Positions 1 through 64,000 of a stretch of 64,000 nt of DNA are shown here, piece by piece (positions within the stretch are counted from its first letter, which is position 1; every line of letters starts with the position of its first letter). The notes under the pieces are model-generated. The model was not told the DNA's origin. It did not search any database and saw only the letters and a program-made list of their open reading frames with translations. Source of the stretch: Comamonas granuli NBRC 101663. Its GTDB lineage: Bacteria > Pseudomonadota > Gammaproteobacteria > Burkholderiales > Burkholderiaceae_C. Made by a program: the position numbers and the translations under genes. Where the stretch lies: assembly GCF_000739995.1 (NCBI RefSeq), contig NZ_BBJX01000002.1:248001-312000 (forward strand). Reading direction: 5' to 3'.

Positions 1-1086
1 ACCTTCTTCCAGTCCATCGGCCTGCTCGACCACGTCGATCCGCTGATCTACCGCACCATCTGGTGGGCCCTGGGCCACTCCTCGCAGCAGATCAACGTGG
101 CGGCGCACATCTCCATCTGGTATGCCGTGGCGGCCATCGCCTTCGGTGCCAAGCCCATGTCCGAACGCGTGAGCCGCGGTGCCTTCCTGCTGTACATCCT
201 GTTCCTGCAGCTTGCCAGTGCCCACCACCTGCTGGCCGACCCCGGCATCAGCACCGAGTGGAAGGTGGTGAACACCAGCTACTTCATGTACTTCGCCGTG
301 CTGGCCTCGATGATCCACGCGCTGTCCATCCCGGGCGCCATGGAAGTCGCGCAGCGCGCCAAGGGCTACAACAAGGGCCTGTTCGAGTGGCTGCGCAAGG
401 CGCCCTGGGGCAACCCGACGTTCTCCGGCGTGTTCATCGCGCTCGTGGGCTTCGGCTTCCTGGGTGGCATCTCCGGCGTGATGATGGGTACCGAACAGCT
501 CAACCTGCTGATCCACAACACCATCTACGTGCCGGGCCACTTCCACGCCACCGTGGTGATCGGCACCACGCTGACCTTCATGGCGCTGACGTACTTCCTC
601 ATCCCCGTGCTCTTCAAGCGCGAGATGATCCTGCCCGGCCTGGCCAAGATCCAGCCCTACCTGTTCGGCTTCTCCATGTACTTCTTCTCGCTGGTGATGA
701 TGGGTGCCGGCACGCTGGGCGTCTCGCGCCGCCATTGGGACATGGCCTTCAGCGGCCACGCCCTGGCCTATGAGTGGCCCGGTGCCGCCTATCTGATGAT
801 GGGCCTGGTCGGCATCAGCGGCATCGTGGCCATCGTCGGGGGTGCGGCCTACGTGCTCATCACCGTGGGCTCGGTGTTCTTCGGCAAGAAGCTCGACGCC
901 GGTGCCGTGAGCCCCAGGTTCACGCCCGTCTCGCGCGCTGCGCCCACGGCGGCCGCCCAGACCTACGGCTCCGCCGGTTTCGTGGCGCCGGGCACCTTCG
1001 TGCTGGCCATGTTCTTCCTCGTGTCCTTCGTGCTGTACTACTTCGTCAACTGGAAGTACCTCAGCCAGCTGTGGGGCCTGAGCTGA
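1..1086 (+). CDS. B-type heme-copper oxidase subunit I homologue (5'-truncated), Tyr replaced by Gln
   Basis: The gene enters from the left edge; 361 residues are visible. It is a multi-span catalytic subunit of the heme-copper superfamily, placed in the B (ba3-like) family by HHLLADPG (residues 75-82) and HNTIYVPGHFH (172-182). Visible metal ligands are H26 (helix VI, CuB), H75/H76 (CuB pair) and H180/H182 (heme ligands). The residue four after H26, where oxygen reductases carry the cross-linked Tyr, is Gln (Q30, nt 88-90). Loss of that Tyr is typical of nitric oxide reductases in this superfamily, so the usual 'cytochrome c oxidase' label may be wrong. Heme O synthase and SCO genes follow directly, which fits maturation of a heme-copper centre. 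Family assignment is firm; NO reduction is inference. Confidence 0.9.
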   Translation, partial: TFFQSIGLLDHVDPLIYRTIWWALGHSSQQINVAAHISIWYAVAAIAFGAKPMSERVSRGAFLLYILFLQLASAHHLLADPGISTEWKVVNTSYFMYFAVLASMIHALSIPGAMEVAQRAKGYNKGLFEWLRKAPWGNPTFSGVFIALVGFGFLGGISGVMMGTEQLNLLIHNTIYVPGHFHATVVIGTTLTFMALTYFLIPVLFKREMILPGLAKIQPYLFGFSMYFFSLVMMGAGTLGVSRRHWDMAFSGHALAYEWPGAAYLMMGLVGISGIVAIVGGAAYVLITVGSVFFGKKLDAGAVSPRFTPVSRAAPTAAAQTYGSAGFVAPGTFVLAMFFLVSFVLYYFVNWKYLSQLWGLS

Positions 1087-1101
1087 TCGGAACCCTGGGC
1101 A

Positions 1102-2001
1102 ATGCACACCACCACGCTCAAGCCCTCCGGGCGCAGCATGGCGCAGTTGGCGCGTGACGTCATCTCGCTGTTCAAGCTGCGCATCGGGGTGCTGATCATG
1201 ATCACCGCGCTCGTGGGCATGGCCGTCACGCCCGGCCCGGCACTCGGCCTCGCGCAGGTGCTGGTGCTGGCGCTGTCGGTGCTGCTGGCGTCGGCCAGCG
1301 CGGGGGCGTTCAACCAGTATGTCGAATACCAGAGCGACCGCCTGATGGAGCGCACGAAAAAGCGCGCCTTCGTCACCGGCGCGCTGCCCCACCACCCCGC
1401 CTGGCTCGGCCTCATGGCCGTGCTGCTGGCGGCCGCGGTGGCGGCGGCCTGGCTGGCCCTCAACGGCGTGGCGGCGCTCCATGTGTTCCTGGGCGCCTTC
1501 TTCTACGGCGTGGTCTACACCCTGTGGCTCAAGCGCCGCACCCCGATGAACATCGTCATCGGGGGGCTGGCGGGCAGTTTTGCCGTGCTCGCGGGGGCGG
1601 CCGCCGTCGATCCGGCGCTCGGGCCGCTGCCCTGGCTGCTGGCCCTGGTGCTGTTCCTCTGGACGCCGCCGCATTTCTGGAGCCTGGCCATTGCCAACCG
1701 CGACGACTATGCGCAGGCAGGCGTGCCCATGCTGCCGGTGGTCGTCGGCCCCGAGAGTGCGGCCCGCACGGTGCTGGCCAGTACCGTGGCGCTGTTCATC
1801 GCCTCGCTGCTGCCCCTGGCCTATGGCGCAGGGCCGGTCTATGGTGTGGGCGCCCTCCTGGGCGGCCTGCACTTCGTCCGCAAATCCTGGCAACTGGCGC
1901 GCCAGCCTGCGCGCGCCACGGCCATGGGTTCGTTTTTTGCATCGCTGGTGCAACTGAGCGTCCTGCTGGTCGCTGCCTGCATCGACGCCGTGCTGCGTTG
2001 A
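1102..2001 (+). CDS. ctaB: Protoheme IX farnesyltransferase (heme O synthase)
   Basis: This membrane prenyltransferase of 299 residues converts heme B to heme O for heme-copper enzymes. Conserved UbiA/CtaB motifs are visible: NQYVEYQSDRLMERT near residue 72 (the first acidic motif, with Glu in place of the first Asp as in many CtaB proteins), LKRRTPMNIVIGGLAG near residue 147, and LWTPPHFWSLAIANRDDY near residue 185. About nine hydrophobic spans are present. It starts 15 nt after the oxidase-like subunit and is followed 10 nt later by the SCO gene, so it should be cotranscribed and dedicated to the local enzyme. No heme A synthase (ctaA) is visible in the window, so the final heme could be O or A. 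Confidence 0.93.
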   Translation: MHTTTLKPSGRSMAQLARDVISLFKLRIGVLIMITALVGMAVTPGPALGLAQVLVLALSVLLASASAGAFNQYVEYQSDRLMERTKKRAFVTGALPHHPAWLGLMAVLLAAAVAAAWLALNGVAALHVFLGAFFYGVVYTLWLKRRTPMNIVIGGLAGSFAVLAGAAAVDPALGPLPWLLALVLFLWTPPHFWSLAIANRDDYAQAGVPMLPVVVGPESAARTVLASTVALFIASLLPLAYGAGPVYGVGALLGGLHFVRKSWQLARQPARATAMGSFFASLVQLSVLLVAACIDAVLR

Positions 2002-2011
2002 GGGGCGGGCC

Positions 2012-2875
2012 GTGACGAGGTCGCTGCTCCCCCGCCTCTGCCGCACCATCGCGGCCTGCGGCCTGGCGCTGGCGCTGCTGCCCGCAGCGCTGGCCTCGGC
2101 GCCCGCGCAGCCATCCACCGATCTGGGCCTGGACCGTGAACAGGCGCTGCGCCTGAGCCAGGCGGCCATCGGGCGGCAGGTGGGCGAGCATATTCTTCTC
2201 AACCGCGAGGGCCGGCCCGTGGCCCTCTCCTCCTTCCGGGGCAAACCCCTGCTGGTGAGCTTCATCTACACCGGCTGCTTCCAGGTCTGCCCCACTACCA
2301 CGCGTTCGCTGCAGGAGACCGTCGAGGGCCTGCAAAAGAGCGTGGGGCCGAACCAGTTCAATGTGGTGAGTATTGGCTTCAACCAGCCGGCCGACAGTCC
2401 CCAGGCGCTCAAGGCCTTTGCCACCCAGTACGGCATCAAGACCCCGAACTGGGATTTCCTGAGCCCGCCATCGGCCATCGTGCCTGCGCTGGCGACCGAC
2501 TTCGGGTTCGTGTTCCAGGCTTCGCCCGCGGGTTTCGACCATGTGCTGCAGGTCTCCATCCTGGACGCCGAAGGGCGCATCGTGCGGCAGGTGTACGGCG
2601 AGTCCATCGCCCCCGCGGAGCTGGGTGAGCCGCTGAAGATGCTGCTGGCCGGCCAGCCCGTGCAAACCAATGAGCTGATCGACCAGCTCATGGACCGGGT
2701 GCGCATCCTGTGCACCGTGTACGACCCCAAGACCGGGGCCTACAAGGTCGACTACACCCTGCCGTTCCAGATCGCCGGCGGCGTGACCTTCTTTGTCCTG
2801 ATGCTGGCCTTTTTCTTCAACGAATGGCGCTCGAGCCGGCAAAGCGCACGCAACAAAGGGGTGCGCAGCGCCTGA
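2012..2875 (+). CDS. SCO1/SenC-type copper chaperone with C-terminal membrane anchor
   Basis: A thioredoxin-fold SCO protein of 287 residues that delivers copper to heme-copper enzymes in the periplasm. The start is GTG with a GAGGGG ribosome site. An N-terminal hydrophobic signal (residues 12-32) precedes the copper motif TGCFQVCP (CxxxC) and a downstream His in FDHVLQV, the three expected ligands. Unlike a minimal SCO, it has an extra C-terminal domain with a strong transmembrane segment (about 250-270) followed by a basic tail, so it is probably anchored at the C terminus after signal cleavage or at both ends. Its position between ctaB and the cytochrome b fusion indicates service to the local complex. 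Confidence 0.9.
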   Translation: MTRSLLPRLCRTIAACGLALALLPAALASAPAQPSTDLGLDREQALRLSQAAIGRQVGEHILLNREGRPVALSSFRGKPLLVSFIYTGCFQVCPTTTRSLQETVEGLQKSVGPNQFNVVSIGFNQPADSPQALKAFATQYGIKTPNWDFLSPPSAIVPALATDFGFVFQASPAGFDHVLQVSILDAEGRIVRQVYGESIAPAELGEPLKMLLAGQPVQTNELIDQLMDRVRILCTVYDPKTGAYKVDYTLPFQIAGGVTFFVLMLAFFFNEWRSSRQSARNKGVRSA

Positions 2876-2889
2876 CGCGCGCCAGATCC

Positions 2890-4473
2890 ATGCTTTTGCC
2901 AGGTACGGCCTTCGCCCCCGAAGGCTCCCGCATTCCGGCCCCGCCGCCCCCGGTTTCCCGTTCCGCCGCTCTCTGGCGCCAGCTCGAACACGCCTTCGAC
3001 GCCCCCTTCGGCGCCGCGCTCAACCCGCTCAAGCACCTGGGGGCGCTGGGCTTCATGCTGCTGTGGCTGCTGGTGGCCAGCGGCACCATCCTCTACATCG
3101 TCCTCGACACCTCGGCCGCCGGGGCCTACCGCTCCATCGCCGCGCTCGCCGACGTGCCCTGGATGCTGGGCACCGTCCTGCGCGGCGTGCACCGCTACGC
3201 CACCGACGCCTTCCTCGTGGTGATGCTGGCGCACATCGTGCGCGAATGGGCGCTGGGGCGCTACCGGCATTTCCGCAGGATCTCCTGGCTCACCGGCGTG
3301 CCGCTGGTGGCGCTGGCCTTCGTGAGCGGCGTGGGCGGCTTCTGGCTCAACTGGGACCGCCTGGGCCAGTATTCCGTGGTGGCCACGGCCGAGTGGATCG
3401 ACGCCCTGCCCTTCCTGGCATCGCCGCTGGCGCGCAATTTCCTCGGCGCCGTGAGCCTCAACGACCGCCTGTTCACGCTGTTCGTCTTCATCCACATCGG
3501 GGTGCCGCTGCTGCTCATCTTCGGCCTGTGGTTCCACATCCAGCGCATCAGCCTGGCCCAGGTATTTCCGCCGCGCGCCCTCGCCGGGGGCAGCGTGCTC
3601 ACGCTGGTGGCGCTGGCGCTGGCGCTGCCGGTGCACAGCCAGGGGCCGGCCGACCTGTCCACCGTGCCCACGGCGCTGGCGCTGGACTGGTTCGTGCTGT
3701 TCATCCACCCGCTCGCCGATGCCACCTCGGCCAACACGGTCTGGGGGCTGCTGGCCCTGGCCTTTGGCCTGCTCATCCTGCCGCCCCTGTGGCCGGCACC
3801 GGCGCGCCCGGCGGTGGCGGTGGTGCACCCGGAGCATTGCAGCGGCTGCGCGCGCTGCTTCGACGACTGCCCCTACTCGGCCATCACCATGGTGCCCCAC
3901 CCCAACGGCAAGCGCGGCATGCGGCTGGCCGAGGTGCGCGCCGACCTGTGCGCGAGCTGCGGCATCTGCGCCGGGGCCTGTCCATCGTCCACGCCGTTTC
4001 GCAGCGCCGAGCATCTGGTGACGGGCATCGACATGCCGCAATGGCCGGTGAATGATCTGCGCCAGCAACTGGTGGCGCAACTGCGCGCCATGCCGGGGCC
4101 GCGCCGCCTGGTGGTTTTCGGCTGCGACCAGGGCGCGCGCGTGCGCACCGCGGCCGACGATGTGCTGCACTTCGGCCTGGTGTGCGCCGGCATGCTGCCG
4201 CCCTCGTTCGTCGAATACGCGCTGCGTGCCGGGGCCGACGGCGTGCTGATCAGCGGCTGCCGTGCGGGCGGCTGCGAGTTCCGCCTGGGCCAGCGCTGGA
4301 CGGCCGAGCGCCTCACGGGCGCCAGAGAACCCCATTTGCGCCGCTCGGTCCCGGCCGAACGCTGGCGCACCGCCTGGTGCGATCCGGGCGACGAGCAGCA
4401 ACTTGCCGCTGCCGTGGACGAATTGCGCCGCCAGTGCATGGCCGGCGCCCCCCTTGAAGAGGAGAAACAGTGA
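2890..4473 (+). CDS. Cytochrome b fused to 2[4Fe-4S] ferredoxin and MvhD/FlpD-like iron-sulfur domain
   Basis: A three-part protein of 527 residues. Residues 30-300 are a bc1-type cytochrome b N-terminal domain with two heme-binding His pairs, H101/H115 and H202/H216, each 14 apart. Residues 310-370 hold two tetracysteine clusters (CSGCARCFDDCP and CASCGICAGACP). Residues 400-527 resemble the MvhD/FlpD (F420-non-reducing hydrogenase delta / heterodisulfide reductase partner) fold, with Cys at about 412, 432, 457 and 462 able to hold a [2Fe-2S] centre. This chain could move electrons between a soluble redox partner and membrane b hemes. The start is the ATG 14 nt after the SCO stop; a longer in-frame extension upstream reads through the SCO gene and is not credible. 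The natural partner is unknown. Confidence 0.85.
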   Translation: MLLPGTAFAPEGSRIPAPPPPVSRSAALWRQLEHAFDAPFGAALNPLKHLGALGFMLLWLLVASGTILYIVLDTSAAGAYRSIAALADVPWMLGTVLRGVHRYATDAFLVVMLAHIVREWALGRYRHFRRISWLTGVPLVALAFVSGVGGFWLNWDRLGQYSVVATAEWIDALPFLASPLARNFLGAVSLNDRLFTLFVFIHIGVPLLLIFGLWFHIQRISLAQVFPPRALAGGSVLTLVALALALPVHSQGPADLSTVPTALALDWFVLFIHPLADATSANTVWGLLALAFGLLILPPLWPAPARPAVAVVHPEHCSGCARCFDDCPYSAITMVPHPNGKRGMRLAEVRADLCASCGICAGACPSSTPFRSAEHLVTGIDMPQWPVNDLRQQLVAQLRAMPGPRRLVVFGCDQGARVRTAADDVLHFGLVCAGMLPPSFVEYALRAGADGVLISGCRAGGCEFRLGQRWTAERLTGAREPHLRRSVPAERWRTAWCDPGDEQQLAAAVDELRRQCMAGAPLEEEKQ

Positions 4474-4976
4474 TGAACCGCGCACTCAACTGGACCGGCC
4501 AGGCCCTGCTCTACGGCGGCTTTGCCGTGGCGCTCGGGGTGTTTTCGCGCTGGCCCGTGTACCACCCGCTGGCGCCGGACATGGCGCAGGTCAAGGTCAG
4601 CTTCATCCACCATGGCGCGCGCCTTGCCGACTGCCGCCCGTACACCGCCGAAGAGCAGGCCAAGATGGCCAAGAACATGCGCAAGGCGATGAAGTGCGAA
4701 CGCGAGCGCTCGCCCGTGCACATCGAGGTGGACATCGACGGCAAGAACGTACTCAGCCACACCGCCCTGCCCTCGGGCCTGTCGCGCGACGGCGCATCCA
4801 CGGTGTACCAGCGCATCGACATCCCCGCGGGCGAGCACCGCATCGCCGTGCGCTTCCAGGACAACAAGGCGGCCGAGGGCTTGACGGCCCAGCGCGAGGA
4901 AACCGTCACCCTGCGCAGCGCGCAGGTGCTGGTGATCGACTACAACCCGGACAAGGGAGGCATTGTTCTGCAATGA
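4473..4976 (+). CDS. Membrane-anchored protein of unknown function
   Basis: A 167-residue protein I do not recognise. The ATG overlaps the previous stop (TGATG) and follows a strong GAGGAGA site, so translation is coupled to the cytochrome b fusion. One N-terminal hydrophobic segment (residues 8-28) suggests a membrane anchor or uncleaved signal. The remainder is soluble and beta-rich, with His-His (47-48) and two Cys, and was probably exported. The stop overlaps the next start (ATGA), so the gene is locked inside the respiratory operon. It may be an accessory subunit or assembly factor. The two Cys lie about 21 residues apart around a basic lysine-rich stretch, but no known metal motif is obvious. 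Confidence 0.8.
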   Translation: MNRALNWTGQALLYGGFAVALGVFSRWPVYHPLAPDMAQVKVSFIHHGARLADCRPYTAEEQAKMAKNMRKAMKCERERSPVHIEVDIDGKNVLSHTALPSGLSRDGASTVYQRIDIPAGEHRIAVRFQDNKAAEGLTAQREETVTLRSAQVLVIDYNPDKGGIVLQ

Positions 4977-6412
4977 GCGCCAGTGCTTCTTCCATACCGG
5001 GGCGGGCGCCAGGGCGCGCCGCCACGCTGCCTCCCGCCGCTGCGGGTGCGGACTACCAGTTGAGCGTGCCCCAGGATGCGCGCCGTGCGCTGGCGCGCGG
5101 CTGGCTCTGGCTGGGGCTGGCCGCGCTCATCGGGTCGGGCATTTTTTCCGTGCTGCTCGTGGTCTCGCGCACGCCCTATGTGAACCAATGGCTGCCTGCG
5201 GCCAATTTCTTCCATATTTCGCTCGTGCTCCACGTGGATCTGTCGGTCCTCGTCTGGTTCGTGGCCCTGGCCGGCCTGCTCTGGAGCCTGCATGGCACGC
5301 GGCGCGCTGCCGGCATGGGCTGGCTGGCGCTGTGGGTGACGGGGGCCGGCACACTGGCCATGGCGCTGGCGCCGTTCCTCGATCCGGGCGAGCCCATCAT
5401 GGCCAACTACATCCCGGTGCTGGAGTCGCCGCTGTTTCTCGCCGGGCTGGTGGTGTTCGGTGCGGGGGCCGCCTTGCTCACACTGCGCGGCATGCTGGCG
5501 GCACCGCGCATCGGCCTGGACTACGACGGCCGCGGCGCCCTGGACTTCGGTCTGAGCTCGGCGGCCGTCGCCACGGCCGTCGCACTGCTGTGCTTTGCCT
5601 GGTCCTGGGCCGTGCTGCCCACCGCCCTGGCGGGCAAGGCGTACTACGAAATCCTGTTCTGGGGCGGCGGCCATGCCCTGCAGTTCACCTGGACGCTGCT
5701 CATGCTCGTCTCCTGGCTGTGGCTGGCCAGCGCCTGCGGTGCGCGCGTGCTGGTGAGCCCGCGCGTCACGGTGCTGCTGTTCCTGCTGGCGCTGGCCGGT
5801 GTCTTCGTCACGCCCTATGCTTATCTGGCGTACGACGTCGCCTCCGTCGAGCACCGCAACCTGCTGACCTGGGCCATGCGCCTGGGCGGCGGGCCGGCCA
5901 TCGTGCCCGTGGGCCTGGCCGTGGTCTTTGGCGTGCTGCTGTTGCGCGGCCTGGCGCCCGCCCTGCGCCCGCTGCGTGCGGCGCTGCTGTCCTCGGTGCT
6001 GCTGTTTGCCGCGGGCGGCATCATCGGCGTGTTCATCAATGGCAGCAATGTGCGCATTCCGGCGCATTACCACGGCTGCATCGTCGGCGTGACGCTGGCG
6101 CTCATGGGCGCGGTCTACCGCATCCTGCCCGCGCTGGGCTACCAGGCGCCGCAGGGGCGCCTGGCGACCTGGCAGCCCTGGCTCTACGGCATCGGCCAGC
6201 TCATGCACATCATCGGCCTGGTCTGGTCCGGCGGCTATGGCGTGCAGCGCAAGGTGGCGGGCGCCGACCAGGTGCTGCGCAGCACCGCCGAAGTGGCTGG
6301 CATGGGCCTCATGGGGCTGGGCGGCCTCATCGCCATCATCGGCGGCCTGTTGTTCGTGGTGGTGGTGATCCGCGCCATCCGCGCGCCGCTGGCTCCAGCG
6401 GCCCAAGCCTGA
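4973..6412 (+). CDS. Degenerate heme-copper oxidase-like membrane protein
   Basis: A 479-residue protein with about 12 hydrophobic spans that aligns with subunit I of B-type/NO-reductase-like heme-copper enzymes. It retains the helix II His region (H81, H87), the first CuB-type His (H234 in FWGGGHALQFTW) and the helix X pair AHYH (H365/H367) that would bind two hemes. The residue at H+4 is Phe (F238) instead of Tyr, and the helix VII HH pair is missing: the matching stretch reads TPYAYLAYD (280-288). It could therefore bind hemes without a normal copper or non-heme iron site. It starts inside the previous stop (ATGA). It may be an electron-transfer or structural paralogue of the subunit at the left edge, or an enzyme with a different active site. 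Confidence 0.8.
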   Translation: MSASASSIPGRAPGRAATLPPAAAGADYQLSVPQDARRALARGWLWLGLAALIGSGIFSVLLVVSRTPYVNQWLPAANFFHISLVLHVDLSVLVWFVALAGLLWSLHGTRRAAGMGWLALWVTGAGTLAMALAPFLDPGEPIMANYIPVLESPLFLAGLVVFGAGAALLTLRGMLAAPRIGLDYDGRGALDFGLSSAAVATAVALLCFAWSWAVLPTALAGKAYYEILFWGGGHALQFTWTLLMLVSWLWLASACGARVLVSPRVTVLLFLLALAGVFVTPYAYLAYDVASVEHRNLLTWAMRLGGGPAIVPVGLAVVFGVLLLRGLAPALRPLRAALLSSVLLFAAGGIIGVFINGSNVRIPAHYHGCIVGVTLALMGAVYRILPALGYQAPQGRLATWQPWLYGIGQLMHIIGLVWSGGYGVQRKVAGADQVLRSTAEVAGMGLMGLGGLIAIIGGLLFVVVVIRAIRAPLAPAAQA

Positions 6413-6425
6413 AGGGAATCCCGAA

Positions 6426-8342
6426 ATGATCAAGAAATTCCAAGAACTGCTGCAGTGGCTGTTCCTGCGCGTCGAGGGGCTGTTCAACGCCGCCTTCGGC
6501 GACCGCATCAACCCCTTCTACCACCTCGGCGCCATCACCTTCTTCCTGTTCTGGGTGGTGGGGGCCAGCGGCCTGTACCTCTACGTGTTCTTCGAGACGG
6601 GCATTCCCGAGGCCTACACCTCGGTCGTGGCGCTGACGGACAAGCAATGGTGGCTCGGCGGCATCCTGCGCAGCGTGCACCGCTATGCCTCCGACGCCAT
6701 GGTGCTCACCATGGTGCTGCACATGCTGCGCTACTTCGCCTTCGACCGCTACCACGGCTTCCGCTGGTTCTCGTGGGTCACGGGCGTGATGCTGATCTGG
6801 ATGGTCTACGCCTCGGGCGTGAACGGCTACATGCTGCCCTGGGACCAATTGGCGCAGTACGTCACCGTGACCTCGTTCGAGTGGCTCGACTCGCTGCCCA
6901 TCTTCAACGGCACGCTGATGCGCAACTTCCTCTATTCGGACCATGTCGGCAGCCGCTTCTTCACGCTGCTGTCGTTCATGCACCTGGGCATTCCGCTGGT
7001 GGTGCTGATGGTCATGTGGATCCACGTGCAGCGCGTGCCCAAGGCCCGTACCACGCCGCCCCGCCCCATCGTGGTCGGCCTGCTGCTGACCATGCTCGTG
7101 CTCTCGCTGGTCGCGCCGGTGCGCGTGCAAGGCGGCGTGAGCGACCTGGCCAAGGCCGTGACCAGCGTGGAGCTGGACTGGTTCTACATGGCCGTGTTCC
7201 CGCTGCTGACCGAGTGGCCGCTGGGCCGGGTGTGGGCGCTGGTGGTCGGCGCCTCGGTGCTGCTGGCCCTGCTGCCCTGGCTGCCGCCGCGCTGGGGGCG
7301 GGGGGCCAAGAACAAGTTCCAGATCGTGGTGCATGGCGAGCAGGGCGAGAGCGCGGAAATCACCGTGCGCAAGGGCGAGACCATCCTCGACGCCGGCCTG
7401 CGCGAAGGCCTGACCCTGGCCTACGACTGCCGCAACGGCGGCTGCGGCCTGTGCGTGTGCAGTGTGGCGCAGGGGGCCTATGAGCAGCGCCCCTACCAGG
7501 CGAGCGCCCTCTCCGGCGCCCAGAAGGCCCGGGGCCAGGCGCTCATGTGCTGCATGGAGCCCAGCGAGGACATGGCCATCGAGGTCGCCTACGACATCGG
7601 CGCCCAGCCCCAGGCGCCCGAGGTGCACAGCGCCACCGTGGTGCAGATGGAGCGTCTGGCCGAGGACGTGATGCTGGTGGTGCTGGAGCTGCCCGACGGC
7701 AAGAGCCTGGATTTCCTGGCGGGCCAGTACATCAACATCCTGCTCGACGACGGCCAGCGCCGCGCCTTCTCGTTTGCCAACCGGCCCCAGGCGGGGCGCC
7801 AGATCGAGCTGCATGTGCGCCTCGTGCCGGGCGGGCGCTTCACCACCTATGTGTTCGAGGGCATGAAGGTGGGCGACGTGCTGCGCTTCGAGGGGCCGCG
7901 CGGCCAGTTCACGCTGCGCGAGAGCGACCCGCCCATCCTGTTCGTCGCCGGAGCAACGGGGTTTGCGCCCATCAAGAGCATCGTGGAAGACGCCTTCGCC
8001 CGCGGCGTGCAGCGCACCATGCGCCTGTACTGGGGCGTGCGCCAGCCCCAGGACTTGTACATGCTGCAGCACTGCGAGGAATGGCAGCGCGCGCATGCCA
8101 ACTTCACCGTGGTGCCGGTGGTGTCCGAGCCCGCGCCGGGCGACGGCTGGACGGGCCGCACGGGCCTGGTGCACGAGGCCATGCTCGCGGACTTTGCCGA
8201 CCTGAGCGGCTATGAGGTCTACCTGTGCGGCTCGGTGCGCATGGTGGATGCCGCCGTGCCCGCGTTCATCGCCCAGGGCCTGCATGAGGATGCCTGCTTC
8301 TCGGACGCTTTTGTCCCGGCGGCGCCTGCTCCGGTAGCATAG
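6426..8342 (+). CDS. Cytochrome b fused to [2Fe-2S] ferredoxin and FAD/NAD(P)H reductase
   Basis: A 638-residue fusion. Residues 1-290 are a bc1-like cytochrome b with His pairs H85/H99 and H186/H200 (spacing 14) and about six spans. Residues 298-385 are a plant-type ferredoxin with C335, C340 and C343 (CX4CX2C) and C375/C376. Residues 395-638 are a ferredoxin-NADP reductase module with RAFSFANRP (FAD), GATGFAPIKS and YLCGSVRMVD (NAD(P)H). In one chain this makes a path NAD(P)H to FAD to [2Fe-2S] to b hemes, in either direction. An AAGGGAA site lies 9 nt upstream, and the gene closes the operon. It complements the other cytochrome b fusion, which carries 4Fe-4S clusters instead. Domain calls are secure; direction of electron flow is not. 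Confidence 0.88.
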   Translation: MIKKFQELLQWLFLRVEGLFNAAFGDRINPFYHLGAITFFLFWVVGASGLYLYVFFETGIPEAYTSVVALTDKQWWLGGILRSVHRYASDAMVLTMVLHMLRYFAFDRYHGFRWFSWVTGVMLIWMVYASGVNGYMLPWDQLAQYVTVTSFEWLDSLPIFNGTLMRNFLYSDHVGSRFFTLLSFMHLGIPLVVLMVMWIHVQRVPKARTTPPRPIVVGLLLTMLVLSLVAPVRVQGGVSDLAKAVTSVELDWFYMAVFPLLTEWPLGRVWALVVGASVLLALLPWLPPRWGRGAKNKFQIVVHGEQGESAEITVRKGETILDAGLREGLTLAYDCRNGGCGLCVCSVAQGAYEQRPYQASALSGAQKARGQALMCCMEPSEDMAIEVAYDIGAQPQAPEVHSATVVQMERLAEDVMLVVLELPDGKSLDFLAGQYINILLDDGQRRAFSFANRPQAGRQIELHVRLVPGGRFTTYVFEGMKVGDVLRFEGPRGQFTLRESDPPILFVAGATGFAPIKSIVEDAFARGVQRTMRLYWGVRQPQDLYMLQHCEEWQRAHANFTVVPVVSEPAPGDGWTGRTGLVHEAMLADFADLSGYEVYLCGSVRMVDAAVPAFIAQGLHEDACFSDAFVPAAPAPVA

Positions 8343-8350
8343 TGCGCATG

Positions 8351-9139
8351 ATGCGCATAGTGACCGCCAACCTCAACGGCATCCGCTCGGCAGCGGCCAA
8401 GGGTTTTTTCGACTGGATAGGCCAGCAGCAGGCCGACGCCGTCGGCGTGCAGGAGATCAAGGCCCAGCCGGGCCAGATCAGCGGCGCGTACGACCGCATC
8501 GGGGACATGCCCGGGCATTTCCACTGTGCGCAAAAGCCCGGCTATTCGGGCGTGGGCCTGTACCTGCGCGAGGAGCCCTCGGACGTGATCACCGGCCTGG
8601 GCGACGCCGGGTTCGACGCCGAGGGGCGCTGGGTCGAGGCGCGCTACGACCGGCCCGGGCGCCGGCTCAGCCTGGTCAGTTGCTACTTCCCGAGCGGCTC
8701 CTCGGGCGAGGAGCGCCAGCAGGCCAAGTTCCGCTTCCTGGACCTGATGTACCCCAAGCTCATGGCGCTGCGCGCCGAGCGCGAGTTCATCCTGGTGGGC
8801 GACGTGAACATCGCCCACCAGGCGATCGACCTGAAGAACTGGCGCAGCAACCAGAAGAACAGCGGCTTCCTGCCCGAGGAGCGGGCCTGGATGACGCAAC
8901 TGCTGACCGAAGGCGGCCTGGTGGACGTCTACCGGCACCTGCACCCCGACACCACCGACACCTGCTACACATGGTGGAGCAACCGCGGCCAGGCCTACGC
9001 CAACAACGTGGGGTGGCGGCTGGACTACCAGATCGCGACCCCCGCCCTGGCCGCCCAGGCGCGCCGCGCCGCGATCTACAAGGACCAGAAGTTCAGCGAC
9101 CACGCGCCCCTGTGCATCGACTACGAGCTGGCGCTGTGA
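8351..9139 (+). CDS. xthA: Exodeoxyribonuclease III
   Basis: A 262-residue exonuclease/AP-endonuclease of the EEP superfamily, acting in base-excision repair. Visible catalytic motifs are TANLNGIRSA (N-terminal), VGVQEIKAQ (metal-binding Glu), GDVNIAHQ (Asp/Asn) and the C-terminal SDHAPL (catalytic His). Length matches the family. The start is taken as the second of two adjacent ATG codons, giving the usual MRIVTANLNG N terminus; the ATG at 8348 is nearly equivalent. It begins 8 nt after the respiratory cluster with no clear ribosome site of its own, so readthrough from upstream is possible, but the function is housekeeping. Confidence 0.95.
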   Translation: MRIVTANLNGIRSAAAKGFFDWIGQQQADAVGVQEIKAQPGQISGAYDRIGDMPGHFHCAQKPGYSGVGLYLREEPSDVITGLGDAGFDAEGRWVEARYDRPGRRLSLVSCYFPSGSSGEERQQAKFRFLDLMYPKLMALRAEREFILVGDVNIAHQAIDLKNWRSNQKNSGFLPEERAWMTQLLTEGGLVDVYRHLHPDTTDTCYTWWSNRGQAYANNVGWRLDYQIATPALAAQARRAAIYKDQKFSDHAPLCIDYELAL

Positions 9140-9234
9140 GATCGCGCGGGCGCACGGACGGCGGGGCCGTGCCCACGGGCCGGCGTTGCATGTTGTAACC
9201 TCAGGGCCTTGTTCCACCCGCGCCCCCGTTCGCC

Positions 9235-11181
9235 ATGACCGCCCCCAGCGCCTCGGATTCCACATCGACCCCGTACTTCGAGCCGCGCAGCGCCGATGCG
9301 CTGTGGTCCCTGGTGAGCTCCCCGCACCCCGTGGTCGGCAAGGCGCGGCACCTGGGCGAAGCGCTGATCCACGCCGGGCTGGTGCGCGCCCCGGACCTGC
9401 ACCAGGGGCTGGCCATGCAGCAGGACGAGCGCGGGCGCGGGCGCCAGCGCCTGATCGGCCAGATCCTCGTGGACCAGGGCCACCTCTCGCAGGACCAGCT
9501 GCGCGAGGCCATCGCGGCCTGGCTGGGCTCCTACGTGGTGCACCCGGGCCAACTGCCGCCCGACCCGGCTGCCCTGGCGCTGATACCGCGCAGCGTGGCC
9601 GAGCGCGAGTCGGTGCTGCCCCTGCTGGTGCGCGAGGATGCGCTGGTGGTGCTCATGGCCGACCCCAGCGACCGCACGTTGCTCGACGAACTGCGCTTTC
9701 TGAGCCAGCGGCGCGTGCTGCCCCTGCAGGCCGCGCCGGGCTCGCTCATGCCGGCCATCGCCAAGGCCTACAGCGTGCAGGCGCAAGGCGCGCCCGCCCC
9801 GGCGGCGGGCGGCCGCGCACCGGCGGGTGGGGCGGCCCGGGGCAATGCGCGCCCCAGCGCGCAGGAGCTGCTTGGCAACCTCGACAGCCTGCCCGCGGAG
9901 TCCGATGCCGCTGCGGCCGACGTGGTCTCGGAGTCGGACAACACCCTGGTGCGCCTGATCAACTCCATCATCGACGAGGCCATTGCGCACCGCGCCTCGG
10001 ACATCCACATCGAGACCGAGCCCGCGCCGCACAAGCTGCGCGTGCGCCTGCGCATCGACGGCGACCTCGTGCCCTACCTGGAGCTGCCGGCGCGCTTTCG
10101 CTACGCCATGGTCGCGCGCATCAAGATCATGGCGGGCATGGACATCTCCGAGCACCGCAAGCCGCAGGACGGCAAGATCGACTTCGCGCGCTTTGGCGGG
10201 CCCCCGGTGGAGCTGCGCGTGGTCACCATCCCCACGGCGCACGGCCTGCAGGACGTGGTGCTGCGCCTGCTCGCCGGCGCCAAGCCGCTGCCGCTGGAGC
10301 ACATCGGCCTGTCGCCCGGCAACCTCGCGGCGCTGCGCCAGGCCGTGCAGAAACCCTATGGCCTGGTTCTGGTCGTCGGCCCCACGGGTTGCGGCAAGAC
10401 GACCACGCTGCATTCCGTGATCCGCGACCTCAACACCCCCAACCGCAAGATCTGGACGGCCGAGGACCCGATCGAGATCACGCAGAGCGGCCTGCGCCAG
10501 GTGCAGGTGAACGCGCGCATCGGCTGGACCTTTGCCGCGGCCATGCGCAGCTTTCTGCGCGCCGACCCCGACGTCATCATGATCGGCGAGATGCGCGACG
10601 AGGAGACCGCGCGCATCGCCATCGAGGCCTCGCTCACCGGCCACCTGGTGCTCTCGACGCTGCACACCAACTCGGCGCCCGAGAGCATCGCGCGCCTGCT
10701 GGAGATCGGGCTCGACCCCTTCAACTTCTCCGATTCGCTGCTCGCCATCCTGGCGCAGCGCCTGGTGCGGCGCCTGTGCACGCAGTGCCGCGAGCCCGTC
10801 GCGGCCAGCGAGGAGCAGGTGCAGGCCCTGGCCGCGCAGTACCTGGACAGCAGCGCCGCCACGCACAGCCCCGGCGCGCGCGACGCCCTGGTGGCGCGCT
10901 GGCGCCAGGACTATGGCGGCGAGGGCGGCGCCCTCACCCTCTGGCGCGCGCGTGGCTGCAGCCAGTGCGAATCCCACGGCTACCATGGGCGGCTGGGCAT
11001 CCACGAACTCATGCTCAGCGACGAAATCATCCGCCAGCACATCCGCCGCCGCGCCTCGGCCACGGACATCCGCCTCGCCGCCCTGGCTGCGGGCATGCGC
11101 ACGCTGCGCCAGGACGGCATCGAGAAGGTCCTGCAGGGCCTGACGGACATGCCCCAGGTCGTCGCTGCCACCAACGTTTGA
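9235..11181 (+). CDS. GspE/PilB-type secretion ATPase (orphan)
   Basis: A 648-residue cytoplasmic ATPase of the type II secretion / type IV pilus family. An N-terminal MshEN-like region (about 40-175) and an alanine-rich linker precede the core: Walker A GPTGCGKTT near residue 382, an Asp box FLRADPDVIMIGEMRDEET, a His box LVLSTLHTNSA, and a tetracysteine zinc site (CTQC near 520 and CSQC near 577) as in GspE/PilB. It would power pilus or pseudopilus assembly, but no gsp or pil partners lie in the window, so it is a solitary copy that may serve components encoded elsewhere. It is followed 28 nt later by an MBL hydrolase in the same direction. Confidence 0.9.
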   Translation: MTAPSASDSTSTPYFEPRSADALWSLVSSPHPVVGKARHLGEALIHAGLVRAPDLHQGLAMQQDERGRGRQRLIGQILVDQGHLSQDQLREAIAAWLGSYVVHPGQLPPDPAALALIPRSVAERESVLPLLVREDALVVLMADPSDRTLLDELRFLSQRRVLPLQAAPGSLMPAIAKAYSVQAQGAPAPAAGGRAPAGGAARGNARPSAQELLGNLDSLPAESDAAAADVVSESDNTLVRLINSIIDEAIAHRASDIHIETEPAPHKLRVRLRIDGDLVPYLELPARFRYAMVARIKIMAGMDISEHRKPQDGKIDFARFGGPPVELRVVTIPTAHGLQDVVLRLLAGAKPLPLEHIGLSPGNLAALRQAVQKPYGLVLVVGPTGCGKTTTLHSVIRDLNTPNRKIWTAEDPIEITQSGLRQVQVNARIGWTFAAAMRSFLRADPDVIMIGEMRDEETARIAIEASLTGHLVLSTLHTNSAPESIARLLEIGLDPFNFSDSLLAILAQRLVRRLCTQCREPVAASEEQVQALAAQYLDSSAATHSPGARDALVARWRQDYGGEGGALTLWRARGCSQCESHGYHGRLGIHELMLSDEIIRQHIRRRASATDIRLAALAAGMRTLRQDGIEKVLQGLTDMPQVVAATNV

Positions 11182-11209
11182 AACCCCCGCCTTTTCCCTC
11201 TCCGGCGCC

Positions 11210-11848
11210 ATGCTCCACTACCTGACCCTGCCCGTCACCGCCTTCCAGCAGAACTGCTCGCTCCTGTGGTGCGATGCCACCGGCCAGGCGAGCGTGATCG
11301 ACCCCGGCGGCGACATCGACCAGATCGTGCACGCGGCCCGCCAGCGCGGGCTGCAACTGGCCCAGATCTGGCTGACGCACGCGCACATCGACCATGCGGG
11401 CGGCGCGGGCGAACTGGCCGAGCGCCTGCAGATTCCCATCATCGGGCCGCACCCGGGCGACCAGTTCTGGATCGACGGCCTGCCGCAGCAGAGCGTGATG
11501 TTCGGCTTTCCGCCCGCGCAGCGCTTCACGCCCACGCGCTGGCTGCACGACGGCGATGCCGTGCAGCTCGGCCACGAGCAGCTTGCCGTGCGCCACTGCC
11601 CGGGCCACACGCCGGGCCATGTGGTGTTCCACGCGCCGCAGATCGAGCGCTGCTTCGTCGGCGACGTGCTGTTCGCCGGCAGCATCGGCCGCACCGACTT
11701 CCCGCAGGGCAACCACGAGCAGCTCATCGAGAGCATCACCCAGCGCCTGTGGCCCATGGGCGACCAGACGGTGTTCATCCCCGGGCACGGGCCCGAGAGC
11801 AGCTTCGGGCGCGAACGCCAGAGCAACCCCTACGTGGGTGGAACCTGA
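11210..11848 (+). CDS. Metallo-beta-lactamase-fold hydrolase, glyoxalase II-like
   Basis: A 212-residue cytoplasmic hydrolase of the MBL superfamily. The metal-binding signature THAHIDHAGG is complete, followed by a distal His in CPGHTPGH, Asp in FVGDVLFAGSIGRTD and a C-terminal His in IPGHGPES. The short length and motif set match the YcbL subgroup of glyoxalase II-like proteins rather than true GloB with its extra C-terminal domain. Substrate is probably a small thioester but cannot be read from sequence. It trails the secretion ATPase gene, and its stop is followed at once by a dispersed repeat that separates it from the convergent M48 protease gene. Confidence 0.92.
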   Translation: MLHYLTLPVTAFQQNCSLLWCDATGQASVIDPGGDIDQIVHAARQRGLQLAQIWLTHAHIDHAGGAGELAERLQIPIIGPHPGDQFWIDGLPQQSVMFGFPPAQRFTPTRWLHDGDAVQLGHEQLAVRHCPGHTPGHVVFHAPQIERCFVGDVLFAGSIGRTDFPQGNHEQLIESITQRLWPMGDQTVFIPGHGPESSFGRERQSNPYVGGT

Positions 11849-11850
11849 TA

Positions 11851-11914
11851 TTTCAAGGGTTTTGGGCCTCTAGCGCCCGTGGATCAAGCGCCAGCAGCTA
11901 CCGATTCAATAGCA
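11851..11914 (+). repeat. Dispersed Comamonadaceae-type repeat, copy 1 (intergenic)
   Basis: The segment carries the long form of the repeat, with GGCCTCTAGCGCCCGT followed by ATCAAGCGCCAGCAGCTA. It fills the gap between two convergent genes and ends just short of the M48 stop codon. Arms GCGC and related short inverted segments could form a hairpin, so it may end transcription from both sides. Confidence 0.75.
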
Positions 11915-11915
11915 T

Positions 11916-12764
11916 TCAGCCATTCTGCCGGGCCGCTTCGTACAGGCCCTGCACCTTGGGCACGTTCTGCTGCAGTTCGCGGATGCGCTCCGGGCCGCTG
12001 GGGTGGGTGGAGAGGAAGGCCAGCCCCTCCTTGCCGCCCGTGGCCTGGCCCATCTTGCGCCACAGGCTGACGGCGGCACGGGGGTCGTAGCCCGCGCGTG
12101 CGGCCAGTTCCAGGCCCACGAGGTCGGCGTCGCTCTCGTCGCTGCGGCTGAACTTGAGCGTGAGCAACTGCCCGCCCAGGCTGGCGGCCAGGTTGCCCAG
12201 GTCCCCCAGGCCCAGCAGTTGCGCGCCCAGGCGCAGGCCCAGGTTGGTCGCCTGCGTCTTGGCGATGCGCTCGCGCGCGTGCTCGCGCAGGGCATGCGCC
12301 ATCTCGTGGCCCATGACCATGGCCACCTCGTCGTCGCTGAGCTGGAGCTGCTCCAGGATGCCGGTGAAGAAGGCGATCTTGCCGCCCGGCATGCAGAAGG
12401 CGTTGATCTGCTTGCTGGCGATGAGGTTGACCTCCCAGCGCCACTGGCGCGCGCGCTCGTTCCACGGCGTGGTGTGCGGGATGAGCCGCCGCGCAATGGC
12501 GTGCAGGCGCACGAGCTGCGGGTGGCCGGCCGGTGCCAGCGCGCGCTGCGCGCGCGCCTGCGCCAGCAACTGGCTGTACTGCTGCACGGCCGAGGTTTCC
12601 AGCGTCTCGGCCGGCACCAGGCGGCGCATGCCCGAGGCGGCGCCCACATCGACCTGGGCCAGCGCGGGCGCGGCCATGCCCGCACCAGCCGCGAGCAGAA
12701 ACGCGCGGCGCGCCTGCCAGGGAGATGATGGCGCGGCGGCGGGGGCGGGGCAGAACAGGCACAT
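11916..12764 (-). CDS. M48-family metalloprotease, exported
   Basis: A 282-residue zinc protease. The N terminus has an Arg-Arg pair followed by a hydrophobic stretch ending in APALAQ, a likely (possibly twin-arginine) signal, placing the enzyme in the periplasm or outer membrane. The catalytic HEMAH motif lies at 153-157, with a downstream ESDAD acidic ligand near 211. This resembles the LoiP/YcaL/BepA group involved in outer-membrane protein quality control, but without the BepA TPR domain. The start is the ATG at 12764; a longer in-frame open stretch upstream runs antisense through the permease gene and is not used. The stop lies at the edge of a dispersed repeat. Confidence 0.9.
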   Translation of the reverse strand: MCLFCPAPAAAPSSPWQARRAFLLAAGAGMAAPALAQVDVGAASGMRRLVPAETLETSAVQQYSQLLAQARAQRALAPAGHPQLVRLHAIARRLIPHTTPWNERARQWRWEVNLIASKQINAFCMPGGKIAFFTGILEQLQLSDDEVAMVMGHEMAHALREHARERIAKTQATNLGLRLGAQLLGLGDLGNLAASLGGQLLTLKFSRSDESDADLVGLELAARAGYDPRAAVSLWRKMGQATGGKEGLAFLSTHPSGPERIRELQQNVPKVQGLYEAARQNG

Positions 12765-12797
12765 GCAGGAATAATAGACAAAAACTCCCGCGCGCCC

Positions 12798-14150
12798 ATG
12801 CCAGACCACGCCCCGACCCCCGCCGCCCCGGCACCCCGCGCCACCTGGCTGCAGACGCTGCGCGTCTACCTCGAGCCGGCCAGCCTGCGCATGCTCACAC
12901 TGGGCTTCGCCGCCGGCCTGCCGCTGTTGCTGGTGCTGGGCACGCTGAGCTTTCGCCTGCGCGAGGCGGGCATCGACCGCGGCACCATCGGCTACCTGAG
13001 CTGGGTGGGCCTGGCCTACGGCTTCAAGTGGGCCTGGGCGCCGCTGGTGGACCGGCTGCCGCTGCCGCTGCTCACGCGCTGGCTGGGGCGGCGGCGCGGC
13101 TGGCTGCTGCTGGCGCAGGCGGCCATCGTCGCGGGGCTGGTGGGTATGGCGCTGGCCGATCCGCGCCAGGCGCTGGGCCCCATCGTCTGGTGCGCGCTGG
13201 CCGTGGCCTTCGGCTCGGCCACGCAGGACATCGCGCTCGACGCCTTCCGCATCGAGTCGGCCGACACCGGCCGCCAGGCCGCGCTGGCCGCCGCCTACCA
13301 GACGGGCTACCGGCTGGCCATGATCTGGGCCGGCGCGGGCGTGCTGTGGATCGCCGCGCGCGCCGAGGGCGCAGCAGCCCTGGCGCAAGGCACGGTCTAC
13401 CAGAACGGCGCCTGGCAGACGGCCTACCTGGTGATGGCGGCCTCCATGGCCGTGGGCATCGTCACCGTGCTGTTCTCGCGCGAACCGCGCCCCGTGGCCC
13501 TGCCCCCGGCGAAGAACGCCGCCGCATGGCTGCGCGGCGCGGTGGTCGAGCCCTTCGCCGACTTCCTGCGCCGCTACGGCTGGCAGGCGGCGCTGATCCT
13601 GGCGCTCATCGCCGTCTACCGCATCAGCGACGTGGTCATGGGCATCATGGCCAACCCGTTCTACGTGGACATGGGCTACACCAAGGACGAGGTGGCCGCC
13701 GTGACCAAGGTGTACGGCGTGCTCATGACGCTGGCGGGCGCCTTCGTCGGCGGCGTGCTCTCCATGCGCCTGGGCGTGATGCGCATCCTCATGCTGGGCG
13801 CGCTGCTGAGCTGCGCCACCAACCTGCTGTTCGCCTGGCTGGCCGGGCACGGGCACGACGTGACGGCGCTCATCGCCGTGGTCTCGGCCGACAACCTGGC
13901 GGGCGGCATTGCCTCGGCGGCCTTCATCGCCTACCTGTCGAGCTTGACCAATGTGAGCTACTCGGCCACGCAGTACGCGCTGTTCAGCTCCATGATGCTG
14001 CTGGCGCCCAAGTTCGTGGCGGGCTTCTCGGGGGACTATGTCAATGCCTTCGGCTATGCGCATTTCTTCGTCTCCACGGCGCTGCTGGGCGTGCCGGTGC
14101 TCGCCCTGGTCTGGCTCGCGTCCAGGGTCAAATCGACCGATGGCGCTTGA
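12798..14150 (+). CDS. AmpG-family MFS permease
   Basis: A 450-residue inner-membrane transporter with 12 predicted spans. Family markers include GFAAGLPLLLVLGTLSFRLREAGI near the N terminus, WAPLVDRLPLP, and FGSATQDIALDAFRIE, typical of AmpG permeases that import anhydro-muropeptides for cell-wall recycling. It is divergent from the M48 protease gene with only 33 nt between the two starts, so both promoters must be compact and may share control. The stop codon lies within a dispersed repeat hairpin. Substrate is by family only; some AmpG-like MFS proteins carry other cargo. Confidence 0.88.
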   Translation: MPDHAPTPAAPAPRATWLQTLRVYLEPASLRMLTLGFAAGLPLLLVLGTLSFRLREAGIDRGTIGYLSWVGLAYGFKWAWAPLVDRLPLPLLTRWLGRRRGWLLLAQAAIVAGLVGMALADPRQALGPIVWCALAVAFGSATQDIALDAFRIESADTGRQAALAAAYQTGYRLAMIWAGAGVLWIAARAEGAAALAQGTVYQNGAWQTAYLVMAASMAVGIVTVLFSREPRPVALPPAKNAAAWLRGAVVEPFADFLRRYGWQAALILALIAVYRISDVVMGIMANPFYVDMGYTKDEVAAVTKVYGVLMTLAGAFVGGVLSMRLGVMRILMLGALLSCATNLLFAWLAGHGHDVTALIAVVSADNLAGGIASAAFIAYLSSLTNVSYSATQYALFSSMMLLAPKFVAGFSGDYVNAFGYAHFFVSTALLGVPVLALVWLASRVKSTDGA

Positions 14151-14183
14151 CTGGCAAGCGCTGGCAGCTATTGATTCAATAGC
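14143..14183 (+). repeat. Dispersed repeat, copy 2, with two hairpins
   Basis: Two perfect inverted repeats are visible: GCGCTTG/CAAGCGC (14143-14149 and 14155-14161) and GCTATTGA/TCAATAGC (14167-14174 and 14176-14183). The upstream permease stop codon lies inside the first stem. The segment could act as a transcription terminator for the permease gene, although no long T-run follows. Confidence 0.75.
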
Positions 14184-14290
14184 GGATTGGGATGACCGGG
14201 CCGCGCCCGTTTACCGGGGCTTTACCCCCAGGACAAGGCGCCGTGACACACTGGGCGCACCATGCCTGCCTAGGCACTGACTGTGGAGCC

Positions 14291-15007
14291 ATGAGCATTT
14301 CCCTGTTGATGATCGAAGACGACCTGCGCCTGGCGCAGATGGTGGCCGAGTACCTGGGCCAGTCGGGCATGCAGGTCGCGCACTGCCCCGATGCCGCCAG
14401 CGGCCTGGCGCGCCTGCAGGGGGGCGAGGGCGCGGCCCTGCCCGAGCTGGTCATCCTCGACCTCATGCTGCCCGACATGGACGGCCTGGAAGTCTGCCGC
14501 CGCATCCGCGCCCTGCCCGGCGCCGCGGGCCAGATGCCGGTGCTCATGCTCACCGCCAAGGGCGACCCCATGGACCGCATCATCGGCCTGGAGATCGGTG
14601 CCGACGACTACCTGCCCAAGCCCTTCGAGCCGCGCGAGCTGCTCGCGCGCATCCGTGCCATCCTGCGCCGGCGCCACGCGGGCGCCGCCCCGGCGGCGCA
14701 CACCATGCGCTTCGGTGCGCTGGAGATCGACCGCGACGCGCGCAGCGTCACCGTCGCCGGCCAGCCGGCGGAGCTGACCTCCTACCAGTTCGACCTGCTC
14801 GTGGCCCTGGCCGAGCGCGCCGGTCGCGTGCTCACGCGCGACCAGATCATGGAGGCCGTGCGCGGGCGCGAGCTCGAAGCCTTCGACCGCTCCATCGACG
14901 TGCACATGGGCCGCATTCGCGCCGCCATCGAGCAGGACGTGAAGAACCCGCGCCGCATCCTCACAGTGCGCGGCGTGGGCTACGTGTTCGCCAAGCAGCA
15001 GGACTGA
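14291..15007 (+). CDS. OmpR-family response regulator
   Basis: A 238-residue DNA-binding regulator. The receiver domain (1-122) has acidic IEDD, the phospho-acceptor Asp in LVILDLMLPD and the switch Lys in DYLPKPFEP. The C-terminal winged helix (about 135-235) ends with the usual RTVRGVGY-like motif (LTVRGVGYVFA). The closest general type is RstA/CpxR. The start chosen is MSISLLMIEDD, preceded by GTGGAG; the reading frame stays open upstream, but that part looks unlike a receiver. The cognate kinase follows after 9 nt. Targets cannot be read from the window. Confidence 0.93.
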   Translation: MSISLLMIEDDLRLAQMVAEYLGQSGMQVAHCPDAASGLARLQGGEGAALPELVILDLMLPDMDGLEVCRRIRALPGAAGQMPVLMLTAKGDPMDRIIGLEIGADDYLPKPFEPRELLARIRAILRRRHAGAAPAAHTMRFGALEIDRDARSVTVAGQPAELTSYQFDLLVALAERAGRVLTRDQIMEAVRGRELEAFDRSIDVHMGRIRAAIEQDVKNPRRILTVRGVGYVFAKQQD

Positions 15008-15016
15008 CGCGCCGCC

Positions 15017-16246
15017 ATGTCCGCCACCAACCCCTTCGCGCGCCACCTGTACCTGCGCATCTGGCTGGCCGTGGTCGCCGGCGTGGCCGTGCTCACGCTG
15101 GCCGTGGGCTGGGCCTGGCGCGTCGCGGCCGAGCAGAACGCCCAGACCCTGGCGCCGCCCGCGCGCGAGATCGTGCTGCGCGACGAGCAGGGCCGCATCG
15201 TGCTGCAGGGCCTGGCGGCGCGCCAGCCCACGGCGCCGGCGCAGGGGCTGGAGTTCCTCGTCGCCACCGAGCAGGGTGGCAGCTATGTGCTGCAGATGGC
15301 GCCGCGCGCCGAGCGCGCCGAGCGTGCCGGCCGGCCCGGTGCCGGCCCGGCGCACCGCGCCATGATGTTCTGGACCCGGCCGCCGTTCGGCTTCGCATGG
15401 ATGCTCGCCGTGGTCGGCATCGCCGTGGCGGTGGGGGTGTTCCCCATCATCCGGCGCCTGACGCAGCGGCTCGAGGCGCTGCAGCGCAGCGTGCAGCGCT
15501 TTGGCGAGGGCGACCTGTCGGTGCGCGTGCCCGCGCAGGGCCACGACGAGGTGGCCCACCTGGCGCGCCAGTTCAACGCCGCCGCCGAACGCGTGGAGGC
15601 CCTGGTGAAGGCGCACAAGTCGCTGCTCGCCAATGCCTCGCACGAGTTGCGCTCGCCCCTGGCGCGCATCCGCATGGGGCTGGAGCTCATGGGCGCGCAG
15701 CCGCCCTCGGCCGCACTGCGCGAGGAGCTGCAGCGCAACATCGCCGAGCTCGACCAGCTCGTGGAGGAAATCCTGCTCGCCAGCCGCCTGGATGTGCGCG
15801 AGGCCGACGTGGGTACCAGCGAGCACGTCGATCTCGTGGGCCTGGCCGCCGAGGAGTGCGCGCGCAGCGGCGCCGAGCTCGAGGTGCAGGCCGACGGCCT
15901 GGAAGTGCAGGCCGTCGCCCGGCTGCTGCGCCGCGCCCTGCGCAACCTGCTGGAGAACGCGCGCCGCTACAGCCACGGGCCGGTCAGCGTCACGCTCGTG
16001 CGGCATGCGGGCATGGCCGAGGTGCGCGTCTGCGACCAGGGCCCGGGCGTGCCCGCGGCGCTGCGCGAGCGCATCTTCGAGCCCTTCTACCGCCTGCCCG
16101 GCGCCAGCGAGCGCGCGGGCGGCGTGGGGCTGGGCCTGGCGCTGGTGCGCTCCATCGCCGGCCGCCACCAGGGCACGGTGCACTGCGAGAACAACCCGCG
16201 GGGCCCGGGCGCCTGCTTTGTGCTGCGCCTGCCGCTGGCGGCCTGA
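15017..16246 (+). CDS. Sensor histidine kinase (HAMP-HisKA-HATPase)
   Basis: A 409-residue membrane kinase. Two transmembrane segments (about 12-34 and 124-144) flank a short periplasmic loop of roughly 90 residues rich in Ala, Arg and Pro. A HAMP linker, the phospho-accepting box NASHELRSPLARIRMGLEL and an ATPase domain with NLLENARRYS, DQGPGVP and GVGLGLALV follow. It forms a pair with the preceding OmpR-type regulator (9 nt spacing). The periplasmic loop contains no recognisable ligand domain, so the stimulus is unknown. It converges on the O-antigen-ligase-like gene with only 5 nt between stops. Confidence 0.93.
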   Translation: MSATNPFARHLYLRIWLAVVAGVAVLTLAVGWAWRVAAEQNAQTLAPPAREIVLRDEQGRIVLQGLAARQPTAPAQGLEFLVATEQGGSYVLQMAPRAERAERAGRPGAGPAHRAMMFWTRPPFGFAWMLAVVGIAVAVGVFPIIRRLTQRLEALQRSVQRFGEGDLSVRVPAQGHDEVAHLARQFNAAAERVEALVKAHKSLLANASHELRSPLARIRMGLELMGAQPPSAALREELQRNIAELDQLVEEILLASRLDVREADVGTSEHVDLVGLAAEECARSGAELEVQADGLEVQAVARLLRRALRNLLENARRYSHGPVSVTLVRHAGMAEVRVCDQGPGVPAALRERIFEPFYRLPGASERAGGVGLGLALVRSIAGRHQGTVHCENNPRGPGACFVLRLPLAA

Positions 16247-16251
16247 GCGGC

Positions 16252-17550
16252 CTACCCGGCGGTGCCCTGCGGCGCTTGTCTCGGCGCGTCCTGGGCCGCG
16301 CTCAGCAGCAGGACGAAGAACAGCGGGAAGAAATGCCGCTCCGTGAGCAATTGCAGCGGCGTGTCCACCATGGCGTACACCATCCAGACCACCCACAGGC
16401 TCGGGCCCATGGCCGCCGCCATGGTCTGCAGGCCGCGCTGGCGCCACAGCAGCCATCCCAGGGTGGCCACCCAGGCCGCATACGCGGCCAGGGCGGGCAG
16501 GCCCCCCTCGATGGCGGCGAACAGCCACTGGTTGTGCGGGTGCTTGCCCCCGCCGTAGAGGCACATGTCGGCGGGCTGTGCCGAGGCGCAGAACGCCTGC
16601 CGGTAGCTGCCGGTGCCATGGCCCAGCACCGGGCGCTGGCCTATGACCTGCAGCGCCTCGCGCCAGATCGCCAGGCGGTGGTCGGCCAGGTTCACGTCGC
16701 CGCGCTGCGCGCTGCCTGCCCCCTCGAAGGCCTGGATCTCGCGCCAGGTGCGGTCCAGGCGGTCCTGCACGCTGCCGGACATCCACAGCGCCGCCGCGCA
16801 CAGCACGGCCATGCCCCCCAGCCAGTGCAGCAGCCAGCGCCGCGGGCAGCACACCAGCGCGAGCACGAACAGCCCGGCCAGCAGCGTGGCATAGCCCGTG
16901 CGCCCGGGCACCAGCCACAGGATGTCGAACACCGCCAGCGCCGCCAGCAGGCCGTGCGCGAGGCGCTGGCGCCATGCCAGCGCCCGGCCGGTGCACGCCC
17001 GGGCCAGCCAGGCCAGCGCGGCCACGGACATCAGCACGTTGTGCGTGATATGGACGTGGAAGATCGCGTCCCCGCCGCCCTTGTAGGGCAGGGGCCAGGG
17101 GCCGGCATCCAGGCGCACCCACAGCGCATGCGCCAGCGACAGCGCCAGCGTCAGGCCCATGGCCAGCAAAAAGGCCTGCAGGCAGCGCCGCGGCCAGGGC
17201 GTATGCCACAGCGCCACGGCGAACAGCGGCAGCAGCAGCAGCGCCGCGCTGCGCAGCAACTGGCCGAGCACGGCCTGCGGGGCGGCGGCGCTCCAGAGGG
17301 AGGCCAGCAGGGCGCTGCCGTACAGGGCCAGTGTCGCCAGGACGGCGGGGTGCCGGCCCACGGCATGCCAGCGCCCGCGCCAGCTCCCGGCTGCCTGGCC
17401 GGCCAGCATGGCGGCGGCGAACAGGGCCGTCAGCACGCTGGTCAGGGCGTTCGACAGCGGAATGGCAAAGGCCAGCGCCACGAGCAAGGCACCGGCGGTG
17501 TTCTGCAACCTGGCAGCCCAGGCCGATGGCGGGAGGAGCGAAGCGGCCAC
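16252..17550 (-). CDS. O-antigen ligase-like (Wzy/WaaL family) membrane protein
   Basis: A protein of about 432 residues with 10-12 hydrophobic spans and the large periplasmic loop typical of the Wzy_C/WaaL superfamily. The loop has HRLAIWREALQVIGQRPVLG, followed by GTGSY and KHPHNQWL, matching the conserved ligase region where Arg and His are functionally important. It would transfer polymerised or single sugar units onto lipid A-core or protein at the periplasmic face. The start is uncertain: GTG at 17550 has GAGAAGG 8 nt upstream; GTG at 17556 is also in frame but too close to that site. It follows the glycosyltransferase fusion gene by 13 nt and closes the ilvE operon, giving a surface-glycan role by context. 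Confidence 0.82.
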   Translation of the reverse strand: MAASLLPPSAWAARLQNTAGALLVALAFAIPLSNALTSVLTALFAAAMLAGQAAGSWRGRWHAVGRHPAVLATLALYGSALLASLWSAAAPQAVLGQLLRSAALLLLPLFAVALWHTPWPRRCLQAFLLAMGLTLALSLAHALWVRLDAGPWPLPYKGGGDAIFHVHITHNVLMSVAALAWLARACTGRALAWRQRLAHGLLAALAVFDILWLVPGRTGYATLLAGLFVLALVCCPRRWLLHWLGGMAVLCAAALWMSGSVQDRLDRTWREIQAFEGAGSAQRGDVNLADHRLAIWREALQVIGQRPVLGHGTGSYRQAFCASAQPADMCLYGGGKHPHNQWLFAAIEGGLPALAAYAAWVATLGWLLWRQRGLQTMAAAMGPSLWVVWMVYAMVDTPLQLLTERHFFPLFFVLLLSAAQDAPRQAPQGTAG

Positions 17551-17563
17551 GGGCACAGCCTTC

Positions 17564-19489
17564 TCAGTAGCGGGCCGGGGCCTGCCAGAACCCGACCACG
17601 CGCCCCCAGGCGCGCGCCAGGTGGCGCGGCGAGGGCAGCAGCACGCGCACGGCCAGCACGGCCAGCGACTGCAGCCGGGCCTTGCGGCGCAGCCGCCGGG
17701 CGGCATCGGTGCCCGCGTGCTTGGCGGTGAACAGGATCTTGGAGCGCGCATGGTGCAGGCCGCGCAGGTATTCCACGCGCCAGGGGTGGCGGCCGCGCAC
17801 CGAGCCGCGGTTGGCGTGGGCCACGCGCACGGCGGGCTCGAGCACCACCGCCCGGCGCATCTGCAGCAGGCGCAGGCACAGGTCTTCGTCCTCGTAGTAG
17901 AGGAAGAAGCGCGTGTCGAACCAGGTGCGTGTGGGCAGGGCGTCCAGGCGCAGCAGCATCACCGCGCCGCAGGCATAGCCCACGCACAGGGGGCCTTGCG
18001 CCGCCGGCCCGCGCGCCGTGCTGTGCAACCGCGGCCAGCCGTAGTTGAGCTGCGCGTGCCCCTGCAGATCGACGAGCTGCGGCACGACCACGGCGGCCTC
18101 GGGCCAGCGCTGCGCGGCCTGCAGCAGGGCCTGGGCGTCGGCGGTGTGCACCAGGCAGTCCGGGTTCAGCAGCAGGGCGTAGGGGGTGCGGACCTGGGCC
18201 AGGGCCAGGTTGTTGGCCGCGCCGAAACCCTGGTTGGTGTCCAGGCCGATCCACTGCGCCTGCGGCAGGAGCCGCCGTACCAGGGCCGGCGTTGCGTCGT
18301 GGCTGCCGTTGTCCACCACGATCACTTGCGGCCAGTCGGCGAGGGCGCGCGCCAGCGGCTCGAGGCAATGGGCGCTGTTGAAGGTCACCACCACGGCAGT
18401 CACGTCGGCCAAGGGGTGGCGCCTGGGCGCCGCCGCGCTGTCCGCCAGCGGCGCTGCGGCCGGGGTGGCAGGCGCCAGTACGGACGTTGCCGGCGCGTGG
18501 GGCGCGGGCCGCACGGGGAGGGGAAACAGGCTTTCCCAGTCGATGGCCAGCCGCTGCGGCACCAGCAGCACGCAGGGCAGGTGGCGGGCATTGGCCTGCG
18601 GGCCTGCCAGCCGCTGGAGGTACACGGGGTTGCCGCCATGGCGCAGAGCCGTCCACAGCCGCGCCAGCAGGCCCCGGCGCGCCGGGTTGCCGCGCACCAC
18701 TTGCCAGGCCTCATAGGCCACGCCGGTCTGGCGCAGGCGCTCGAGCACGGTGGGCAGGTGGCCCTTGTCCACCTCGACCTGGATCACCGGGGCGTGTGCG
18801 CGTATGGTCTGCAAGGCCCCCTGCAGGGCCTCTATCTCGTGGCCCTCGATGTCGAACTTGATGAACGCCACGTCGGCAATGCCCAGGCGCTGCACCAGCG
18901 CGTCCAGGCTGACCGCGGGCACCACGGTGGTGCCGTCCGTGCCGTCCTGGCTCACGCGGGCGTGGCCCAGGTTGCCATGGCGCTCCATCTGCAGGCGCAC
19001 CTGCCCTTCGCGGTCCGAAATGGCGGCGCAGACGACGGTGGACTTCTCCTCCAGCCCGTTCCAGGCAAGGTTGGCCCGCGCCACATGGGCGTAACTCTGC
19101 ACCGCATCGACGGCGAGCACGCCGCCGAAGTCCGGCCCCAGCTCCACGCTGTAGTTGCCGATGTGGCAGCCCAGGTCGACCAGGGTGCTGCGCGCCAGGC
19201 GCTCGGCGCCCAGGCCCTGGCGGCAGACGTGGCGCGCCACGGCGATCTCCTCGGCTTCGAAGGCGCCGAACTTGGCCGTGTAGCCGCTGACATAGTCGCC
19301 CGGCATCACGAAATAGCGCCGGTGCTGCCGGCCCTGCAGGAAAAAGCGCCCGCCCCGCTGCAGCAGCGGGTGCAGGAGCTTGAACCAGTAGACCCGCGGG
19401 GAGATGCGCAGGCCGGTATCAATGGGGGCGGCACGGCCGGGCGGCTGCGCCGGTGCCTTGTCCAGGCCCACGGCCTCCGGGATGCTCAA
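17564..19489 (-). CDS. Fusion of FkbM-type methyltransferase and GT2 glycosyltransferase
   Basis: A two-domain protein of about 641 residues. The N-terminal half (about 60-250) is a FkbM-family SAM methyltransferase with LVDLGCHIGNYS (motif I) and FIKFDIEGHEIEALQGA. An Ala/Pro-rich linker (about 325-358) leads to a GT2 glycosyltransferase (about 361-600) with VVVTFNS, VVDNGSHD, NQGFGAANN and LLLNPDCLV, resembling rhamnosyltransferases. One chain could thus add and O-methylate a sugar on a surface glycan. The start is probably TTG at 19489, overlapping the preceding stop (TTGA); GTG at 19471 is an alternative. It lies between the zinc-finger gene and the O-antigen-ligase-like gene in a compact operon. 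Confidence 0.85.
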   Translation of the reverse strand: MSIPEAVGLDKAPAQPPGRAAPIDTGLRISPRVYWFKLLHPLLQRGGRFFLQGRQHRRYFVMPGDYVSGYTAKFGAFEAEEIAVARHVCRQGLGAERLARSTLVDLGCHIGNYSVELGPDFGGVLAVDAVQSYAHVARANLAWNGLEEKSTVVCAAISDREGQVRLQMERHGNLGHARVSQDGTDGTTVVPAVSLDALVQRLGIADVAFIKFDIEGHEIEALQGALQTIRAHAPVIQVEVDKGHLPTVLERLRQTGVAYEAWQVVRGNPARRGLLARLWTALRHGGNPVYLQRLAGPQANARHLPCVLLVPQRLAIDWESLFPLPVRPAPHAPATSVLAPATPAAAPLADSAAAPRRHPLADVTAVVVTFNSAHCLEPLARALADWPQVIVVDNGSHDATPALVRRLLPQAQWIGLDTNQGFGAANNLALAQVRTPYALLLNPDCLVHTADAQALLQAAQRWPEAAVVVPQLVDLQGHAQLNYGWPRLHSTARGPAAQGPLCVGYACGAVMLLRLDALPTRTWFDTRFFLYYEDEDLCLRLLQMRRAVVLEPAVRVAHANRGSVRGRHPWRVEYLRGLHHARSKILFTAKHAGTDAARRLRRKARLQSLAVLAVRVLLPSPRHLARAWGRVVGFWQAPARY

Positions 19490-19692
19490 TGCGCGCCCCT
19501 GGCGACCTCTCCGGCCTTGAGCCGATAGTGCGTGCCGCAGTAGGGGCAACGTGCCTCGCCGGTGCGCGCCACGTCGAGGAACACCCGCGGGTGGTTGTTC
19601 CACAGCTTCATGTCGGCCTGGGGGCTGGGACAGAACACGCCGCCCTGGGGATTGAGATCCTTGGCCAGCAATTCAACGACGGCTTGGGACAT
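19486..19692 (-). CDS. CHCC zinc-finger domain protein
   Basis: A 68-residue protein with the pattern C, H, CPYC (FCPSPQ, NNHPRVFLD, ARCPYCGTHY), the zf-CHCC fold also found in the NDUFS6 subunit of mitochondrial complex I. In many proteobacteria a free-standing gene of this type sits next to ilvE or lipopolysaccharide genes, as here. The exact role is not established. It starts 3 nt before the end of the ilvE stop region, so the two are effectively coupled, and its own stop overlaps the next start. Confidence 0.9.
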   Translation of the reverse strand: MSQAVVELLAKDLNPQGGVFCPSPQADMKLWNNHPRVFLDVARTGEARCPYCGTHYRLKAGEVARGAH

Positions 19693-19694
19693 GG

Positions 19695-20633
19695 TCAGAC
19701 CTTGGTGAGCCAGTGGGCGTATTTCGGGTTGCGTCCGTTGACGATGTCGAAGAACGCGTTCTGGATTTTCTCGGTGATGGGGCCGCGGCTGCCCGCGCCG
19801 ATCTCGATGCGGTCGAGTTCGCGGATGGGCGTGACCTCGGCGGCCGTGCCGGTGAAGAAGGCTTCGTCGGCGATGTACACCTCGTCGCGCGTGATGCGCT
19901 TTTGCACGATCTCCAGGCCCAGGTCCTGGGCGATGTGGAACACCGTGTTGCGCGTGATGCCGTTGAGCGCACCGGCCGAGAGGTCGGGCGTGTAGATCAC
20001 GCCGCTCTTGATGACAAAGATGTTCTCGCCCGCACCTTCGGAGACGAAGCCGCTGCTGTCGAGCAGCAGCGCTTCGTCGTAGCCCTCGTCCGTGGCTTCC
20101 ATGTTGGCCAGGATGGAGTTGGTGTAGTTGCTCACCGCCTTGGCCTGCGTCATGGTGATGTTGACGTGGTGGCGCGTGTAGCTGCTGGTCTTGACGCGGA
20201 TGCCGCGCTTCATGCCCTCTTCGCCCAGGTAGGCGCCCCAGGCCCAGGCGGCGACCATCAGGTGGATGGTGTTGCCCTTGGGCGAGACACCCAGCTTCTT
20301 GTCGCCGATCCAGGTGAGCGGGCGCAGGTAGCAGGATTCCAGATTGTTGGCGCGCACCACGGCCTTTTGCGCCTCGTTGACCTGCTCCATGGTGAAGGGG
20401 ATCTTCATGCGCAGGATCTTGGCGCTGTTGAACAGGCGCTCCGTGTGCTCCTGCAGGCGGAAGATGGCCGTGCCATTGACCGTGTTGTAGGCGCGCACGC
20501 CCTCGAAAGCGCCGCAGCCGTAGTGCAGCGTGTGGGTCAGCACGTGGATCTTGGCGTCGCGCCAATCGACCATCTGGCCGTCCATCCAGATCTTGCCGTC
20601 ACGGTCGGCCATGGAGGGTACAACGGGGCTCAT
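19695..20633 (-). CDS. ilvE: Branched-chain amino acid aminotransferase
   Basis: A 312-residue class IV PLP-dependent transaminase that interconverts Leu, Ile and Val with their keto acids in the cytoplasm. The N-terminal MDGQMVDWRDAKIHVLTHTLHYGCGAFEGVR region is diagnostic; the PLP Lys lies in the TQAKAVSNY segment, and SEGAGENIF plus FFTGTAAEVTPI complete the fold. Length is standard. AAAGGA lies 5 nt before the ATG. It heads an operon whose later genes act in glycan assembly, an arrangement common in betaproteobacteria and probably not a functional link. Confidence 0.96.
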   Translation of the reverse strand: MSPVVPSMADRDGKIWMDGQMVDWRDAKIHVLTHTLHYGCGAFEGVRAYNTVNGTAIFRLQEHTERLFNSAKILRMKIPFTMEQVNEAQKAVVRANNLESCYLRPLTWIGDKKLGVSPKGNTIHLMVAAWAWGAYLGEEGMKRGIRVKTSSYTRHHVNITMTQAKAVSNYTNSILANMEATDEGYDEALLLDSSGFVSEGAGENIFVIKSGVIYTPDLSAGALNGITRNTVFHIAQDLGLEIVQKRITRDEVYIADEAFFTGTAAEVTPIRELDRIEIGAGSRGPITEKIQNAFFDIVNGRNPKYAHWLTKV

Positions 20634-20701
20634 AGGGGTCCTTTGCTCAGGGTTCGCGAATCCTGCGATTCTACGGCGCGCAGTCCAGGCGCCGGGGGGC
20701 T

Positions 20702-22081
20702 TCAGGCCAAGGCGCGCACGGCGTCGAGCGCCTGCTCGATGCGTTCGACGGCATGGATTTCCAGCCCCGCAATCGGCTGGCGCGGGGCGTTGGCCTTGGG
20801 CACCACGGCCACGGTGAAGCCCAGCTTGGCCGCCTCGCGCAGCCGCTCCTGTCCGCGCGGCGCCGGGCGCACCTCACCCGCCAGGCCCACCTCGCCGAAG
20901 GCGATGAAGCCCTTGGGCAGGGCGCGGCTGCGCAGGCTCGATGCGATGGCCAGCATCACCGCCAGGTCGGCGGCGGGCTCGCTGATGCGCACGCCGCCCA
21001 CGGCGTTGACGAACACGTCCTGGTCGGCGCAGGCCACGCCCGCATGCCGGTGCAGCACGGCCAGCAGCATGGCCAGGCGGTCGCGCTCCAGCCCCACGGA
21101 CAGGCGCCGCGGATTGGGGCCGCCGCCATCGACCAGGGCCTGGATTTCGACCAGCAGCGGGCGCGTGCCTTCGAGCGTGACGAGCACGCAACTGCCGGGC
21201 ACGGGTTCGCTATGCTGCGAGAGGAAGATGGCGCTGGGGTTGGAGACACCTTTCAGGCCGCGTTCGGTCATGGCGAACACGCCGATCTCGTTGACCGCGC
21301 CGAAGCGGTTCTTGATGGCGCGCACCAGGCGGAAGTTGGAGTGCGTGTCGCCCTCGAAGTACAGCACGGTATCGACCATGTGCTCGAGCACGCGCGGGCC
21401 GGCGAGCGCGCCCTCCTTGGTCACGTGGCCCACCAGCACCATGGCGATGCCCGTGGCCTTGGCCGCCCGCGTGAGGTGGGCGGCGCATTCGCGCACCTGC
21501 GCGACCGAGCCCGGCGCCGAGGTGAGCTGGTCGGAGAACACCGTCTGGATGGAGTCGATCACCGCCACGGCGGGCTGCACGGCCTCCGTGGTGGCGAGGA
21601 TTTTTTCAAGCTGCGTCTCGGCCAGCACCTGCACCTGGCTGTGGTCCAGGCCCAGGCGGCGCGAGCGCAGCGCCACCTGGGCGCCGCTTTCCTCGCCCGT
21701 GACGTAGAGCGTGGGCAGACCCTTGCGCTGCAGGGCGTCCAGGGCCTGCAGCAGCAGCGTGGACTTTCCAATGCCGGGGTCGCCCCCGATCAGCACCACG
21801 CCGCCCTCGACGATGCCGCCGCCCAGCACGCGGTCGAGTTCGGCCAGGCCGCTTTCGGTGCGCGCCACCTCCTGGGCCTCGATGGCCGAGAGCGGGGTGA
21901 CGGGCTGCGCCGCATTGAGCGCCAGGGCCCCCGCTTGGCTGTAGCGGTTGCGGGCCGCGCCGGCTTCGGCCAGGGTTTCGGTGAGGGTGTTCCAGGCCTG
22001 GCAGTGCGGGCACCGGCCCAGCCACTTGGGCGTGGTGCCGCCGCATTCAGAGCAGGTGTAGAGCGTCTTGTCGCGGGACAT
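20702..22081 (-). CDS. radA: DNA repair protein RadA
   Basis: A 459-residue RecA-like ATPase that promotes branch migration during recombinational repair. Ordered features are an N-terminal C4 zinc finger (CSECGGTTPKWLGRCPHCQ), Walker A GGDPGIGKSTLL, the RadA signature KNRFGAVNEIG, and a Lon-protease-like C-terminal domain (from about 285). Length matches the family. The gene is on the minus strand with an independent-looking upstream region of about 80 nt before the short ORF at 22166-22294. Confidence 0.97.
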   Translation of the reverse strand: MSRDKTLYTCSECGGTTPKWLGRCPHCQAWNTLTETLAEAGAARNRYSQAGALALNAAQPVTPLSAIEAQEVARTESGLAELDRVLGGGIVEGGVVLIGGDPGIGKSTLLLQALDALQRKGLPTLYVTGEESGAQVALRSRRLGLDHSQVQVLAETQLEKILATTEAVQPAVAVIDSIQTVFSDQLTSAPGSVAQVRECAAHLTRAAKATGIAMVLVGHVTKEGALAGPRVLEHMVDTVLYFEGDTHSNFRLVRAIKNRFGAVNEIGVFAMTERGLKGVSNPSAIFLSQHSEPVPGSCVLVTLEGTRPLLVEIQALVDGGGPNPRRLSVGLERDRLAMLLAVLHRHAGVACADQDVFVNAVGGVRISEPAADLAVMLAIASSLRSRALPKGFIAFGEVGLAGEVRPAPRGQERLREAAKLGFTVAVVPKANAPRQPIAGLEIHAVERIEQALDAVRALA

Positions 22082-22165
22082 GGGCGGCGGGGTGGGGATG
22101 GAGGGCCCGCCACTGTAGCGCAGCCGCCCCGCCTGCGGCCTCCGGGGCCGCAGCAGGCGGGGCGC

Positions 22166-22294
22166 TCAGGCGGCCGTGAGCCAGTAGCCCGCGTTGAAAG
22201 GGCTGCTCATGCGTAGCGCCAGCGGGGAGATGTCCACGAGCTTGTCGGTGGGCATTTTTTCCTCGCACTCCTCGCCGAGGGGGATGCCCTGCAC
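22166..22294 (-). CDS. Possible small protein, 42 residues
   Basis: A short open frame beginning with GTG (V/M-QGIPLGEECEEK) and ending NAGYWLTAA; an internal ATG gives a 29-residue form. The composition (mixed, with few Arg/Ala runs) looks more protein-like than the usual shadow frames of this GC-rich DNA, and it fills the gap between radA and barstar. It could also be the decayed C terminus of a lost gene. The GTG lies inside an 18-bp perfect palindrome, so translation may be hindered by structure. No family recognised. Confidence 0.3.
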   Translation of the reverse strand: MQGIPLGEECEEKMPTDKLVDISPLALRMSSPFNAGYWLTAA

Positions 22295-22304
22295 GCGTGC
22301 AGGG
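22287..22304. promoter_or_regulatory. 18-bp perfect palindrome
   Basis: CCCTGCACGCGTGCAGGG is self-complementary over all 18 bases. It overlaps the possible GTG start of the small protein gene and lies between barstar and radA. It could be an operator or a strong stem; no regulator can be assigned. Confidence 0.5.
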
Positions 22305-22322
22305 GCCTGCGGGGCCGGGTTC

Positions 22323-22357
22323 GCCCGTTCTGCCTGGCCGGTGGTCGCAGAACGGGC
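22323..22357 (-). terminator. Perfect 11-bp stem at the end of the barstar gene
   Basis: GCCCGTTCTGC and GCAGAACGGGC pair perfectly around a 13-nt loop. The stem begins at the last base of the barstar stop codon, where a terminator is expected, but there is no T-run on the minus strand, so it may act as a Rho-assisted terminator or as a stabiliser of the 3' end. Confidence 0.5.
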
Positions 22358-22902
22358 TACAGAAAAGAATAGAAACAGCGGAACGGGATCTTGCGGTCGC
22401 TCCAGTACTCGGCGGCGTCGCGGAAGACGTCGAGCAGCTGCTCGCGGGCTTCCTTGTCGAATTTGGCCGTGGCCGGGATCTGCTCCAGCACCACGACGAA
22501 GCCGGGCTGCGGGCCCGACTTGTGCAGGGGGTCGGTGAGGCAGTCGCACAGCGCATCGAAGTTCTTGCCAAAATGCGCCGGGAAGGTGAACTGCTGCGCG
22601 ATCAGGTCCAGCACGTCCTGCTTGGTCTGGGCGTGGGCCAGGTTGGCATAGAGGAAGTGGTGCCCCAGGCGGGCGGCGGCCTCCTGCAGGTCATGCACGC
22701 GAAAGGCACGGATGGACTGCACGATGTTGGGGCGCACACCGCGCAGTGGTACTTCCGATTCCTTACGAAGTGGTGTGTCCATCTCCGCTTCTCTTTCTCT
22801 TCCAGTCAAAAACAAGTCCCGGGACCGTTGCTGCAGGTCTCCGGGAAGCCATCGGGCGGTCATGGACCCCGGCACGGCCAGGGTGCAGAGGTTGGGGTTC
22901 AT
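22357..22902 (-). CDS. Barstar-family ribonuclease inhibitor, N-terminally extended
   Basis: A 181-residue cytoplasmic inhibitor. The barstar fold occupies about residues 65-175, with the marker FPAHFGKNFDALCDCLTD and the C-terminal strand PFRCFYSF. The first 60 residues have no counterpart in classical barstar (about 90 residues). The ATG overlaps the ribonuclease stop (ATGA), coupling translation of toxin and antidote; an internal ATG at 22782 (MDTPLRK) is preceded by GGAG and would give a 141-residue form. It should bind and silence the upstream ribonuclease inside the producing cell. Confidence 0.88.
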   Translation of the reverse strand: MNPNLCTLAVPGSMTARWLPGDLQQRSRDLFLTGREREAEMDTPLRKESEVPLRGVRPNIVQSIRAFRVHDLQEAAARLGHHFLYANLAHAQTKQDVLDLIAQQFTFPAHFGKNFDALCDCLTDPLHKSGPQPGFVVVLEQIPATAKFDKEAREQLLDVFRDAAEYWSDRKIPFRCFYSFL

Positions 22903-23306
22903 TCGATAATTTCGCGAAAACTGGCGTAATGGTCGCTGGTGTAATAGCAAGCCTCTGGCGTGCGGGGCTGGTAGCCGCCGCACACGATGCGCCGGGCGCC
23001 ACGGTGGCGTACGCCAGGTGTTCTGACGGTGTATTCGCGGTAGTAGCCGCGTTTGTGCTGGGGCAGCAGCCTTTCGCGATTGCCAAAGACCGTGCCGTCC
23101 TTCTCATAAGGAAAAGGCCCGCCCTGGCGGATCAGCGCATAGGTCTCACGACCCTGGGGGGGCAGTTGCGCGACAGGGATGCTCTCCTGGCTGCCACCGG
23201 CTGGCAGGCCGCGCGCCATGCCCGGCAGGGGCGCGAGCGCGCAAGCAAAAACCAACATCCATGCGGCGAATGCCCTGCTCGCCCTCCAGGCACCAGCCTT
23301 CAGCAT
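22899..23306 (-). CDS. Secreted barnase-type (T1/N1 family) ribonuclease
   Basis: A 135-residue precursor with a signal peptide ending around GMARG (residue 32). The mature part carries the microbial-ribonuclease core: PFPYEKDGTVFGNRE, GYYREYTVRTPG and the terminal YYTSDHYASF. The catalytic base Glu (E91), Arg (R102/R105) and acid His (H126) of the barnase mechanism are all present, so it should cleave RNA after guanosine. The start is ATG 23306 with AAAGGTG 8 nt upstream. The inhibitor gene overlaps its stop. Natural role (nutrient scavenging or competition) is not shown by sequence. Confidence 0.9.
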   Translation of the reverse strand: MLKAGAWRASRAFAAWMLVFACALAPLPGMARGLPAGGSQESIPVAQLPPQGRETYALIRQGGPFPYEKDGTVFGNRERLLPQHKRGYYREYTVRTPGVRHRGARRIVCGGYQPRTPEACYYTSDHYASFREIIE

Positions 23307-23461
23307 CAATCCACACCTTTCAGAAACTACGGGTTTACCCGAAATTTCGAACCGCTAGTGTGACGGAAACCCCCTGAAAATGCAAGCATGTGCCTATTCT
23401 TTAGGCAGTTTTTGCCCGGGCCGGGGGCTTGGGAAGTCAGTGTTCGCTTTGGCGCCGGGCC

Positions 23462-25759
<2,298 letters not shown>

Positions 25760-25921
25760 GGTGGGTCTCCGCGATGCAATCGGCTGCCGGCGCCTGGGCG
25801 TCCCGGCACCGGCAGGGCGGCTGCCCCGGTGTTCGGCGGGCAGCCAGGGAAGGGATTATGGGTCTTCGCCCGGGGGCCTTACCAGAAGCCCCTGGGGTCC
25901 ATGCCATTGTGACGCAAATTC

Positions 25922-25938
25922 GTGAAATGAATTTTCAC
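25922..25938. promoter_or_regulatory. Inverted repeat upstream of malic enzyme gene
   Basis: GTGAAA and TTTCAC are separated by 5 nt in an AT-rich island within otherwise GC-rich DNA, about 165 nt upstream of the malic enzyme ATG. The geometry suits a dimeric repressor or activator. The rest of the 25760-25997 gap shows nothing else clear. Confidence 0.4.
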
Positions 25939-25997
25939 ATCACAAAACAAATGACTTTTCGGCCCCTAGTCGCCCGCACCCCGGGCCCACCCCGCCT

Positions 25998-27515
<1,518 letters not shown>

Positions 27516-27532
27516 GGTGATTTCAAGCAAAA

Positions 27533-27577
27533 AGCGCGTCCAGCGCTTGTCCATCAAGCGCCAGCAGCTATCAAAAC
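27533..27577 (+). repeat. Dispersed repeat, copy 3 (between mmsA and aminotransferase genes)
   Basis: CAGCGCTTGTCCATCAAGCGCCAGCAGCTATCAAAA-type sequence (GCGCTTG/CAAGCGC arms) occupies most of the 68-nt spacer of a two-gene operon. It could lower expression of the second gene by forming a stem in the mRNA. Confidence 0.75.
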
Positions 27578-27583
27578 AGGAAT

Positions 27584-28948
27584 TCAGGCGGTTTCGTGCA
27601 GGGCGTCGCCCAGGGCGCTGACCAGGCGGTCGATCTCGGCCTCGGTGCTGATGAAGGGGGGCGCGAGCTGGATGGTGTCGCCGCCGTAGCGCACGTAAAA
27701 GCCCTTGTCCCAGCACTTCATGGCGATCTCGTAGGGGCGCTTGGCCGGCTCGCCAGGCAGCGCTTCAATGGTGAAGCCGGCGGCCAGGCCGTAGTTGCGG
27801 ATGTCGGCCACATGCTTGGCCCCCTTGAGGCCGTGCACGGCGTTCTCGAAGTAGGGCGCCAGGGTCTTCACGCGGCCGGGCATGTCCTCTTTTTGCAGGA
27901 TGTCCAGCACGGCATTGCCCGCCGCGCAGGCGACGGGGTGGGCCGAGTAGGTGTAGCCGTGGGCAAATTCCAGCATGTACTCGGGGCCGCCCGCGGCCAT
28001 GAAGGTGTCGTAGATCTCCTTGCTGGCCACACAGCCGCCCAGCGGCTGGGCGCCGTTGGTCACCTGCTTGGCGAAGTTCAGGATGTCGGGCGTCACGCCG
28101 AACACCTCGGCCCCCGTCCAGCCGCCGCAGCGGCCGAAGCCCGTGATCACCTCGTCGAAGATCAGCAGGATGTGGTTCTGCGTGCAGATCTCGCGCAGGC
28201 GCTGCAGGTAGCCCGCAGGCGGGATGACCACGCCGGCCGAGCCGGAGAACGGCTCCACGATCACCGCGGCGATGTTGCTGGCATCGTGCAGGGCGATCAG
28301 GTCGAGCAGCTTGTCGGCCAGCGCCCGGCCGTCGGTGTCGGGCATGCCCCGGCAGAAGGAGCCGGCGGGCGGCTGGGTGTGGGGGAGGTGGTCGGCCTCG
28401 ATGGTCTGGCCGAAGGTCTTGCGGTTGCCCACCATGCCGCCGACCGAGATGCCGCCGAAGTTCACGCCGTGGTAGCCCTTCTCGCGGCCGATCAGGCGCG
28501 TCTTGCTGCCCTGGCCTTTGGCGCGCCAGTAGGCGCGCGCCATCTTCAGCGAGGTGTCGGCCGCCTCCGAGCCCGAGCCGGTGAAGAACACATAGTCCAG
28601 GCCGGCGGGCGTCAGCTCCTTGAGCTTGTTGGCAAGCTCGAACGAGGCCGGGTGGCCGAACTGGAAGGCGGGCGCGTAGTCGAGCTGGGCGGCGGCCTTG
28701 CCAATGGCCTCGGCCACCTCGCGGCGCCCATGGCCCAGGCCCGAGCACCACAGGCCCGAGAGGCCGTCGAAGATCTTGCGCCCGTCGGCGTCGGTGTAGT
28801 ACGCGCCCAGGCCGCTCACGATCATGCGCGGCTGGGCCTTGAAGCTGCGGTTACCGGTGAAGGGCATCCAGTGCGCGTCCAGCCAGGCGGCGTCCGTGTT
28901 CGGGGCCGCCGCATGCGCGGAGGTATCGTCGACGAGGGCAAATGACAT
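27584..28948 (-). CDS. Omega-amino acid:pyruvate aminotransferase (beta-alanine type)
   Basis: A 454-residue class III PLP aminotransferase. Typical parts include GLSGLWCSGLGHGR, FFTGSGSEAADTSLKMAR, LLIFDEVITGFGR and the PLP Lys in LNFAKQVTNG. The sequence matches the omega-APT group, transferring the amino group of beta-alanine or similar omega-amines to pyruvate. The product, malonate semialdehyde, is the substrate of the dehydrogenase encoded next. The LysR-type regulator gene is divergent, with 92 nt between the starts, and probably controls the pair. Confidence 0.92.
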   Translation of the reverse strand: MSFALVDDTSAHAAAPNTDAAWLDAHWMPFTGNRSFKAQPRMIVSGLGAYYTDADGRKIFDGLSGLWCSGLGHGRREVAEAIGKAAAQLDYAPAFQFGHPASFELANKLKELTPAGLDYVFFTGSGSEAADTSLKMARAYWRAKGQGSKTRLIGREKGYHGVNFGGISVGGMVGNRKTFGQTIEADHLPHTQPPAGSFCRGMPDTDGRALADKLLDLIALHDASNIAAVIVEPFSGSAGVVIPPAGYLQRLREICTQNHILLIFDEVITGFGRCGGWTGAEVFGVTPDILNFAKQVTNGAQPLGGCVASKEIYDTFMAAGGPEYMLEFAHGYTYSAHPVACAAGNAVLDILQKEDMPGRVKTLAPYFENAVHGLKGAKHVADIRNYGLAAGFTIEALPGEPAKRPYEIAMKCWDKGFYVRYGGDTIQLAPPFISTEAEIDRLVSALGDALHETA

Positions 28949-29005
28949 GGCGCTCTCCAGAAAAAAGGGGGAATGCGCGCATTGTGGGTAACGGCGATAA
29001 TTCGT

Positions 29006-29023
29006 TGGATAGACAAATATCCA
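29006..29023. promoter_or_regulatory. Likely LysR-type operator
   Basis: TGGATA-N6-TATCCA, a perfect inverted repeat, lies in the divergent promoter region between the aminotransferase and LysR regulator genes, 18 nt before the regulator ATG. Its place and symmetry suit autoregulation plus control of the aminotransferase/mmsA operon. Confidence 0.55.
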
Positions 29024-29040
29024 CGTTCACTTGCCGATTT

Positions 29041-29976
29041 ATGCAAGCAAGCACCGCCATCCGTCCGCGCGCCGTACTGGGCCAGGTCAGCGACATGGAC
29101 CTGCGCCTGCTGCAGGTCTTCAAGGCCGTGGTCGAGTGCGGCGGCATGGCTGCGGCGGAGTTGGAGCTCAACATCGGCACGAGCACCGTGAGCCGCCACG
29201 TGAAGGATCTGGAGACCCGCCTGGGGCTCACCCTGTGCCGCCGGGGCCGCGCAGGCTTTGCGCTCACCCCTGAGGGCCAGCGCGTGTACGACGAAACCCT
29301 GCGCCTGCTGGCCGCGGTGCGTGGGTTTCGCGATGGCATTGACGACATCCACGAGCGCATGGGCGGCACGCTGTCCCTGGCCGTGTTCGACAAGACGGCG
29401 AGCAATCCCGCCGCGCGCATCCACGCTGCCCTGGCTGCGTTCGCGCAGCAGGCGCCCGATGTGCACCTGCAATTGCACGTGGGCAGCATCAATGCCATCG
29501 AGCGCGGCGTGATCGACGGCAGCTTTCAGGTCGGCATCATCCCGACGCACCGCAGTTCGCAAAGCCTGGTCTACACGCCGCTTTTTGACGAAACCATGCT
29601 GCTGTACTGCGGCCAGGGCCATCCCCTGTTCGGCGCGCAACACGCCGCGCTGGACTGGGAGGCCCTGCGCGCCCACCCCTTTGCCGGCCTGGGCTACCAC
29701 TCACCCAATATGGCGCTGAGCCACCAGGCGGGTTTGCTGCGCAGTGCCACGGGGTTTGACCAGGAGTCCATTGCGACGCTGGTGCTCTCGGGCCGCTACC
29801 TGGGTTTTTTGCCCGACCATTACGCGCAGGCATTCGTGCAGCATGGGCGCATGCAGGCCGTGCGGCCCGACCGCTTCAACTACCACTGCGCGTTTGTGGC
29901 ACTGGTGCGGCGCTCGCCCGCGCCCTCGCGCGCCGCGCAGTGCCTGCAACGCTGCCTGGTGCAGGCCCACGCCTGA
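29041..29976 (+). CDS. LysR-family transcriptional regulator
   Basis: A 311-residue regulator. The winged helix-turn-helix spans about 18-80 (MDLRLLQVFKAVVECGGMAAAELELNIGTSTVSRHVKDLE, described here only by its ends), followed by a periplasmic-binding-protein-like effector domain. The start at 29041 leaves an 18-residue N-terminal extension; the ATG at 29095 (MDLRLLQV) would give the canonical LysR length. It is divergent from the omega-aminotransferase/mmsA operon and likely regulates it in response to a beta-alanine or semialdehyde-type compound; effector is unknown. Confidence 0.9.
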   Translation: MQASTAIRPRAVLGQVSDMDLRLLQVFKAVVECGGMAAAELELNIGTSTVSRHVKDLETRLGLTLCRRGRAGFALTPEGQRVYDETLRLLAAVRGFRDGIDDIHERMGGTLSLAVFDKTASNPAARIHAALAAFAQQAPDVHLQLHVGSINAIERGVIDGSFQVGIIPTHRSSQSLVYTPLFDETMLLYCGQGHPLFGAQHAALDWEALRAHPFAGLGYHSPNMALSHQAGLLRSATGFDQESIATLVLSGRYLGFLPDHYAQAFVQHGRMQAVRPDRFNYHCAFVALVRRSPAPSRAAQCLQRCLVQAHA

Positions 29977-30088
29977 ACCTGCGCTGCGGAGCCCGGCGTT
30001 CCTCTGCGCCAGAGGGTGGCCCAGCGCAGTCCGGTGCACGGCGGAAAACGCTTTACTCTCCCGGCGCAATGCCGATACCATGGCTGCC

Positions 30089-30394
30089 ATGTCCAGCATC
30101 ACCGCCATCGCCTCATCCGGCCTGCGTGCCGCGCAGCAGCGGCTGGACGCCTCCGCGCACAACATTGCCAATGCCCAGACGCCTGGCATGCGCCCCCTGC
30201 GCGTGGAGCAGGCCGAGGCCGCCACGCCGCCAGGCGGGGTGCGCACCAGCGTGCAGCGCGCATCCCAGCCCGGGGTGGCGCTGGAGCAGGAGATGGTGGA
30301 CCAGATGAGCGCCACCTACGCCTTCAAGGCCAATCTGCGCACCCTGCAGACCCAGGACCGCATGCTGGGCGCCTTGCTCAACGAGCAGGCGTGA
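30089..30394 (+). CDS. Flagellar rod-like (FlgC N-terminal-like) small protein
   Basis: A 101-residue protein with the flagellar rod/hook N-terminal signature SSITAIASSGLRAAQQRLDASAHNIANAQTPG and a C-terminal coiled segment (EQEMVDQMSATYAFKANLRTLQTQDRM) matching the terminal helix of the same family. The middle domain of true FlgC is missing, so it looks like a mini-rod protein joined from both ends. No flagellar genes surround it. A second start 9 nt upstream (MAAMSS) is possible. Its 3' end overlaps the convergent DUF2061 gene by 17 nt. Confidence 0.75.
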   Translation: MSSITAIASSGLRAAQQRLDASAHNIANAQTPGMRPLRVEQAEAATPPGGVRTSVQRASQPGVALEQEMVDQMSATYAFKANLRTLQTQDRMLGALLNEQA

Positions 30395-30632
30395 GCAGCG
30401 CCTGCGCTGGCGCAGGGGTGCGCCGCAGCGCGCGCTCCCAGGCTTTCTCGTGGAAGAAAAAGGCCACGGCCTGCACCGTTGGCTCCAGCAGGCTGAGCGT
30501 GAACGAGGCGACCAGATTGCCGGTGATGGCGTAGGCCACCATGGCCGCCACGCAGATGTGGATGAGGTAGTAGCTGCCGGTCTTGAGCAGCATGGCCCGG
30601 TTCTGGCGGGCGATGTGGCGGATGCGGGACAT
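30378..30632 (-). CDS. DUF2061 family small membrane protein
   Basis: An 84-residue protein with two hydrophobic spans (TGSYYLIHICVAAMVAYAI and FTLSLLEPTVQAVAFFF) and the histidine-containing tail FFHEKAWER typical of DUF2061 inner-membrane proteins, some annotated as chlorhexidine-efflux-like. Function is not established. AGGAG precedes the ATG by 7 nt. It is transcribed divergently from the SPFH gene with roughly 190 nt between, the only sizeable regulatory space nearby. Confidence 0.8.
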   Translation of the reverse strand: MSRIRHIARQNRAMLLKTGSYYLIHICVAAMVAYAITGNLVASFTLSLLEPTVQAVAFFFHEKAWERALRRTPAPAQALLTPAR

Positions 30633-30825
30633 GGCGGACTCCTGGAAGGCGGGACCAGCGGATGCGCCGGCCTGTGTAAATAATAATGCTTCGCAATTGC
30701 ATTGCCCATTGAGTCTCCCTACCAGCGGCATAGCCTGCACGCACCGCCGGGCCCCGCCGCAGCAAGGCTTGTTCTATGATGGCTGGCCCTACCAACCCCC
30801 TTCGTTCAGCAACCGGGAGCAGCGC

Positions 30826-31878
30826 ATGGCCCTCATGGACTTCATCAAGAAACAGTTCATCGACATCCTCCAGTGGACCGAGGACGGCGACGGAACGCTG
30901 GCATGGCGCTTCCCGATGGAGGGGATGGAAATCCAGAACGGCGGCACGCTGGTGGTGCGCGAGTCGCAGATGGCGGTGTTCGTCAACGAAGGCCAGGTGG
31001 CCGACGTGTTCGGCCCCGGCACCTACAAGCTGACCACGCAGACGCTGCCGGTGCTCACCTACCTGAAGAACTGGGACAAGCTGTTCCAGTCGCCCTTCAA
31101 GAGCGACGTGTACTTCTTCAGCACGCGCCAGCAGATCGACCAGAAGTGGGGCACGCCGCAGCCCATCACCATCCGCGACAAGGACTTCGGCGCGGTGCGC
31201 CTGCGCGCGTTCGGCAACTACGCCTACCGCATCGCCGACCCCAAGCGGTTCCACACCGAGATCTCGGGCACGCGCGATGTGTACCCCGCGGCCGACCTCG
31301 AAGGCCAGTTGCGCGGCCTGGTGCTGCAGAACATCAGCAACGCCATCGCCGGCAGCGGCCTGCCCTTCCTCGACCTGGCGGCCAACCAGGTGATGTTTGC
31401 CGACGCGCTGGCCAAGGAACTGCAGCCCGCGTTCGAGAAAATCGGCCTCAAGCTGGAGGCGATGACGGTGCAGAACGTCTCGCTGCCCGAGGAGCTGCAG
31501 AAGATCCTCGACCAGAAGATCGGCATGGGCATGGTCGGCGGCGACATGGGCAAGTTCATGCAGTACCAGACGGCGCAGGCCATCCCCAAGTTCGCCGAGG
31601 GTGCGGGCCATGGCGGTGGCGGCATCGCGGGCGACGCCATGGGCCTGGGCGCCGGCGTGGCGCTGGGCCAGGTGCTGGCGCAGAACCTGCAGGCCGGCCT
31701 GCAGGGCGCAGCGGCCCAGGCCGCGCCCGCCGCGGCTGCCGCAGCGGCGGCCGGGGGCGTCAAGCCCGAGGACGTCATGGCCACACTGGAGAAGCTGGCC
31801 GAGCTCAAGACCAAGGGCATCCTCACGCAGGACGAGTTTGACGCCAAGAAGGCCGAACTGCTGAAAAAGCTGGTCTGA
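30826..31878 (+). CDS. SPFH/band-7 domain protein with SHOCT tail
   Basis: A 350-residue protein of the YdjI/'virion core' SPFH branch. The N terminus (MALMDFIKKQFIDILQW) and residues 20-230 match the SPFH fold. A Gly-rich then poly-Ala linker (about 265-310) leads to a C-terminal SHOCT motif (LEKLAELKTKGILTQDEFDAKKAELL), an oligomerisation module. It probably coats membranes or organises partners at them. Next comes a zinc-ribbon/DUF4178 protein and a DUF350 protein, a set that recurs in other bacteria with SpeE-like genes. A dispersed repeat follows the stop. Confidence 0.88.
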   Translation: MALMDFIKKQFIDILQWTEDGDGTLAWRFPMEGMEIQNGGTLVVRESQMAVFVNEGQVADVFGPGTYKLTTQTLPVLTYLKNWDKLFQSPFKSDVYFFSTRQQIDQKWGTPQPITIRDKDFGAVRLRAFGNYAYRIADPKRFHTEISGTRDVYPAADLEGQLRGLVLQNISNAIAGSGLPFLDLAANQVMFADALAKELQPAFEKIGLKLEAMTVQNVSLPEELQKILDQKIGMGMVGGDMGKFMQYQTAQAIPKFAEGAGHGGGGIAGDAMGLGAGVALGQVLAQNLQAGLQGAAAQAAPAAAAAAAAGGVKPEDVMATLEKLAELKTKGILTQDEFDAKKAELLKKLV

Positions 31879-31883
31879 GTCAA

Positions 31884-31940
31884 TACTATAAAAACTATAG
31901 CTGCCAGCGCTTGAGGGGCGGGCACCAGAGGCCTGAAAAC
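31884..31940 (-). repeat. Dispersed repeat, copy 4 (intergenic)
   Basis: In reverse orientation it reads GGCCTCTGGTGCCCG, then CTCAAGCGCTGGCAGCTATAG. It lies between the SPFH and DUF4178 genes, directly after the SPFH stop codon, inside what otherwise looks like one operon. Confidence 0.75.
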
Positions 31941-31981
31941 CTCTGAGTCCGCACGGAGCGGCGCAGGCAGGCGCACCCACG

Positions 31982-33469
31982 ATGGCGACCAGCCCCACCC
32001 AGCGCAGCTACCGGGCGCCCTGCCCGGGCTGCGGCGCGCCCGTCGAATTCCGCAGCGCGCAATCCACGCACGCCGTCTGCGGCTACTGCCAGAGCACGGT
32101 GGTGCGCAGCGGCGAGGTGCTCGCGCGCCTGGGCAAGATGGCCGAGCTGTTCGACGACCATAGCCCGTTGCAGCTCATGGCCAGCGGGCGCATCGTGCTC
32201 GATGGCCAGGAGCAGCCCTTCACCCTCATCGGCCGCCTGCAGTACAAGAACGAGGCGGGCACCTGGGCCGAATGGGTCGCCTACCTGAACGACGGCAGCA
32301 TGGCCACGCTGGGCGAGGACAACGGCGCCTACGTCTTCACCCGCCCCGACCCCGCCATCCGCGCCCTGCCCGACGCCGGCCGCCTGCGCGCGGGCACGAC
32401 CACGGCCATCAACGGCAAGACCTTCAGCGTGGCCTATGCCGGCCAGGGCAGCCTCATCGCCGCGCAGGGCGAGCTGCCGCGCCTGCCACCCCTGGGCCAG
32501 CCCTTTGCCATGGCCGAGCTGCGCAGCAGCGACGGCGAGGTGCTGTCCATCGACTACGGCGTGCAGCCCCCGCGTGTGGAGCGCGGGCGCAGCGTGTTGC
32601 TCGACGACCTGAAGCTCCAGGGTCTGAAAGACGCGTCGGCCAAGGAGGAGAAGGGCCGCCAGTTCGACTGCCCGCAGTGCGGCGCGCCCGTGCAGGTGCA
32701 GCTGGAGACCACCAAGAGCTGCACTTGCCCCTCGTGCAAGAGCGTGATCGACCTCTCCCACGGCCTGGGCGGCGAGCTGCGCGCGGCCGTGCAGGACGAG
32801 CCCGTGCGCCCCACCATCGCGCTGGGCGCCAAGGGGCAATTGCAGGGGGTGGACTGGCAGGTGGTGGGCTTTCAGCACCGCATGGGCCAGGAGCCCGGCG
32901 ACGACGAGCATTTCGGCTGGAACGAATACCTGCTCTACAACCAGAAGCGCGGCTTCGCCTTCCTGGTCGATTCCGAGGAAGGCTGGAGCCTGGTGCGCCC
33001 CACCACGGGCGCGCCGCAAATGACGGCCAATGGGCGCAGCGCCACCTACCTGGGCAGCAAGTACGAGCTCAAGTACAGCTACCACGCCGAGACGACCTAT
33101 GTGCTGGGCGAGTTCTACTGGCAGGTCGAGCGCGGGCAAAAGACCTTCAACCGCGACTTCGCGAGCAGCAAGGGCCTGCTGTCCATGGAGCAAAGTCCCA
33201 GCGAGGTCACCTGGTCCAGCGGTGACAGGCTGGCGGCCGCCACCGTGGCCCAGGCCTTCGGCATCGCCCCGTCCCGGATCGGGGACGACGTGGGCCCCTT
33301 TGTCCCCGCGGGGGGCGACAGGATCAAGACCATCCTGATCGTGGTGGTCATCGTCATCATCCTGCTGGTCATCCTGAGCGACTGCTCGGGCTCATCGGGT
33401 GGCAGCGGCTACACGCGCAGCACCGGCGGCTCCTGGGGTGGCTACTCCAGCGGCGGCGGGCACAAATGA
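31982..33469 (+). CDS. Double zinc-ribbon, double DUF4178 membrane protein
   Basis: A 495-residue protein built from two similar halves. Each starts with a four-cysteine zinc ribbon (CPGCGAP with CGYCQS near residues 14-37; CPQCGAP with CPSCKS near 230-255) and continues into a DUF4178 beta-rich domain. A single transmembrane segment (TILIVVVIVIILLVIL, about 442-460) is followed by a Ser/Gly-rich tail, so most of the chain is on one side of the membrane, probably cytoplasmic. DUF4178 proteins (E. coli YjfK type) recur beside DUF350 and polyamine-synthase-like genes, as here. No biochemical role is known. Confidence 0.85.
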   Translation: MATSPTQRSYRAPCPGCGAPVEFRSAQSTHAVCGYCQSTVVRSGEVLARLGKMAELFDDHSPLQLMASGRIVLDGQEQPFTLIGRLQYKNEAGTWAEWVAYLNDGSMATLGEDNGAYVFTRPDPAIRALPDAGRLRAGTTTAINGKTFSVAYAGQGSLIAAQGELPRLPPLGQPFAMAELRSSDGEVLSIDYGVQPPRVERGRSVLLDDLKLQGLKDASAKEEKGRQFDCPQCGAPVQVQLETTKSCTCPSCKSVIDLSHGLGGELRAAVQDEPVRPTIALGAKGQLQGVDWQVVGFQHRMGQEPGDDEHFGWNEYLLYNQKRGFAFLVDSEEGWSLVRPTTGAPQMTANGRSATYLGSKYELKYSYHAETTYVLGEFYWQVERGQKTFNRDFASSKGLLSMEQSPSEVTWSSGDRLAAATVAQAFGIAPSRIGDDVGPFVPAGGDRIKTILIVVVIVIILLVILSDCSGSSGGSGYTRSTGGSWGGYSSGGGHK

Positions 33470-33490
33470 ATTTTGCAAGGAGAAACAGCA

Positions 33491-33712
33491 ATGATGGGAA
33501 TCGAATGGCTCCGGCCCGCGGCCTTCCTCGGGTCCATCCTGTACGCCATCATCGGCGTGGTGGTGTTCTGGCTGTGCTTTGTCATCATCGACAAGATCAC
33601 CCCCGCCGACCTGTGGCGCGAAATCGTCGAGAAGCAGAACCAGGCCCTGGCCCTGGTGGTGGCGGCCATGTGCCTGGGCATCAGCATCATCGTGGCGGCG
33701 GCGATCCATTGA
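33491..33712 (+). CDS. DUF350 family membrane protein
   Basis: A 73-residue hydrophobic protein with two spans (FLGSILYAIIGVVVFWLCFVII and ALALVVAAMCLGISIIVAAAI), matching a half-unit of DUF350 (YjfL-like) proteins. AAGGAGA lies 10 nt before the ATG. It follows the DUF4178 gene by 21 nt. In related clusters a SpeE-like gene comes next, but here the restriction cassette intervenes. Confidence 0.85.
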   Translation: MMGIEWLRPAAFLGSILYAIIGVVVFWLCFVIIDKITPADLWREIVEKQNQALALVVAAMCLGISIIVAAAIH

Positions 33713-33787
33713 CGCGGTGGCGGTGACTCGCCCGCACAATAGCGGACTCGCCCGCCAGCCCGGACACCGGGCACCCCAACATCCGAC

Positions 33788-35428
33788 ATGCCTACCCTTG
33801 ACTGGCTTAACCGCGCCACTGCCTTCACCACCGCCGCCCAAGTGCCCTACCGGCTGCTGGACACCGTCTCCACCCACGGCGATGCCGCCAGTGCGCAGGG
33901 CAACCTACTGATCCAGGGCGACAACCTCGAAGCCCTGAAGGCCCTGCTGCCGTTTTACCGAGGCAAGGTGAAGTGCATCTTCATCGACCCGCCGTACAAC
34001 ACGCAAAGCGCCTTCGAGCACTACGACGACCACCTGGAACACAGCCAGTGGCTGAGCATGATGCTGCCGCGCCTGCAACTGCTGCGCGAGCTGCTGAGCG
34101 AGGACGGCTCGATCTGGGTGACTATCGACGACAACGAAGGGCATTACCTCAAGGTGTTGATGGATGAGGTGTTTGGGCGGAGGAATTTCCTGACCACGTT
34201 CATTTGGCAGAAGAGCTATGGTGGTGGCGCTAAAGCTAGATATTTCGTTGGGCTGCACGAGTACATACACTGCTTCGCAAAAAACATTGCTGCTCTGCCA
34301 GACTTCTTTTGGCCACCCGATGAAGGGGTGCTCAAGTACTACAAATTGCGCGACGCAAAGTTTGTAATACGTGGGCCTTACCGACTGCAGCCACTCGCGA
34401 CCACAAGTAACGACGAAAGACCCAACTTGCGTTACGCCCTTCCCGGGCCAGACGGCACAGAAGTTTGGCCAGTGAAACAGTGGCAATGGTCTCGAGAACG
34501 AGCACTCAACGCACTAGCAAATGATGAGCTCGTTTTCACGCCGTCAAAAACCGGCTTTACCGTCAACTACAAACAGTATTTGAGAGATACCGACGGTGAG
34601 GAGAGGCGTGCAAAACCAAAATCAATCATTGAAGGGCAGTACACACAACACGGAACACAAGAAAGTGTTGCCCTTTTTGGCCAAGAGAAGAAATTTTCTT
34701 TTCCTAAACCCGAAGGAATCATTGAACGCATTCTGGAGGCCGCCACTACCCCCGGCGACCTGGTTCTCGACAGCTTCCTCGGCTCCGGCACCACGGCCGC
34801 CGTGGCGCACAAGATGGGCCGCCGCTGGATCGGCATCGAAATGGGCGAGCACGCCGCCACGCACTGCCTGCCCCGGCTGGAGAAGGTGATCGCGGGCGAA
34901 CAGGGCGGTATCAGCCAGGCGGTAGGTTGGCAGGGCGGCGGCGGCTTTCGCTTCGCCCGCCTGGGCGCGCCCGTGTTCGATGCGCAAGGCCGCATCCACC
35001 CCGAGGTGCGCTTTGCCACGCTGGCGGCCTTTGTCTGGCAACAGGAGACGGGCACCGCCTTCGACCCTGCCCAGGGCCGCGCAGGCACGCCCTGGATCGG
35101 CACACACTCTGTCTTTGATAGCTGCTCGCGCTCGCCTGATGCGCCCGAAGCGGCAGTTCCGCCTGACATCGCGCTCCTCGAACTCGTGCTGCGCAGCCGC
35201 ACGGCCTACTACCTGCTGTTCAACGGCATCCTGGGCGACAAGCGCCCCGCCAGCGGCAATGTGCTCACGCGCGCCGTCCTCGATGCGCTCTTGCAACTGC
35301 ACGCCACCACGCCGCACCCCGAGGCGCCGCTGGTGGTCTATGGCGAGGCCAACCGCCTGGGCCCCGAAACCCTGGCCCGCGCGCGGGTGACGTTCAAGCA
35401 CATTCCGTATGACGTGAAGGCGAGGTGA
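33788..35428 (+). CDS. mod: Type III-like DNA methyltransferase (Mod)
   Basis: A 546-residue beta-class N6-adenine methyltransferase: motif IV DPPYNT (near residue 63) precedes the SAM-binding DSFLGSGTTAAVA (near 328). The target-recognition region between them (about nt 34190-34740, residues 135-318) is markedly AT-richer than both flanks, a sign of domain exchange. A dispersed repeat is translated near residue 445. It forms an operon with an AlbA_2 protein and a Res-type helicase-nuclease, so modification should protect host DNA from that nuclease. Slightly short for type III Mod. Sequence specificity cannot be read. Confidence 0.88.
   Translation: MPTLDWLNRATAFTTAAQVPYRLLDTVSTHGDAASAQGNLLIQGDNLEALKALLPFYRGKVKCIFIDPPYNTQSAFEHYDDHLEHSQWLSMMLPRLQLLRELLSEDGSIWVTIDDNEGHYLKVLMDEVFGRRNFLTTFIWQKSYGGGAKARYFVGLHEYIHCFAKNIAALPDFFWPPDEGVLKYYKLRDAKFVIRGPYRLQPLATTSNDERPNLRYALPGPDGTEVWPVKQWQWSRERALNALANDELVFTPSKTGFTVNYKQYLRDTDGEERRAKPKSIIEGQYTQHGTQESVALFGQEKKFSFPKPEGIIERILEAATTPGDLVLDSFLGSGTTAAVAHKMGRRWIGIEMGEHAATHCLPRLEKVIAGEQGGISQAVGWQGGGGFRFARLGAPVFDAQGRIHPEVRFATLAAFVWQQETGTAFDPAQGRAGTPWIGTHSVFDSCSRSPDAPEAAVPPDIALLELVLRSRTAYYLLFNGILGDKRPASGNVLTRAVLDALLQLHATTPHPEAPLVVYGEANRLGPETLARARVTFKHIPYDVKAR
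34190..34740 (+). other. AT-rich target-recognition segment within the methyltransferase gene
   Basis: Within this stretch base composition drops from about two-thirds GC to near half, with many A/T third positions (TAT, ATT, AAA codons), then returns sharply at GAGGCCGCCACTACC. The boundaries coincide with the region between conserved methyltransferase motifs, where DNA specificity is determined. This suggests recombination of the specificity domain from a foreign source. Confidence 0.75.
35111..35146 (-). repeat. Dispersed repeat, copy 5 (inside mod)
   Basis: Read on the minus strand: ATCAGGCGAGCGCGAGCAGCTATCAAAG. It is translated in frame as FDSCSRSPDAPEA within the C-terminal part of the methyltransferase, outside catalytic motifs. 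Confidence 0.65.
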
Positions 35429-35432
35429 GGGG

Positions 35433-37349
35433 ATGACTGCGCAGGAGCTTCTGGAAAGCCTGAATCTGCTCGATGAAAACGAGCGCATCGAGGCCAAGCG
35501 CGCACAGGAGGCTGGCAAGTCGCTGCTGGAAACCATTTGCGCCTTTGCCAATGAGCCCCATTTGGGCGGCGGCTGGCTGTTGTTGGGGGTGGCGCCGGAT
35601 GAACAGGCGTTGTTCCCCGGCTATGCGGTCGAGGGGGTGCTACATCCGGACAAGCTCAGCGCCGACCTGGCCAGCCAGTGCGCCACGACGTTCAACATGC
35701 CGCTGCGGGTGGATATCCGCACCGAAACGCTGGCGGGTGAACCTGTCGTCGTCGTGTTCGTGCCCGAGGCTGCGCCGCAGGACAAGCCCATTTACTTCAA
35801 GGCCACCGGTTTGCCCAGGGGTGCGTTTCGCCGTATCGGCAGCACCGACCAGCGGTGCACCGAGGACGACCTGGAAATGCTGTACCAGTCGCGCCAGCGC
35901 GAAAGCTTTGACGCAGGGCTGGTCTCTGGCGCCGGGCAGGACGATATCGACGACGCGGCCATTGCCGACTACCGCCAGGCCCGGGCCGAGGCCAACCCCG
36001 ATGCCGAGGAACTGAGGTGGACGGACGCAGAGCTGTTGCAGGCGTTGAACGCGGTACGGCGCGATGCGGCAGGCGCCTGGAAGCCCACGGTGGCGGGCTT
36101 GTTGCTGTTTGGGAAGGCTGTGGCTTTGCGGCGCTTTTTCCCGATGACGCGGGTGGATTACATCCGGGTTCCGGGGCGCGAATGGGTGCCGCATCCCGAC
36201 CGCCGCTTCGACACGGTCGAGCTGCGTGCGCCGCTGTTCACGCTGCTGCGCCGCACCCAGGCGGCCGTGCTGGACGACCTGCCCAAGGGCTTTGGTCTGG
36301 AAGAGGGTCAGCTGCAGCGCAGCGACAAGCCCATCATCCCGCTGCGCGCGCTGCGCGAGGCACTGGTCAATGCCCTGATGCACCGCAGCTACCGTGTGCA
36401 GGCGCCGGTGCAGGTGATTCGCTATGCGAACCGGCTTGAAATCCGCAACCCGGGTTTTTCGCTCAAGTCGCCCGATCACCTGGGCGAGCCGGGCTCCATG
36501 CCGCGCAATCCCCATATTGCTGCCGTGTTGCACGAAACCCGCTTCGCGGAGACCAAGGGCAGCGGCATTCGCGCCATGCGCGAGGCGATGGACACAGCCG
36601 GCTTGGTGCCGCCCTTGTTCGAGTCTGATCGGGGGCAGGATCAGTTCAGTACCTTGTTCTTCTTTCACCACTTTCTGGGCGAGGACGACATCCGCTGGCT
36701 GGCGCAGTTCAAGGCGCTGCACCTCAGCGACGAAGAGGCTCGCGCCCTGGTCGTGGCCCGCGAGGCCAACGCCATCGACAACGCGACCTACCGCGCTCTG
36801 AACAAGGTGGACACCCTCACCGCCAGCAGTGCCCTGCGGCGATTGCGCGACGCGGGCCTGTTCAGCCAGCAGGGCCGTGGCTCGGCCACGTGGTACCAGC
36901 CTACGGACAGGCTGCTGGGCGGAGCGCCTGGCGGCTTGCTTGGCAAGCTGGACGCGCTATCCAGTAAGCCTGTCCCTTTATCTAGCATGGCTGAGGGCTT
37001 ATCTAGTAAGTCCGCCTCCTTATCTAGCAAGTCCGACGGCTTATCTAGCAAGCCTGATCCGGCCCGCATGGCCTTGCTGGACGAACTGCCTGGCCAGCTT
37101 GCGGCCCGCATTGGCGCGCTGGGGCAGCGCCATCCGCCGGAGCGAGTGCGCGATCTGGTGGTGGAGCTGTGCCAGCGCCGCCCCTGGCGGGCGGACGAAC
37201 TGGCGCTGCTGCTGCAACGTAACCCGGAATCCATCCGCCAAAACTACCTGCGTCCTTTGCTGGCGCAAAAGCGCATTGCCATGACCCTGCCAGATACGCC
37301 CCATTCTCCGCAGCAGGCATACCGCAGCGTGCAGGAAAGCCTTTCATGA
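35433..37349 (+). CDS. AlbA_2 (Schlafen-like) domain ATP-binding protein
   Basis: A 638-residue protein with an N-terminal AlbA_2 domain (about 10-150; ESLNLLDENERIEAKRA, ICAFANE), a C-terminal HATPase-like region (about 270-400; LREALVNALMHRSY, ETKGSGIRAMREAM), winged-helix DNA-binding segments (LTASSALRRLRDAGLF), and a final helical domain. Residues 509-543 are five 7-residue repeats beginning LSS(K/M). Such proteins are often labelled transcriptional regulators, but many sit in defence islands. Here it is fixed between Mod and Res (4 nt from mod, ATGA overlap with res), so it is probably part of the restriction system, as regulator or effector. Confidence 0.85.
   Translation: MTAQELLESLNLLDENERIEAKRAQEAGKSLLETICAFANEPHLGGGWLLLGVAPDEQALFPGYAVEGVLHPDKLSADLASQCATTFNMPLRVDIRTETLAGEPVVVVFVPEAAPQDKPIYFKATGLPRGAFRRIGSTDQRCTEDDLEMLYQSRQRESFDAGLVSGAGQDDIDDAAIADYRQARAEANPDAEELRWTDAELLQALNAVRRDAAGAWKPTVAGLLLFGKAVALRRFFPMTRVDYIRVPGREWVPHPDRRFDTVELRAPLFTLLRRTQAAVLDDLPKGFGLEEGQLQRSDKPIIPLRALREALVNALMHRSYRVQAPVQVIRYANRLEIRNPGFSLKSPDHLGEPGSMPRNPHIAAVLHETRFAETKGSGIRAMREAMDTAGLVPPLFESDRGQDQFSTLFFFHHFLGEDDIRWLAQFKALHLSDEEARALVVAREANAIDNATYRALNKVDTLTASSALRRLRDAGLFSQQGRGSATWYQPTDRLLGGAPGGLLGKLDALSSKPVPLSSMAEGLSSKSASLSSKSDGLSSKPDPARMALLDELPGQLAARIGALGQRHPPERVRDLVVELCQRRPWRADELALLLQRNPESIRQNYLRPLLAQKRIAMTLPDTPHSPQQAYRSVQESLS
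36957..37061 (+). repeat. Five 21-bp tandem repeats encoding LSSKxxx
   Basis: Units start at 36957, 36978, 36999, 37020 and 37041 and encode LSSKPVP, LSSMAEG, LSSKSAS, LSSKSDG and LSSKPDP. Most use the rare-here codons TTA TCT AGC AAG. The repeat sits in the linker before the C-terminal domain, so copy number could change by slippage without breaking the frame. Confidence 0.9.
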
Positions 37350-40042
37350 CGCCGATCACCCTCAAGACCTACCAGCAAACCGCCCTGGACACCCTGGCCG
37401 GTTTCGCCCGTACGGCGCGCCTGCAAGGGGCTGCGCAGGCGTTTGCGTCGCTGGCGGGCCGCCCTTACCAGGCAGATGCTTTTGGCGAGGTGCCCTGCGT
37501 GTGTCTGCGCCTTCCCACGGGCGGCGGCAAGACGGTGATGGCCGCGCACGCCGTGCCGGTGCTGGCGCGCGCGTGGGCGGCCGTGGATGCACCCGTGGCA
37601 CTGTGGCTGGTGCCCAGCGATGCGATCCGCAGCCAGACCCTCAAGGCCCTGCAGACGCCCGGCCACCCCTACCGCGCTGCGCTGGCCGATGCCTACGGTG
37701 AGGGACTGCGCGTGTGCGTGCTGGAGGACGTGGCCCAGATTGCCCCGCCCGAATGGGGCCGCAACGCCATCGTGGTGGTGGCGTCGATCCAGAGCTTTCG
37801 CATCGAGGATGCGGGCCAGCGCAACGTGTATAGCTTTTCAGAAAGTTTCGAGCCGCATTTCAGGGGCGTGGACGAGCGGGCGCTGGGCCGCCTGCGCGAG
37901 CTGCCCGACGCGCTGGTGACGCACGAGGATGTGGCGCGCGACGCCACCGGCGTGCTGGCAGGCTTTGCGGGCCAGCCGCGCTGGAGCCTGGCGAACTGGC
38001 TGGCGCTGCACCAGCCCCTCTTGATCGTGGACGAGGCGCACACGGCCAAGACGGACAAGAGCTTCACGGCGCTGCAGCGGCTGAACCCCAGCTTCATCCT
38101 GGAGCTGACGGCCACGCCGATCGCTGCCAAGACCAACGTGCTGTACCACGTCAGTGCGCAGGAGCTCGCGGCCGAGGACATGATCAAGCTACCCATCGTG
38201 CTGGCCGAGCACCCGGAGGGCTGGTCCGCCGCCGTATTCGGCGCGGTGCAAACCCAGCGCAAGCTGGAGGCCGAGGCACTGAAGGACGAGGCGGCGGGCG
38301 CGGGCTATGTGCGGCCCATCGTGCTCTTTCAGGCCCAGAACGCGGGCGAGGAGATGCCCCCCGAAAAGCTGCGCGACTATCTGGTCGATGAACTGAAGCT
38401 GCCGGCCCATCAAGTGGTCGTGGCCACGGGCAAGGAGCGTGGCCTGGACGACATCCACTTGGCCGCGCGCGATTGCCCGGTGCGCTACGTCATCACCGTG
38501 CAGGCGCTGCGCGAGGGCTGGGACTGCCCTTTTGCCTACGTTCTGTGTAGCCTGCAAAAACTGAGCAGCGCCACGGCGGTAGAGCAACTGCTGGGCCGCG
38601 TGCTGCGCATGCCCTACGCCGCGCGCCGGGGGCGCGAGGCGCTCAACCGCGCCTACGCCCATGTGTGCGCGGCGGAGTTCTCGCAAGCCGCGCATGCGCT
38701 GGCGGACCGGCTGATCGAGCACATGGGTTTTGAGGCGCTGGATGTGGCGAGCATGATCGCGCCACCGAGCAGCCTGCCGCTGTGGGACAACGGTTTGGAG
38801 CAAGATCAGACTCCAGCACCCATCCAGCAAGCGCCAATAGCTACAAATTTTGAAGCGATTTCCGCCACGCCCGAGCTGCTGGCCGTGCCTGGCGTGCAGC
38901 AGCGGGCGATTGCCGGCGTGCAGCAGGTGGTGGTGACCGGCCACATCGGCCAGGACACCGAAGCGCTGCTGCTGGCCCAGGTGCGCGGCGCCAAGAAGCA
39001 GGAGCAGGTGCGCGAGCAGGTGGCACAGCACAACGCGCTGGTGGCGGCACAGGCGGCGCCCGCTTCGCGCGGCAGGCCCTTCGCGCCACTGCCCCGGCTT
39101 GCCTACCGCACGGGTGCGCAAGCGCCGCTGTGGCCGCTGGAGCGCGAGGCGGTGCTGGAAGAGCTGGAGCTGGATTTGCTGCAGCCCCAGGCCGTGCAGT
39201 TGCCGGGTTTTCACGCGGCCCAGGAGGCGGAGTTGTTCGAGATCGGTATGCAGAACGCCCGGGTGACGCTGCGCCATGCCGACAGCGCCCAGATGGCCAT
39301 GGACTTGACCACCAGCAGCATCGACGCACCAACGCTGGTGGGCTGGCTGGACCAGTTGCTGTTCAAGGCCCCCGATCTGGCGGGACTGACACAAGGCGAG
39401 CGACGCGCCTACCTGGCGGCGGTGGTGAACCACCAGTTGCACACCTGCGGCGTGCCGCTGGTGGTGCTGGCGCAGGCACGCTTTCGCCTGGCGCGCGACA
39501 TCGAATCGCAGGTAGCCCAGTTGCGCCAAACGGCAGCACAGCGCACGTTCCGGCAAAAGGTGCTGGCCCAGGGCGATGGCAGCGCCTGGCTGGTGGAGCC
39601 GGACTGGGCACACCCCCATGTGTTCGAGCCAGGTCGGTATCCGGTGCCCGTGGCTTCGCGCTACAGCGGGCGCTACCAGTTTGGCAAGCACTACTTCCCG
39701 GTGCTGGCCGATCTGAAGGACGGCGGGCAGGAGTTCCAGTGCGCGCAACTCATCGACCGCCACCCGAAGGTGCGCCACTGGGTGCGCAACCTGGACACCG
39801 CGCCTTGCGGCTTTGGACTGCCCACGTCGCGCGGACGCTTTTATGCCGACTTCGTGGCCGAGCTGGTGGACGGGCGCGTGGCACTGCTGGAGTTCAAAGG
39901 CGCGCACCTGCTGAACGACCCCTACGAAATCGAGAAACGCCAGGTCGGAGAGCTGTGGGCGCGCACCAGCGGCGCCCGCGCGGTGTTTGGCTGGCTAACC
40001 ATCGAAGGCTTGGCGCAGCAACTGGACACGGCGCTGGCATGA
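37346..40042 (+). CDS. res: Type III restriction enzyme Res-like helicase-nuclease
   Basis: An 898-residue SF2 ATPase with C-terminal nuclease. Walker A LPTGGGKTV (56-64), DEAH box (229-232), and helicase motif VI EQLLGRVLRMPYA are visible. The C terminus has D835 (FYADFVAE) and E849-F-K851 (LLEFKGAHL), a PD-(D/E)xK-type nuclease site. Between them near residue 490-503 is a stretch derived from a dispersed repeat. It starts in the AlbA_2 stop (ATGA), and its own stop overlaps the SpeE-like start (ATGA). With Mod it should form a type III restriction system cutting unmodified foreign DNA. Confidence 0.9.
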   Translation: MTPITLKTYQQTALDTLAGFARTARLQGAAQAFASLAGRPYQADAFGEVPCVCLRLPTGGGKTVMAAHAVPVLARAWAAVDAPVALWLVPSDAIRSQTLKALQTPGHPYRAALADAYGEGLRVCVLEDVAQIAPPEWGRNAIVVVASIQSFRIEDAGQRNVYSFSESFEPHFRGVDERALGRLRELPDALVTHEDVARDATGVLAGFAGQPRWSLANWLALHQPLLIVDEAHTAKTDKSFTALQRLNPSFILELTATPIAAKTNVLYHVSAQELAAEDMIKLPIVLAEHPEGWSAAVFGAVQTQRKLEAEALKDEAAGAGYVRPIVLFQAQNAGEEMPPEKLRDYLVDELKLPAHQVVVATGKERGLDDIHLAARDCPVRYVITVQALREGWDCPFAYVLCSLQKLSSATAVEQLLGRVLRMPYAARRGREALNRAYAHVCAAEFSQAAHALADRLIEHMGFEALDVASMIAPPSSLPLWDNGLEQDQTPAPIQQAPIATNFEAISATPELLAVPGVQQRAIAGVQQVVVTGHIGQDTEALLLAQVRGAKKQEQVREQVAQHNALVAAQAAPASRGRPFAPLPRLAYRTGAQAPLWPLEREAVLEELELDLLQPQAVQLPGFHAAQEAELFEIGMQNARVTLRHADSAQMAMDLTTSSIDAPTLVGWLDQLLFKAPDLAGLTQGERRAYLAAVVNHQLHTCGVPLVVLAQARFRLARDIESQVAQLRQTAAQRTFRQKVLAQGDGSAWLVEPDWAHPHVFEPGRYPVPVASRYSGRYQFGKHYFPVLADLKDGGQEFQCAQLIDRHPKVRHWVRNLDTAPCGFGLPTSRGRFYADFVAELVDGRVALLEFKGAHLLNDPYEIEKRQVGELWARTSGARAVFGWLTIEGLAQQLDTALA
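38811..38852 (+). repeat. Dispersed repeat, copy 6 (inside res)
   Basis: The core CATCCAGCAAGCGCCAATAGCTAC is degenerate but recognisable. It is translated as PAPIQQAPIATNFEA in the linker between helicase and C-terminal domains. Confidence 0.6.
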
Positions 40043-41616
40043 GCACTCCTGGCGGCGCCCCTGACATCACAACCCCGGCCGCACCCCCGCCGGGCCCCCG
40101 CCCCATCGACATCGCGCTGCTCGCCAGCGTGTTCGTGGTGGCGGCCTGCGGCCTGCTGTACGAGCTGGCGGCCGGCGCCCTGGCCTCGTATGTGCTGGGC
40201 GACTCGGTGCTGCAGTTCTCCACCATCATCGGCACCTACCTGTTCGCCATGGGCGTGGGCTCGTGGCTGTCGCGCTACTTCGAGCGCCAATTGCCCGCGC
40301 ATTTCCTGCGCATCGAGCTGCTCGTGGCCCTGGTCGGCGGCGCCATGCCGGCGCTGCTGTTCCTGGCCAATGCCTATGTGCCCGAGGCCTTCCGGCTGCT
40401 GCTCTACGGCATGGTGCTGCTGGTGGGCACGCTGGTGGGCCTGGAGATCCCGCTGGTCATGCGCATCCTCAAGCGCAACGTGGCGCTCAAGGACCTGGTC
40501 TCGCAGGTGCTGACCTTCGACTACCTCGGGGCGCTGGCGGTGTCGCTGGCCTTTCCGCTGCTGCTCGTGCCGCAGCTCGGCCTGATCCGCACGGGGCTGC
40601 TGTTCGGCCTGATGAACGCGGTCGTGGCGCTGTGGGCGCTGTGGCTGTTCCGCCATGAGCTGCGCCGCCTGGGCGCGCACCTGGCGGCCTGCGCGCTGGT
40701 GCTGGGGCTGCTGGCGGCCGGCATGGCGGGGGCGCAGCACATCACCAGCCTGGCCGAGGACAAGTTCTACCAGGACCGCATCGTGTTCGCCGCGACCTCG
40801 CCCTACCAGCGCATCGTGGTGACGCAGGGGCGTGCGGGGCACCGCCTGTTCCTCAACGGCAATCTGCAGTTCGCCGAGCGCGACGAGTACCGCTACCACG
40901 AGGCCCTGGTGCACCCCGCCATGGCCGCGCACGGCGCGCCGCGCCGGGTGGCGGTGCTCGGCGGGGGCGACGGCATGGCGGTGCGCGAAATCCTCAAATA
41001 CCCCACGGTCGAGTCGGTCACGCTGGTGGAGCTGGACCCGGCCATGACCACGCTGTTCGGCCAGAACCCGCAGCTTGCGCGCCTCAATGGCGGGGCGCTG
41101 CGCGATCCGCGCGTGCGCATCGTCAACACCGATGCCTTTGGCTGGCTGCAGCAGGGGGCGGGCGGCGGCGAGGTGTTCGACGTGATCGTGGTGGACTTTC
41201 CCGACCCGACCAACTTCGCCATCGGCAAGCTCTACACCAACAGCTTCTACGCCCTGCTGGACCAGCGCCTGGCGGCCAGCGGCTATGCCGTGGTGCAGAC
41301 CACCTCGCCGCTGGTGGCGCGCCGCAGCTTCTGGACGGTGGTGGCCACCATCGAGTCCGTGGGCCTCACGGCCACGCCGTACCACGCGCATGTGCCCAGC
41401 TTCGGCGAGTGGGGCTACGTGCTGGCCAGCCGCCGGCCCTGGCGCATGCCCACGCAGCTGCCCGCGGGGCTGCGTTTTCTGGACCTGCCCACGCTGGCGC
41501 TGCTGCGCGACTTCCCGCGCGACATGGCGCGCGTGCCCGCCGAGGTCAACCGCCTGTCCAACCAGGTGCTGGTGCACACCTACGAGCAGGAATGGGGCCA
41601 GGTGCTGGCGCATTGA
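40039..41616 (+). CDS. Membrane-anchored spermidine synthase-like protein
   Basis: A 525-residue protein. The first half (20-240) has about seven transmembrane spans; the second half is a Rossmann-fold aminopropyltransferase-like domain with VAVLGGGDGMAVREILKYP (SAM-like cofactor binding), LVELDPAMT and VVDFPDPTNFAIGKLYT. This is the membrane SpeE-like group, often adjacent to DUF350 and DUF4178 genes. Substrate is unproven; some members may not make spermidine. It begins within the stop of res, so its translation now depends on the restriction operon. Confidence 0.88.
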   Translation: MSTPGGAPDITTPAAPPPGPRPIDIALLASVFVVAACGLLYELAAGALASYVLGDSVLQFSTIIGTYLFAMGVGSWLSRYFERQLPAHFLRIELLVALVGGAMPALLFLANAYVPEAFRLLLYGMVLLVGTLVGLEIPLVMRILKRNVALKDLVSQVLTFDYLGALAVSLAFPLLLVPQLGLIRTGLLFGLMNAVVALWALWLFRHELRRLGAHLAACALVLGLLAAGMAGAQHITSLAEDKFYQDRIVFAATSPYQRIVVTQGRAGHRLFLNGNLQFAERDEYRYHEALVHPAMAAHGAPRRVAVLGGGDGMAVREILKYPTVESVTLVELDPAMTTLFGQNPQLARLNGGALRDPRVRIVNTDAFGWLQQGAGGGEVFDVIVVDFPDPTNFAIGKLYTNSFYALLDQRLAASGYAVVQTTSPLVARRSFWTVVATIESVGLTATPYHAHVPSFGEWGYVLASRRPWRMPTQLPAGLRFLDLPTLALLRDFPRDMARVPAEVNRLSNQVLVHTYEQEWGQVLAH

Positions 41617-41701
41617 GGGCCATGCTGACCAAGTCCCGCGCGCCGCTCCCGCACAATGGGTGCGACCGGCCCACGACCTCCGCCCTTCGCACCCCCCACC
41701 C

Positions 41702-44700
41702 ATGTTCGACCGCTACTTTTCCGCCACCATCGCCCCCGACCCGCTGCTGTGGTCGCAGCATGACCCCTGGCTGGTGGCGCTCTCGGTGCTGGTGTCCATG
41801 GGGGCCTCGGCCGTGGCGCTGCACATGGCGGCGCTGGCGCGCGCGGCCGAGTCGCGCGGCTCGCGCCAGCTCGCGCTGGGCTCGGGGGCGCTGGCGCTGG
41901 GCAGCGGCGTGTGGACCATGCACTACATCGGCATGCTGGCCTTTGCCGTGTGCGGTCAGGGGCGCTTCGATCCGGGGATGACGGCGCTGTCGGTGCTGCC
42001 CAGCCTGGGGGCCTCGTGGGTGGCGCTGCGCATGCTGGTGCGCGAACAGGTGCGCGCGCCCGTGCTGCTGGGCAGCGGCGTGCTCGTCGGCGCGGGCATA
42101 GGCGCCATGCACTACATCGGCATGGCGGCCTCGGAGCTGGCGCCGCTCATGCGCTACGACGCGCGCGGCTTTGCCCTGTCCATCGTGGTGGCGGTGCTGC
42201 TGGCGGTGCTGGCCCTGTGGGTGCGCTTTGGCCTGCAGCAGCGCCTGCGCGTGGGCACGGCGCCGGTCACGGTGCTGGCGGGCGGCGTCATGGGCCTGGC
42301 GATCGCGGGCATGCACTACACCGGCATGGCGGCGCTGCGCTTCGTCGAGCCCATCGAGCAGCTCAGCCAGACCGCGTTCAGCGTGCCGGTGCAGACCTCG
42401 CTGTCGCTGGCGGTCGCCGTGGTCACGGTGGCGCTGAGCCTGGTGGTCATCGCCGCCAACGCGGGCCTGCGCTACCGCGACCTGTTCCGCCAGATGCAGC
42501 GCAGCGAGTCGCGCCAGCGCGCCGTGCTCGACACGGCCGTGGACGGCATCGTCATGATCAATGACCAGGGCATCGTGCAATCCTTCAACCCCGCCGCCGA
42601 GCGGCTGTTCGGCTGGAAGGCGCATGAGGTCGTGGGCCGCAACGTCAGCATGCTCATGCCCGAGCCGCACCGCTCCGCGCACGACGGCTACCTGAGCCAG
42701 CACCTGGCCACGGGGCGCCAGTACGTCATCGGCGTGGGGCGCGAGGTCGAGGGCCTGCGCAAGGACGGCAGCCTGGTGCCCATGCGCCTGGCGGTGGGCC
42801 GCGTCGAGCAGCCGGGCGAGCCGCTGTTCGTGGGCTTTCTCGTCGATCTGTCGGAATACCGCGCGCTCGAGCGCGAGCGCCAGCGCGGCCAGGAGCAGTT
42901 GCGCTCGCTCGTGGCCAACCTGCCGGGCGTGGCCTTTCGCTGCCGCAACGAGGGCGACTGGCCCATGGAGTTCATCAGCGAGGCGGTGCAGGCGCTCACG
43001 GGCTGGAGTGCCGAGGACTTCCTGCAGGGGCGCGTGCATTTCGGCCGCATCACGCACGCCGAGGATGCGCAGCACATCGCCCCCGAGGTCGCGCAGGCGC
43101 TGGCGCAGCAGCGCGCCTACCGCGTCGAGTACCGCATCCGCACGCGCGACGGCAGCACGCGCTGGCTGGCCGAATCCGGGCGCGGCTTGCCCGGCGACGA
43201 CGGCGGCGCCGGCGCGCGCTGGATCGATGGCGTGATCCTGGACATCACCGAGAGCAAGGCGCGCAACGCCGAGTTCGCGGGCACCTCCGCCGCCCTGCAC
43301 CAGGCCATGGCCGTGGTGGAGTTCGACCTGGCGGGCCAGGTGCTCACGGCCAATGCCAACTACCTGGACCTCATGGGTTACACACTGGAGGAGCTGCGCC
43401 AGCTCCACCACCGCCAGCTGTGCCCGGCGCATATCGCGGAAAGCCCCGCCTACGCCGCGCTGTGGGCCAAGCTGGCGCGCGGCGAGTGCGACGCGGGCGA
43501 GCACCTGCGCCTGGGCAAGGACGGGCGGCGCATCTGGATGTACGGCTCCTACAACCCCATCTTCGACGTGGACGGCCGGCCCTTCAAGGTCATGAAATTC
43601 GTCACCGACCTCACCGAGCGCCGCGCCATGGAGCAGGAGCTGCGCGAGGCCAAGGAGCGCGCCGAAGCCGCCGCCGCCGCGCGCGCCAGCTTCCTGGCCA
43701 ATATGAGCCACGAGATCCGCACGCCCATGAATGCCATCCTGGGCTACACCGAAGCGCTGCTCGACGCGCCCCTGAACCCTGCGCAAAGCCGCCAGCTCGG
43801 CACGGTGCACGCCTCGGCGCGCTCGCTGCTGCGCCTGCTCAACGACATCCTGGACACCGCCAAGCTCGACAAAGGCGCCGTCGCGCTGGAGGTGCAGGAC
43901 TTCTCGCTGCGCGCGCTGTGCGGGCAAATCCTCGACTCGCTGCGCATCAGCGCCAGCCGCAAGGGCCTGCCCCTGGTGCTCGACTACCCCGAGGCGGAAC
44001 CCGAATTCCTGCGCGGCGACGCGCTGCGCGTGCAGCAGGTGCTGGTCAACCTGCTGGGCAACGCCGTCAAGTTCACCGAGCGCGGCCAGGTCCTGTTGCG
44101 CGTGCGCCACCGCGCGGGCGAGCTGCACCTGGACGTGCAGGACACCGGCATCGGCATGGATGCGCAGCAACTGCAGCGCATCTTCGACCCCTTCGCCCAG
44201 GCCGACGCCTCGACCACGCGCCGCTTCGGCGGCACGGGCCTGGGCACGACCATTGCGCGCCAGCTCGTGGAACTCATGCAGGGGCGCATCAGCGTGCACA
44301 GCACGCCCGGGCAGGGCACGGTGTTTTCCGTGCGCCTGCCCCTGCCGACGGGCCAGGCGCCGCAGGCCCTGGAACTGCCCGCCGCGCAGAAGCTGCCACC
44401 CCTGCGCATCCTGGCGGTGGACGATGTGCCCGCCAACCTGGAGCTGCTGCAACTGGCGCTGGCGCGCGGCGCCCACCAGGTCACGCCCGCGGGCGGCGGC
44501 CAACAGGCCGTGGAGCTGTGCGCCAGCAGCGCCTTCGACCTGGTGCTCATGGACCTGCAGATGCCCGAGGTCGATGGCCTGGCCGCCACGCGCGCCATCC
44601 GGGCGCAGGAGCAGGCCGCGGGGCGCGCGCGCGTGCCCATCATCGCCCTGTCGGCCAGCGTGCTGGAGGAGGACCACGCCACGGCGCTCGCGGCCGGCAT

Positions 44701-45397
44701 GGACGGCTTTGCGCACAAGCCGCTGGACCTGCAGCGCCTGTGCGCCGAAATGGCCCGCGTGCTGGGCCTGCGGGCCGCGGGCCCGGCCGGCGCCGTGCAG
44801 TCTGCAGAGCCCGGCGCCGCCCCCATCGCCTGGGAGCGCGGCCTGCCGCTGTGGGGCTCGGCCGCGCGCCAGCGCGAGGCCATAGAGCGCTTTGTGCGCG
44901 AGCACGCCGGCCTGCCGGCGCGCCTGCAGGCTCTGCAGGCCACCGGCGACAGCGCCGCGCTGGCGGCCTGGGGGCACAAGCTGCGCGGCGCGGCGGGCAA
45001 CCTCGCCCTCGTGCCGCTGCAGCAGGCCCTGGCTGCGCTCGAAGGCGCGGCGCGCGCGGCCGACGCCGCGGCGCAGCAACGCGCCCTGGCGGCGCTGGCC
45101 GCAGCCTGGGAGGCGGTGCTGCAGGCCCTGGCCACGCCCGGCGCCCCGGCGGCACCCGCCGCCCCGGCGCCCGCTGCGCCGCCACAGGGCGCGGACGCCC
45201 ACGCCGTGCGCGCGGCCGCGCAGGCCGCCGCCCAGGCCCTGCAGCAGGGCGAACTGCCCGAAGCCGCCTTCGCCACCCTGGCCGGCCTGCTGCCCGCCGC
45301 CCAACTCCATCCCCTGCGCGAGGCCATGGACCGGTTCGACTTCGACCGCGCCCAGGCCCTGCTGCAGCCCCTGTGCACCCAGGACACCGCCGCATGA
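41702..45397 (+). CDS. MHYT-PAS hybrid histidine kinase with receiver and Hpt domains
   Basis: A 1231-residue membrane sensor. An MHYT domain of seven spans (about 1-260) holds the three motifs MHYIGM, MHYIGM and MHYTGM, thought to bind copper and sense O2, CO or NO. Three PAS regions follow (about 270-640), then HisKA (H670 in NMSHEIRTP), HATPase, a receiver (phospho-Asp D951 in LMDLQMPEVDG) and an Hpt domain (H1092 in WGHKLRGAAGN). The next gene, an HD-GYP response regulator, overlaps by ATGA and is the obvious output, linking the signal to c-di-GMP breakdown. Confidence 0.93.
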   Translation: MFDRYFSATIAPDPLLWSQHDPWLVALSVLVSMGASAVALHMAALARAAESRGSRQLALGSGALALGSGVWTMHYIGMLAFAVCGQGRFDPGMTALSVLPSLGASWVALRMLVREQVRAPVLLGSGVLVGAGIGAMHYIGMAASELAPLMRYDARGFALSIVVAVLLAVLALWVRFGLQQRLRVGTAPVTVLAGGVMGLAIAGMHYTGMAALRFVEPIEQLSQTAFSVPVQTSLSLAVAVVTVALSLVVIAANAGLRYRDLFRQMQRSESRQRAVLDTAVDGIVMINDQGIVQSFNPAAERLFGWKAHEVVGRNVSMLMPEPHRSAHDGYLSQHLATGRQYVIGVGREVEGLRKDGSLVPMRLAVGRVEQPGEPLFVGFLVDLSEYRALERERQRGQEQLRSLVANLPGVAFRCRNEGDWPMEFISEAVQALTGWSAEDFLQGRVHFGRITHAEDAQHIAPEVAQALAQQRAYRVEYRIRTRDGSTRWLAESGRGLPGDDGGAGARWIDGVILDITESKARNAEFAGTSAALHQAMAVVEFDLAGQVLTANANYLDLMGYTLEELRQLHHRQLCPAHIAESPAYAALWAKLARGECDAGEHLRLGKDGRRIWMYGSYNPIFDVDGRPFKVMKFVTDLTERRAMEQELREAKERAEAAAAARASFLANMSHEIRTPMNAILGYTEALLDAPLNPAQSRQLGTVHASARSLLRLLNDILDTAKLDKGAVALEVQDFSLRALCGQILDSLRISASRKGLPLVLDYPEAEPEFLRGDALRVQQVLVNLLGNAVKFTERGQVLLRVRHRAGELHLDVQDTGIGMDAQQLQRIFDPFAQADASTTRRFGGTGLGTTIARQLVELMQGRISVHSTPGQGTVFSVRLPLPTGQAPQALELPAAQKLPPLRILAVDDVPANLELLQLALARGAHQVTPAGGGQQAVELCASSAFDLVLMDLQMPEVDGLAATRAIRAQEQAAGRARVPIIALSASVLEEDHATALAAGMDGFAHKPLDLQRLCAEMARVLGLRAAGPAGAVQSAEPGAAPIAWERGLPLWGSAARQREAIERFVREHAGLPARLQALQATGDSAALAAWGHKLRGAAGNLALVPLQQALAALEGAARAADAAAQQRALAALAAAWEAVLQALATPGAPAAPAAPAPAAPPQGADAHAVRAAAQAAAQALQQGELPEAAFATLAGLLPAAQLHPLREAMDRFDFDRAQALLQPLCTQDTAA

Positions 45398-46386
45398 CCT
45401 CCGTACCCGACCACCGCCCGCGCCTGCTGCTCGTGGACGACGAACCCACCGATCTGCAGGTGCTGCGCCACACGCTCGGGCAGGACTACCGCCTGCTCTT
45501 TGCCACCGACGGCGCGCGCGCCCTGCAACTGGCGCGCGAGCAGCGGCCCGCCCTCATCCTGCTCGACGTGATGATGCCCGGCATGGACGGCTACGCCGTG
45601 TGCGCAGCGCTCAAGGCCGACGCGCACACCGCCGCCATTCCCGTGATCTTCGTGACCGCGCTGGCCGACACGGCCGACGAGACGCGCGGCTTCGACGCCG
45701 GCTGCGTGGACTACCTCACCAAGCCCCTGAGCCCGCCCGTGGTGCGCGCGCGCGTGCGCACCCACCTCTCGCTCGTGCGCATGGACGAACTGGCGGCCAC
45801 GCGCCTGCAGATCGTGCAGCGCCTGGGGCGTGCGGCCGAGTACAAGGACAACGAGACCGGCATGCACGTCATCCGCATGAGCCATTTCGCGCGCCTGCTG
45901 GCGCTGGCCGCCGGATGCGGCCCGGACTGGGCCGACGACCTGCTCAACGCCGCACCCATGCACGATGTGGGCAAGATCGGCATCCCCGACGCCATCCTGC
46001 AAAAACCCGGCAAGCTCAGCGCCGAGGAATGGGACGTGATGCGCCGCCACCCCGAGATCGGGGCCGAGATCATCGGCGAGCACGCCGCGGGTATGCTGAG
46101 CCTGGCGCGCTCCGTGGCCCTGGCGCACCACGAGAAATGGGACGGCAGCGGCTACCCCCACCGCCTGGCGGGCGCGCAGATCCCGCTGGAGGCGCGCATC
46201 GTCGCCCTGGCCGACGTGTTCGACGCCCTGACCTCGGTGCGCCCCTACAAGGCCGCCTGGAGCGCACAGGACGCCATGGCGCACATCCAGTCCCAGGCGG
46301 GGCTGCACTTCGACCCGGCCCTGGTGGCCTGCTTCGTGCCCCTGCTGCCGCAGTTGCTCGAGATCCGCGAGCGCTGGCAGGATTGA
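45394..46386 (+). CDS. Response regulator with HD-GYP phosphodiesterase domain
   Basis: A 330-residue protein. The receiver (1-125) has LLVDDE, phospho-Asp in ILLDVMMPGMDG and Lys in YLTKPLSP. The HD-GYP domain (about 140-330) is complete: NETGMHVIRMS, MHDVGKIGIPD (HD) and AHHEKWDGSGYP (HH...GYP), so it should hydrolyse c-di-GMP. Overlap with the upstream hybrid kinase (ATGA) implies a dedicated pair. It may switch motility or biofilm behaviour in response to the gas- or redox-like signal sensed by the MHYT domain. Confidence 0.94.
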   Translation: MTSVPDHRPRLLLVDDEPTDLQVLRHTLGQDYRLLFATDGARALQLAREQRPALILLDVMMPGMDGYAVCAALKADAHTAAIPVIFVTALADTADETRGFDAGCVDYLTKPLSPPVVRARVRTHLSLVRMDELAATRLQIVQRLGRAAEYKDNETGMHVIRMSHFARLLALAAGCGPDWADDLLNAAPMHDVGKIGIPDAILQKPGKLSAEEWDVMRRHPEIGAEIIGEHAAGMLSLARSVALAHHEKWDGSGYPHRLAGAQIPLEARIVALADVFDALTSVRPYKAAWSAQDAMAHIQSQAGLHFDPALVACFVPLLPQLLEIRERWQD

Positions 46387-46420
46387 CGCCCGACGACCCG
46401 CCCAGGCGCTGAGACACCCT

Positions 46421-48088
46421 ATGCACCGCCGCCAATTCCTCTGCGCCGCGCCGCTCCTGGGCCTGGGTGCGTGCACGCGCACGCCGCAGGCCCTGGAGGG
46501 CGGCTTCACCGGCATCGCCATGGAGCGCGGCCACGCCCTGCGCGAGCGCCTGGCGCAGGCCGCCGCCGCGCCCCCGGACGCCGTGCGTCGCGCGCGCGTG
46601 GTCATTGCGGGCGGCGGCGTGGCGGGCCTGGCGGCGGCGCGCGCGCTGCGCCTGGCGGGCGTGGACGACTTTGTGCTGCTGGAGCTGGAAGACCAGCCCG
46701 GCGGCAACAGCCGCGCCGGCAGCGTGGCCGGCCTGCCCTGCCCCCTGGGCGCGCACTACCTGCCCGTGCCCGGCGACGGCGCCCCCGAGGTGCAGGACCT
46801 GCTGGAGGAACTGGGCCTGCGCCAGCGCGTGGCCGGGCGCTGGCAGTACGACGAGCGCCACCTGTGCCACAGCCCGCAGGAGCGCCTGTACCGCCAGGGC
46901 CAGTGGCGCGAGGGCCTGCTGCCCGCCGAGGAGGTGCCCGCGTCCACCCTGGCGCAGTACCGCCGCTTTGCGCAGCGCGTGCAGGCGCTCGCGCAGACCG
47001 CGCCCTTCACCATGCCCACCCTGCGCGGCTGGATGGGGAAAAGAGCTCTGGCGCCCGTCCATCAAGCGCTAGATGCTATGGTTTTTGCTGACTGGCTGGA
47101 CCGGGAGCGGTTTGACGACGTGCACCTGCGCTGGTACCTGGACTACTGCTGCCGCGACGATTTCGGCGCCGGCCCCGCGCGCGTGTCGGCCTGGGCCGGC
47201 ATCCACTACTTTGCCAGCCGCCATGGCTTCAGCGCGCCGGGTGACGAGTCCGCGCCCGAGCGCGACGGCGTGCTCACCTGGCCCGAGGGCAACGGCTGGC
47301 TCACCCAGCGCCTGGCCGCGCCGCTGCGCGCCGGCGGGCAGTTGCGCACGGGCGCCAGTGTGCTGCGCATCGCCGAGACGCGCCATGGCGTGGAGGTGGA
47401 CGTGTACCTGCACGCCAGCCGCAGCGTGGAGCGCTGGCAGGCGCAGCGCTGCGTGGTGGCGCTGCCGGTGTTCATCGCCGCGCGCGTGGTGCAGAACCCG
47501 CCTGCCTTCCTGCAGCAGGCGGCGCAGCGCCTGCGCTGGGCGCCCTGGCTGGTGGCCAACATCCATATCGACGCCCCGCTGCAGGACCGCCCCGGCGCCG
47601 CCCCGGCCTGGGACAACGTGCTCTACCAGGACGCCAACCCCGGCGGCCTGGGCTATGTGGACGCGGGCCACCAGCGCCTGGACCCGCGCCCCGCGCCCAC
47701 CGTGCTCAGCTACTACCAGGCCCTGGGCGACTGGCCCGACGGGCGCCGCATCCTGCAGGAGCAGCCCTGGACCTTCTGGCGCGACGCCATCCTCGCCACG
47801 CTGGCGCAGCCCCACCCCGACATCGGCGCGCGCGCCACGCGCATGGAGATCACGCGCTACGGCCACGCCATGTCCATCCCGGTGCCGGGCGTGCAGGCAT
47901 TTTTAAGCCAAATCGGGCTGCAGCGCTCGTCTGGCAAGCGCTGGCAGCTATCAAACGGAGAGCGCGTGGCCCTGCCGCCCACGCCCGCCACGGCGCGCCT
48001 GGCCTTCGCGCATGCCGACTGGTCGGGCTACTCCGTGTTCGAGGAAGCCTTCACGCGCGGACACGCAGCGGGGCTCGCCAGCGCCTGA
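46421..48088 (+). CDS. Exported FAD-dependent amine oxidase-like protein
   Basis: A 555-residue flavoprotein. The N terminus MHRRQFLCAAPLLGLGAC has an Arg pair and a lipobox (LGAC), suggesting an exported lipoprotein, possibly through Tat. The FAD motif VVIAGGGVAGLAAARALRLAG (about 60-80) is followed by LLELEDQPGGNS. Two dispersed repeats are translated in frame, near residues 208-223 (RALAPVHQALDAMVFA) and 493-513. In other genomes such a protein often lies beside the SpeE-like gene, so it may oxidise a polyamine-like product, here separated by the kinase pair. Substrate is not known. Confidence 0.85.
   Translation: MHRRQFLCAAPLLGLGACTRTPQALEGGFTGIAMERGHALRERLAQAAAAPPDAVRRARVVIAGGGVAGLAAARALRLAGVDDFVLLELEDQPGGNSRAGSVAGLPCPLGAHYLPVPGDGAPEVQDLLEELGLRQRVAGRWQYDERHLCHSPQERLYRQGQWREGLLPAEEVPASTLAQYRRFAQRVQALAQTAPFTMPTLRGWMGKRALAPVHQALDAMVFADWLDRERFDDVHLRWYLDYCCRDDFGAGPARVSAWAGIHYFASRHGFSAPGDESAPERDGVLTWPEGNGWLTQRLAAPLRAGGQLRTGASVLRIAETRHGVEVDVYLHASRSVERWQAQRCVVALPVFIAARVVQNPPAFLQQAAQRLRWAPWLVANIHIDAPLQDRPGAAPAWDNVLYQDANPGGLGYVDAGHQRLDPRPAPTVLSYYQALGDWPDGRRILQEQPWTFWRDAILATLAQPHPDIGARATRMEITRYGHAMSIPVPGVQAFLSQIGLQRSSGKRWQLSNGERVALPPTPATARLAFAHADWSGYSVFEEAFTRGHAAGLASA
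47042..47087 (+). repeat. Dispersed repeat, copy 7 (inside oxidoreductase gene)
   Basis: GCGCCCGTCCATCAAGCGCT followed by AGATGCTATGG matches the repeat core and is read in frame as ALAPVHQALDAMVF. Confidence 0.65.
47899..47956 (+). repeat. Dispersed repeat, copy 8 (inside oxidoreductase gene)
   Basis: The segment ends TCTGGCAAGCGCTGGCAGC plus TATCAAA, nearly identical to copy 2, and encodes QRSSGKRWQLSNGE in the C-terminal third of the flavoprotein. Confidence 0.7.
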
Positions 48089-48262
48089 GCCCGGGCGCTG
48101 CGGCCCGGCCTTGGGCCCGGCGGCAGCATGGTTAACGCGCATGGGCCAATGGCCCGCCAGGGGCTATAAGAGTGCCCATACGTTCCCAGGCTGCTCGGCA
48201 TGGCACGCGGCGCCCGCGCTGCCGTGCAGGGGCAGCCCAGACCAGAGGAGGCAGCGGCGGGC

Positions 48263-49870
48263 ATGGACTTTCCCGGCATGGAGCTCAGCGAGAGCGACGG
48301 CCATGTGTTCCTGAGCATCGCGCCCGCGGCCGCGCGCGGCGTGCTCGAGGTGCGCGCGCTGCGCGACTGGCTGGTGGCGCAGGGCTATGGCCAGTGGCTG
48401 CTGCACCCCGATGCGCTGGAGCACGCCGTGCGCAGCGGCAACGCGGGGGAGCCGCGCGCCGTCCTGCTGGTGGCCCAGCGCTGCGACGCCCGGGTGAGCG
48501 TGCAGGTCGCCGGCGATGCCATGAGCGCCGTGGTGCAGATCGTGCCCGCCCAGGGGGGGCGGGCGGCGTGCGTGCAGGAGGTGCTCGACGCCCTGGCGCA
48601 GGCGGGCGTGACGCATGGCATCGACCTGCTGGCCGTGGCCCAGGCCCTGGCCAGCGAGGGCGAGAGCGTCGTCGTGGCGCGCGGGACGCCGCCCCAGGAC
48701 GGCTGCGATGCCGCCTTCGAGGAGCTGCTGCCGGCCGCGCCGCAGCGCAGCCCCCAGGTCGATGCCCAGGGGCGCATCGACTACCGCGAGCGCGACAGCA
48801 TCACCATGGTGCCTGCGGGGGCCTGGCTCATGCGCCGCATCCCGCCCACGCCGGGCGTGGCGGGCTGCACCGTGCGCGGCGATGCGCTGCCGGCCCGGCC
48901 CGGGCGCGACGCCGCCTTCGCCACCCCGCTGGCAGGCGCCCAGGTCTGCGCGGAGGACCCCGATGTGCTGCAGGCCAGCCTGAGCGGGCAGGCGATCCGC
49001 CTGCCGACCGGCGTCATGGTGGAGCCCGTGCTGCGTGTCGCCCAGGTCGACATGGCCACGGGCAACATCCACTACGAGGGCACGGTGCAGATCGATGGCG
49101 ACGTGGGCCAGGACATGAAGGTGCACGCCAGCGGCGACATCGTGGTCGGCGGCACGGTCGATGGCGGCTGGCTGCGCGCGGGCGGCGACATCCGCGTCGC
49201 CGGCGGCGTGATCGCGCACGCCCGGCTGCACGCCGAAGGGGCGGTGAGCGCGCGCTTTGCCGAGGTCTCGCAACTGCGCGCGGGCACGGTGCTCACGCTG
49301 CACGACAGCGCCCTGGAATGCGAGCTGCAGTCGCTGAACGAAATCGCCGTGGGCGGGCACGCGCCGCAGCGCGGCCGGCTCATCGGCGGCTGCGCCACGG
49401 CCATGATGCGGATCCAGACGCCCGTGCTCGGCTCGGCCGCGGGCGGGGTGACCCGGCTGGCGCTGGGCGTCAACCCCGTGCTGGAGGAACGCCAGCGCGT
49501 GCTGCTGCAGCGCCTGGAGCAGGAGGAGGTGGCATTGGCCAACCTGCACAAGCTGATCGCCCATCTCACCGCGCAGGGCGACCCCCAGGGTCTGCGGGGC
49601 CGCGCCCAGGCCTCGCTGGACAAGGCGCTGGCCGAGCACGCACAGACACAGGCGCAGTGCGCGCAGGTGCAGGAGCAACTGGCCCTGGCGCGCCATGCCC
49701 GGGTACTGGTGGGCGTGGCGGTGGAGGGCGCCGTCGATCTGGCCTTTGGCCGGCTGCGCCTGGCGCTGCGCCGCGAATGGGGCCGCGGCAGCTTCCAGCA
49801 GAACGCCGAGGGCGCCGTGGTGTTCGTCGACGGCCAGGGCTTTGCCGAGCCGGTGCTGCCCGCGCGCTGA
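48263..49870 (+). CDS. DUF342/FapA family polymer-forming protein
   Basis: A 535-residue protein matching FapA-type DUF342: a right-handed beta-helix region (about 250-400) with repeated short strands such as GTVQIDGDVGQDMKVHASGDIVVGG and a C-terminal coiled coil (about 420-490; VLLQRLEQEEVALANLHKL) before a short terminal domain. Function is uncertain; family members are linked to flagellar or cell-wall control. The start at 48263 has AGAGGAGG 11 nt upstream; an in-frame ATG at 48200 lacks one. The 174 nt before it shows no other feature. Confidence 0.85.
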   Translation: MDFPGMELSESDGHVFLSIAPAAARGVLEVRALRDWLVAQGYGQWLLHPDALEHAVRSGNAGEPRAVLLVAQRCDARVSVQVAGDAMSAVVQIVPAQGGRAACVQEVLDALAQAGVTHGIDLLAVAQALASEGESVVVARGTPPQDGCDAAFEELLPAAPQRSPQVDAQGRIDYRERDSITMVPAGAWLMRRIPPTPGVAGCTVRGDALPARPGRDAAFATPLAGAQVCAEDPDVLQASLSGQAIRLPTGVMVEPVLRVAQVDMATGNIHYEGTVQIDGDVGQDMKVHASGDIVVGGTVDGGWLRAGGDIRVAGGVIAHARLHAEGAVSARFAEVSQLRAGTVLTLHDSALECELQSLNEIAVGGHAPQRGRLIGGCATAMMRIQTPVLGSAAGGVTRLALGVNPVLEERQRVLLQRLEQEEVALANLHKLIAHLTAQGDPQGLRGRAQASLDKALAEHAQTQAQCAQVQEQLALARHARVLVGVAVEGAVDLAFGRLRLALRREWGRGSFQQNAEGAVVFVDGQGFAEPVLPAR

Positions 49871-49887
49871 GCGCTGGGCGCGCGGCG

Positions 49888-50199
49888 TCAGTCCTCCTGG
49901 GCGGCGGCCACCCAGCGCAGACCCTTGCCGCGGCTGAAGTAGTAGTCGCCCTGCGGGCTGATGACGACGGCGCGGCAGGCCGCAGGGTCGGAGAAGTACT
50001 GCCAGCCTGGGTGGCGGTCGCCGTCGCGGGCCTGGAGGGGCACGGCCTGCATGCCCTGGTCCGGGCTGTCGGCCGCGCGGGTGTCTTCGGCGCGTTGCCG
50101 TTCGCCGGACGCGCTGCTGGGCGAGGATGCGGCCAGGGTGGCGCCGCTGGCGAGGGCGGCGAGCAGGCTGAGCGCAGTGAGAAGGCGTGTGGATGGCAT
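49888..50199 (-). CDS. Small exported protein of unknown function
   Basis: A 103-residue precursor with a clear signal peptide (MPSTRLLTALSLLAALASG, cleavage near ATLAA). The mature part starts with a Ser/Glu/Asp-rich disordered stretch and ends in a compact segment with one Cys (WQYFSDPAACRAVVISPQGDYYF-type region). I do not recognise the family. AGGAG precedes the ATG. The promoter region carries the same four-element operator as the divergent promoter at 55844-55884, linking it to the two-component system encoded there. Confidence 0.75.
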   Translation of the reverse strand: MPSTRLLTALSLLAALASGATLAASSPSSASGERQRAEDTRAADSPDQGMQAVPLQARDGDRHPGWQYFSDPAACRAVVISPQGDYYFSRGKGLRWVAAAQED

Positions 50200-50261
50200 G
50201 GTGGGCTCCTGGATGTGCATTGCAGCCGACGGTGGCTGTGTCTGCAGTCTGCGCCCGGGCG

Positions 50262-50301
50262 GCTGAATCGGTGCTGAACGGCTTGTTCAGCCGCCGTTCA
50301 G
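50262..50301. promoter_or_regulatory. Four-element response-regulator operator, site B
   Basis: GCTGAA (50262), N5, GCTGAA (50273), N7, TTCAGC (50286), N5, TTCAG (50297). The two halves are direct repeats with an 11-bp period and face each other. Geometry is identical to site A at 55844-55884. It is 60-100 nt upstream of the small exported protein gene and abuts the apbE stop codon. Confidence 0.75.
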
Positions 50302-51273
50302 TCAGCGCCCCGCAGCGCTGAAGCGGCCCAGGCCGATTTCCGCCACCCCCGCACCCTGGCGCAGCAGCCACAGCGCCTCCAGCCCCATGCGCTGCGCCAG
50401 GGCCAGGCCCGCGCCGGGGCCGGCCACCAGCAGGGCCGTGGCCCAGGCGTCGGCGTGCATGCACTGGCGCGCCAGCACCGTCACGCTGGCCACCGCGTTG
50501 TGCACCGGCGCCTGGCGGCGCGCATCCATGGTGTGCGCCAGGCGCTGGCCTTGCACGTCCCAGAAATGCCGGTAGTCGCCCGAGGTGGCCACGGCCAGGT
50601 CCTGCAGCGCGAGGACGCCGCGCACCGCGCGGCGTCCGGCCTCGGGCTGCTCCAGCGCCACGGGCCAGGCGCTGCCATCCGGCTGGCTGCCCACGGCACG
50701 CAGCTCGCCATCGAGCGCGGCCAGCGCCTGGTGCACGCCGTGCTGCTGCAGTACGGCGGCCATGCGGTCCACGGCATGGCCCTTGGCAATGCCGCCCAGG
50801 TCGATCTGCAGGGGGGCGTGCTTGCGCGCGCGGCCGGCGCCGGCGTCCAGCTCCAGCACGGCATGCGCGCTCTGCGGCGCCGCGCCGCTGGCGCTGCGGA
50901 TGGCGGCGGCATCGGGTGCCGCACGTGCCGCGCCAAAGCCCCAGGCGTCCACCAGGGCGCCCACGCCGATGTCGAAGGCGCCCTGGCTCAGGCGGCCGAT
51001 ATCCAGCGCGCAGGCCAGCACGTCCAGCATCTGCGCTGGCAGGTCCACCCAGGCATCCACCGGGGCGTGGTTCAGGCGCACCAGGTCGCTGTGCGGCTTC
51101 CAGGGCGACATCTGTGCGTCCACCTGCTCGACGGCGGCGGCCAGGTCCTGGCGCAGGGCCTGTGCCTGCTTCTTGGGCAGCGGCGCGCAGGTCACGGACC
51201 AGCGCGTGCCCATGGTGGGCCCGTGCAGCGTGGCGTGTGCGCCGGGGGCGGGGTCAGAACACGTCTTCGGCAT
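50302..51273 (-). CDS. apbE: FAD:protein FMN transferase (ApbE)
   Basis: A 323-residue ApbE-family enzyme that attaches FMN to a Thr/Ser of membrane or periplasmic redox proteins. Motifs include GPTMGTRWSV at the N terminus, FDIGVGALVDAWGFG, the metal-binding DLGGIAKGHAVDR and ATSGDYRHF. No signal peptide or lipobox is evident, so it may act in the cytoplasm. Its start overlaps the end of the PepSY-flavodoxin-FNR gene by 20 nt, closing the flavoprotein operon. The expected flavinylation target (DgxtsAT-like motif in an FMN-binding domain) is not obvious in the neighbours. Confidence 0.92.
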   Translation of the reverse strand: MPKTCSDPAPGAHATLHGPTMGTRWSVTCAPLPKKQAQALRQDLAAAVEQVDAQMSPWKPHSDLVRLNHAPVDAWVDLPAQMLDVLACALDIGRLSQGAFDIGVGALVDAWGFGAARAAPDAAAIRSASGAAPQSAHAVLELDAGAGRARKHAPLQIDLGGIAKGHAVDRMAAVLQQHGVHQALAALDGELRAVGSQPDGSAWPVALEQPEAGRRAVRGVLALQDLAVATSGDYRHFWDVQGQRLAHTMDARRQAPVHNAVASVTVLARQCMHADAWATALLVAGPGAGLALAQRMGLEALWLLRQGAGVAEIGLGRFSAAGR

Positions 51274-53461
51274 AGCGCTCCTGGGCCTTGAGTTGCTGCA
51301 CGTCCAGGTGCAGCGGGGCCAGCAGTTCGTCCAGCGCCTGGGCCACGCCTTGCGCCATGGCGCGGCTGCCGCACACGCGCACCAGGGCGCCCTGCGCCAG
51401 CAGGCCGCGCAGGCGCTCGGCGTCGCGGCGCAGGGCGTCCTGCACGTAGCCGCCGCCGCCGGGAATGCGCGAGAACACCTTGGTCACGCTGGTCACGCGC
51501 CCCTGCTGCTGCCATTGCGCGATCTCGGGGCCGAAGTAGTCGTCGCGCGCCGGATCGCGCCCGCCGAAGTACAGGAACATGGGCAGGCGCCGTGCGTTGC
51601 GCCGGATGAAGCCTGCCAGCGGCGCCACGCCCGTGCCCGCGCCGATGAGCACCACGCTGCGCCGCGTGCGCCCCAGGGCAAAGCCCGGGTTGGGCCGGAG
51701 GAAGGCCTGCACGCTGCCGCCCGGCGCCAGGCCCAGCAGGTGCGTGGAGCACAGGCCGCCGGGCATCTGGCGCACGCAGATCTCCACGAAGCCATCCTTC
51801 CAGCCCGAGGCCAGCGAGTAGTAGCGCGGCACGCTGCTGCCCGGCGGCACGATGCCCAGCAGGTCCCCCGCGGCGAAGCGCCCCAGCCCCTGGCCGCGCC
51901 AATGCGCCAGCCGGCCCTGTGCCGGCCAGGCAAAGCGCAGGATGGCTGTGGGCTGCCCGGCCTGGCCGGGGTAGTCCTGGCGCGCCGCCAGCGTGAGCGC
52001 CGTGGTCGGCGGCAGGCGCGGCACATAGTCCAGTTGCAGGGGTTCGCCCAGCGCCTGGGCCAGGGCGGTGCCCCAGCGGGCGAACTGCTGGCTGGACTGC
52101 TGGTGGATGCACTCCAGCGGCAGCAGTGCGGGCCAGCCGCGCGCGCGCAGGGCCGCTTCCAGCGCCTGGGCGTAGGCGCAGAAGCCGGGGTACTGGCGGT
52201 CGCCAAAACCCAGCACGGCCACGGGCGCGGCGGCCACCGGCGCGGCCGTGATGCGTTCCAGGGCCTGGCGTGCATGCGTGGGCGCCTGGCCGTCGCCATA
52301 GGTGGCTGCCAGCATAAACACCTGGCGCGTGGCGGGCGTGGTCTGGAACCGCTCCAGCGCCGCCGTGTGCACGCGGTGGCCCTGCTGCACGAGCGCGTCG
52401 TGCAGCGCCTGGGCGAAACCCCAGGTGCTGCCGCCTTCGCTGGCGACGAAGACCAGCACATCGGCCTGCGCCAGAGGGCTTTGGTGGGCCAGGCGCGGCG
52501 CCTGGCGGCGCCCCTGGCGCCAGATGAGCAGGCCCGAGAGCCAGAACAGCGACACGCTGGCGCCCGCCACCCCCAGCACCACGGCCCAGGGCCAGGCGGC
52601 CTCGCCCGTGTGCAGCACCACGGCCCAGTCCACCACCTGCTGGGCCAGGCGGGCGTCCTGCCAGGCCAGCCACTGGCCGGTGTAGCGGTCCAGCCAGCCG
52701 GCGCCCTGGCGTGTGGCGAGCTTCCAGGTGTCCTCGGGGTCGGCGGCGTCGGGGAAGTTCAGGCGGCGCAGGTCCTGCACGGCCACGCTTTGCAGGAGCG
52801 CCAGTTGCGCCACGGGCAGGGCGGCCTGGCCGGTGGGCACGGAGGCCACCTCGGGTTCGGCGCCCGCGTCCAGCGCCACCAGGCCCAGGGTGGAGGCGCT
52901 CATGGTGAGACCCGTGACCGATGTCAGGAGCAGCACGGCCAGCAGCACGCGGCCCGTGACGGTGTGGATGCGCTGCGCCAGCGTGCCGCGCACGCGCCCG
53001 GCCAGGTGCCGCCAGCCGCCCATGCGGCGCAGCAGCAGCACCAGGCCCGAGGCGCACAGCAGCCCCATGGCCAGGGCGGTGCCTGCGGCGCCCCAGCGCC
53101 CGGCGTCGCCCAGCAGCAGCGCGCGGTGCAGGTTCTTGACCCAGCGCGGCAGCACGGAGGCCTGGTAGGCGCCCAGCACGCGGCCGTCGGCCGGATCCAC
53201 ATAGGAGGCCTGTGCCCGCTCGCCGTCGAAGCCGAAGACCACGATGGCGCCCGAGGGCAGGCGGCGGAGTTCCTCGGCGCCCGGCACGCTGCGCGCCACG
53301 CGCTCGGCCAGGGTGGCCACGGACAGCCCCGGGGCGGCGGGCCGCGCCTGCCAGGCCTGCTGCACCGGGTCGATGGCCAGCAGTGCACCGGTGAGGCCCA
53401 GCACCAGGGCCAGGGCACCGAGCACCAGCCCCACCCAGCGGTGGAGGGTTTTCCAATCCAT
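51254..53461 (-). CDS. PepSY-TM flavoreductase (flavodoxin + FNR domains)
   Basis: A 735-residue membrane flavoprotein. The N-terminal PepSY_TM part (1-345) has four spans and several His (LHRWVGL, LHRALLL, RIHTVTG, VLHTGEA) suited to b-type hemes. A flavodoxin domain follows (about 355-490; VFVASEGGSTWGFAQALHD, AATYGDGQAPTHA), then a CPR/sulfite-reductase-like FAD/NADPH module (about 510-735; PRYYSLASG, GAGTGVAPLAGFIRR, VCGSRAMAQGV). It could pass electrons from NADPH through FAD and FMN to membrane hemes and on to the periplasm. It lies 9 nt after the DUF2271 gene. Confidence 0.9.
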   Translation of the reverse strand: MDWKTLHRWVGLVLGALALVLGLTGALLAIDPVQQAWQARPAAPGLSVATLAERVARSVPGAEELRRLPSGAIVVFGFDGERAQASYVDPADGRVLGAYQASVLPRWVKNLHRALLLGDAGRWGAAGTALAMGLLCASGLVLLLRRMGGWRHLAGRVRGTLAQRIHTVTGRVLLAVLLLTSVTGLTMSASTLGLVALDAGAEPEVASVPTGQAALPVAQLALLQSVAVQDLRRLNFPDAADPEDTWKLATRQGAGWLDRYTGQWLAWQDARLAQQVVDWAVVLHTGEAAWPWAVVLGVAGASVSLFWLSGLLIWRQGRRQAPRLAHQSPLAQADVLVFVASEGGSTWGFAQALHDALVQQGHRVHTAALERFQTTPATRQVFMLAATYGDGQAPTHARQALERITAAPVAAAPVAVLGFGDRQYPGFCAYAQALEAALRARGWPALLPLECIHQQSSQQFARWGTALAQALGEPLQLDYVPRLPPTTALTLAARQDYPGQAGQPTAILRFAWPAQGRLAHWRGQGLGRFAAGDLLGIVPPGSSVPRYYSLASGWKDGFVEICVRQMPGGLCSTHLLGLAPGGSVQAFLRPNPGFALGRTRRSVVLIGAGTGVAPLAGFIRRNARRLPMFLYFGGRDPARDDYFGPEIAQWQQQGRVTSVTKVFSRIPGGGGYVQDALRRDAERLRGLLAQGALVRVCGSRAMAQGVAQALDELLAPLHLDVQQLKAQERYAEDVF

Positions 53462-53470
53462 GCCGGTCCT

Positions 53471-53947
53471 TTACGGGAGCTGCAAGCTCAGCGACTGGAT
53501 GTACTGCTTGCCCGCGTGGGGCTTGCCCGCCTGGCTGGCCGACAGCGGCACGCGCACCTCGCTGGGGCTGTCGCGCATGTCTTCCACGGCGGCGTCGACG
53601 CGGATCTCGTAGCCCGCGTCGATCAGGCTGTCGGCCAGGTCGGCCGTGACCTTGAGCGTGCGCCCCGCGCCCACGCTGGCGCCCGTCACGCCGGCCAGGC
53701 GCTTGGCGTCGCCGGCCGAGAGGCGGTTCCAGTCCGCCAGGTGTTTGTAGTACTTGGCCTTGCCGCCCGCCACCCACAGCGTGCCGGCGTAGGCGCCCTT
53801 GGCGTCGGTCAGGTAGACGGCGAGGTAGGCGCCGTCACCGCCGTAGTTCTTGAGTTGCACCGCCAGCGCAACGGGGCGGCTGTGCGCCAGGGCCGGCAGC
53901 GTGAGGGCACAGGCGGCGGCAACGGTGGTGAGCAGGGGTTTGGACAT
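53471..53947 (-). CDS. DUF2271 periplasmic protein
   Basis: A 158-residue precursor with a signal peptide ending LPALAHS. The remainder fits DUF2271, a small beta-sandwich found next to PepSY-TM flavoreductases and ApbE: AVQLKNYGGDGAYLAVYLTD and YEIRVDAAVED are typical. Function is unknown, but the constant association suggests a periplasmic partner of the electron-transfer protein encoded next. The start at 53947 gives the proper signal sequence; the longer in-frame extension overlaps the preceding gene and is rejected. Confidence 0.85.
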   Translation of the reverse strand: MSKPLLTTVAAACALTLPALAHSRPVALAVQLKNYGGDGAYLAVYLTDAKGAYAGTLWVAGGKAKYYKHLADWNRLSAGDAKRLAGVTGASVGAGRTLKVTADLADSLIDAGYEIRVDAAVEDMRDSPSEVRVPLSASQAGKPHAGKQYIQSLSLQLP

Positions 53948-53972
53948 GGTGGACTCTCTCCAGTGCAGGGGC

Positions 53973-54395
53973 TTACTCGACCTGGCCGCGCGGCGCGGTG
54001 CCAGGGGTGAAGACGGGGGATGGGGCGGCGCTGCCCGGGGACGGGGCCGCAGCGCCGGGCAGTTGTTCACGGTCACGCGCGCGTTCACGCAGGCGTTCGC
54101 GCTCGCCGCCCTCGCGGTCGCGGCGCTTCATCTTCACGACCTTGAGCGTTTCCGGGTCGATCTTGGCCTTGAAGCTGCGGCCCTCGGCGTCCTGGCCGCG
54201 GATCTCGTAGCAGCCGTCGTCGATCTTGAGCCGCTGGATCTCCCAGCCGCGCTGGGCGGCCATCTGGCGCACGGCCTCGCGCGGCTGCCAGCGCTGCACG
54301 GGGGCGTCGCAGTCGTCGTCCGCCAGGGTGGGCAGGGCGGCCAGCCCCAGGGACAGGGCCAGCAGGCCGCGGCGCAGGGAGGGGTGGTGTGTCAT
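53973..54395 (-). CDS. PepSY domain periplasmic protein
   Basis: A 140-residue precursor with signal peptide (cleavage near LADDD) and one PepSY domain (about 35-90; VRQMAAQRGWEIQRLKIDDGCYEIRG, described by its ends). A strongly charged Arg/Glu helix (REGGERERLRERARDRE) and a Pro/Ala/Ser tail follow. PepSY domains often inhibit or sense; here the gene is second in the flavoprotein operon, 21 nt after the ferric-reductase-like gene. A related PepSY protein is encoded divergently at 55908. Confidence 0.85.
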   Translation of the reverse strand: MTHHPSLRRGLLALSLGLAALPTLADDDCDAPVQRWQPREAVRQMAAQRGWEIQRLKIDDGCYEIRGQDAEGRSFKAKIDPETLKVVKMKRRDREGGERERLRERARDREQLPGAAAPSPGSAAPSPVFTPGTAPRGQVE

Positions 54396-54416
54396 GGCAG
54401 GACTCCTTTTGTCAAT

Positions 54417-55799
54417 TTAACGCATGGCGAAGGATTCGCGGTGCAGGCGCCAGGAGCGCGCGCCGCTGGCGTGCGCATCGAGCGCATCGCCCAGGCCCTG
54501 GGGGCCGCAGAACCAGATGTCCAGCGGTCCGGGGATGGCCTCCAGGTCCTTGGGCTGCAGGCGCTGGCCCTGGGCGTCGCCGTGCACCGTCAGGTTCACC
54601 GGCGGCTGGGCCTGGGCACAGAGCTGGCGCAGGCGGGGCAGCAGCGGATCGGTGGCGGCGTCGCGGGTGCAGTAGTGCATAAGCACGGGCTGCAGCCGGG
54701 AACCTGCGGTGGCGGTACCCGGCTGCCGGGCTTCCAACAGCGCGAGGAAGGGGGTGATGCCCACGCCACCGGCGATCCACACCTGCTGCCGCCGCTGGCG
54801 GCCCCGGCCGTCGAAGCGGCCGTAGGGGCCTTCGATGTCCACGCGCTGCCCGGCCTGCAGGCGCCGGCCCAGGGTGCGGGTGTAGTCGCCCAGCGGCTTG
54901 ATGACCAGGCGCAGCAGCTGCTCGCCCTGCGCGCTGGTGCCCAGGCTGCCCGGGGCACTGGCGATGGTGAAGGGGTGGGCGCCTTCCCAGGCATCGAAGC
55001 GCACGAAGACGAACTGCCCCGCGCGGTGGCTGGGCCAGCTGGCAGGCAGGGCGCAGATCACCTCAATGGGGGCCGCCGTGCCGCCGTCGCCCAGCACCTG
55101 CACGGCATGGATGCGGCCGGTGTGGCTGCGCGCGCGGCCAATCCAGCCCGCCAGCGACCACAGTGCCGCCGCGCTGCCCAGTGCCAGCAGCGTGCCCATG
55201 AGCAGGCCCAGCGGCAGTGTCCAGAAAGAAAGTGGCATGAGGGCTACGGTGTGGATCACCAGCGCCAGGAACAGCAGCGGCATGGCGCGGTGCAGAAAGC
55301 GCCAGGGGCGGTAGGACAGCAGCCGGGTCAGCAGTGTGATGGCCACCATGGCCAGCAGCAGGTAGAACGCCATCTCGCCCAGGTCCTTGGCAAAGCCCCG
55401 CGCATCGGTGAGCCAGGGCAGCACGGCCTCCCGCGCGGGCCGGCCGGCGCGCCCCCACAGGCCCTTGATCCAGTCGCTGGATTCATCGGCGCCCCAGTGC
55501 AGGATGGCGGCCAGGGCCGCGCCGATGCCGGCCCATTTGTGCAGGCGGTAGACCTGGTCCATGCCGCCCAGGGCGCGGTCCAGCAGCGGCAGGCGCAGGG
55601 CCAGTACCATGACCAGTGCCATCAGGCCTATGCTCCACAGGCCGCTGAGGTAGATCAGGTGCTGGCGCAGCTTCCACCAGCCCAGGGCCTGGCCCTGGGC
55701 GTTGACCAGGGGGTCTATGCCCAGGTCGGGCGGGAGCACGGCGGCCCACGCCAGGGTGATGCCCAGCAGCCAGAGGGTCAGCACGGTTTTGATTCGCAT
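54417..55799 (-). CDS. Ferric reductase-like transmembrane FAD/NAD(P)H oxidoreductase
   Basis: A 460-residue protein with a six-span ferric-reductase-like heme domain (1-240; His in YRLHKWAG, AILHWGAD, FLHRAMP and VIHTVAL) and a C-terminal ferredoxin-reductase module (about 245-460; HPFTIASAP for FAD, AGGVGITPFLALLEA and FCGPQGLGDAL for the nucleotide). It would move electrons from NAD(P)H across the membrane. The ATG at 55799 has AAAGGA 8 nt upstream; upstream in-frame ATGs (55808, 55829) are worse placed. It is first in the minus-strand operon starting from operator site A. Confidence 0.9.
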   Translation of the reverse strand: MRIKTVLTLWLLGITLAWAAVLPPDLGIDPLVNAQGQALGWWKLRQHLIYLSGLWSIGLMALVMVLALRLPLLDRALGGMDQVYRLHKWAGIGAALAAILHWGADESSDWIKGLWGRAGRPAREAVLPWLTDARGFAKDLGEMAFYLLLAMVAITLLTRLLSYRPWRFLHRAMPLLFLALVIHTVALMPLSFWTLPLGLLMGTLLALGSAAALWSLAGWIGRARSHTGRIHAVQVLGDGGTAAPIEVICALPASWPSHRAGQFVFVRFDAWEGAHPFTIASAPGSLGTSAQGEQLLRLVIKPLGDYTRTLGRRLQAGQRVDIEGPYGRFDGRGRQRRQQVWIAGGVGITPFLALLEARQPGTATAGSRLQPVLMHYCTRDAATDPLLPRLRQLCAQAQPPVNLTVHGDAQGQRLQPKDLEAIPGPLDIWFCGPQGLGDALDAHASGARSWRLHRESFAMR

Positions 55800-55843
55800 G
55801 GTGTGCATCCTTTCTTCTTCGCTGTGCATTGTGGAAAATCCAA

Positions 55844-55884
55844 GCTGAACGGATGCTGAAAGCGCCGTTCAGCCCGCATTCAGG
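55844..55884. promoter_or_regulatory. Four-element response-regulator operator, site A (divergent promoter)
   Basis: GCTGAA (55844), N5, GCTGAA (55855), N7, TTCAGC (55868), N5, TTCAGG (55879). Each half is an 11-bp-period direct repeat as bound by OmpR/PhoB-type dimers. On the plus side it ends 10 nt before TATAAA (55895-55900); on the minus side 10 nt before CACAAT (55833-55828), the spacing of class II activation in both directions. Confidence 0.8.
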
Positions 55885-55894
55885 CGGGCCCCGC

Positions 55895-55900
55895 TATAAA
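55895..55900 (+). promoter_or_regulatory. -10 element, possibly leaderless
   Basis: TATAAA lies only 7 nt before the ATG at 55908, with no Shine-Dalgarno sequence. A start of transcription 6-7 nt downstream would coincide with the start codon, so the mRNA may be leaderless. The usual -35 position is taken by the TTCAGC repeats. Confidence 0.5.
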
Positions 55901-55907
55901 CCGGTCC

Positions 55908-56282
55908 ATGATCCTGCGCACCTTGCCCTTTCTGCGCCGCCCGGCCACACTCGCCCTGGCCGGCGTGCTGCTCGCTGCCGCCCCGGCGCTGCAGGCGGAC
56001 GAGCGCGACCACGAGCTGGCACGCCAGGCGCTGGAGCAGGGCCAGATCCTGCCCCTGCGCAGCGTGCTGGAGAAGGTCGAGCGCGACTACCAGGGCCAGG
56101 TGCTGAAGATCGAGTTCGAGCGCGACGACGGCCGCTTCGTCTACAAGATCCGCCTGCTGCAAGGCGATGGCCGCATGGCCAAGCTCAAGGTGGATGCCGT
56201 CGATGGCCGGGTGCTGGGCATACAGCGCCGCGAGCACGAGCGGGACGCCGGAAAGGACCGCGATGCGCATCCTCGTCGTTGA
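55908..56282 (+). CDS. PepSY domain periplasmic protein, likely sensor partner
   Basis: A 124-residue precursor with a signal peptide (cleavage near LQADE) and a single PepSY domain (about 40-110; LRSVLEKVERDYQGQVLKIEFE, described by its ends, and DAVDGRVLGI). It overlaps the response-regulator gene by 20 nt, so it is made in step with the two-component system and may act as a periplasmic co-sensor or inhibitor of the kinase. The operator site A lies directly upstream, suggesting autoregulation. Confidence 0.87.
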   Translation: MILRTLPFLRRPATLALAGVLLAAAPALQADERDHELARQALEQGQILPLRSVLEKVERDYQGQVLKIEFERDDGRFVYKIRLLQGDGRMAKLKVDAVDGRVLGIQRREHERDAGKDRDAHPRR

Positions 56283-56934
56283 AGACGAACCCACCCTCAG
56301 CGGCCAACTGGCCCAGGCCCTGGCGGCTGCGGGCCATACCGTGGAGTGCGCCGGCGATGGCGTGGACGCCCACTACCTGGGCGAGGTCGAGGACTTCGAT
56401 GCCGTGGTGCTCGACCTGGGGCTGCCCCGGCTTGACGGCCTCTCGGTGCTGCGCCGCTGGCGCGCGGCGGGGCGCAACATGCCGGTGCTCATCCTCACGG
56501 CCCGCGGCGCCTGGCATGAGAAAGTGACCGGCATGGATGCCGGCGCCGACGACTACCTCGCCAAGCCTTTTCACATGGAGGAGCTGCTCGCGCGCCTGCG
56601 CGCCCTGCTGCGCCGCCGGGGCGAGCACGCCAGCGCCGAGTGGCGCTGCGGCCCCATCGTGCTCGACACGCGCCAGGCGCGCGTGCAGGTGGATGGCCAG
56701 CCCCTCACCCTGACCAGCCACGAGTTCAAGCTGCTGGCCCTGCTCATGCAGCGCAAGGGCGAGGTGCTCTCGCGCACCGAGCTGTCCGAGCACATCTATC
56801 CGCAGGACAGCGACCGCGACTCCAACACCATCGAGGTCTTCGTCGGCCGCCTGCGCAAGAAGCTGCCCGCCGGCAGCATAGAGACCGTGCGCGGCATGGG
56901 TTACCGCCTCGTGCAGCCCGGCGCCAGCGCATGA
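56263..56934 (+). CDS. OmpR/QseB-type response regulator
   Basis: A 223-residue regulator. The receiver has VVEDEP, phospho-Asp in AVVLDLGLPRLDG and the Lys in DDYLAKPFHMEE; the winged helix ends SIETVRGMGYRLV. It belongs to the QseB/PmrA/TctD type that binds direct repeats with an 11-bp period, matching the operators at 55844 and 50262. The ATG overlaps the PepSY gene and its stop overlaps the kinase start (ATGA). Likely targets are its own operon, the flavoprotein operon and the small exported protein. Confidence 0.94.
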   Translation: MRILVVEDEPTLSGQLAQALAAAGHTVECAGDGVDAHYLGEVEDFDAVVLDLGLPRLDGLSVLRRWRAAGRNMPVLILTARGAWHEKVTGMDAGADDYLAKPFHMEELLARLRALLRRRGEHASAEWRCGPIVLDTRQARVQVDGQPLTLTSHEFKLLALLMQRKGEVLSRTELSEHIYPQDSDRDSNTIEVFVGRLRKKLPAGSIETVRGMGYRLVQPGASA

Positions 56935-58316
56935 GCGGCGTCGCCGGCAGCTACTCCCTGCGCCTGCGCCTGCTGGCGGGCACGCTGGCGTGGATGCTAC
57001 TGGCCATTGCCCTGGTGGGCTGGGGCCTGCGCGCGCTGTTCCAGGAGCACATCACCCAGCAGATGCAGGCGCAACTGGTGATGCAGCTCGACCATCTGAG
57101 CGCTGCCGTCGACTGGGAGCCCGCGGGCGGCGTGCGCGTGGCAGCCATGGCGGCCGACCCGCGCCTGGGCGAACCCCTGTCAGGCCTGTACTGGCAGATC
57201 GACGTCCTGGGTGCGGCGCCGCAGGCCGCCGCAGCGCGGTCGCGCTCGCTGTGGGACCAGGTGCTGGCACTGCCCGCCGTGCCCGCGGCCTACCCGGCCA
57301 AAGGCTACCGCGTGCTGGCGCTGCAGGATGCGCAGGGCCACGCCCTGCTGGCCGTGGCGCGCACCCTGCAACTGCCCGAGGACGAGGCCCCGCCGCTGCG
57401 CCTGGCGGTGGCGGGCGACCGCGCGCTGCTGGCCGAGCCGCTGCAGCGCTTCACGCGCCTGCTGCTCATGGCCCTGGGCATGCTGGCCCTGGGCCTGGCC
57501 GTGGCCGTGGCCGTGCAATTGCACCTGGCGCTGCAGCCGCTGGGCTTGCTGCGCGCGCGGCTGGCCGCCGTGCGCAGCGGCGCGGCCGCGCGGCTGGAAG
57601 GGCGCTTTCCCCAGGAGCTGCAGCCCCTGGTCAACGAGTTCAACCACGTGCTGCAGGAAAACGCCGACATGGTGCAGCGTGCGCGCACCCAGGCGGGCAA
57701 CCTGGCCCATGCGGTGCACACGCCGCTGTCCATCCTGGCCAATGCCGCGGCGCAGGAGCAGGGCGCGCTGGCGCAGCTCGTGCAGGAGCAGGTGGCCAGC
57801 GCCCGCCGCCAGGTGGACTACCACCTGGCGCGCGCGCGCGCCGCCGCGGCCGTACGCGCCACCGGCCTGGCCACGCCGGTCCTGCCGCCGCTGCAGGCCT
57901 TGCTGCGCACCATGCAGCGCCTGCACGCCGAGCGCGGCATCGCCTTCCGCCTGGCCGCCGGGGCGCAGGAGGCCGCCTTCCGCGGCGAGGAGCAGGATCT
58001 GTACGAGCTGCTGGGCAATCTGATCGACAACGCCGGCAAGTGGGCGCGCACCCAGGTGGTGGTGGACGTGCAGCCTCAGGACGGCATGCTGTGCTGCACC
58101 GTGGACGACGACGGCCCCGGCATCCCGCAGCCCGAGCGCGAACGCATGTTCGAGCGCGGCGTGCAGCTCGACGAGCAGCGCCCCGGCTCCGGCCTGGGGC
58201 TGGACATCGTGCGCGCGCTGGCGCACACCTACGGTGGCAGCGTGCAGGTGCAGGACTCCCCCCTGGGCGGCGCGCGCCTGCGCCTGTGCCTGCCGGCGGC
58301 GCTCCCCGGGGGTTGA
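56931..58316 (+). CDS. QseC/PhoQ-type sensor histidine kinase
   Basis: A 461-residue membrane kinase. Spans at about 12-34 and 175-197 enclose a periplasmic domain of 140 residues. The HAMP region is followed by the HisKA box NLAHAVHTPLSILAN, where the phospho-His lies in an unusual AHAVHTPL context typical of the PhoQ-like subgroup, and an ATPase domain (NLIDNAGKWA, DDDGPGIP, GSGLGLDIV). It is coupled to the response regulator by ATGA. The nearby periplasmic PepSY protein could deliver the signal. Confidence 0.93.
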   Translation: MSGVAGSYSLRLRLLAGTLAWMLLAIALVGWGLRALFQEHITQQMQAQLVMQLDHLSAAVDWEPAGGVRVAAMAADPRLGEPLSGLYWQIDVLGAAPQAAAARSRSLWDQVLALPAVPAAYPAKGYRVLALQDAQGHALLAVARTLQLPEDEAPPLRLAVAGDRALLAEPLQRFTRLLLMALGMLALGLAVAVAVQLHLALQPLGLLRARLAAVRSGAAARLEGRFPQELQPLVNEFNHVLQENADMVQRARTQAGNLAHAVHTPLSILANAAAQEQGALAQLVQEQVASARRQVDYHLARARAAAAVRATGLATPVLPPLQALLRTMQRLHAERGIAFRLAAGAQEAAFRGEEQDLYELLGNLIDNAGKWARTQVVVDVQPQDGMLCCTVDDDGPGIPQPERERMFERGVQLDEQRPGSGLGLDIVRALAHTYGGSVQVQDSPLGGARLRLCLPAALPGG

Positions 58317-58333
58317 GGCCGTTGTTGCGCCGA

Positions 58334-58353
58334 TGCGTCAGCAAGCTGACGCA
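58334..58353. terminator. Perfect 9-bp hairpin after the kinase gene
   Basis: TGCGTCAGC-AA-GCTGACGCA forms a perfect stem with a 2-nt loop, located 17 nt after the kinase stop and 39 nt before the GNAT start. It is well placed as a terminator, although no T-run follows; an operator for the GNAT gene is the alternative. Confidence 0.5.
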
Positions 58354-58391
58354 CAATACGGCCCACTGCGTATTCACCCCTTTCCCTTCCC

Positions 58392-58916
58392 GTGACCCTT
58401 GCCGACCGATTTGCCCATGCCCAGGTGCGCCCGCTCGCCGAGGAGCACCTGCCCGCGCTGCAGCAGGTGCAGCGCGCCTGCTATGGCGAGGGCTACATCG
58501 AAAGCACCGAAGTGTTCGCGCGGCGCCTGGCCTGTACGGCGCAGTGCTCGCTGGTGCTGGAGCTCGACGGCCGCGTGGCCGGCTATCTGGCCGCCTGTGA
58601 TGTGGTGCAGGGCTGGGTTGCGCCCCTGCACGGCGACTTCGAGGCGCTGACGCCGCCCGACACCCTGTACCTGCACGACCTGGCCGTGCTGCCCGAGCTG
58701 TCCGGGCACGGCCTGGCCCAGCGCCTGCTGCAAACCCTGTGGCAGGGCGCGCAGGCACGTGGCCTGCAGCGCTCGGCCCTGGTGTCGGTGCAGGGCACAC
58801 AGGGCTTTTGGCAGCGCCAGGGCTACCTGGCCTGGACGCTGCAGGACCCCGTCCAGCGCGAGCGCCTGGTCACCTATGGGCGCGATGCGGTGTACATGCA
58901 GCGGCGCCTCGGCTGA
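58392..58916 (+). CDS. GNAT family N-acetyltransferase
   Basis: A 174-residue GNAT protein starting with GTG. The acetyl-CoA-binding loop is visible as LHDLAVLPELSGHGLAQRLL (about 97-116), followed by GTQGFWQRQGY (motif B). Substrate is not evident. No strong ribosome site precedes the GTG. It is preceded by a perfect hairpin that isolates it from the kinase operon and is followed 38 nt later by a NUDIX gene. Confidence 0.87.
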   Translation: MTLADRFAHAQVRPLAEEHLPALQQVQRACYGEGYIESTEVFARRLACTAQCSLVLELDGRVAGYLAACDVVQGWVAPLHGDFEALTPPDTLYLHDLAVLPELSGHGLAQRLLQTLWQGAQARGLQRSALVSVQGTQGFWQRQGYLAWTLQDPVQRERLVTYGRDAVYMQRRLG

Positions 58917-58954
58917 GCCGCGGCAGCCGCGTGCGCGCTGGCGATAATCCCCCC

Positions 58955-59443
58955 ATGCCAAACCGCTGGAAACCCAATGTGACCGTGGCCGCCCTGATCG
59001 AGCGCGACGGCCACTTTCTGCTGGTGGAAGAGGACACGGCCGACGGCCTGCGCCTGAACAATCCGGCCGGGCACCTCGACCCGGGTGAGTCGCCCCTGGA
59101 CGCCTGCATCCGCGAGGTGCTCGAAGAGACCGCCTACGATTTCACGCCCACCGCCCTGGTGGGCGTGTACCTCAACCGCTTCCGGCGCACGCGCACGGGC
59201 GACGACATCACCTACATGCGCTTTGCCTTTGCCGGCACGCTGGGCACGCACCACGCCTGGCGCACGCTGGACGAGGGCATCGTGCGCACCGTGTGGATGA
59301 CGCCGGCGCAAATCCGCGCCAGCCGCGAGCGCCACCGCAGCCCCGTGCTGCTGCGCTGCGTGGAGGATTACCTCGCGGGCCAGCGCTTCGCGCTCGACGT
59401 GGTGCACACCGACCCCAGCGTGGGCCGGCCCGTGGCCGAATAG
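58955..59443 (+). CDS. NUDIX hydrolase (NudJ-like)
   Basis: A 162-residue hydrolase with a complete NUDIX box (GHLDPGESPLDACIREVLEET, described as Gx5Ex7REVxEE; about 41-62). It resembles NudJ-type phosphatases acting on HMP-PP or nucleoside phosphates. In many relatives this gene lies just before mnmA; here a minus-strand block and a MerR gene come between. It converges on the M20 hydrolase gene, with stops 4 nt apart. Confidence 0.9.
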   Translation: MPNRWKPNVTVAALIERDGHFLLVEEDTADGLRLNNPAGHLDPGESPLDACIREVLEETAYDFTPTALVGVYLNRFRRTRTGDDITYMRFAFAGTLGTHHAWRTLDEGIVRTVWMTPAQIRASRERHRSPVLLRCVEDYLAGQRFALDVVHTDPSVGRPVAE

Positions 59444-59447
59444 GCTC

Positions 59448-60944
59448 TCAGCGCGCGCCCTGGGCCTGGGCCATCTGCCCGATCAGGCGGTGGTAGAAGC
59501 GGATGGCGTCCGCGTAGTCCTTCACGGCCAGGCGCTCGTTCGTGCCGTGAAAGCGCGGCAAGTCCTCGCTTTTCGCGCGTATGGGCGAGAACTTGAAGAT
59601 GTGGTCGCTGATGGTCTCGTAGTGGATGGAGTCGGTCGCCGCCACCATCAGCCCCGGGGCGACGAGCGCGTCCGGGAAGACCTCGCGGACGGTGCGCTGG
59701 AGCTGCCGGTACTGGGCCGAATCCGTGGGCGCGACCTTGGAAGCCTCCTTGGCACCGGGCAGGGCTTCGACCTTGACGTGAGCCATGTCCACCACCTTGC
59801 CCACGGCCGAGCGCACATGCGCCATCACCCCCTCGCGCGTGTCGCCGGGCAGGATGCGGAAGTTCACCGTCGCGTCGGCGCGCCCGGGCAGCACGTTGTC
59901 CTTGTTGCCGGCGCGGGCGATGGTCAGCGCCGTGGTCGTGCGCAGCATGGCATTGGTGCTGCCCGCCCCTTCGAGCTGCTTTTGCACCAGCGGGCCGAAG
60001 AGCCAGAGGTTGGACAGCGCCACGCGCGAAAAGCCCTCCATCTCGGGCGCGAGCACGTCGAACATCTCGCCCGCCACGCCGCGGATGGCCGCGGGCATCT
60101 GGTCGTTTTCCAGCGCGTTCAGCGCCGCGGCCATCATCGCGATCGCGCTCGTGCCCTTGCCGGGCGGCATCGACGAGTGCCCCGGCGTCGCCGAAGTGCT
60201 GAGCGCCACCGACATGTAGCCCTTCTCGGCCACGCCGATGAGCGCGGCCGGTTTTTTCAGCCCCGGCATCACGCCGTCGAGCACCAGCAGGCCCTCGTCG
60301 AGCACGAAGTCGAGCTGCACGCCCCGGCTCTTGAGCAGCTCGGCGATTTTGGCCGCTCCACGGTGGCCGCCCACCTCCTCATCGGCGCCGTAAGCCAGGT
60401 AAACGGTGCGTGGCGGCTTGTAGCCGCTGGCGATCAGCATCTCCACCGCTTCCAATTGCGAGAGCAGGTTGCCCTTGTCGTCCCACGAGCCGCGGCCCCA
60501 GATGTAGCCGTCCAAGACCCGCCCGGCGAACGGCGGCTGCTGCCAGTCGACCTCGGTGCCCGGCGCGATCGGCACCACATCCTGGTGCGCGGCCAGCAGG
60601 ATGGCCTTGGCCTTGGGGTCCCGCCCCTGCCACGTGTACAGCAGCGACAGGCCGTTCACCACCTCGCGCTTGAGCGTCGCATGCACCCGGGGAAATTCTT
60701 TTTCGAGCAGGGCGTGCAGCGCAAGGAACTGATCCCGGCTCAAATCGGCGTCCGTGGCCGACGAGATGGTTTGGAGCCGGACCGCCTGCGCCAAGCGCCC
60801 GGCCGCAGCCGCTTCGTCGACGGCCAGCGGCGCGAGCGGCGCCACCTCCAACTGGCGCGAGCCCTTGCGCCAGGTGTTGACAGCCACCGCCGCCACCAGG
60901 GCGAGGACGAAGATCAGCAGGGCACCGAGGGTTTTCTTCCACAT
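59448..60944 (-). CDS. M20-family metallohydrolase, membrane-anchored (PM20D1-like)
   Basis: A 498-residue protein with an N-terminal membrane anchor (about 4-24) and an M20 dizinc core: LAAHQDVVPI (metal His and Asp), WGRGSWDDKG (bridging Asp), GADEEVGGHRG (catalytic Glu-Glu), and a dimerisation lid. This long, anchored form resembles PM20D1/CPS1 enzymes that cleave or form N-acyl amino acids. An AAGGAGG site lies 9 nt before the ATG. It follows the small membrane-protein gene by 47 nt and is probably expressed from the MerR-controlled promoter. Confidence 0.9.
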   Translation of the reverse strand: MWKKTLGALLIFVLALVAAVAVNTWRKGSRQLEVAPLAPLAVDEAAAAGRLAQAVRLQTISSATDADLSRDQFLALHALLEKEFPRVHATLKREVVNGLSLLYTWQGRDPKAKAILLAAHQDVVPIAPGTEVDWQQPPFAGRVLDGYIWGRGSWDDKGNLLSQLEAVEMLIASGYKPPRTVYLAYGADEEVGGHRGAAKIAELLKSRGVQLDFVLDEGLLVLDGVMPGLKKPAALIGVAEKGYMSVALSTSATPGHSSMPPGKGTSAIAMMAAALNALENDQMPAAIRGVAGEMFDVLAPEMEGFSRVALSNLWLFGPLVQKQLEGAGSTNAMLRTTTALTIARAGNKDNVLPGRADATVNFRILPGDTREGVMAHVRSAVGKVVDMAHVKVEALPGAKEASKVAPTDSAQYRQLQRTVREVFPDALVAPGLMVAATDSIHYETISDHIFKFSPIRAKSEDLPRFHGTNERLAVKDYADAIRFYHRLIGQMAQAQGAR

Positions 60945-60991
60945 AAGAACTGGCCTCCTTGATTGGTGATGGTTCTGCACGCCCTCGCGAC

Positions 60992-61420
60992 TCATGCCGC
61001 GGCACCCTGTTCGCGCAAGCCCTCGTCCCGGGCCTCGACAGGCATCAGCTGCAATATGCCAAAAAGCAGTTCGAACGCAGTGAACCCGAGAATGATGGCG
61101 CTGGCTCCAGAGAAGACCGCATGGATTTGCCACGTCATGAAAAGCAGTCGCGCCACGGCATCCAGCCTTCCCAAGGCCACCGAAGGATAAAGAATGCGCG
61201 CCAGCGCCCAGACTACGACCACCGACCCCAGCAAGTTGGCGAACAATATGTGCATGGGCTCCAATTCAGGGATTGCTCCCGGAAGGCCCAAGCTTCTGGC
61301 CGTCCAGGCGAGTAGCGTGTAAATCCAGATGAATGTCCATGGCAAAACGAACATCCAGGTGGCCAGCAGGTCGTACCATGCGCTGTACCGTACCATGCGG
61401 ATGAAGCGGTCTTGTTGCAT
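60992..61420 (-). CDS. Four-span membrane protein of unknown function
   Basis: A 142-residue protein with four hydrophobic segments and few charged residues between them. I do not recognise the family. Base composition is less GC-rich than the neighbours. GGAG lies 6 nt ahead of the ATG. It is divergent from a MerR-type regulator with 80 nt between starts, and that gap contains a promoter with a long spacer typical of MerR control, so it is the likely main target of the regulator. Confidence 0.8.
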   Translation of the reverse strand: MQQDRFIRMVRYSAWYDLLATWMFVLPWTFIWIYTLLAWTARSLGLPGAIPELEPMHILFANLLGSVVVVWALARILYPSVALGRLDAVARLLFMTWQIHAVFSGASAIILGFTAFELLFGILQLMPVEARDEGLREQGAAA

Positions 61421-61449
61421 CGCGAGCTCCCGTGAAGTGCAAAGACCGC

Positions 61450-61481
61450 AGTGTCAACCTTGAACCATGCTTCAATGTCAA
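61450..61481 (-). promoter_or_regulatory. MerR-type promoter with 20-bp spacer and inverted repeat
   Basis: On the minus strand TTGACA (61481-61476) is followed by a 20-bp spacer and GACACT (61455-61450). Within the spacer lies the inverted repeat TTGAA-N6-TTCAA (61460-61475). An over-long spacer with a centred dyad is the hallmark of promoters that MerR-family proteins activate by DNA distortion. The transcript would begin about 23 nt before the membrane-protein ATG. Confidence 0.65.
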
Positions 61482-61500
61482 GCGTTTTCGAAGGCAACCC

Positions 61501-61920
61501 ATGCTCATCGGCGAATTGGCCACCACCAGCGGCCTGTCTCGTGAGACGCTGCGGTTCTACGAGAAACTCGGTCTGATTCATTCCCGAAGGCTGCCCAACG
61601 GCTACCGTCGGTACTCTCCCGAGACTCTGACCCTCGTCATGTACATCAGGACCGCTCAACAACTCGGCTTCAGCTTGTCCGAGATCGGGCGCGAAATCCC
61701 TCGACTTTGGCAAGGCGCGGTTTCAGACGCTGACATCGCGCAGGTTTTGCAGAACAAATTGGCCGACATCGATCAACGCATTGAGGCGCTGCAATCCCTG
61801 CGCGACGATCTGGCCGCACGCCTGGCCTCGGCATGCCCGTTGCGCACGCCATCGACCACCTCACCGCATCCGGCCACCGTGGCCGACGGCTCCACCCGTG
61901 GTGCGGCACGACGGGCATGA
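61501..61920 (+). CDS. MerR-family transcriptional regulator
   Basis: A 139-residue regulator. The N-terminal winged helix is typical ([26 protein letters not shown], described by its ends, then [11 protein letters not shown]), followed by a dimerisation coiled coil (about 75-115). The C-terminal tail has one Cys (SACPLRTP), insufficient for a classical metal site, so the signal is uncertain. It is divergent from the membrane-protein/M20 pair and a MerR-like promoter lies between. The start at 61501 has AAGGC weakly placed upstream. Confidence 0.9.
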
Positions 61921-62011
61921 CGCCGATTCCCTCCACGATCAGGTTGGTACGGCACATCCCATCCATCATGCGCCGCAGGGATTGGCATTCGGGCCGCCGA
62001 TAATCCGTGGC

Positions 62012-63121
62012 ATGCACAAGCACCGCATCGTGGTGGGCCTGTCGGGCGGCGTCGATTCCGCCGTCACCGCCCATCTTCTTCAAGCGCAGGGTCACGAGGT
62101 CGTCGGCATCTTCATGAAGAACTGGGAAGATGACGACGACGATGAATACTGCTCCAGCCGCCAGGATTTCCTGGACGCCGCCAGCGTCGCCGACGTGCTC
62201 GGCATCGAGATCGAGCACGTGAACTTCGCTGCCGAGTACAAGGACCGGGTGTTCGCCGAATTCCTGCGCGAGTACCAGGCCGGGCGCACGCCCAACCCCG
62301 ACGTGCTGTGCAACGCCGAGATCAAGTTCAAGGCCTTTCTGGACCACGCCATGCGCCTGGGGGCCGAGAAGATTGCCACCGGCCACTACGCGCGCGTGCG
62401 CCAGAACCCCGCCACGGGTCTGTTCGAGCTGCTCAAGGGGCTGGACCCGTCCAAGGACCAGAGCTACTTTCTGCACCGCCTGAACCAGGCGCAACTGTCC
62501 AAGACGCTGTTCCCCGTGGGCGAGCTGCACAAGACCGAGGTGCGGCGCATCGCCGCCGAGATCGGGCTGCCCAACGCCAGGAAGAAGGACTCCACGGGCA
62601 TTTGCTTCATCGGCGAGCGGCCGTTCCGCGAGTTCCTCAACCGCTACATCTCCAAGGAGCCCGGCCCCATCCTCGATGACCGCGGCCGCAGGCTGGGCCA
62701 GCACGTGGGCCTGTCGTTCTACACCCTGGGCCAGCGCCAGGGCCTGGGCATAGGCGGCGTGAAGGAAAAAGGCGCGGCGCGCGGCGCGGGCGACCATGCG
62801 CCCTGGTTCGTGGCGCGCAAGGAACTGGCCACCAACACCCTGCGCGTGGTGCAGGGGCACGACCACCCCTGGCTGCTGGCGCACCGGCTGGAGGCGCAGG
62901 ACGCCAGTTGGGTGGCGGGCACGCCGCCCGCGCCCGGCGCCTATGGCGCCAAGACGCGCTACCGCCAGCAGGACGCCGCCTGCCAGCTCCAGGCCGCGCC
63001 GGACGGCTTCGCGCTGCAGTTCCCCGAAGCGCAGTGGGCCGTCACGCCCGGCCAGAGCGCCGTGCTCTACGCCGGCGAGGTCTGCCTGGGCGGCGGCGTG
63101 ATCGCCACGGCCCTGGACTGA
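62012..63121 (+). CDS. mnmA: tRNA 2-thiouridine(34) synthase MnmA
   Basis: A 369-residue tRNA-modifying enzyme that thiolates U34 of Lys, Glu and Gln tRNAs. The PP-loop is [10 protein letters not shown] near the N terminus; the catalytic Cys pair lies in [11 protein letters not shown] and STGICFIGE, and [13 protein letters not shown] is diagnostic. Length is standard. The start is the ATG giving [13 protein letters not shown]; the frame is open further upstream across the MerR gene end but unrelated in sequence. Ninety-one nt separate it from the MerR gene. Confidence 0.97.
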
Positions 63122-63255
63122 GCGGCGCCCCCGGCCCGGCGCCGTCCGGGGCGCAGCCTGCGCGCGCCCATCGATCCGGGCAATCGGCGTCTTGCAAGCA
63201 TTCAATGGGCAGCGTCTTGCCGTGGGAATGCGTCGGTTCAATAATCTTCTGGCCT

Positions 63256-63276
63256 TGAATAGCTTTTGTTTATTCA
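63256..63276. promoter_or_regulatory. Inverted repeat upstream of catalase
   Basis: TGAATA and TATTCA flank 9 nt in an AT-rich patch 27 nt before the catalase ATG. It could be an operator (for example for a peroxide-responsive regulator) or part of the promoter. The GC-rich remainder of 63122-63255 shows no clear signal. Confidence 0.4.
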
Positions 63277-63302
63277 GGCGCCGCATTGCACAGGAGAACG
63301 CC

Positions 63303-64000
63303 ATGACCCAACGCCTCACCACCGCCGCCGGAGCCCCGGTGGCCAACAACCAGGACGTGCAGACCGCCGGCCCGCGCGGCCCCATGCTGCTGCAGGACCT
63401 GTGGCACCTGGAGAAGCTCGCCCACTTCCACCGCGAGGTGATCCCCGAGCGCCGCATGCACGCCAAGGGCTCGGGCGCCTACGGCAGCTTCACCGTCACG
63501 GGCGACATCACGCGCTACACGCGCGCCAAGGTGTTCTCTGCCATCGGCAAGCAGACGCCGCTGTTCGTGCGCTTTTCCACCGTGGCGGGCGAGCGCGGCG
63601 CGGCCGATGCCGAGCGCGACATCCGCGGCTTTGCCGTGAAGATGTACACCGAAGAGGGCAACTGGGACCTGGTGGGCAACAACACGCCGGTGTTCTTCTT
63701 CCGCGACCCGCTCAAGTTCCCCGACCTGAACAAGGCCGTCAAGCGCGACCCGTACACCAACCTGCGCAGCGCCGAGAGCAACTGGGACTTCTGGACCGGC
63801 CTGCCCGAGGCGCTGCACCAGATCACCATCGTGATGAGCGACCGCGGCATCCCGCGCGACTACCGCCACATGCACGGCTTCGGCTCGCACACCTACAGCC
63901 TCATCAACCACGAGGGTGTGCGCCACTGGGTCAAGTTCCACTGGATCAGCCAGCAGGGCATCGCCAACCTGACCGACCAGGAGGCCGCGGAGCTGGTGGG
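63303..64000 (+). CDS. katA: Heme catalase (3'-truncated by window end)
   Basis: The first 232 residues of a monofunctional catalase converting H2O2 to water and O2. The active-site His is in [11 protein letters not shown] and the Asn in [31 protein letters not shown] and HGFGSHTYS are also conserved. The N terminus lacks a signal peptide, indicating a cytoplasmic small-subunit type. AGGAG lies 8 nt upstream. It follows mnmA after 181 nt and has its own AT-rich promoter region with an inverted repeat. Confidence 0.95.

Follow-up and report, generated by a model that had tools for sequence, protein, structure and literature searches.

Results

Here we show that a cytochrome b carrying 2[4Fe-4S] and FlpD/MvhD domains (fusion A) is a near-obligate companion of eNOR, a recently recognised NO reductase type, in the genomes sampled. 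It was found through an operon at the beginning of the window, by which we mean the whole 64,000-nucleotide stretch of Comamonas granuli NBRC 101663 that was analysed. Our favoured reading, on which the evidence is about evenly balanced, is of a proteobacterial eNOR operon whose cytochrome b modules would supply eNOR with electrons drawn from the NAD(P)H or ferredoxin of the cytosol. A membrane electron carrier accompanying eNOR is apparently undescribed in the available passages of the eNOR papers cited below.

Organisation of the operon

Seven plus-strand genes fill window positions 1-8342 (Table 1). They are separated, in order, by 15, 10, 14, -1, -4 and 13 nt, in agreement with an earlier sequence-only reading, which had described a seven-gene cluster with overlaps or spacings of up to 16 nt. 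The operon itself starts upstream of the window: a 51-aa ORF comes first, followed by the CuA subunit II and then the full subunit I. An FNR-type box precedes the operon, and a ctaA-type gene is present near it. The gene set and much of the gene order recur at loci from many genera, which argues that the cluster is more than a chance arrangement. Pfam analysis revealed no gene for a c-type cytochrome, cytochrome c1/f or Rieske protein among the window's operon genes; the loci of relatives were mapped for the window's own genes only, and the Rieske absence thus refers to the window's operon. In the Sco protein, C89, C93 and H177 are conserved (alignment of 80 sequences).

Table 1. Features of the operon. 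Positions are those of the window; those prefixed L009 follow the locus numbering, which is window position plus 10000.
Feature	Position	Strand	Evidence or remark
51-aa ORF	L009:8661-8816	+	unlisted in ORF list; upstream of window, first ORF of operon
CuA subunit II	L009:8833-9372	+	between 51-aa ORF and subunit I, upstream of window
Full subunit I gene, 566 aa	L009:9386-11086	+	runs in from before window edge
eNOR-type heme-copper subunit I, 3' part	1..1086	+	COX1 1.1e-60 (full subunit I)
ctaB / heme O synthase (farnesyltransferase)	1102..2001	+	TIGR01473 3.4e-80, above cut-off
sco, SCO1/SenC-type copper chaperone	2012..2875	+	PF02630 9.7e-14; C-terminal anchor (by eye)
Fusion A: cytochrome b + 2[4Fe-4S] + FlpD/MvhD	2890..4473	+	ATG start; Pfam Cytochrome_B + Fer4_7 + FlpD
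Fusion A, Asp-Trp at PEWY (quinol site) position	3685..3690	+	profile A5 alignment
Fusion A, 2[4Fe-4S] ferredoxin domain	3835..3987	+	Fer4_7 8e-9
Fusion A, FlpD/MvhD [2Fe-2S] domain	4174..4431	+	PF02662 3.2e-13
Small Cys protein	4473..4976	+	no Pfam match
Second heme-copper-like protein, without CuB/FeB His pair	4973..6412	+	COX1 2.6e-14
Fusion B: cytochrome b + [2Fe-2S] + FAD/NAD(P)H reductase	6426..8342	+	Pfam Cytochrome_B + Fer2 + FAD_binding_6 + NAD_binding_1
Fusion B, Asp-Trp at PEWY (quinol site) position	7176..7181	+	profile alignment
Fusion B, [2Fe-2S] ferredoxin domain	7341..7562	+	PF00111 1.1e-13
Fusion B, FAD + NAD(P) binding domains	7632..8255	+	PF00970 1.9e-16, PF00175 4.7e-23

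A single membrane segment is seen (by eye) at the N-terminus of the small Cys protein, in which two Cys residues, Cys54 and Cys75, are invariant in 65 of 65 sequences. The protein is present in 77 of 80 loci, usually downstream of a fusion. It could be assigned to no family, weak Pfam matches (E 0.005 or worse) being obtained in only 1-2 of 65 relatives, and a search for a solved relative found none. The 51-aa ORF was detected by tblastn in all 82 relatives checked, with no convincing family match and no solved relative; it probably belongs to the NO reductase beside subunit I and the CuA subunit II.

The terminal enzyme carries the eNOR signature

In subunit I, VHLWVEG, the motif of cNOR/qNOR (NorB), was not found in helix VI, which reads WALGHSSQQIN, and a cNOR/qNOR identity was rejected; the four matches to this motif that were checked all lay in NorB-like frames. 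Comparison of 13 aligned sequences revealed H69, H231, H280, H281, H385 and H387 to be invariant, among them the His-His pair and the two His of GHFH/AHFH. Equally invariant is a Gln (Q235) at His+4 of helix VI, the position of the cross-linked Tyr. Replacement of this Tyr by Gln is the criterion given for eNOR in the available text of PMC8756737. By this signature, the terminal enzyme is a known NO reductase type, eNOR, and NO is its likely substrate. The CuA subunit II matched COX2 barely over the cut-off (22.5 against 22 bits), and its ligands C161, E163, C165 and H169 are kept in at least 95% of 81 sequences. The Tyr-less subunit of the sequence-only reading was confirmed, and NO as its likely acceptor gained support. 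Of the "undescribed membrane complex" that it proposed, the catalytic subunit is not new, while the cytochrome b modules look so.

An O2 reductase might be suggested by the B-family-like character of subunit I, whose nearest solved chains are 7deg and ba3, and by ctaB and sco in the operon with a ctaA-type gene near. However, the Gln found in place of the cross-linked Tyr in the 13 sequences and the link to cd1-type nitrite reductase genes make this highly improbable, and the reading was rejected on the former count. Such cd1-type genes were present in 21 of 24 eNOR genomes as against 7 of 28 others, which were chosen by us. In 13 eNOR genomes they lie within 13 kb of cluster genes, and 17 of the 21 genomes having both show no cNOR/qNOR (NorB) motif. 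No full-length cd1-type gene was found in the remaining three eNOR genomes (G111, G120 and G228).

As judged from its residues, the second heme-copper-like protein is no ordinary terminal enzyme. The sequence-only reading had counted two heme-copper-like proteins, and both do match COX1, but the second is without the CuB/FeB His pair, and the possibility of two terminal enzymes was rejected. Among 26 sequences, His234, His365 and His367 are invariant and His87 is kept in at least 90%; no counterpart of the eNOR helix VII His-His was found, so that the set of three CuB/FeB histidines is incomplete. The chances are about even that this protein serves in assembly or sensing, binding heme or NO, and not as an electron-transfer subunit. 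Besides the missing His pair, its absence from 5 of 24 eNOR genomes and its position away from eNOR, where it adjoins aa3 oxidase assembly, rpoH/ftsX or cytochrome c biogenesis genes (seven loci, by eye), would fit such a role; its retained heme-ligand positions and its presence in 19 of 24 eNOR genomes (11 of 250 without eNOR) speak against it. An assembly or sensing role would be compatible with any explanation for the rest of the cluster.

Fusion A accompanies eNOR and fusion B is optional

In the class sample, fusion A was present in 23 of 24 genomes with eNOR as against 1 of 250 without it (Fisher p=3e-31, with rows that are not independent). In other classes it was present in 27 of 28 eNOR genomes, which gives 50 of the 52 tested. 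In both exceptions, G264 and G333, eNOR lies at a contig end, and some eNOR genomes keep fusion A at a non-adjacent site. Conservation of fusion A without the heme-copper genes, named beforehand as the contrary outcome, was therefore not seen. The expected co-occurrence of fusions and heme-copper genes held for A but not strictly for B, which is an optional addition to eNOR loci, seen mostly in Burkholderiales: among 59 well-covered loci, B is missing beside eNOR and A in four, and A is missing beside eNOR and B in three. Locus L171 carries both fusions and no eNOR in the available stretch.

The Pfam domains agree with the two different fusions and the tails earlier ascribed to them, which are of NAD(P)H- or ferredoxin-linked types in both, as had been claimed. 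In fusion A, His101/115/202/216 and the FlpD-domain residues C412, C432, C457 and C462 are kept in at least 95% of 85 sequences. Its tail matches the end of HdrA2 (1.1e-21) at positions 569-768 of 777 only, and the flavin-binding HdrA domain was not found within that match. In fusion B, the heme ligands His85/99/186/200 and the [2Fe-2S] residues C335/C340/C343/C375 are invariant in 42 aligned sequences. A third tail, of flavodoxin/FAD/NAD type, was found once. Tails thus vary among FlpD, FNR and flavodoxin-CysJ, all NAD(P)H- or ferredoxin-linked kinds, and all three fusion types retain the four heme-b histidines.

The shared cytochrome b has two His-x13-His pairs and a part like b6f subunit IV. 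A single-sequence search with this stretch of fusion B gave no match; a profile of 28 sequences (A5) matched b6f subunit IV at 4.3e-5, with DWF aligned to PEWY. At this position DWF is the usual reading, Asp being present in all 28 sequences, Trp in 27 and Phe in 20. In a midpoint-rooted tree, the cytochrome b of fusion B forms one clade, which groups with gammaproteobacterial A cytochrome b. Such dedicated, swappable cytochrome b modules of eNOR look new.

The Qo-like site would also suit NAD(P)H- or ferredoxin-quinone oxidoreductases serving general redox balance, placed near eNOR merely for anoxic co-regulation. Fusion B does lie away from eNOR in G082, as well as in three of the 18 other Burkholderiales genomes; in one of these three, G524, it adjoins genes read by eye as PQQ-type and not denitrification. 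We consider this explanation quite unlikely, since fusion A occurs in a single one of the 250 genomes without eNOR and is retained in eNOR genomes even if non-adjacent, while the other two lone B genes, of G606 and G598, adjoin, by eye, genes of NirS, heme-d1/NirN-like and NnrS-like type.

Proposed electron route

In our favoured feeding explanation, the NO reductase would be made up of subunit I and the CuA subunit II, probably joined by the 51-aa product, with ctaB and sco as its putative heme and copper maturation genes. Each module would consist of a cytochrome b of b6f/bc1-like type, holding two heme-b sites and a quinol-site-like motif, and of a redox tail. Electrons would enter via the tail: in B their donor would be cytosolic NAD(P)H, in A a flavoprotein or a partner of ferredoxin type. 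They would cross the membrane through the two hemes b and be passed on, at its outer side, to quinone and/or a periplasmic carrier, a step in which the small Cys protein perhaps helps; they would then enter CuA, and 2 NO would be converted to N2O. Membrane orientation, complex formation, electron route and direction, and NO as the substrate, are all points that we infer.

This explanation is supported by the eNOR Gln, the CuA ligands, the co-occurrence of fusion A with eNOR, the tail types, the cd1 link, the FNR-type box and the grouping of the B clade with gammaproteobacterial A cytochrome b. Outward flow is supported by the BenC- and CysJ-type tails, which come from enzymes oxidising NAD(P)H, and by the precedent of NADPH oxidases, whose FNR-tailed, bis-heme membrane protein carries electrons outward. 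On the other side, outward flow would cost membrane potential, and the step from cytochrome b to CuA is a gap, as the window's operon genes include neither a c-type cytochrome nor a Rieske gene. The lone B genes, L171 and the three genomes without full-length cd1-type genes also count against it, as does the bc1 complex (cytochrome c1), present in 40 of 41 eNOR genomes tested, out of 52. The modules are thus not required as a bc1 substitute, and their replacing bc1 was rejected.

With bc1 already there for plain electron supply, the modules might instead run in a reverse, bifurcating mode: the Qo-like site would oxidise quinol and send one electron to eNOR and NO and the other through hemes b to the tail, which would reduce NAD(P)+ or ferredoxin. 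NO reduction would in this mode pay for uphill electron transfer. The Asp of the Qo-type motif is kept throughout, and the tail of fusion A corresponds to the HdrA2/MvhD arm, which is associated with flavin-based bifurcation. However, a Rieske-type partner is missing among the window's operon genes, and the usual role of BenC- and CysJ-type tails is NAD(P)H oxidation. Also in favour of this mode are the NO/N2O potential, given as +1.173 V in the available text of PMC10390337, and the proposal, in the part of PMC4930944 at hand, of the Accumulibacter "novel quinol reductase" for anaerobic quinol re-oxidation. On balance we regard bifurcation as possible but doubtful. Its more specific form appears unlikely: eNOR would be the high-potential branch of a complex that splits quinol without a Rieske protein, and whose hemes b serve swappable cytosolic tails reducing ferredoxin (A) or NAD(P)+ (B).

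NO reduction sets N2O release from denitrifying communities. The modules could tie eNOR to the NAD(P)H/ferredoxin pool, and thereby explain what drives NO reduction in these bacteria, or how they gain from it. If the cytochrome b module is near-obligate, the electron supply and energy conservation of these denitrifiers need to be re-drawn, and fusion A becomes a marker for genome surveys; if bifurcation is true, denitrifiers use the large drop to NO for making low-potential reductant. In addition, a cytochrome b that combines a quinol site with exchangeable cytosolic tails offers a natural experiment on the rewiring of electron routes.

Comparison with known systems

The window's enzyme shares with eNOR (formerly ba3-a1; B-family-derived) the Gln at the Tyr position, the CuA subunit II and the Sco gene in the operon (PMC8756737, PMC6431628, PMC8879329, in the available passages). 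In these passages, PMC8756737 presents eNOR as an enzyme of two subunits and PMC8879329 as one fed by cytochrome c. The passages describe two subunits and Sco, and mention neither the cytochrome b fusions nor the small Cys protein nor the 51-aa ORF; a ba3-a1 operon is drawn in Figure 5 of PMC6431628.

With cytochrome bc1/b6f, the fusions have in common the two His-x13-His pairs and the subunit IV-like part, in which DWF aligns with PEWY, but they differ by their redox tails and by the lack of a Rieske or cytochrome c1/f gene among the window's operon genes. Fusion A shares the 2[4Fe-4S] and FlpD tail with the HdrA2/MvhD arm, but is without the HdrA flavin domain and is joined to a membrane cytochrome b. 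NADPH oxidase-type carriers likewise have an FNR-type tail on a bis-heme membrane domain, which is, however, of ferric-reductase type as against b6f-type in the fusions, whose acceptor is probably not O2. Garcia Martin et al. in 2006 reportedly described, as the "novel quinol reductase" of Accumulibacter, a fusion of cytochrome b/b6 with FeS and NAD(P)/FAD domains. Compared by description only, this protein resembles fusion B in domain make-up. It is discussed for anaerobic operation of the TCA cycle, with no tie to an NO reductase in the part of PMC4930944 at hand; if the two are homologous, the Accumulibacter-type quinol reductase gains a possible denitrification context.

Layout of the operon and its upstream region

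The sequence-only reading had described seven tightly packed genes (window at G000:C33:248001-312000 of its own genome), and this packing was borne out by intergenic gaps of 15, 10, 14, -1, -4 and 13 nt. Pfam searches also recovered the domains claimed for both fusions, i.e. cytochrome b, 2[4Fe-4S] and FlpD in fusion A and cytochrome b, [2Fe-2S], FAD and NAD in fusion B, and gave a COX1 match for each of the two heme-copper-like proteins. The operon starts upstream of the window, in the preceding stretch L009. A 51-aa ORF lies immediately 5' of the CuA subunit gene, and all 82 relatives searched carry it ahead of subunit II. The ba3 oxidases have a small subunit and, by analogy, this ORF perhaps encodes a third eNOR subunit. 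An FNR-type site (at least 8 of 10 bases) was found upstream of the ORF in 47 of the 82 regions, many of them from close kin, as compared to 4.9% of dinucleotide shuffles. After fusion B comes an Exo_endo_phos family nuclease gene (window 8342-9139), with a GTG start that overlaps the last bases of the fusion; it probably lies outside the system. The single tRNA gene detected in the window was a tRNA-Cys (57501-57591).

Features located in the preceding stretch (L009) and at other loci
Feature	Coordinates	Strand	Remarks
Heme A synthase-type gene	L009:7455-8471		divergent from operon
FNR-type box TTGATGCAAATCAT	L009:8583-8596		sole match in 20 kb at <=1 mismatch, 0.07 expected
51-aa ORF, unlisted	L009:8661-8816		spans 1340 to 1185 bases ahead of window base 1; a single membrane segment read by eye
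CuA subunit II	L009:8833-9372		
Full-length subunit I	L009:9386-11086		
CysJ-tailed cytochrome b fusion of genome G156, 846 aa	L065:2672-5212	-	
qNOR-like NorB of the window's genome	G000:C33:97824-97843 (L266)		~150 kb from eNOR operon

The two heme-copper-like proteins

Alignment of 13 out of 17 eNOR frames (each at least 302 bits, the window's included) revealed that helix VI of subunit I conserves GH-S/P-SQQIN, in which Gln replaces the cross-linked Tyr, and that the His-His pair and both His of G/A-HFH are invariant. PMC8756737 gives this Gln as the mark of eNOR; the main heme-copper subunit is, as judged from its residues, eNOR-like. The solved chains nearest to its profile were B-family oxidases.

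When the second heme-copper-like protein was compared by profile with the eNOR subunit, its His87, His234, His365 and His367 fell on the low-spin, first metal and heme ligand positions; the His-His pair had no counterpart, which ruled out a usual terminal enzyme. Its search matched 35 of the 274 class genomes at E 0.001; 30 were retained (E about 1e-50 or better) and the weak matches in G003, G061, G126, G167 and G214 were left out. These 30 comprised 19 of the 24 eNOR genomes and 11 of the other 250. At seven loci apart from eNOR (L071, L073, L077, L079, L080, L081 and L086) the gene adjoins, by eye, oxidase assembly genes (those of aa3 oxidase), ftsX/rpoH or cytochrome c biogenesis genes; six of the seven genomes are without eNOR, and G008 (L081) has it elsewhere.

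Association of the fusions with eNOR

Co-occurrence of both fusions with the Tyr-less subunit, as envisaged by the sequence-only reading, held for fusion A, but fusion B was also found apart from eNOR in 3 of the 18 other B-carrying genomes of the window's order. When the best few candidates per genome were scored in the class sample, eNOR (E 1e-60) and A (E 1e-30) were each present in 24 genomes, 23 of them common to both; G215, the single genome with A and without eNOR, is 77% complete. The phylum sample (229 genomes) added 28 eNOR genomes, 27 of them with A, which lies away from the eNOR operon in several. Thus, A was present in 50 of 52 eNOR genomes, and in the two without it (G264 and G333) eNOR is at a contig end, ahead of the usual place of A. 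Genomes within one sample are related, so co-occurrence p-values overstate independence; within these samples eNOR has fusion A as a near-obligate companion.

To some extent fusion B can take the place of A. We scanned named genomes for the second heme-copper-like protein and took the best 80 of at least 573 relatives, a set biased to near kin. Of these loci, 59 extend 8 kb or more upstream and 3.5 kb or more downstream; in this subset eNOR was accompanied by both fusions at 51, by B alone at three and by A alone at four, and one (L171) had A and B with eNOR absent from the stretch examined. Within the window's order (225 genomes), 18 genomes besides that of the window carry B. In 12 of the 18, eNOR genes share its stretch; in three (G649, G516, G632) it lies in cluster fragments at contig ends; and in the three where it stands apart its neighbours, by eye, are NirS-like (G606), heme-d1/NirN- and NnrS-like (G598) or PQQ-type (G524). 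At L343 and L346, B and the eNOR operon are in divergent orientation, and at L343 a perfect FNR-type box separates them. In the class sample, full-length B among the matches listed was confined to G000, the window's genome, and G082, where it is far from the eNOR cluster. At three Rhodocyclaceae/Rhodocyclales loci (L147, L167, L178) an opposite-strand gene pair separates B from the second heme-copper-like gene; DUF2249 was assigned to one product (tested in L147), and the other, a membrane protein, matched nothing in Pfam or NCBIfam (tested in L167).

A third kind of tail turned up a single time, in G156, where cytochrome b is joined to a CysJ-like flavodoxin/FAD/NAD(P) reductase beyond the operon end, with PCuAC, Caa3_CtaG and Sco-type genes in between; this fusion keeps both His pairs and LDWFY.

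Cytochrome b anatomy and proposed direction of electron flow

All four heme-b histidines were conserved at 95% or more in fusion A (n=85) and were invariant in fusion B (n=42). The stretch after the fourth helix (28 A and B sequences aligned) matched b6f subunit IV at 4.3e-5, with DWF on PEWY (Asp 28/28, Trp 27/28, Phe 20/28), and more weakly bc1 cytochrome b. In a midpoint-rooted tree of 56 domains drawn from 161, with the third fusion left out, B formed one group (100/100) placed with gammaproteobacterial A (95/92), which suggests that B derives from an A-type cytochrome b through tail change. Two Cys are invariant in the small protein, for which no family match was obtained (n=65 relatives). 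At L062:8094-8492 (+) a hemerythrin-domain protein lies between fusion A and the small protein.

Next to a putative NO reductase, the modules have tails of the kinds that usually serve cytosolic partners (NAD(P)H, ferredoxin or flavoproteins) and a putative quinone-type site. BenC-like and CysJ-like tails are parts of enzymes that oxidise NAD(P)H, and on this ground an outward flow of electrons to eNOR is tentatively favoured. The reverse mode, NO-driven quinol splitting, would give a better account of the joint retention of a Qo-type site, an HdrA2-type arm and a high-potential sink in genomes that already have bc1.

Link to nitrite reductase

Gene context makes NO the likely substrate. A cd1-type gene (full-length PF02239 match, E below 1e-100, NirF/NirN kin included) was present in 21 of 24 eNOR genomes, 4 of 10 with the second heme-copper-like protein only and 3 of 18 others, the last picked by hand from the list and non-random; at E 1e-140 the counts were 15, 2 and 2. 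In 13 eNOR genomes it shares a contig with cluster genes, at a distance of 1.6 to 13 kb; where eNOR itself is on a different contig, as in some of them, the distance is that to A or to the second heme-copper-like gene. Of the 21 eNOR genomes that carry cd1-type genes, 4 showed the NorB motif, vs 5 of 7 cd1-type genomes without eNOR (p=0.02, for related genomes and the exact motif only, which cNOR/qNOR may escape). The window's genome is among the four, with a qNOR-like frame.

Comparison with known systems

The cytochrome b modules are unmentioned for eNOR or ba3-a1 in the available portions of PMC8756737, PMC11388526, PMC12569097, PMC8114936, PMC10734462, PMC8879329 and PMC6431628, the words 'cytochrome b' having been looked for only in the last two. 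An Accumulibacter quinol reductase is already in print (PMC4930944). The eNOR itself is already known: a Tyr-less operon with Sco was recorded in magnetospirilli as ba3-a1 (PMC6431628), which was afterwards renamed eNOR (PMC8879329).
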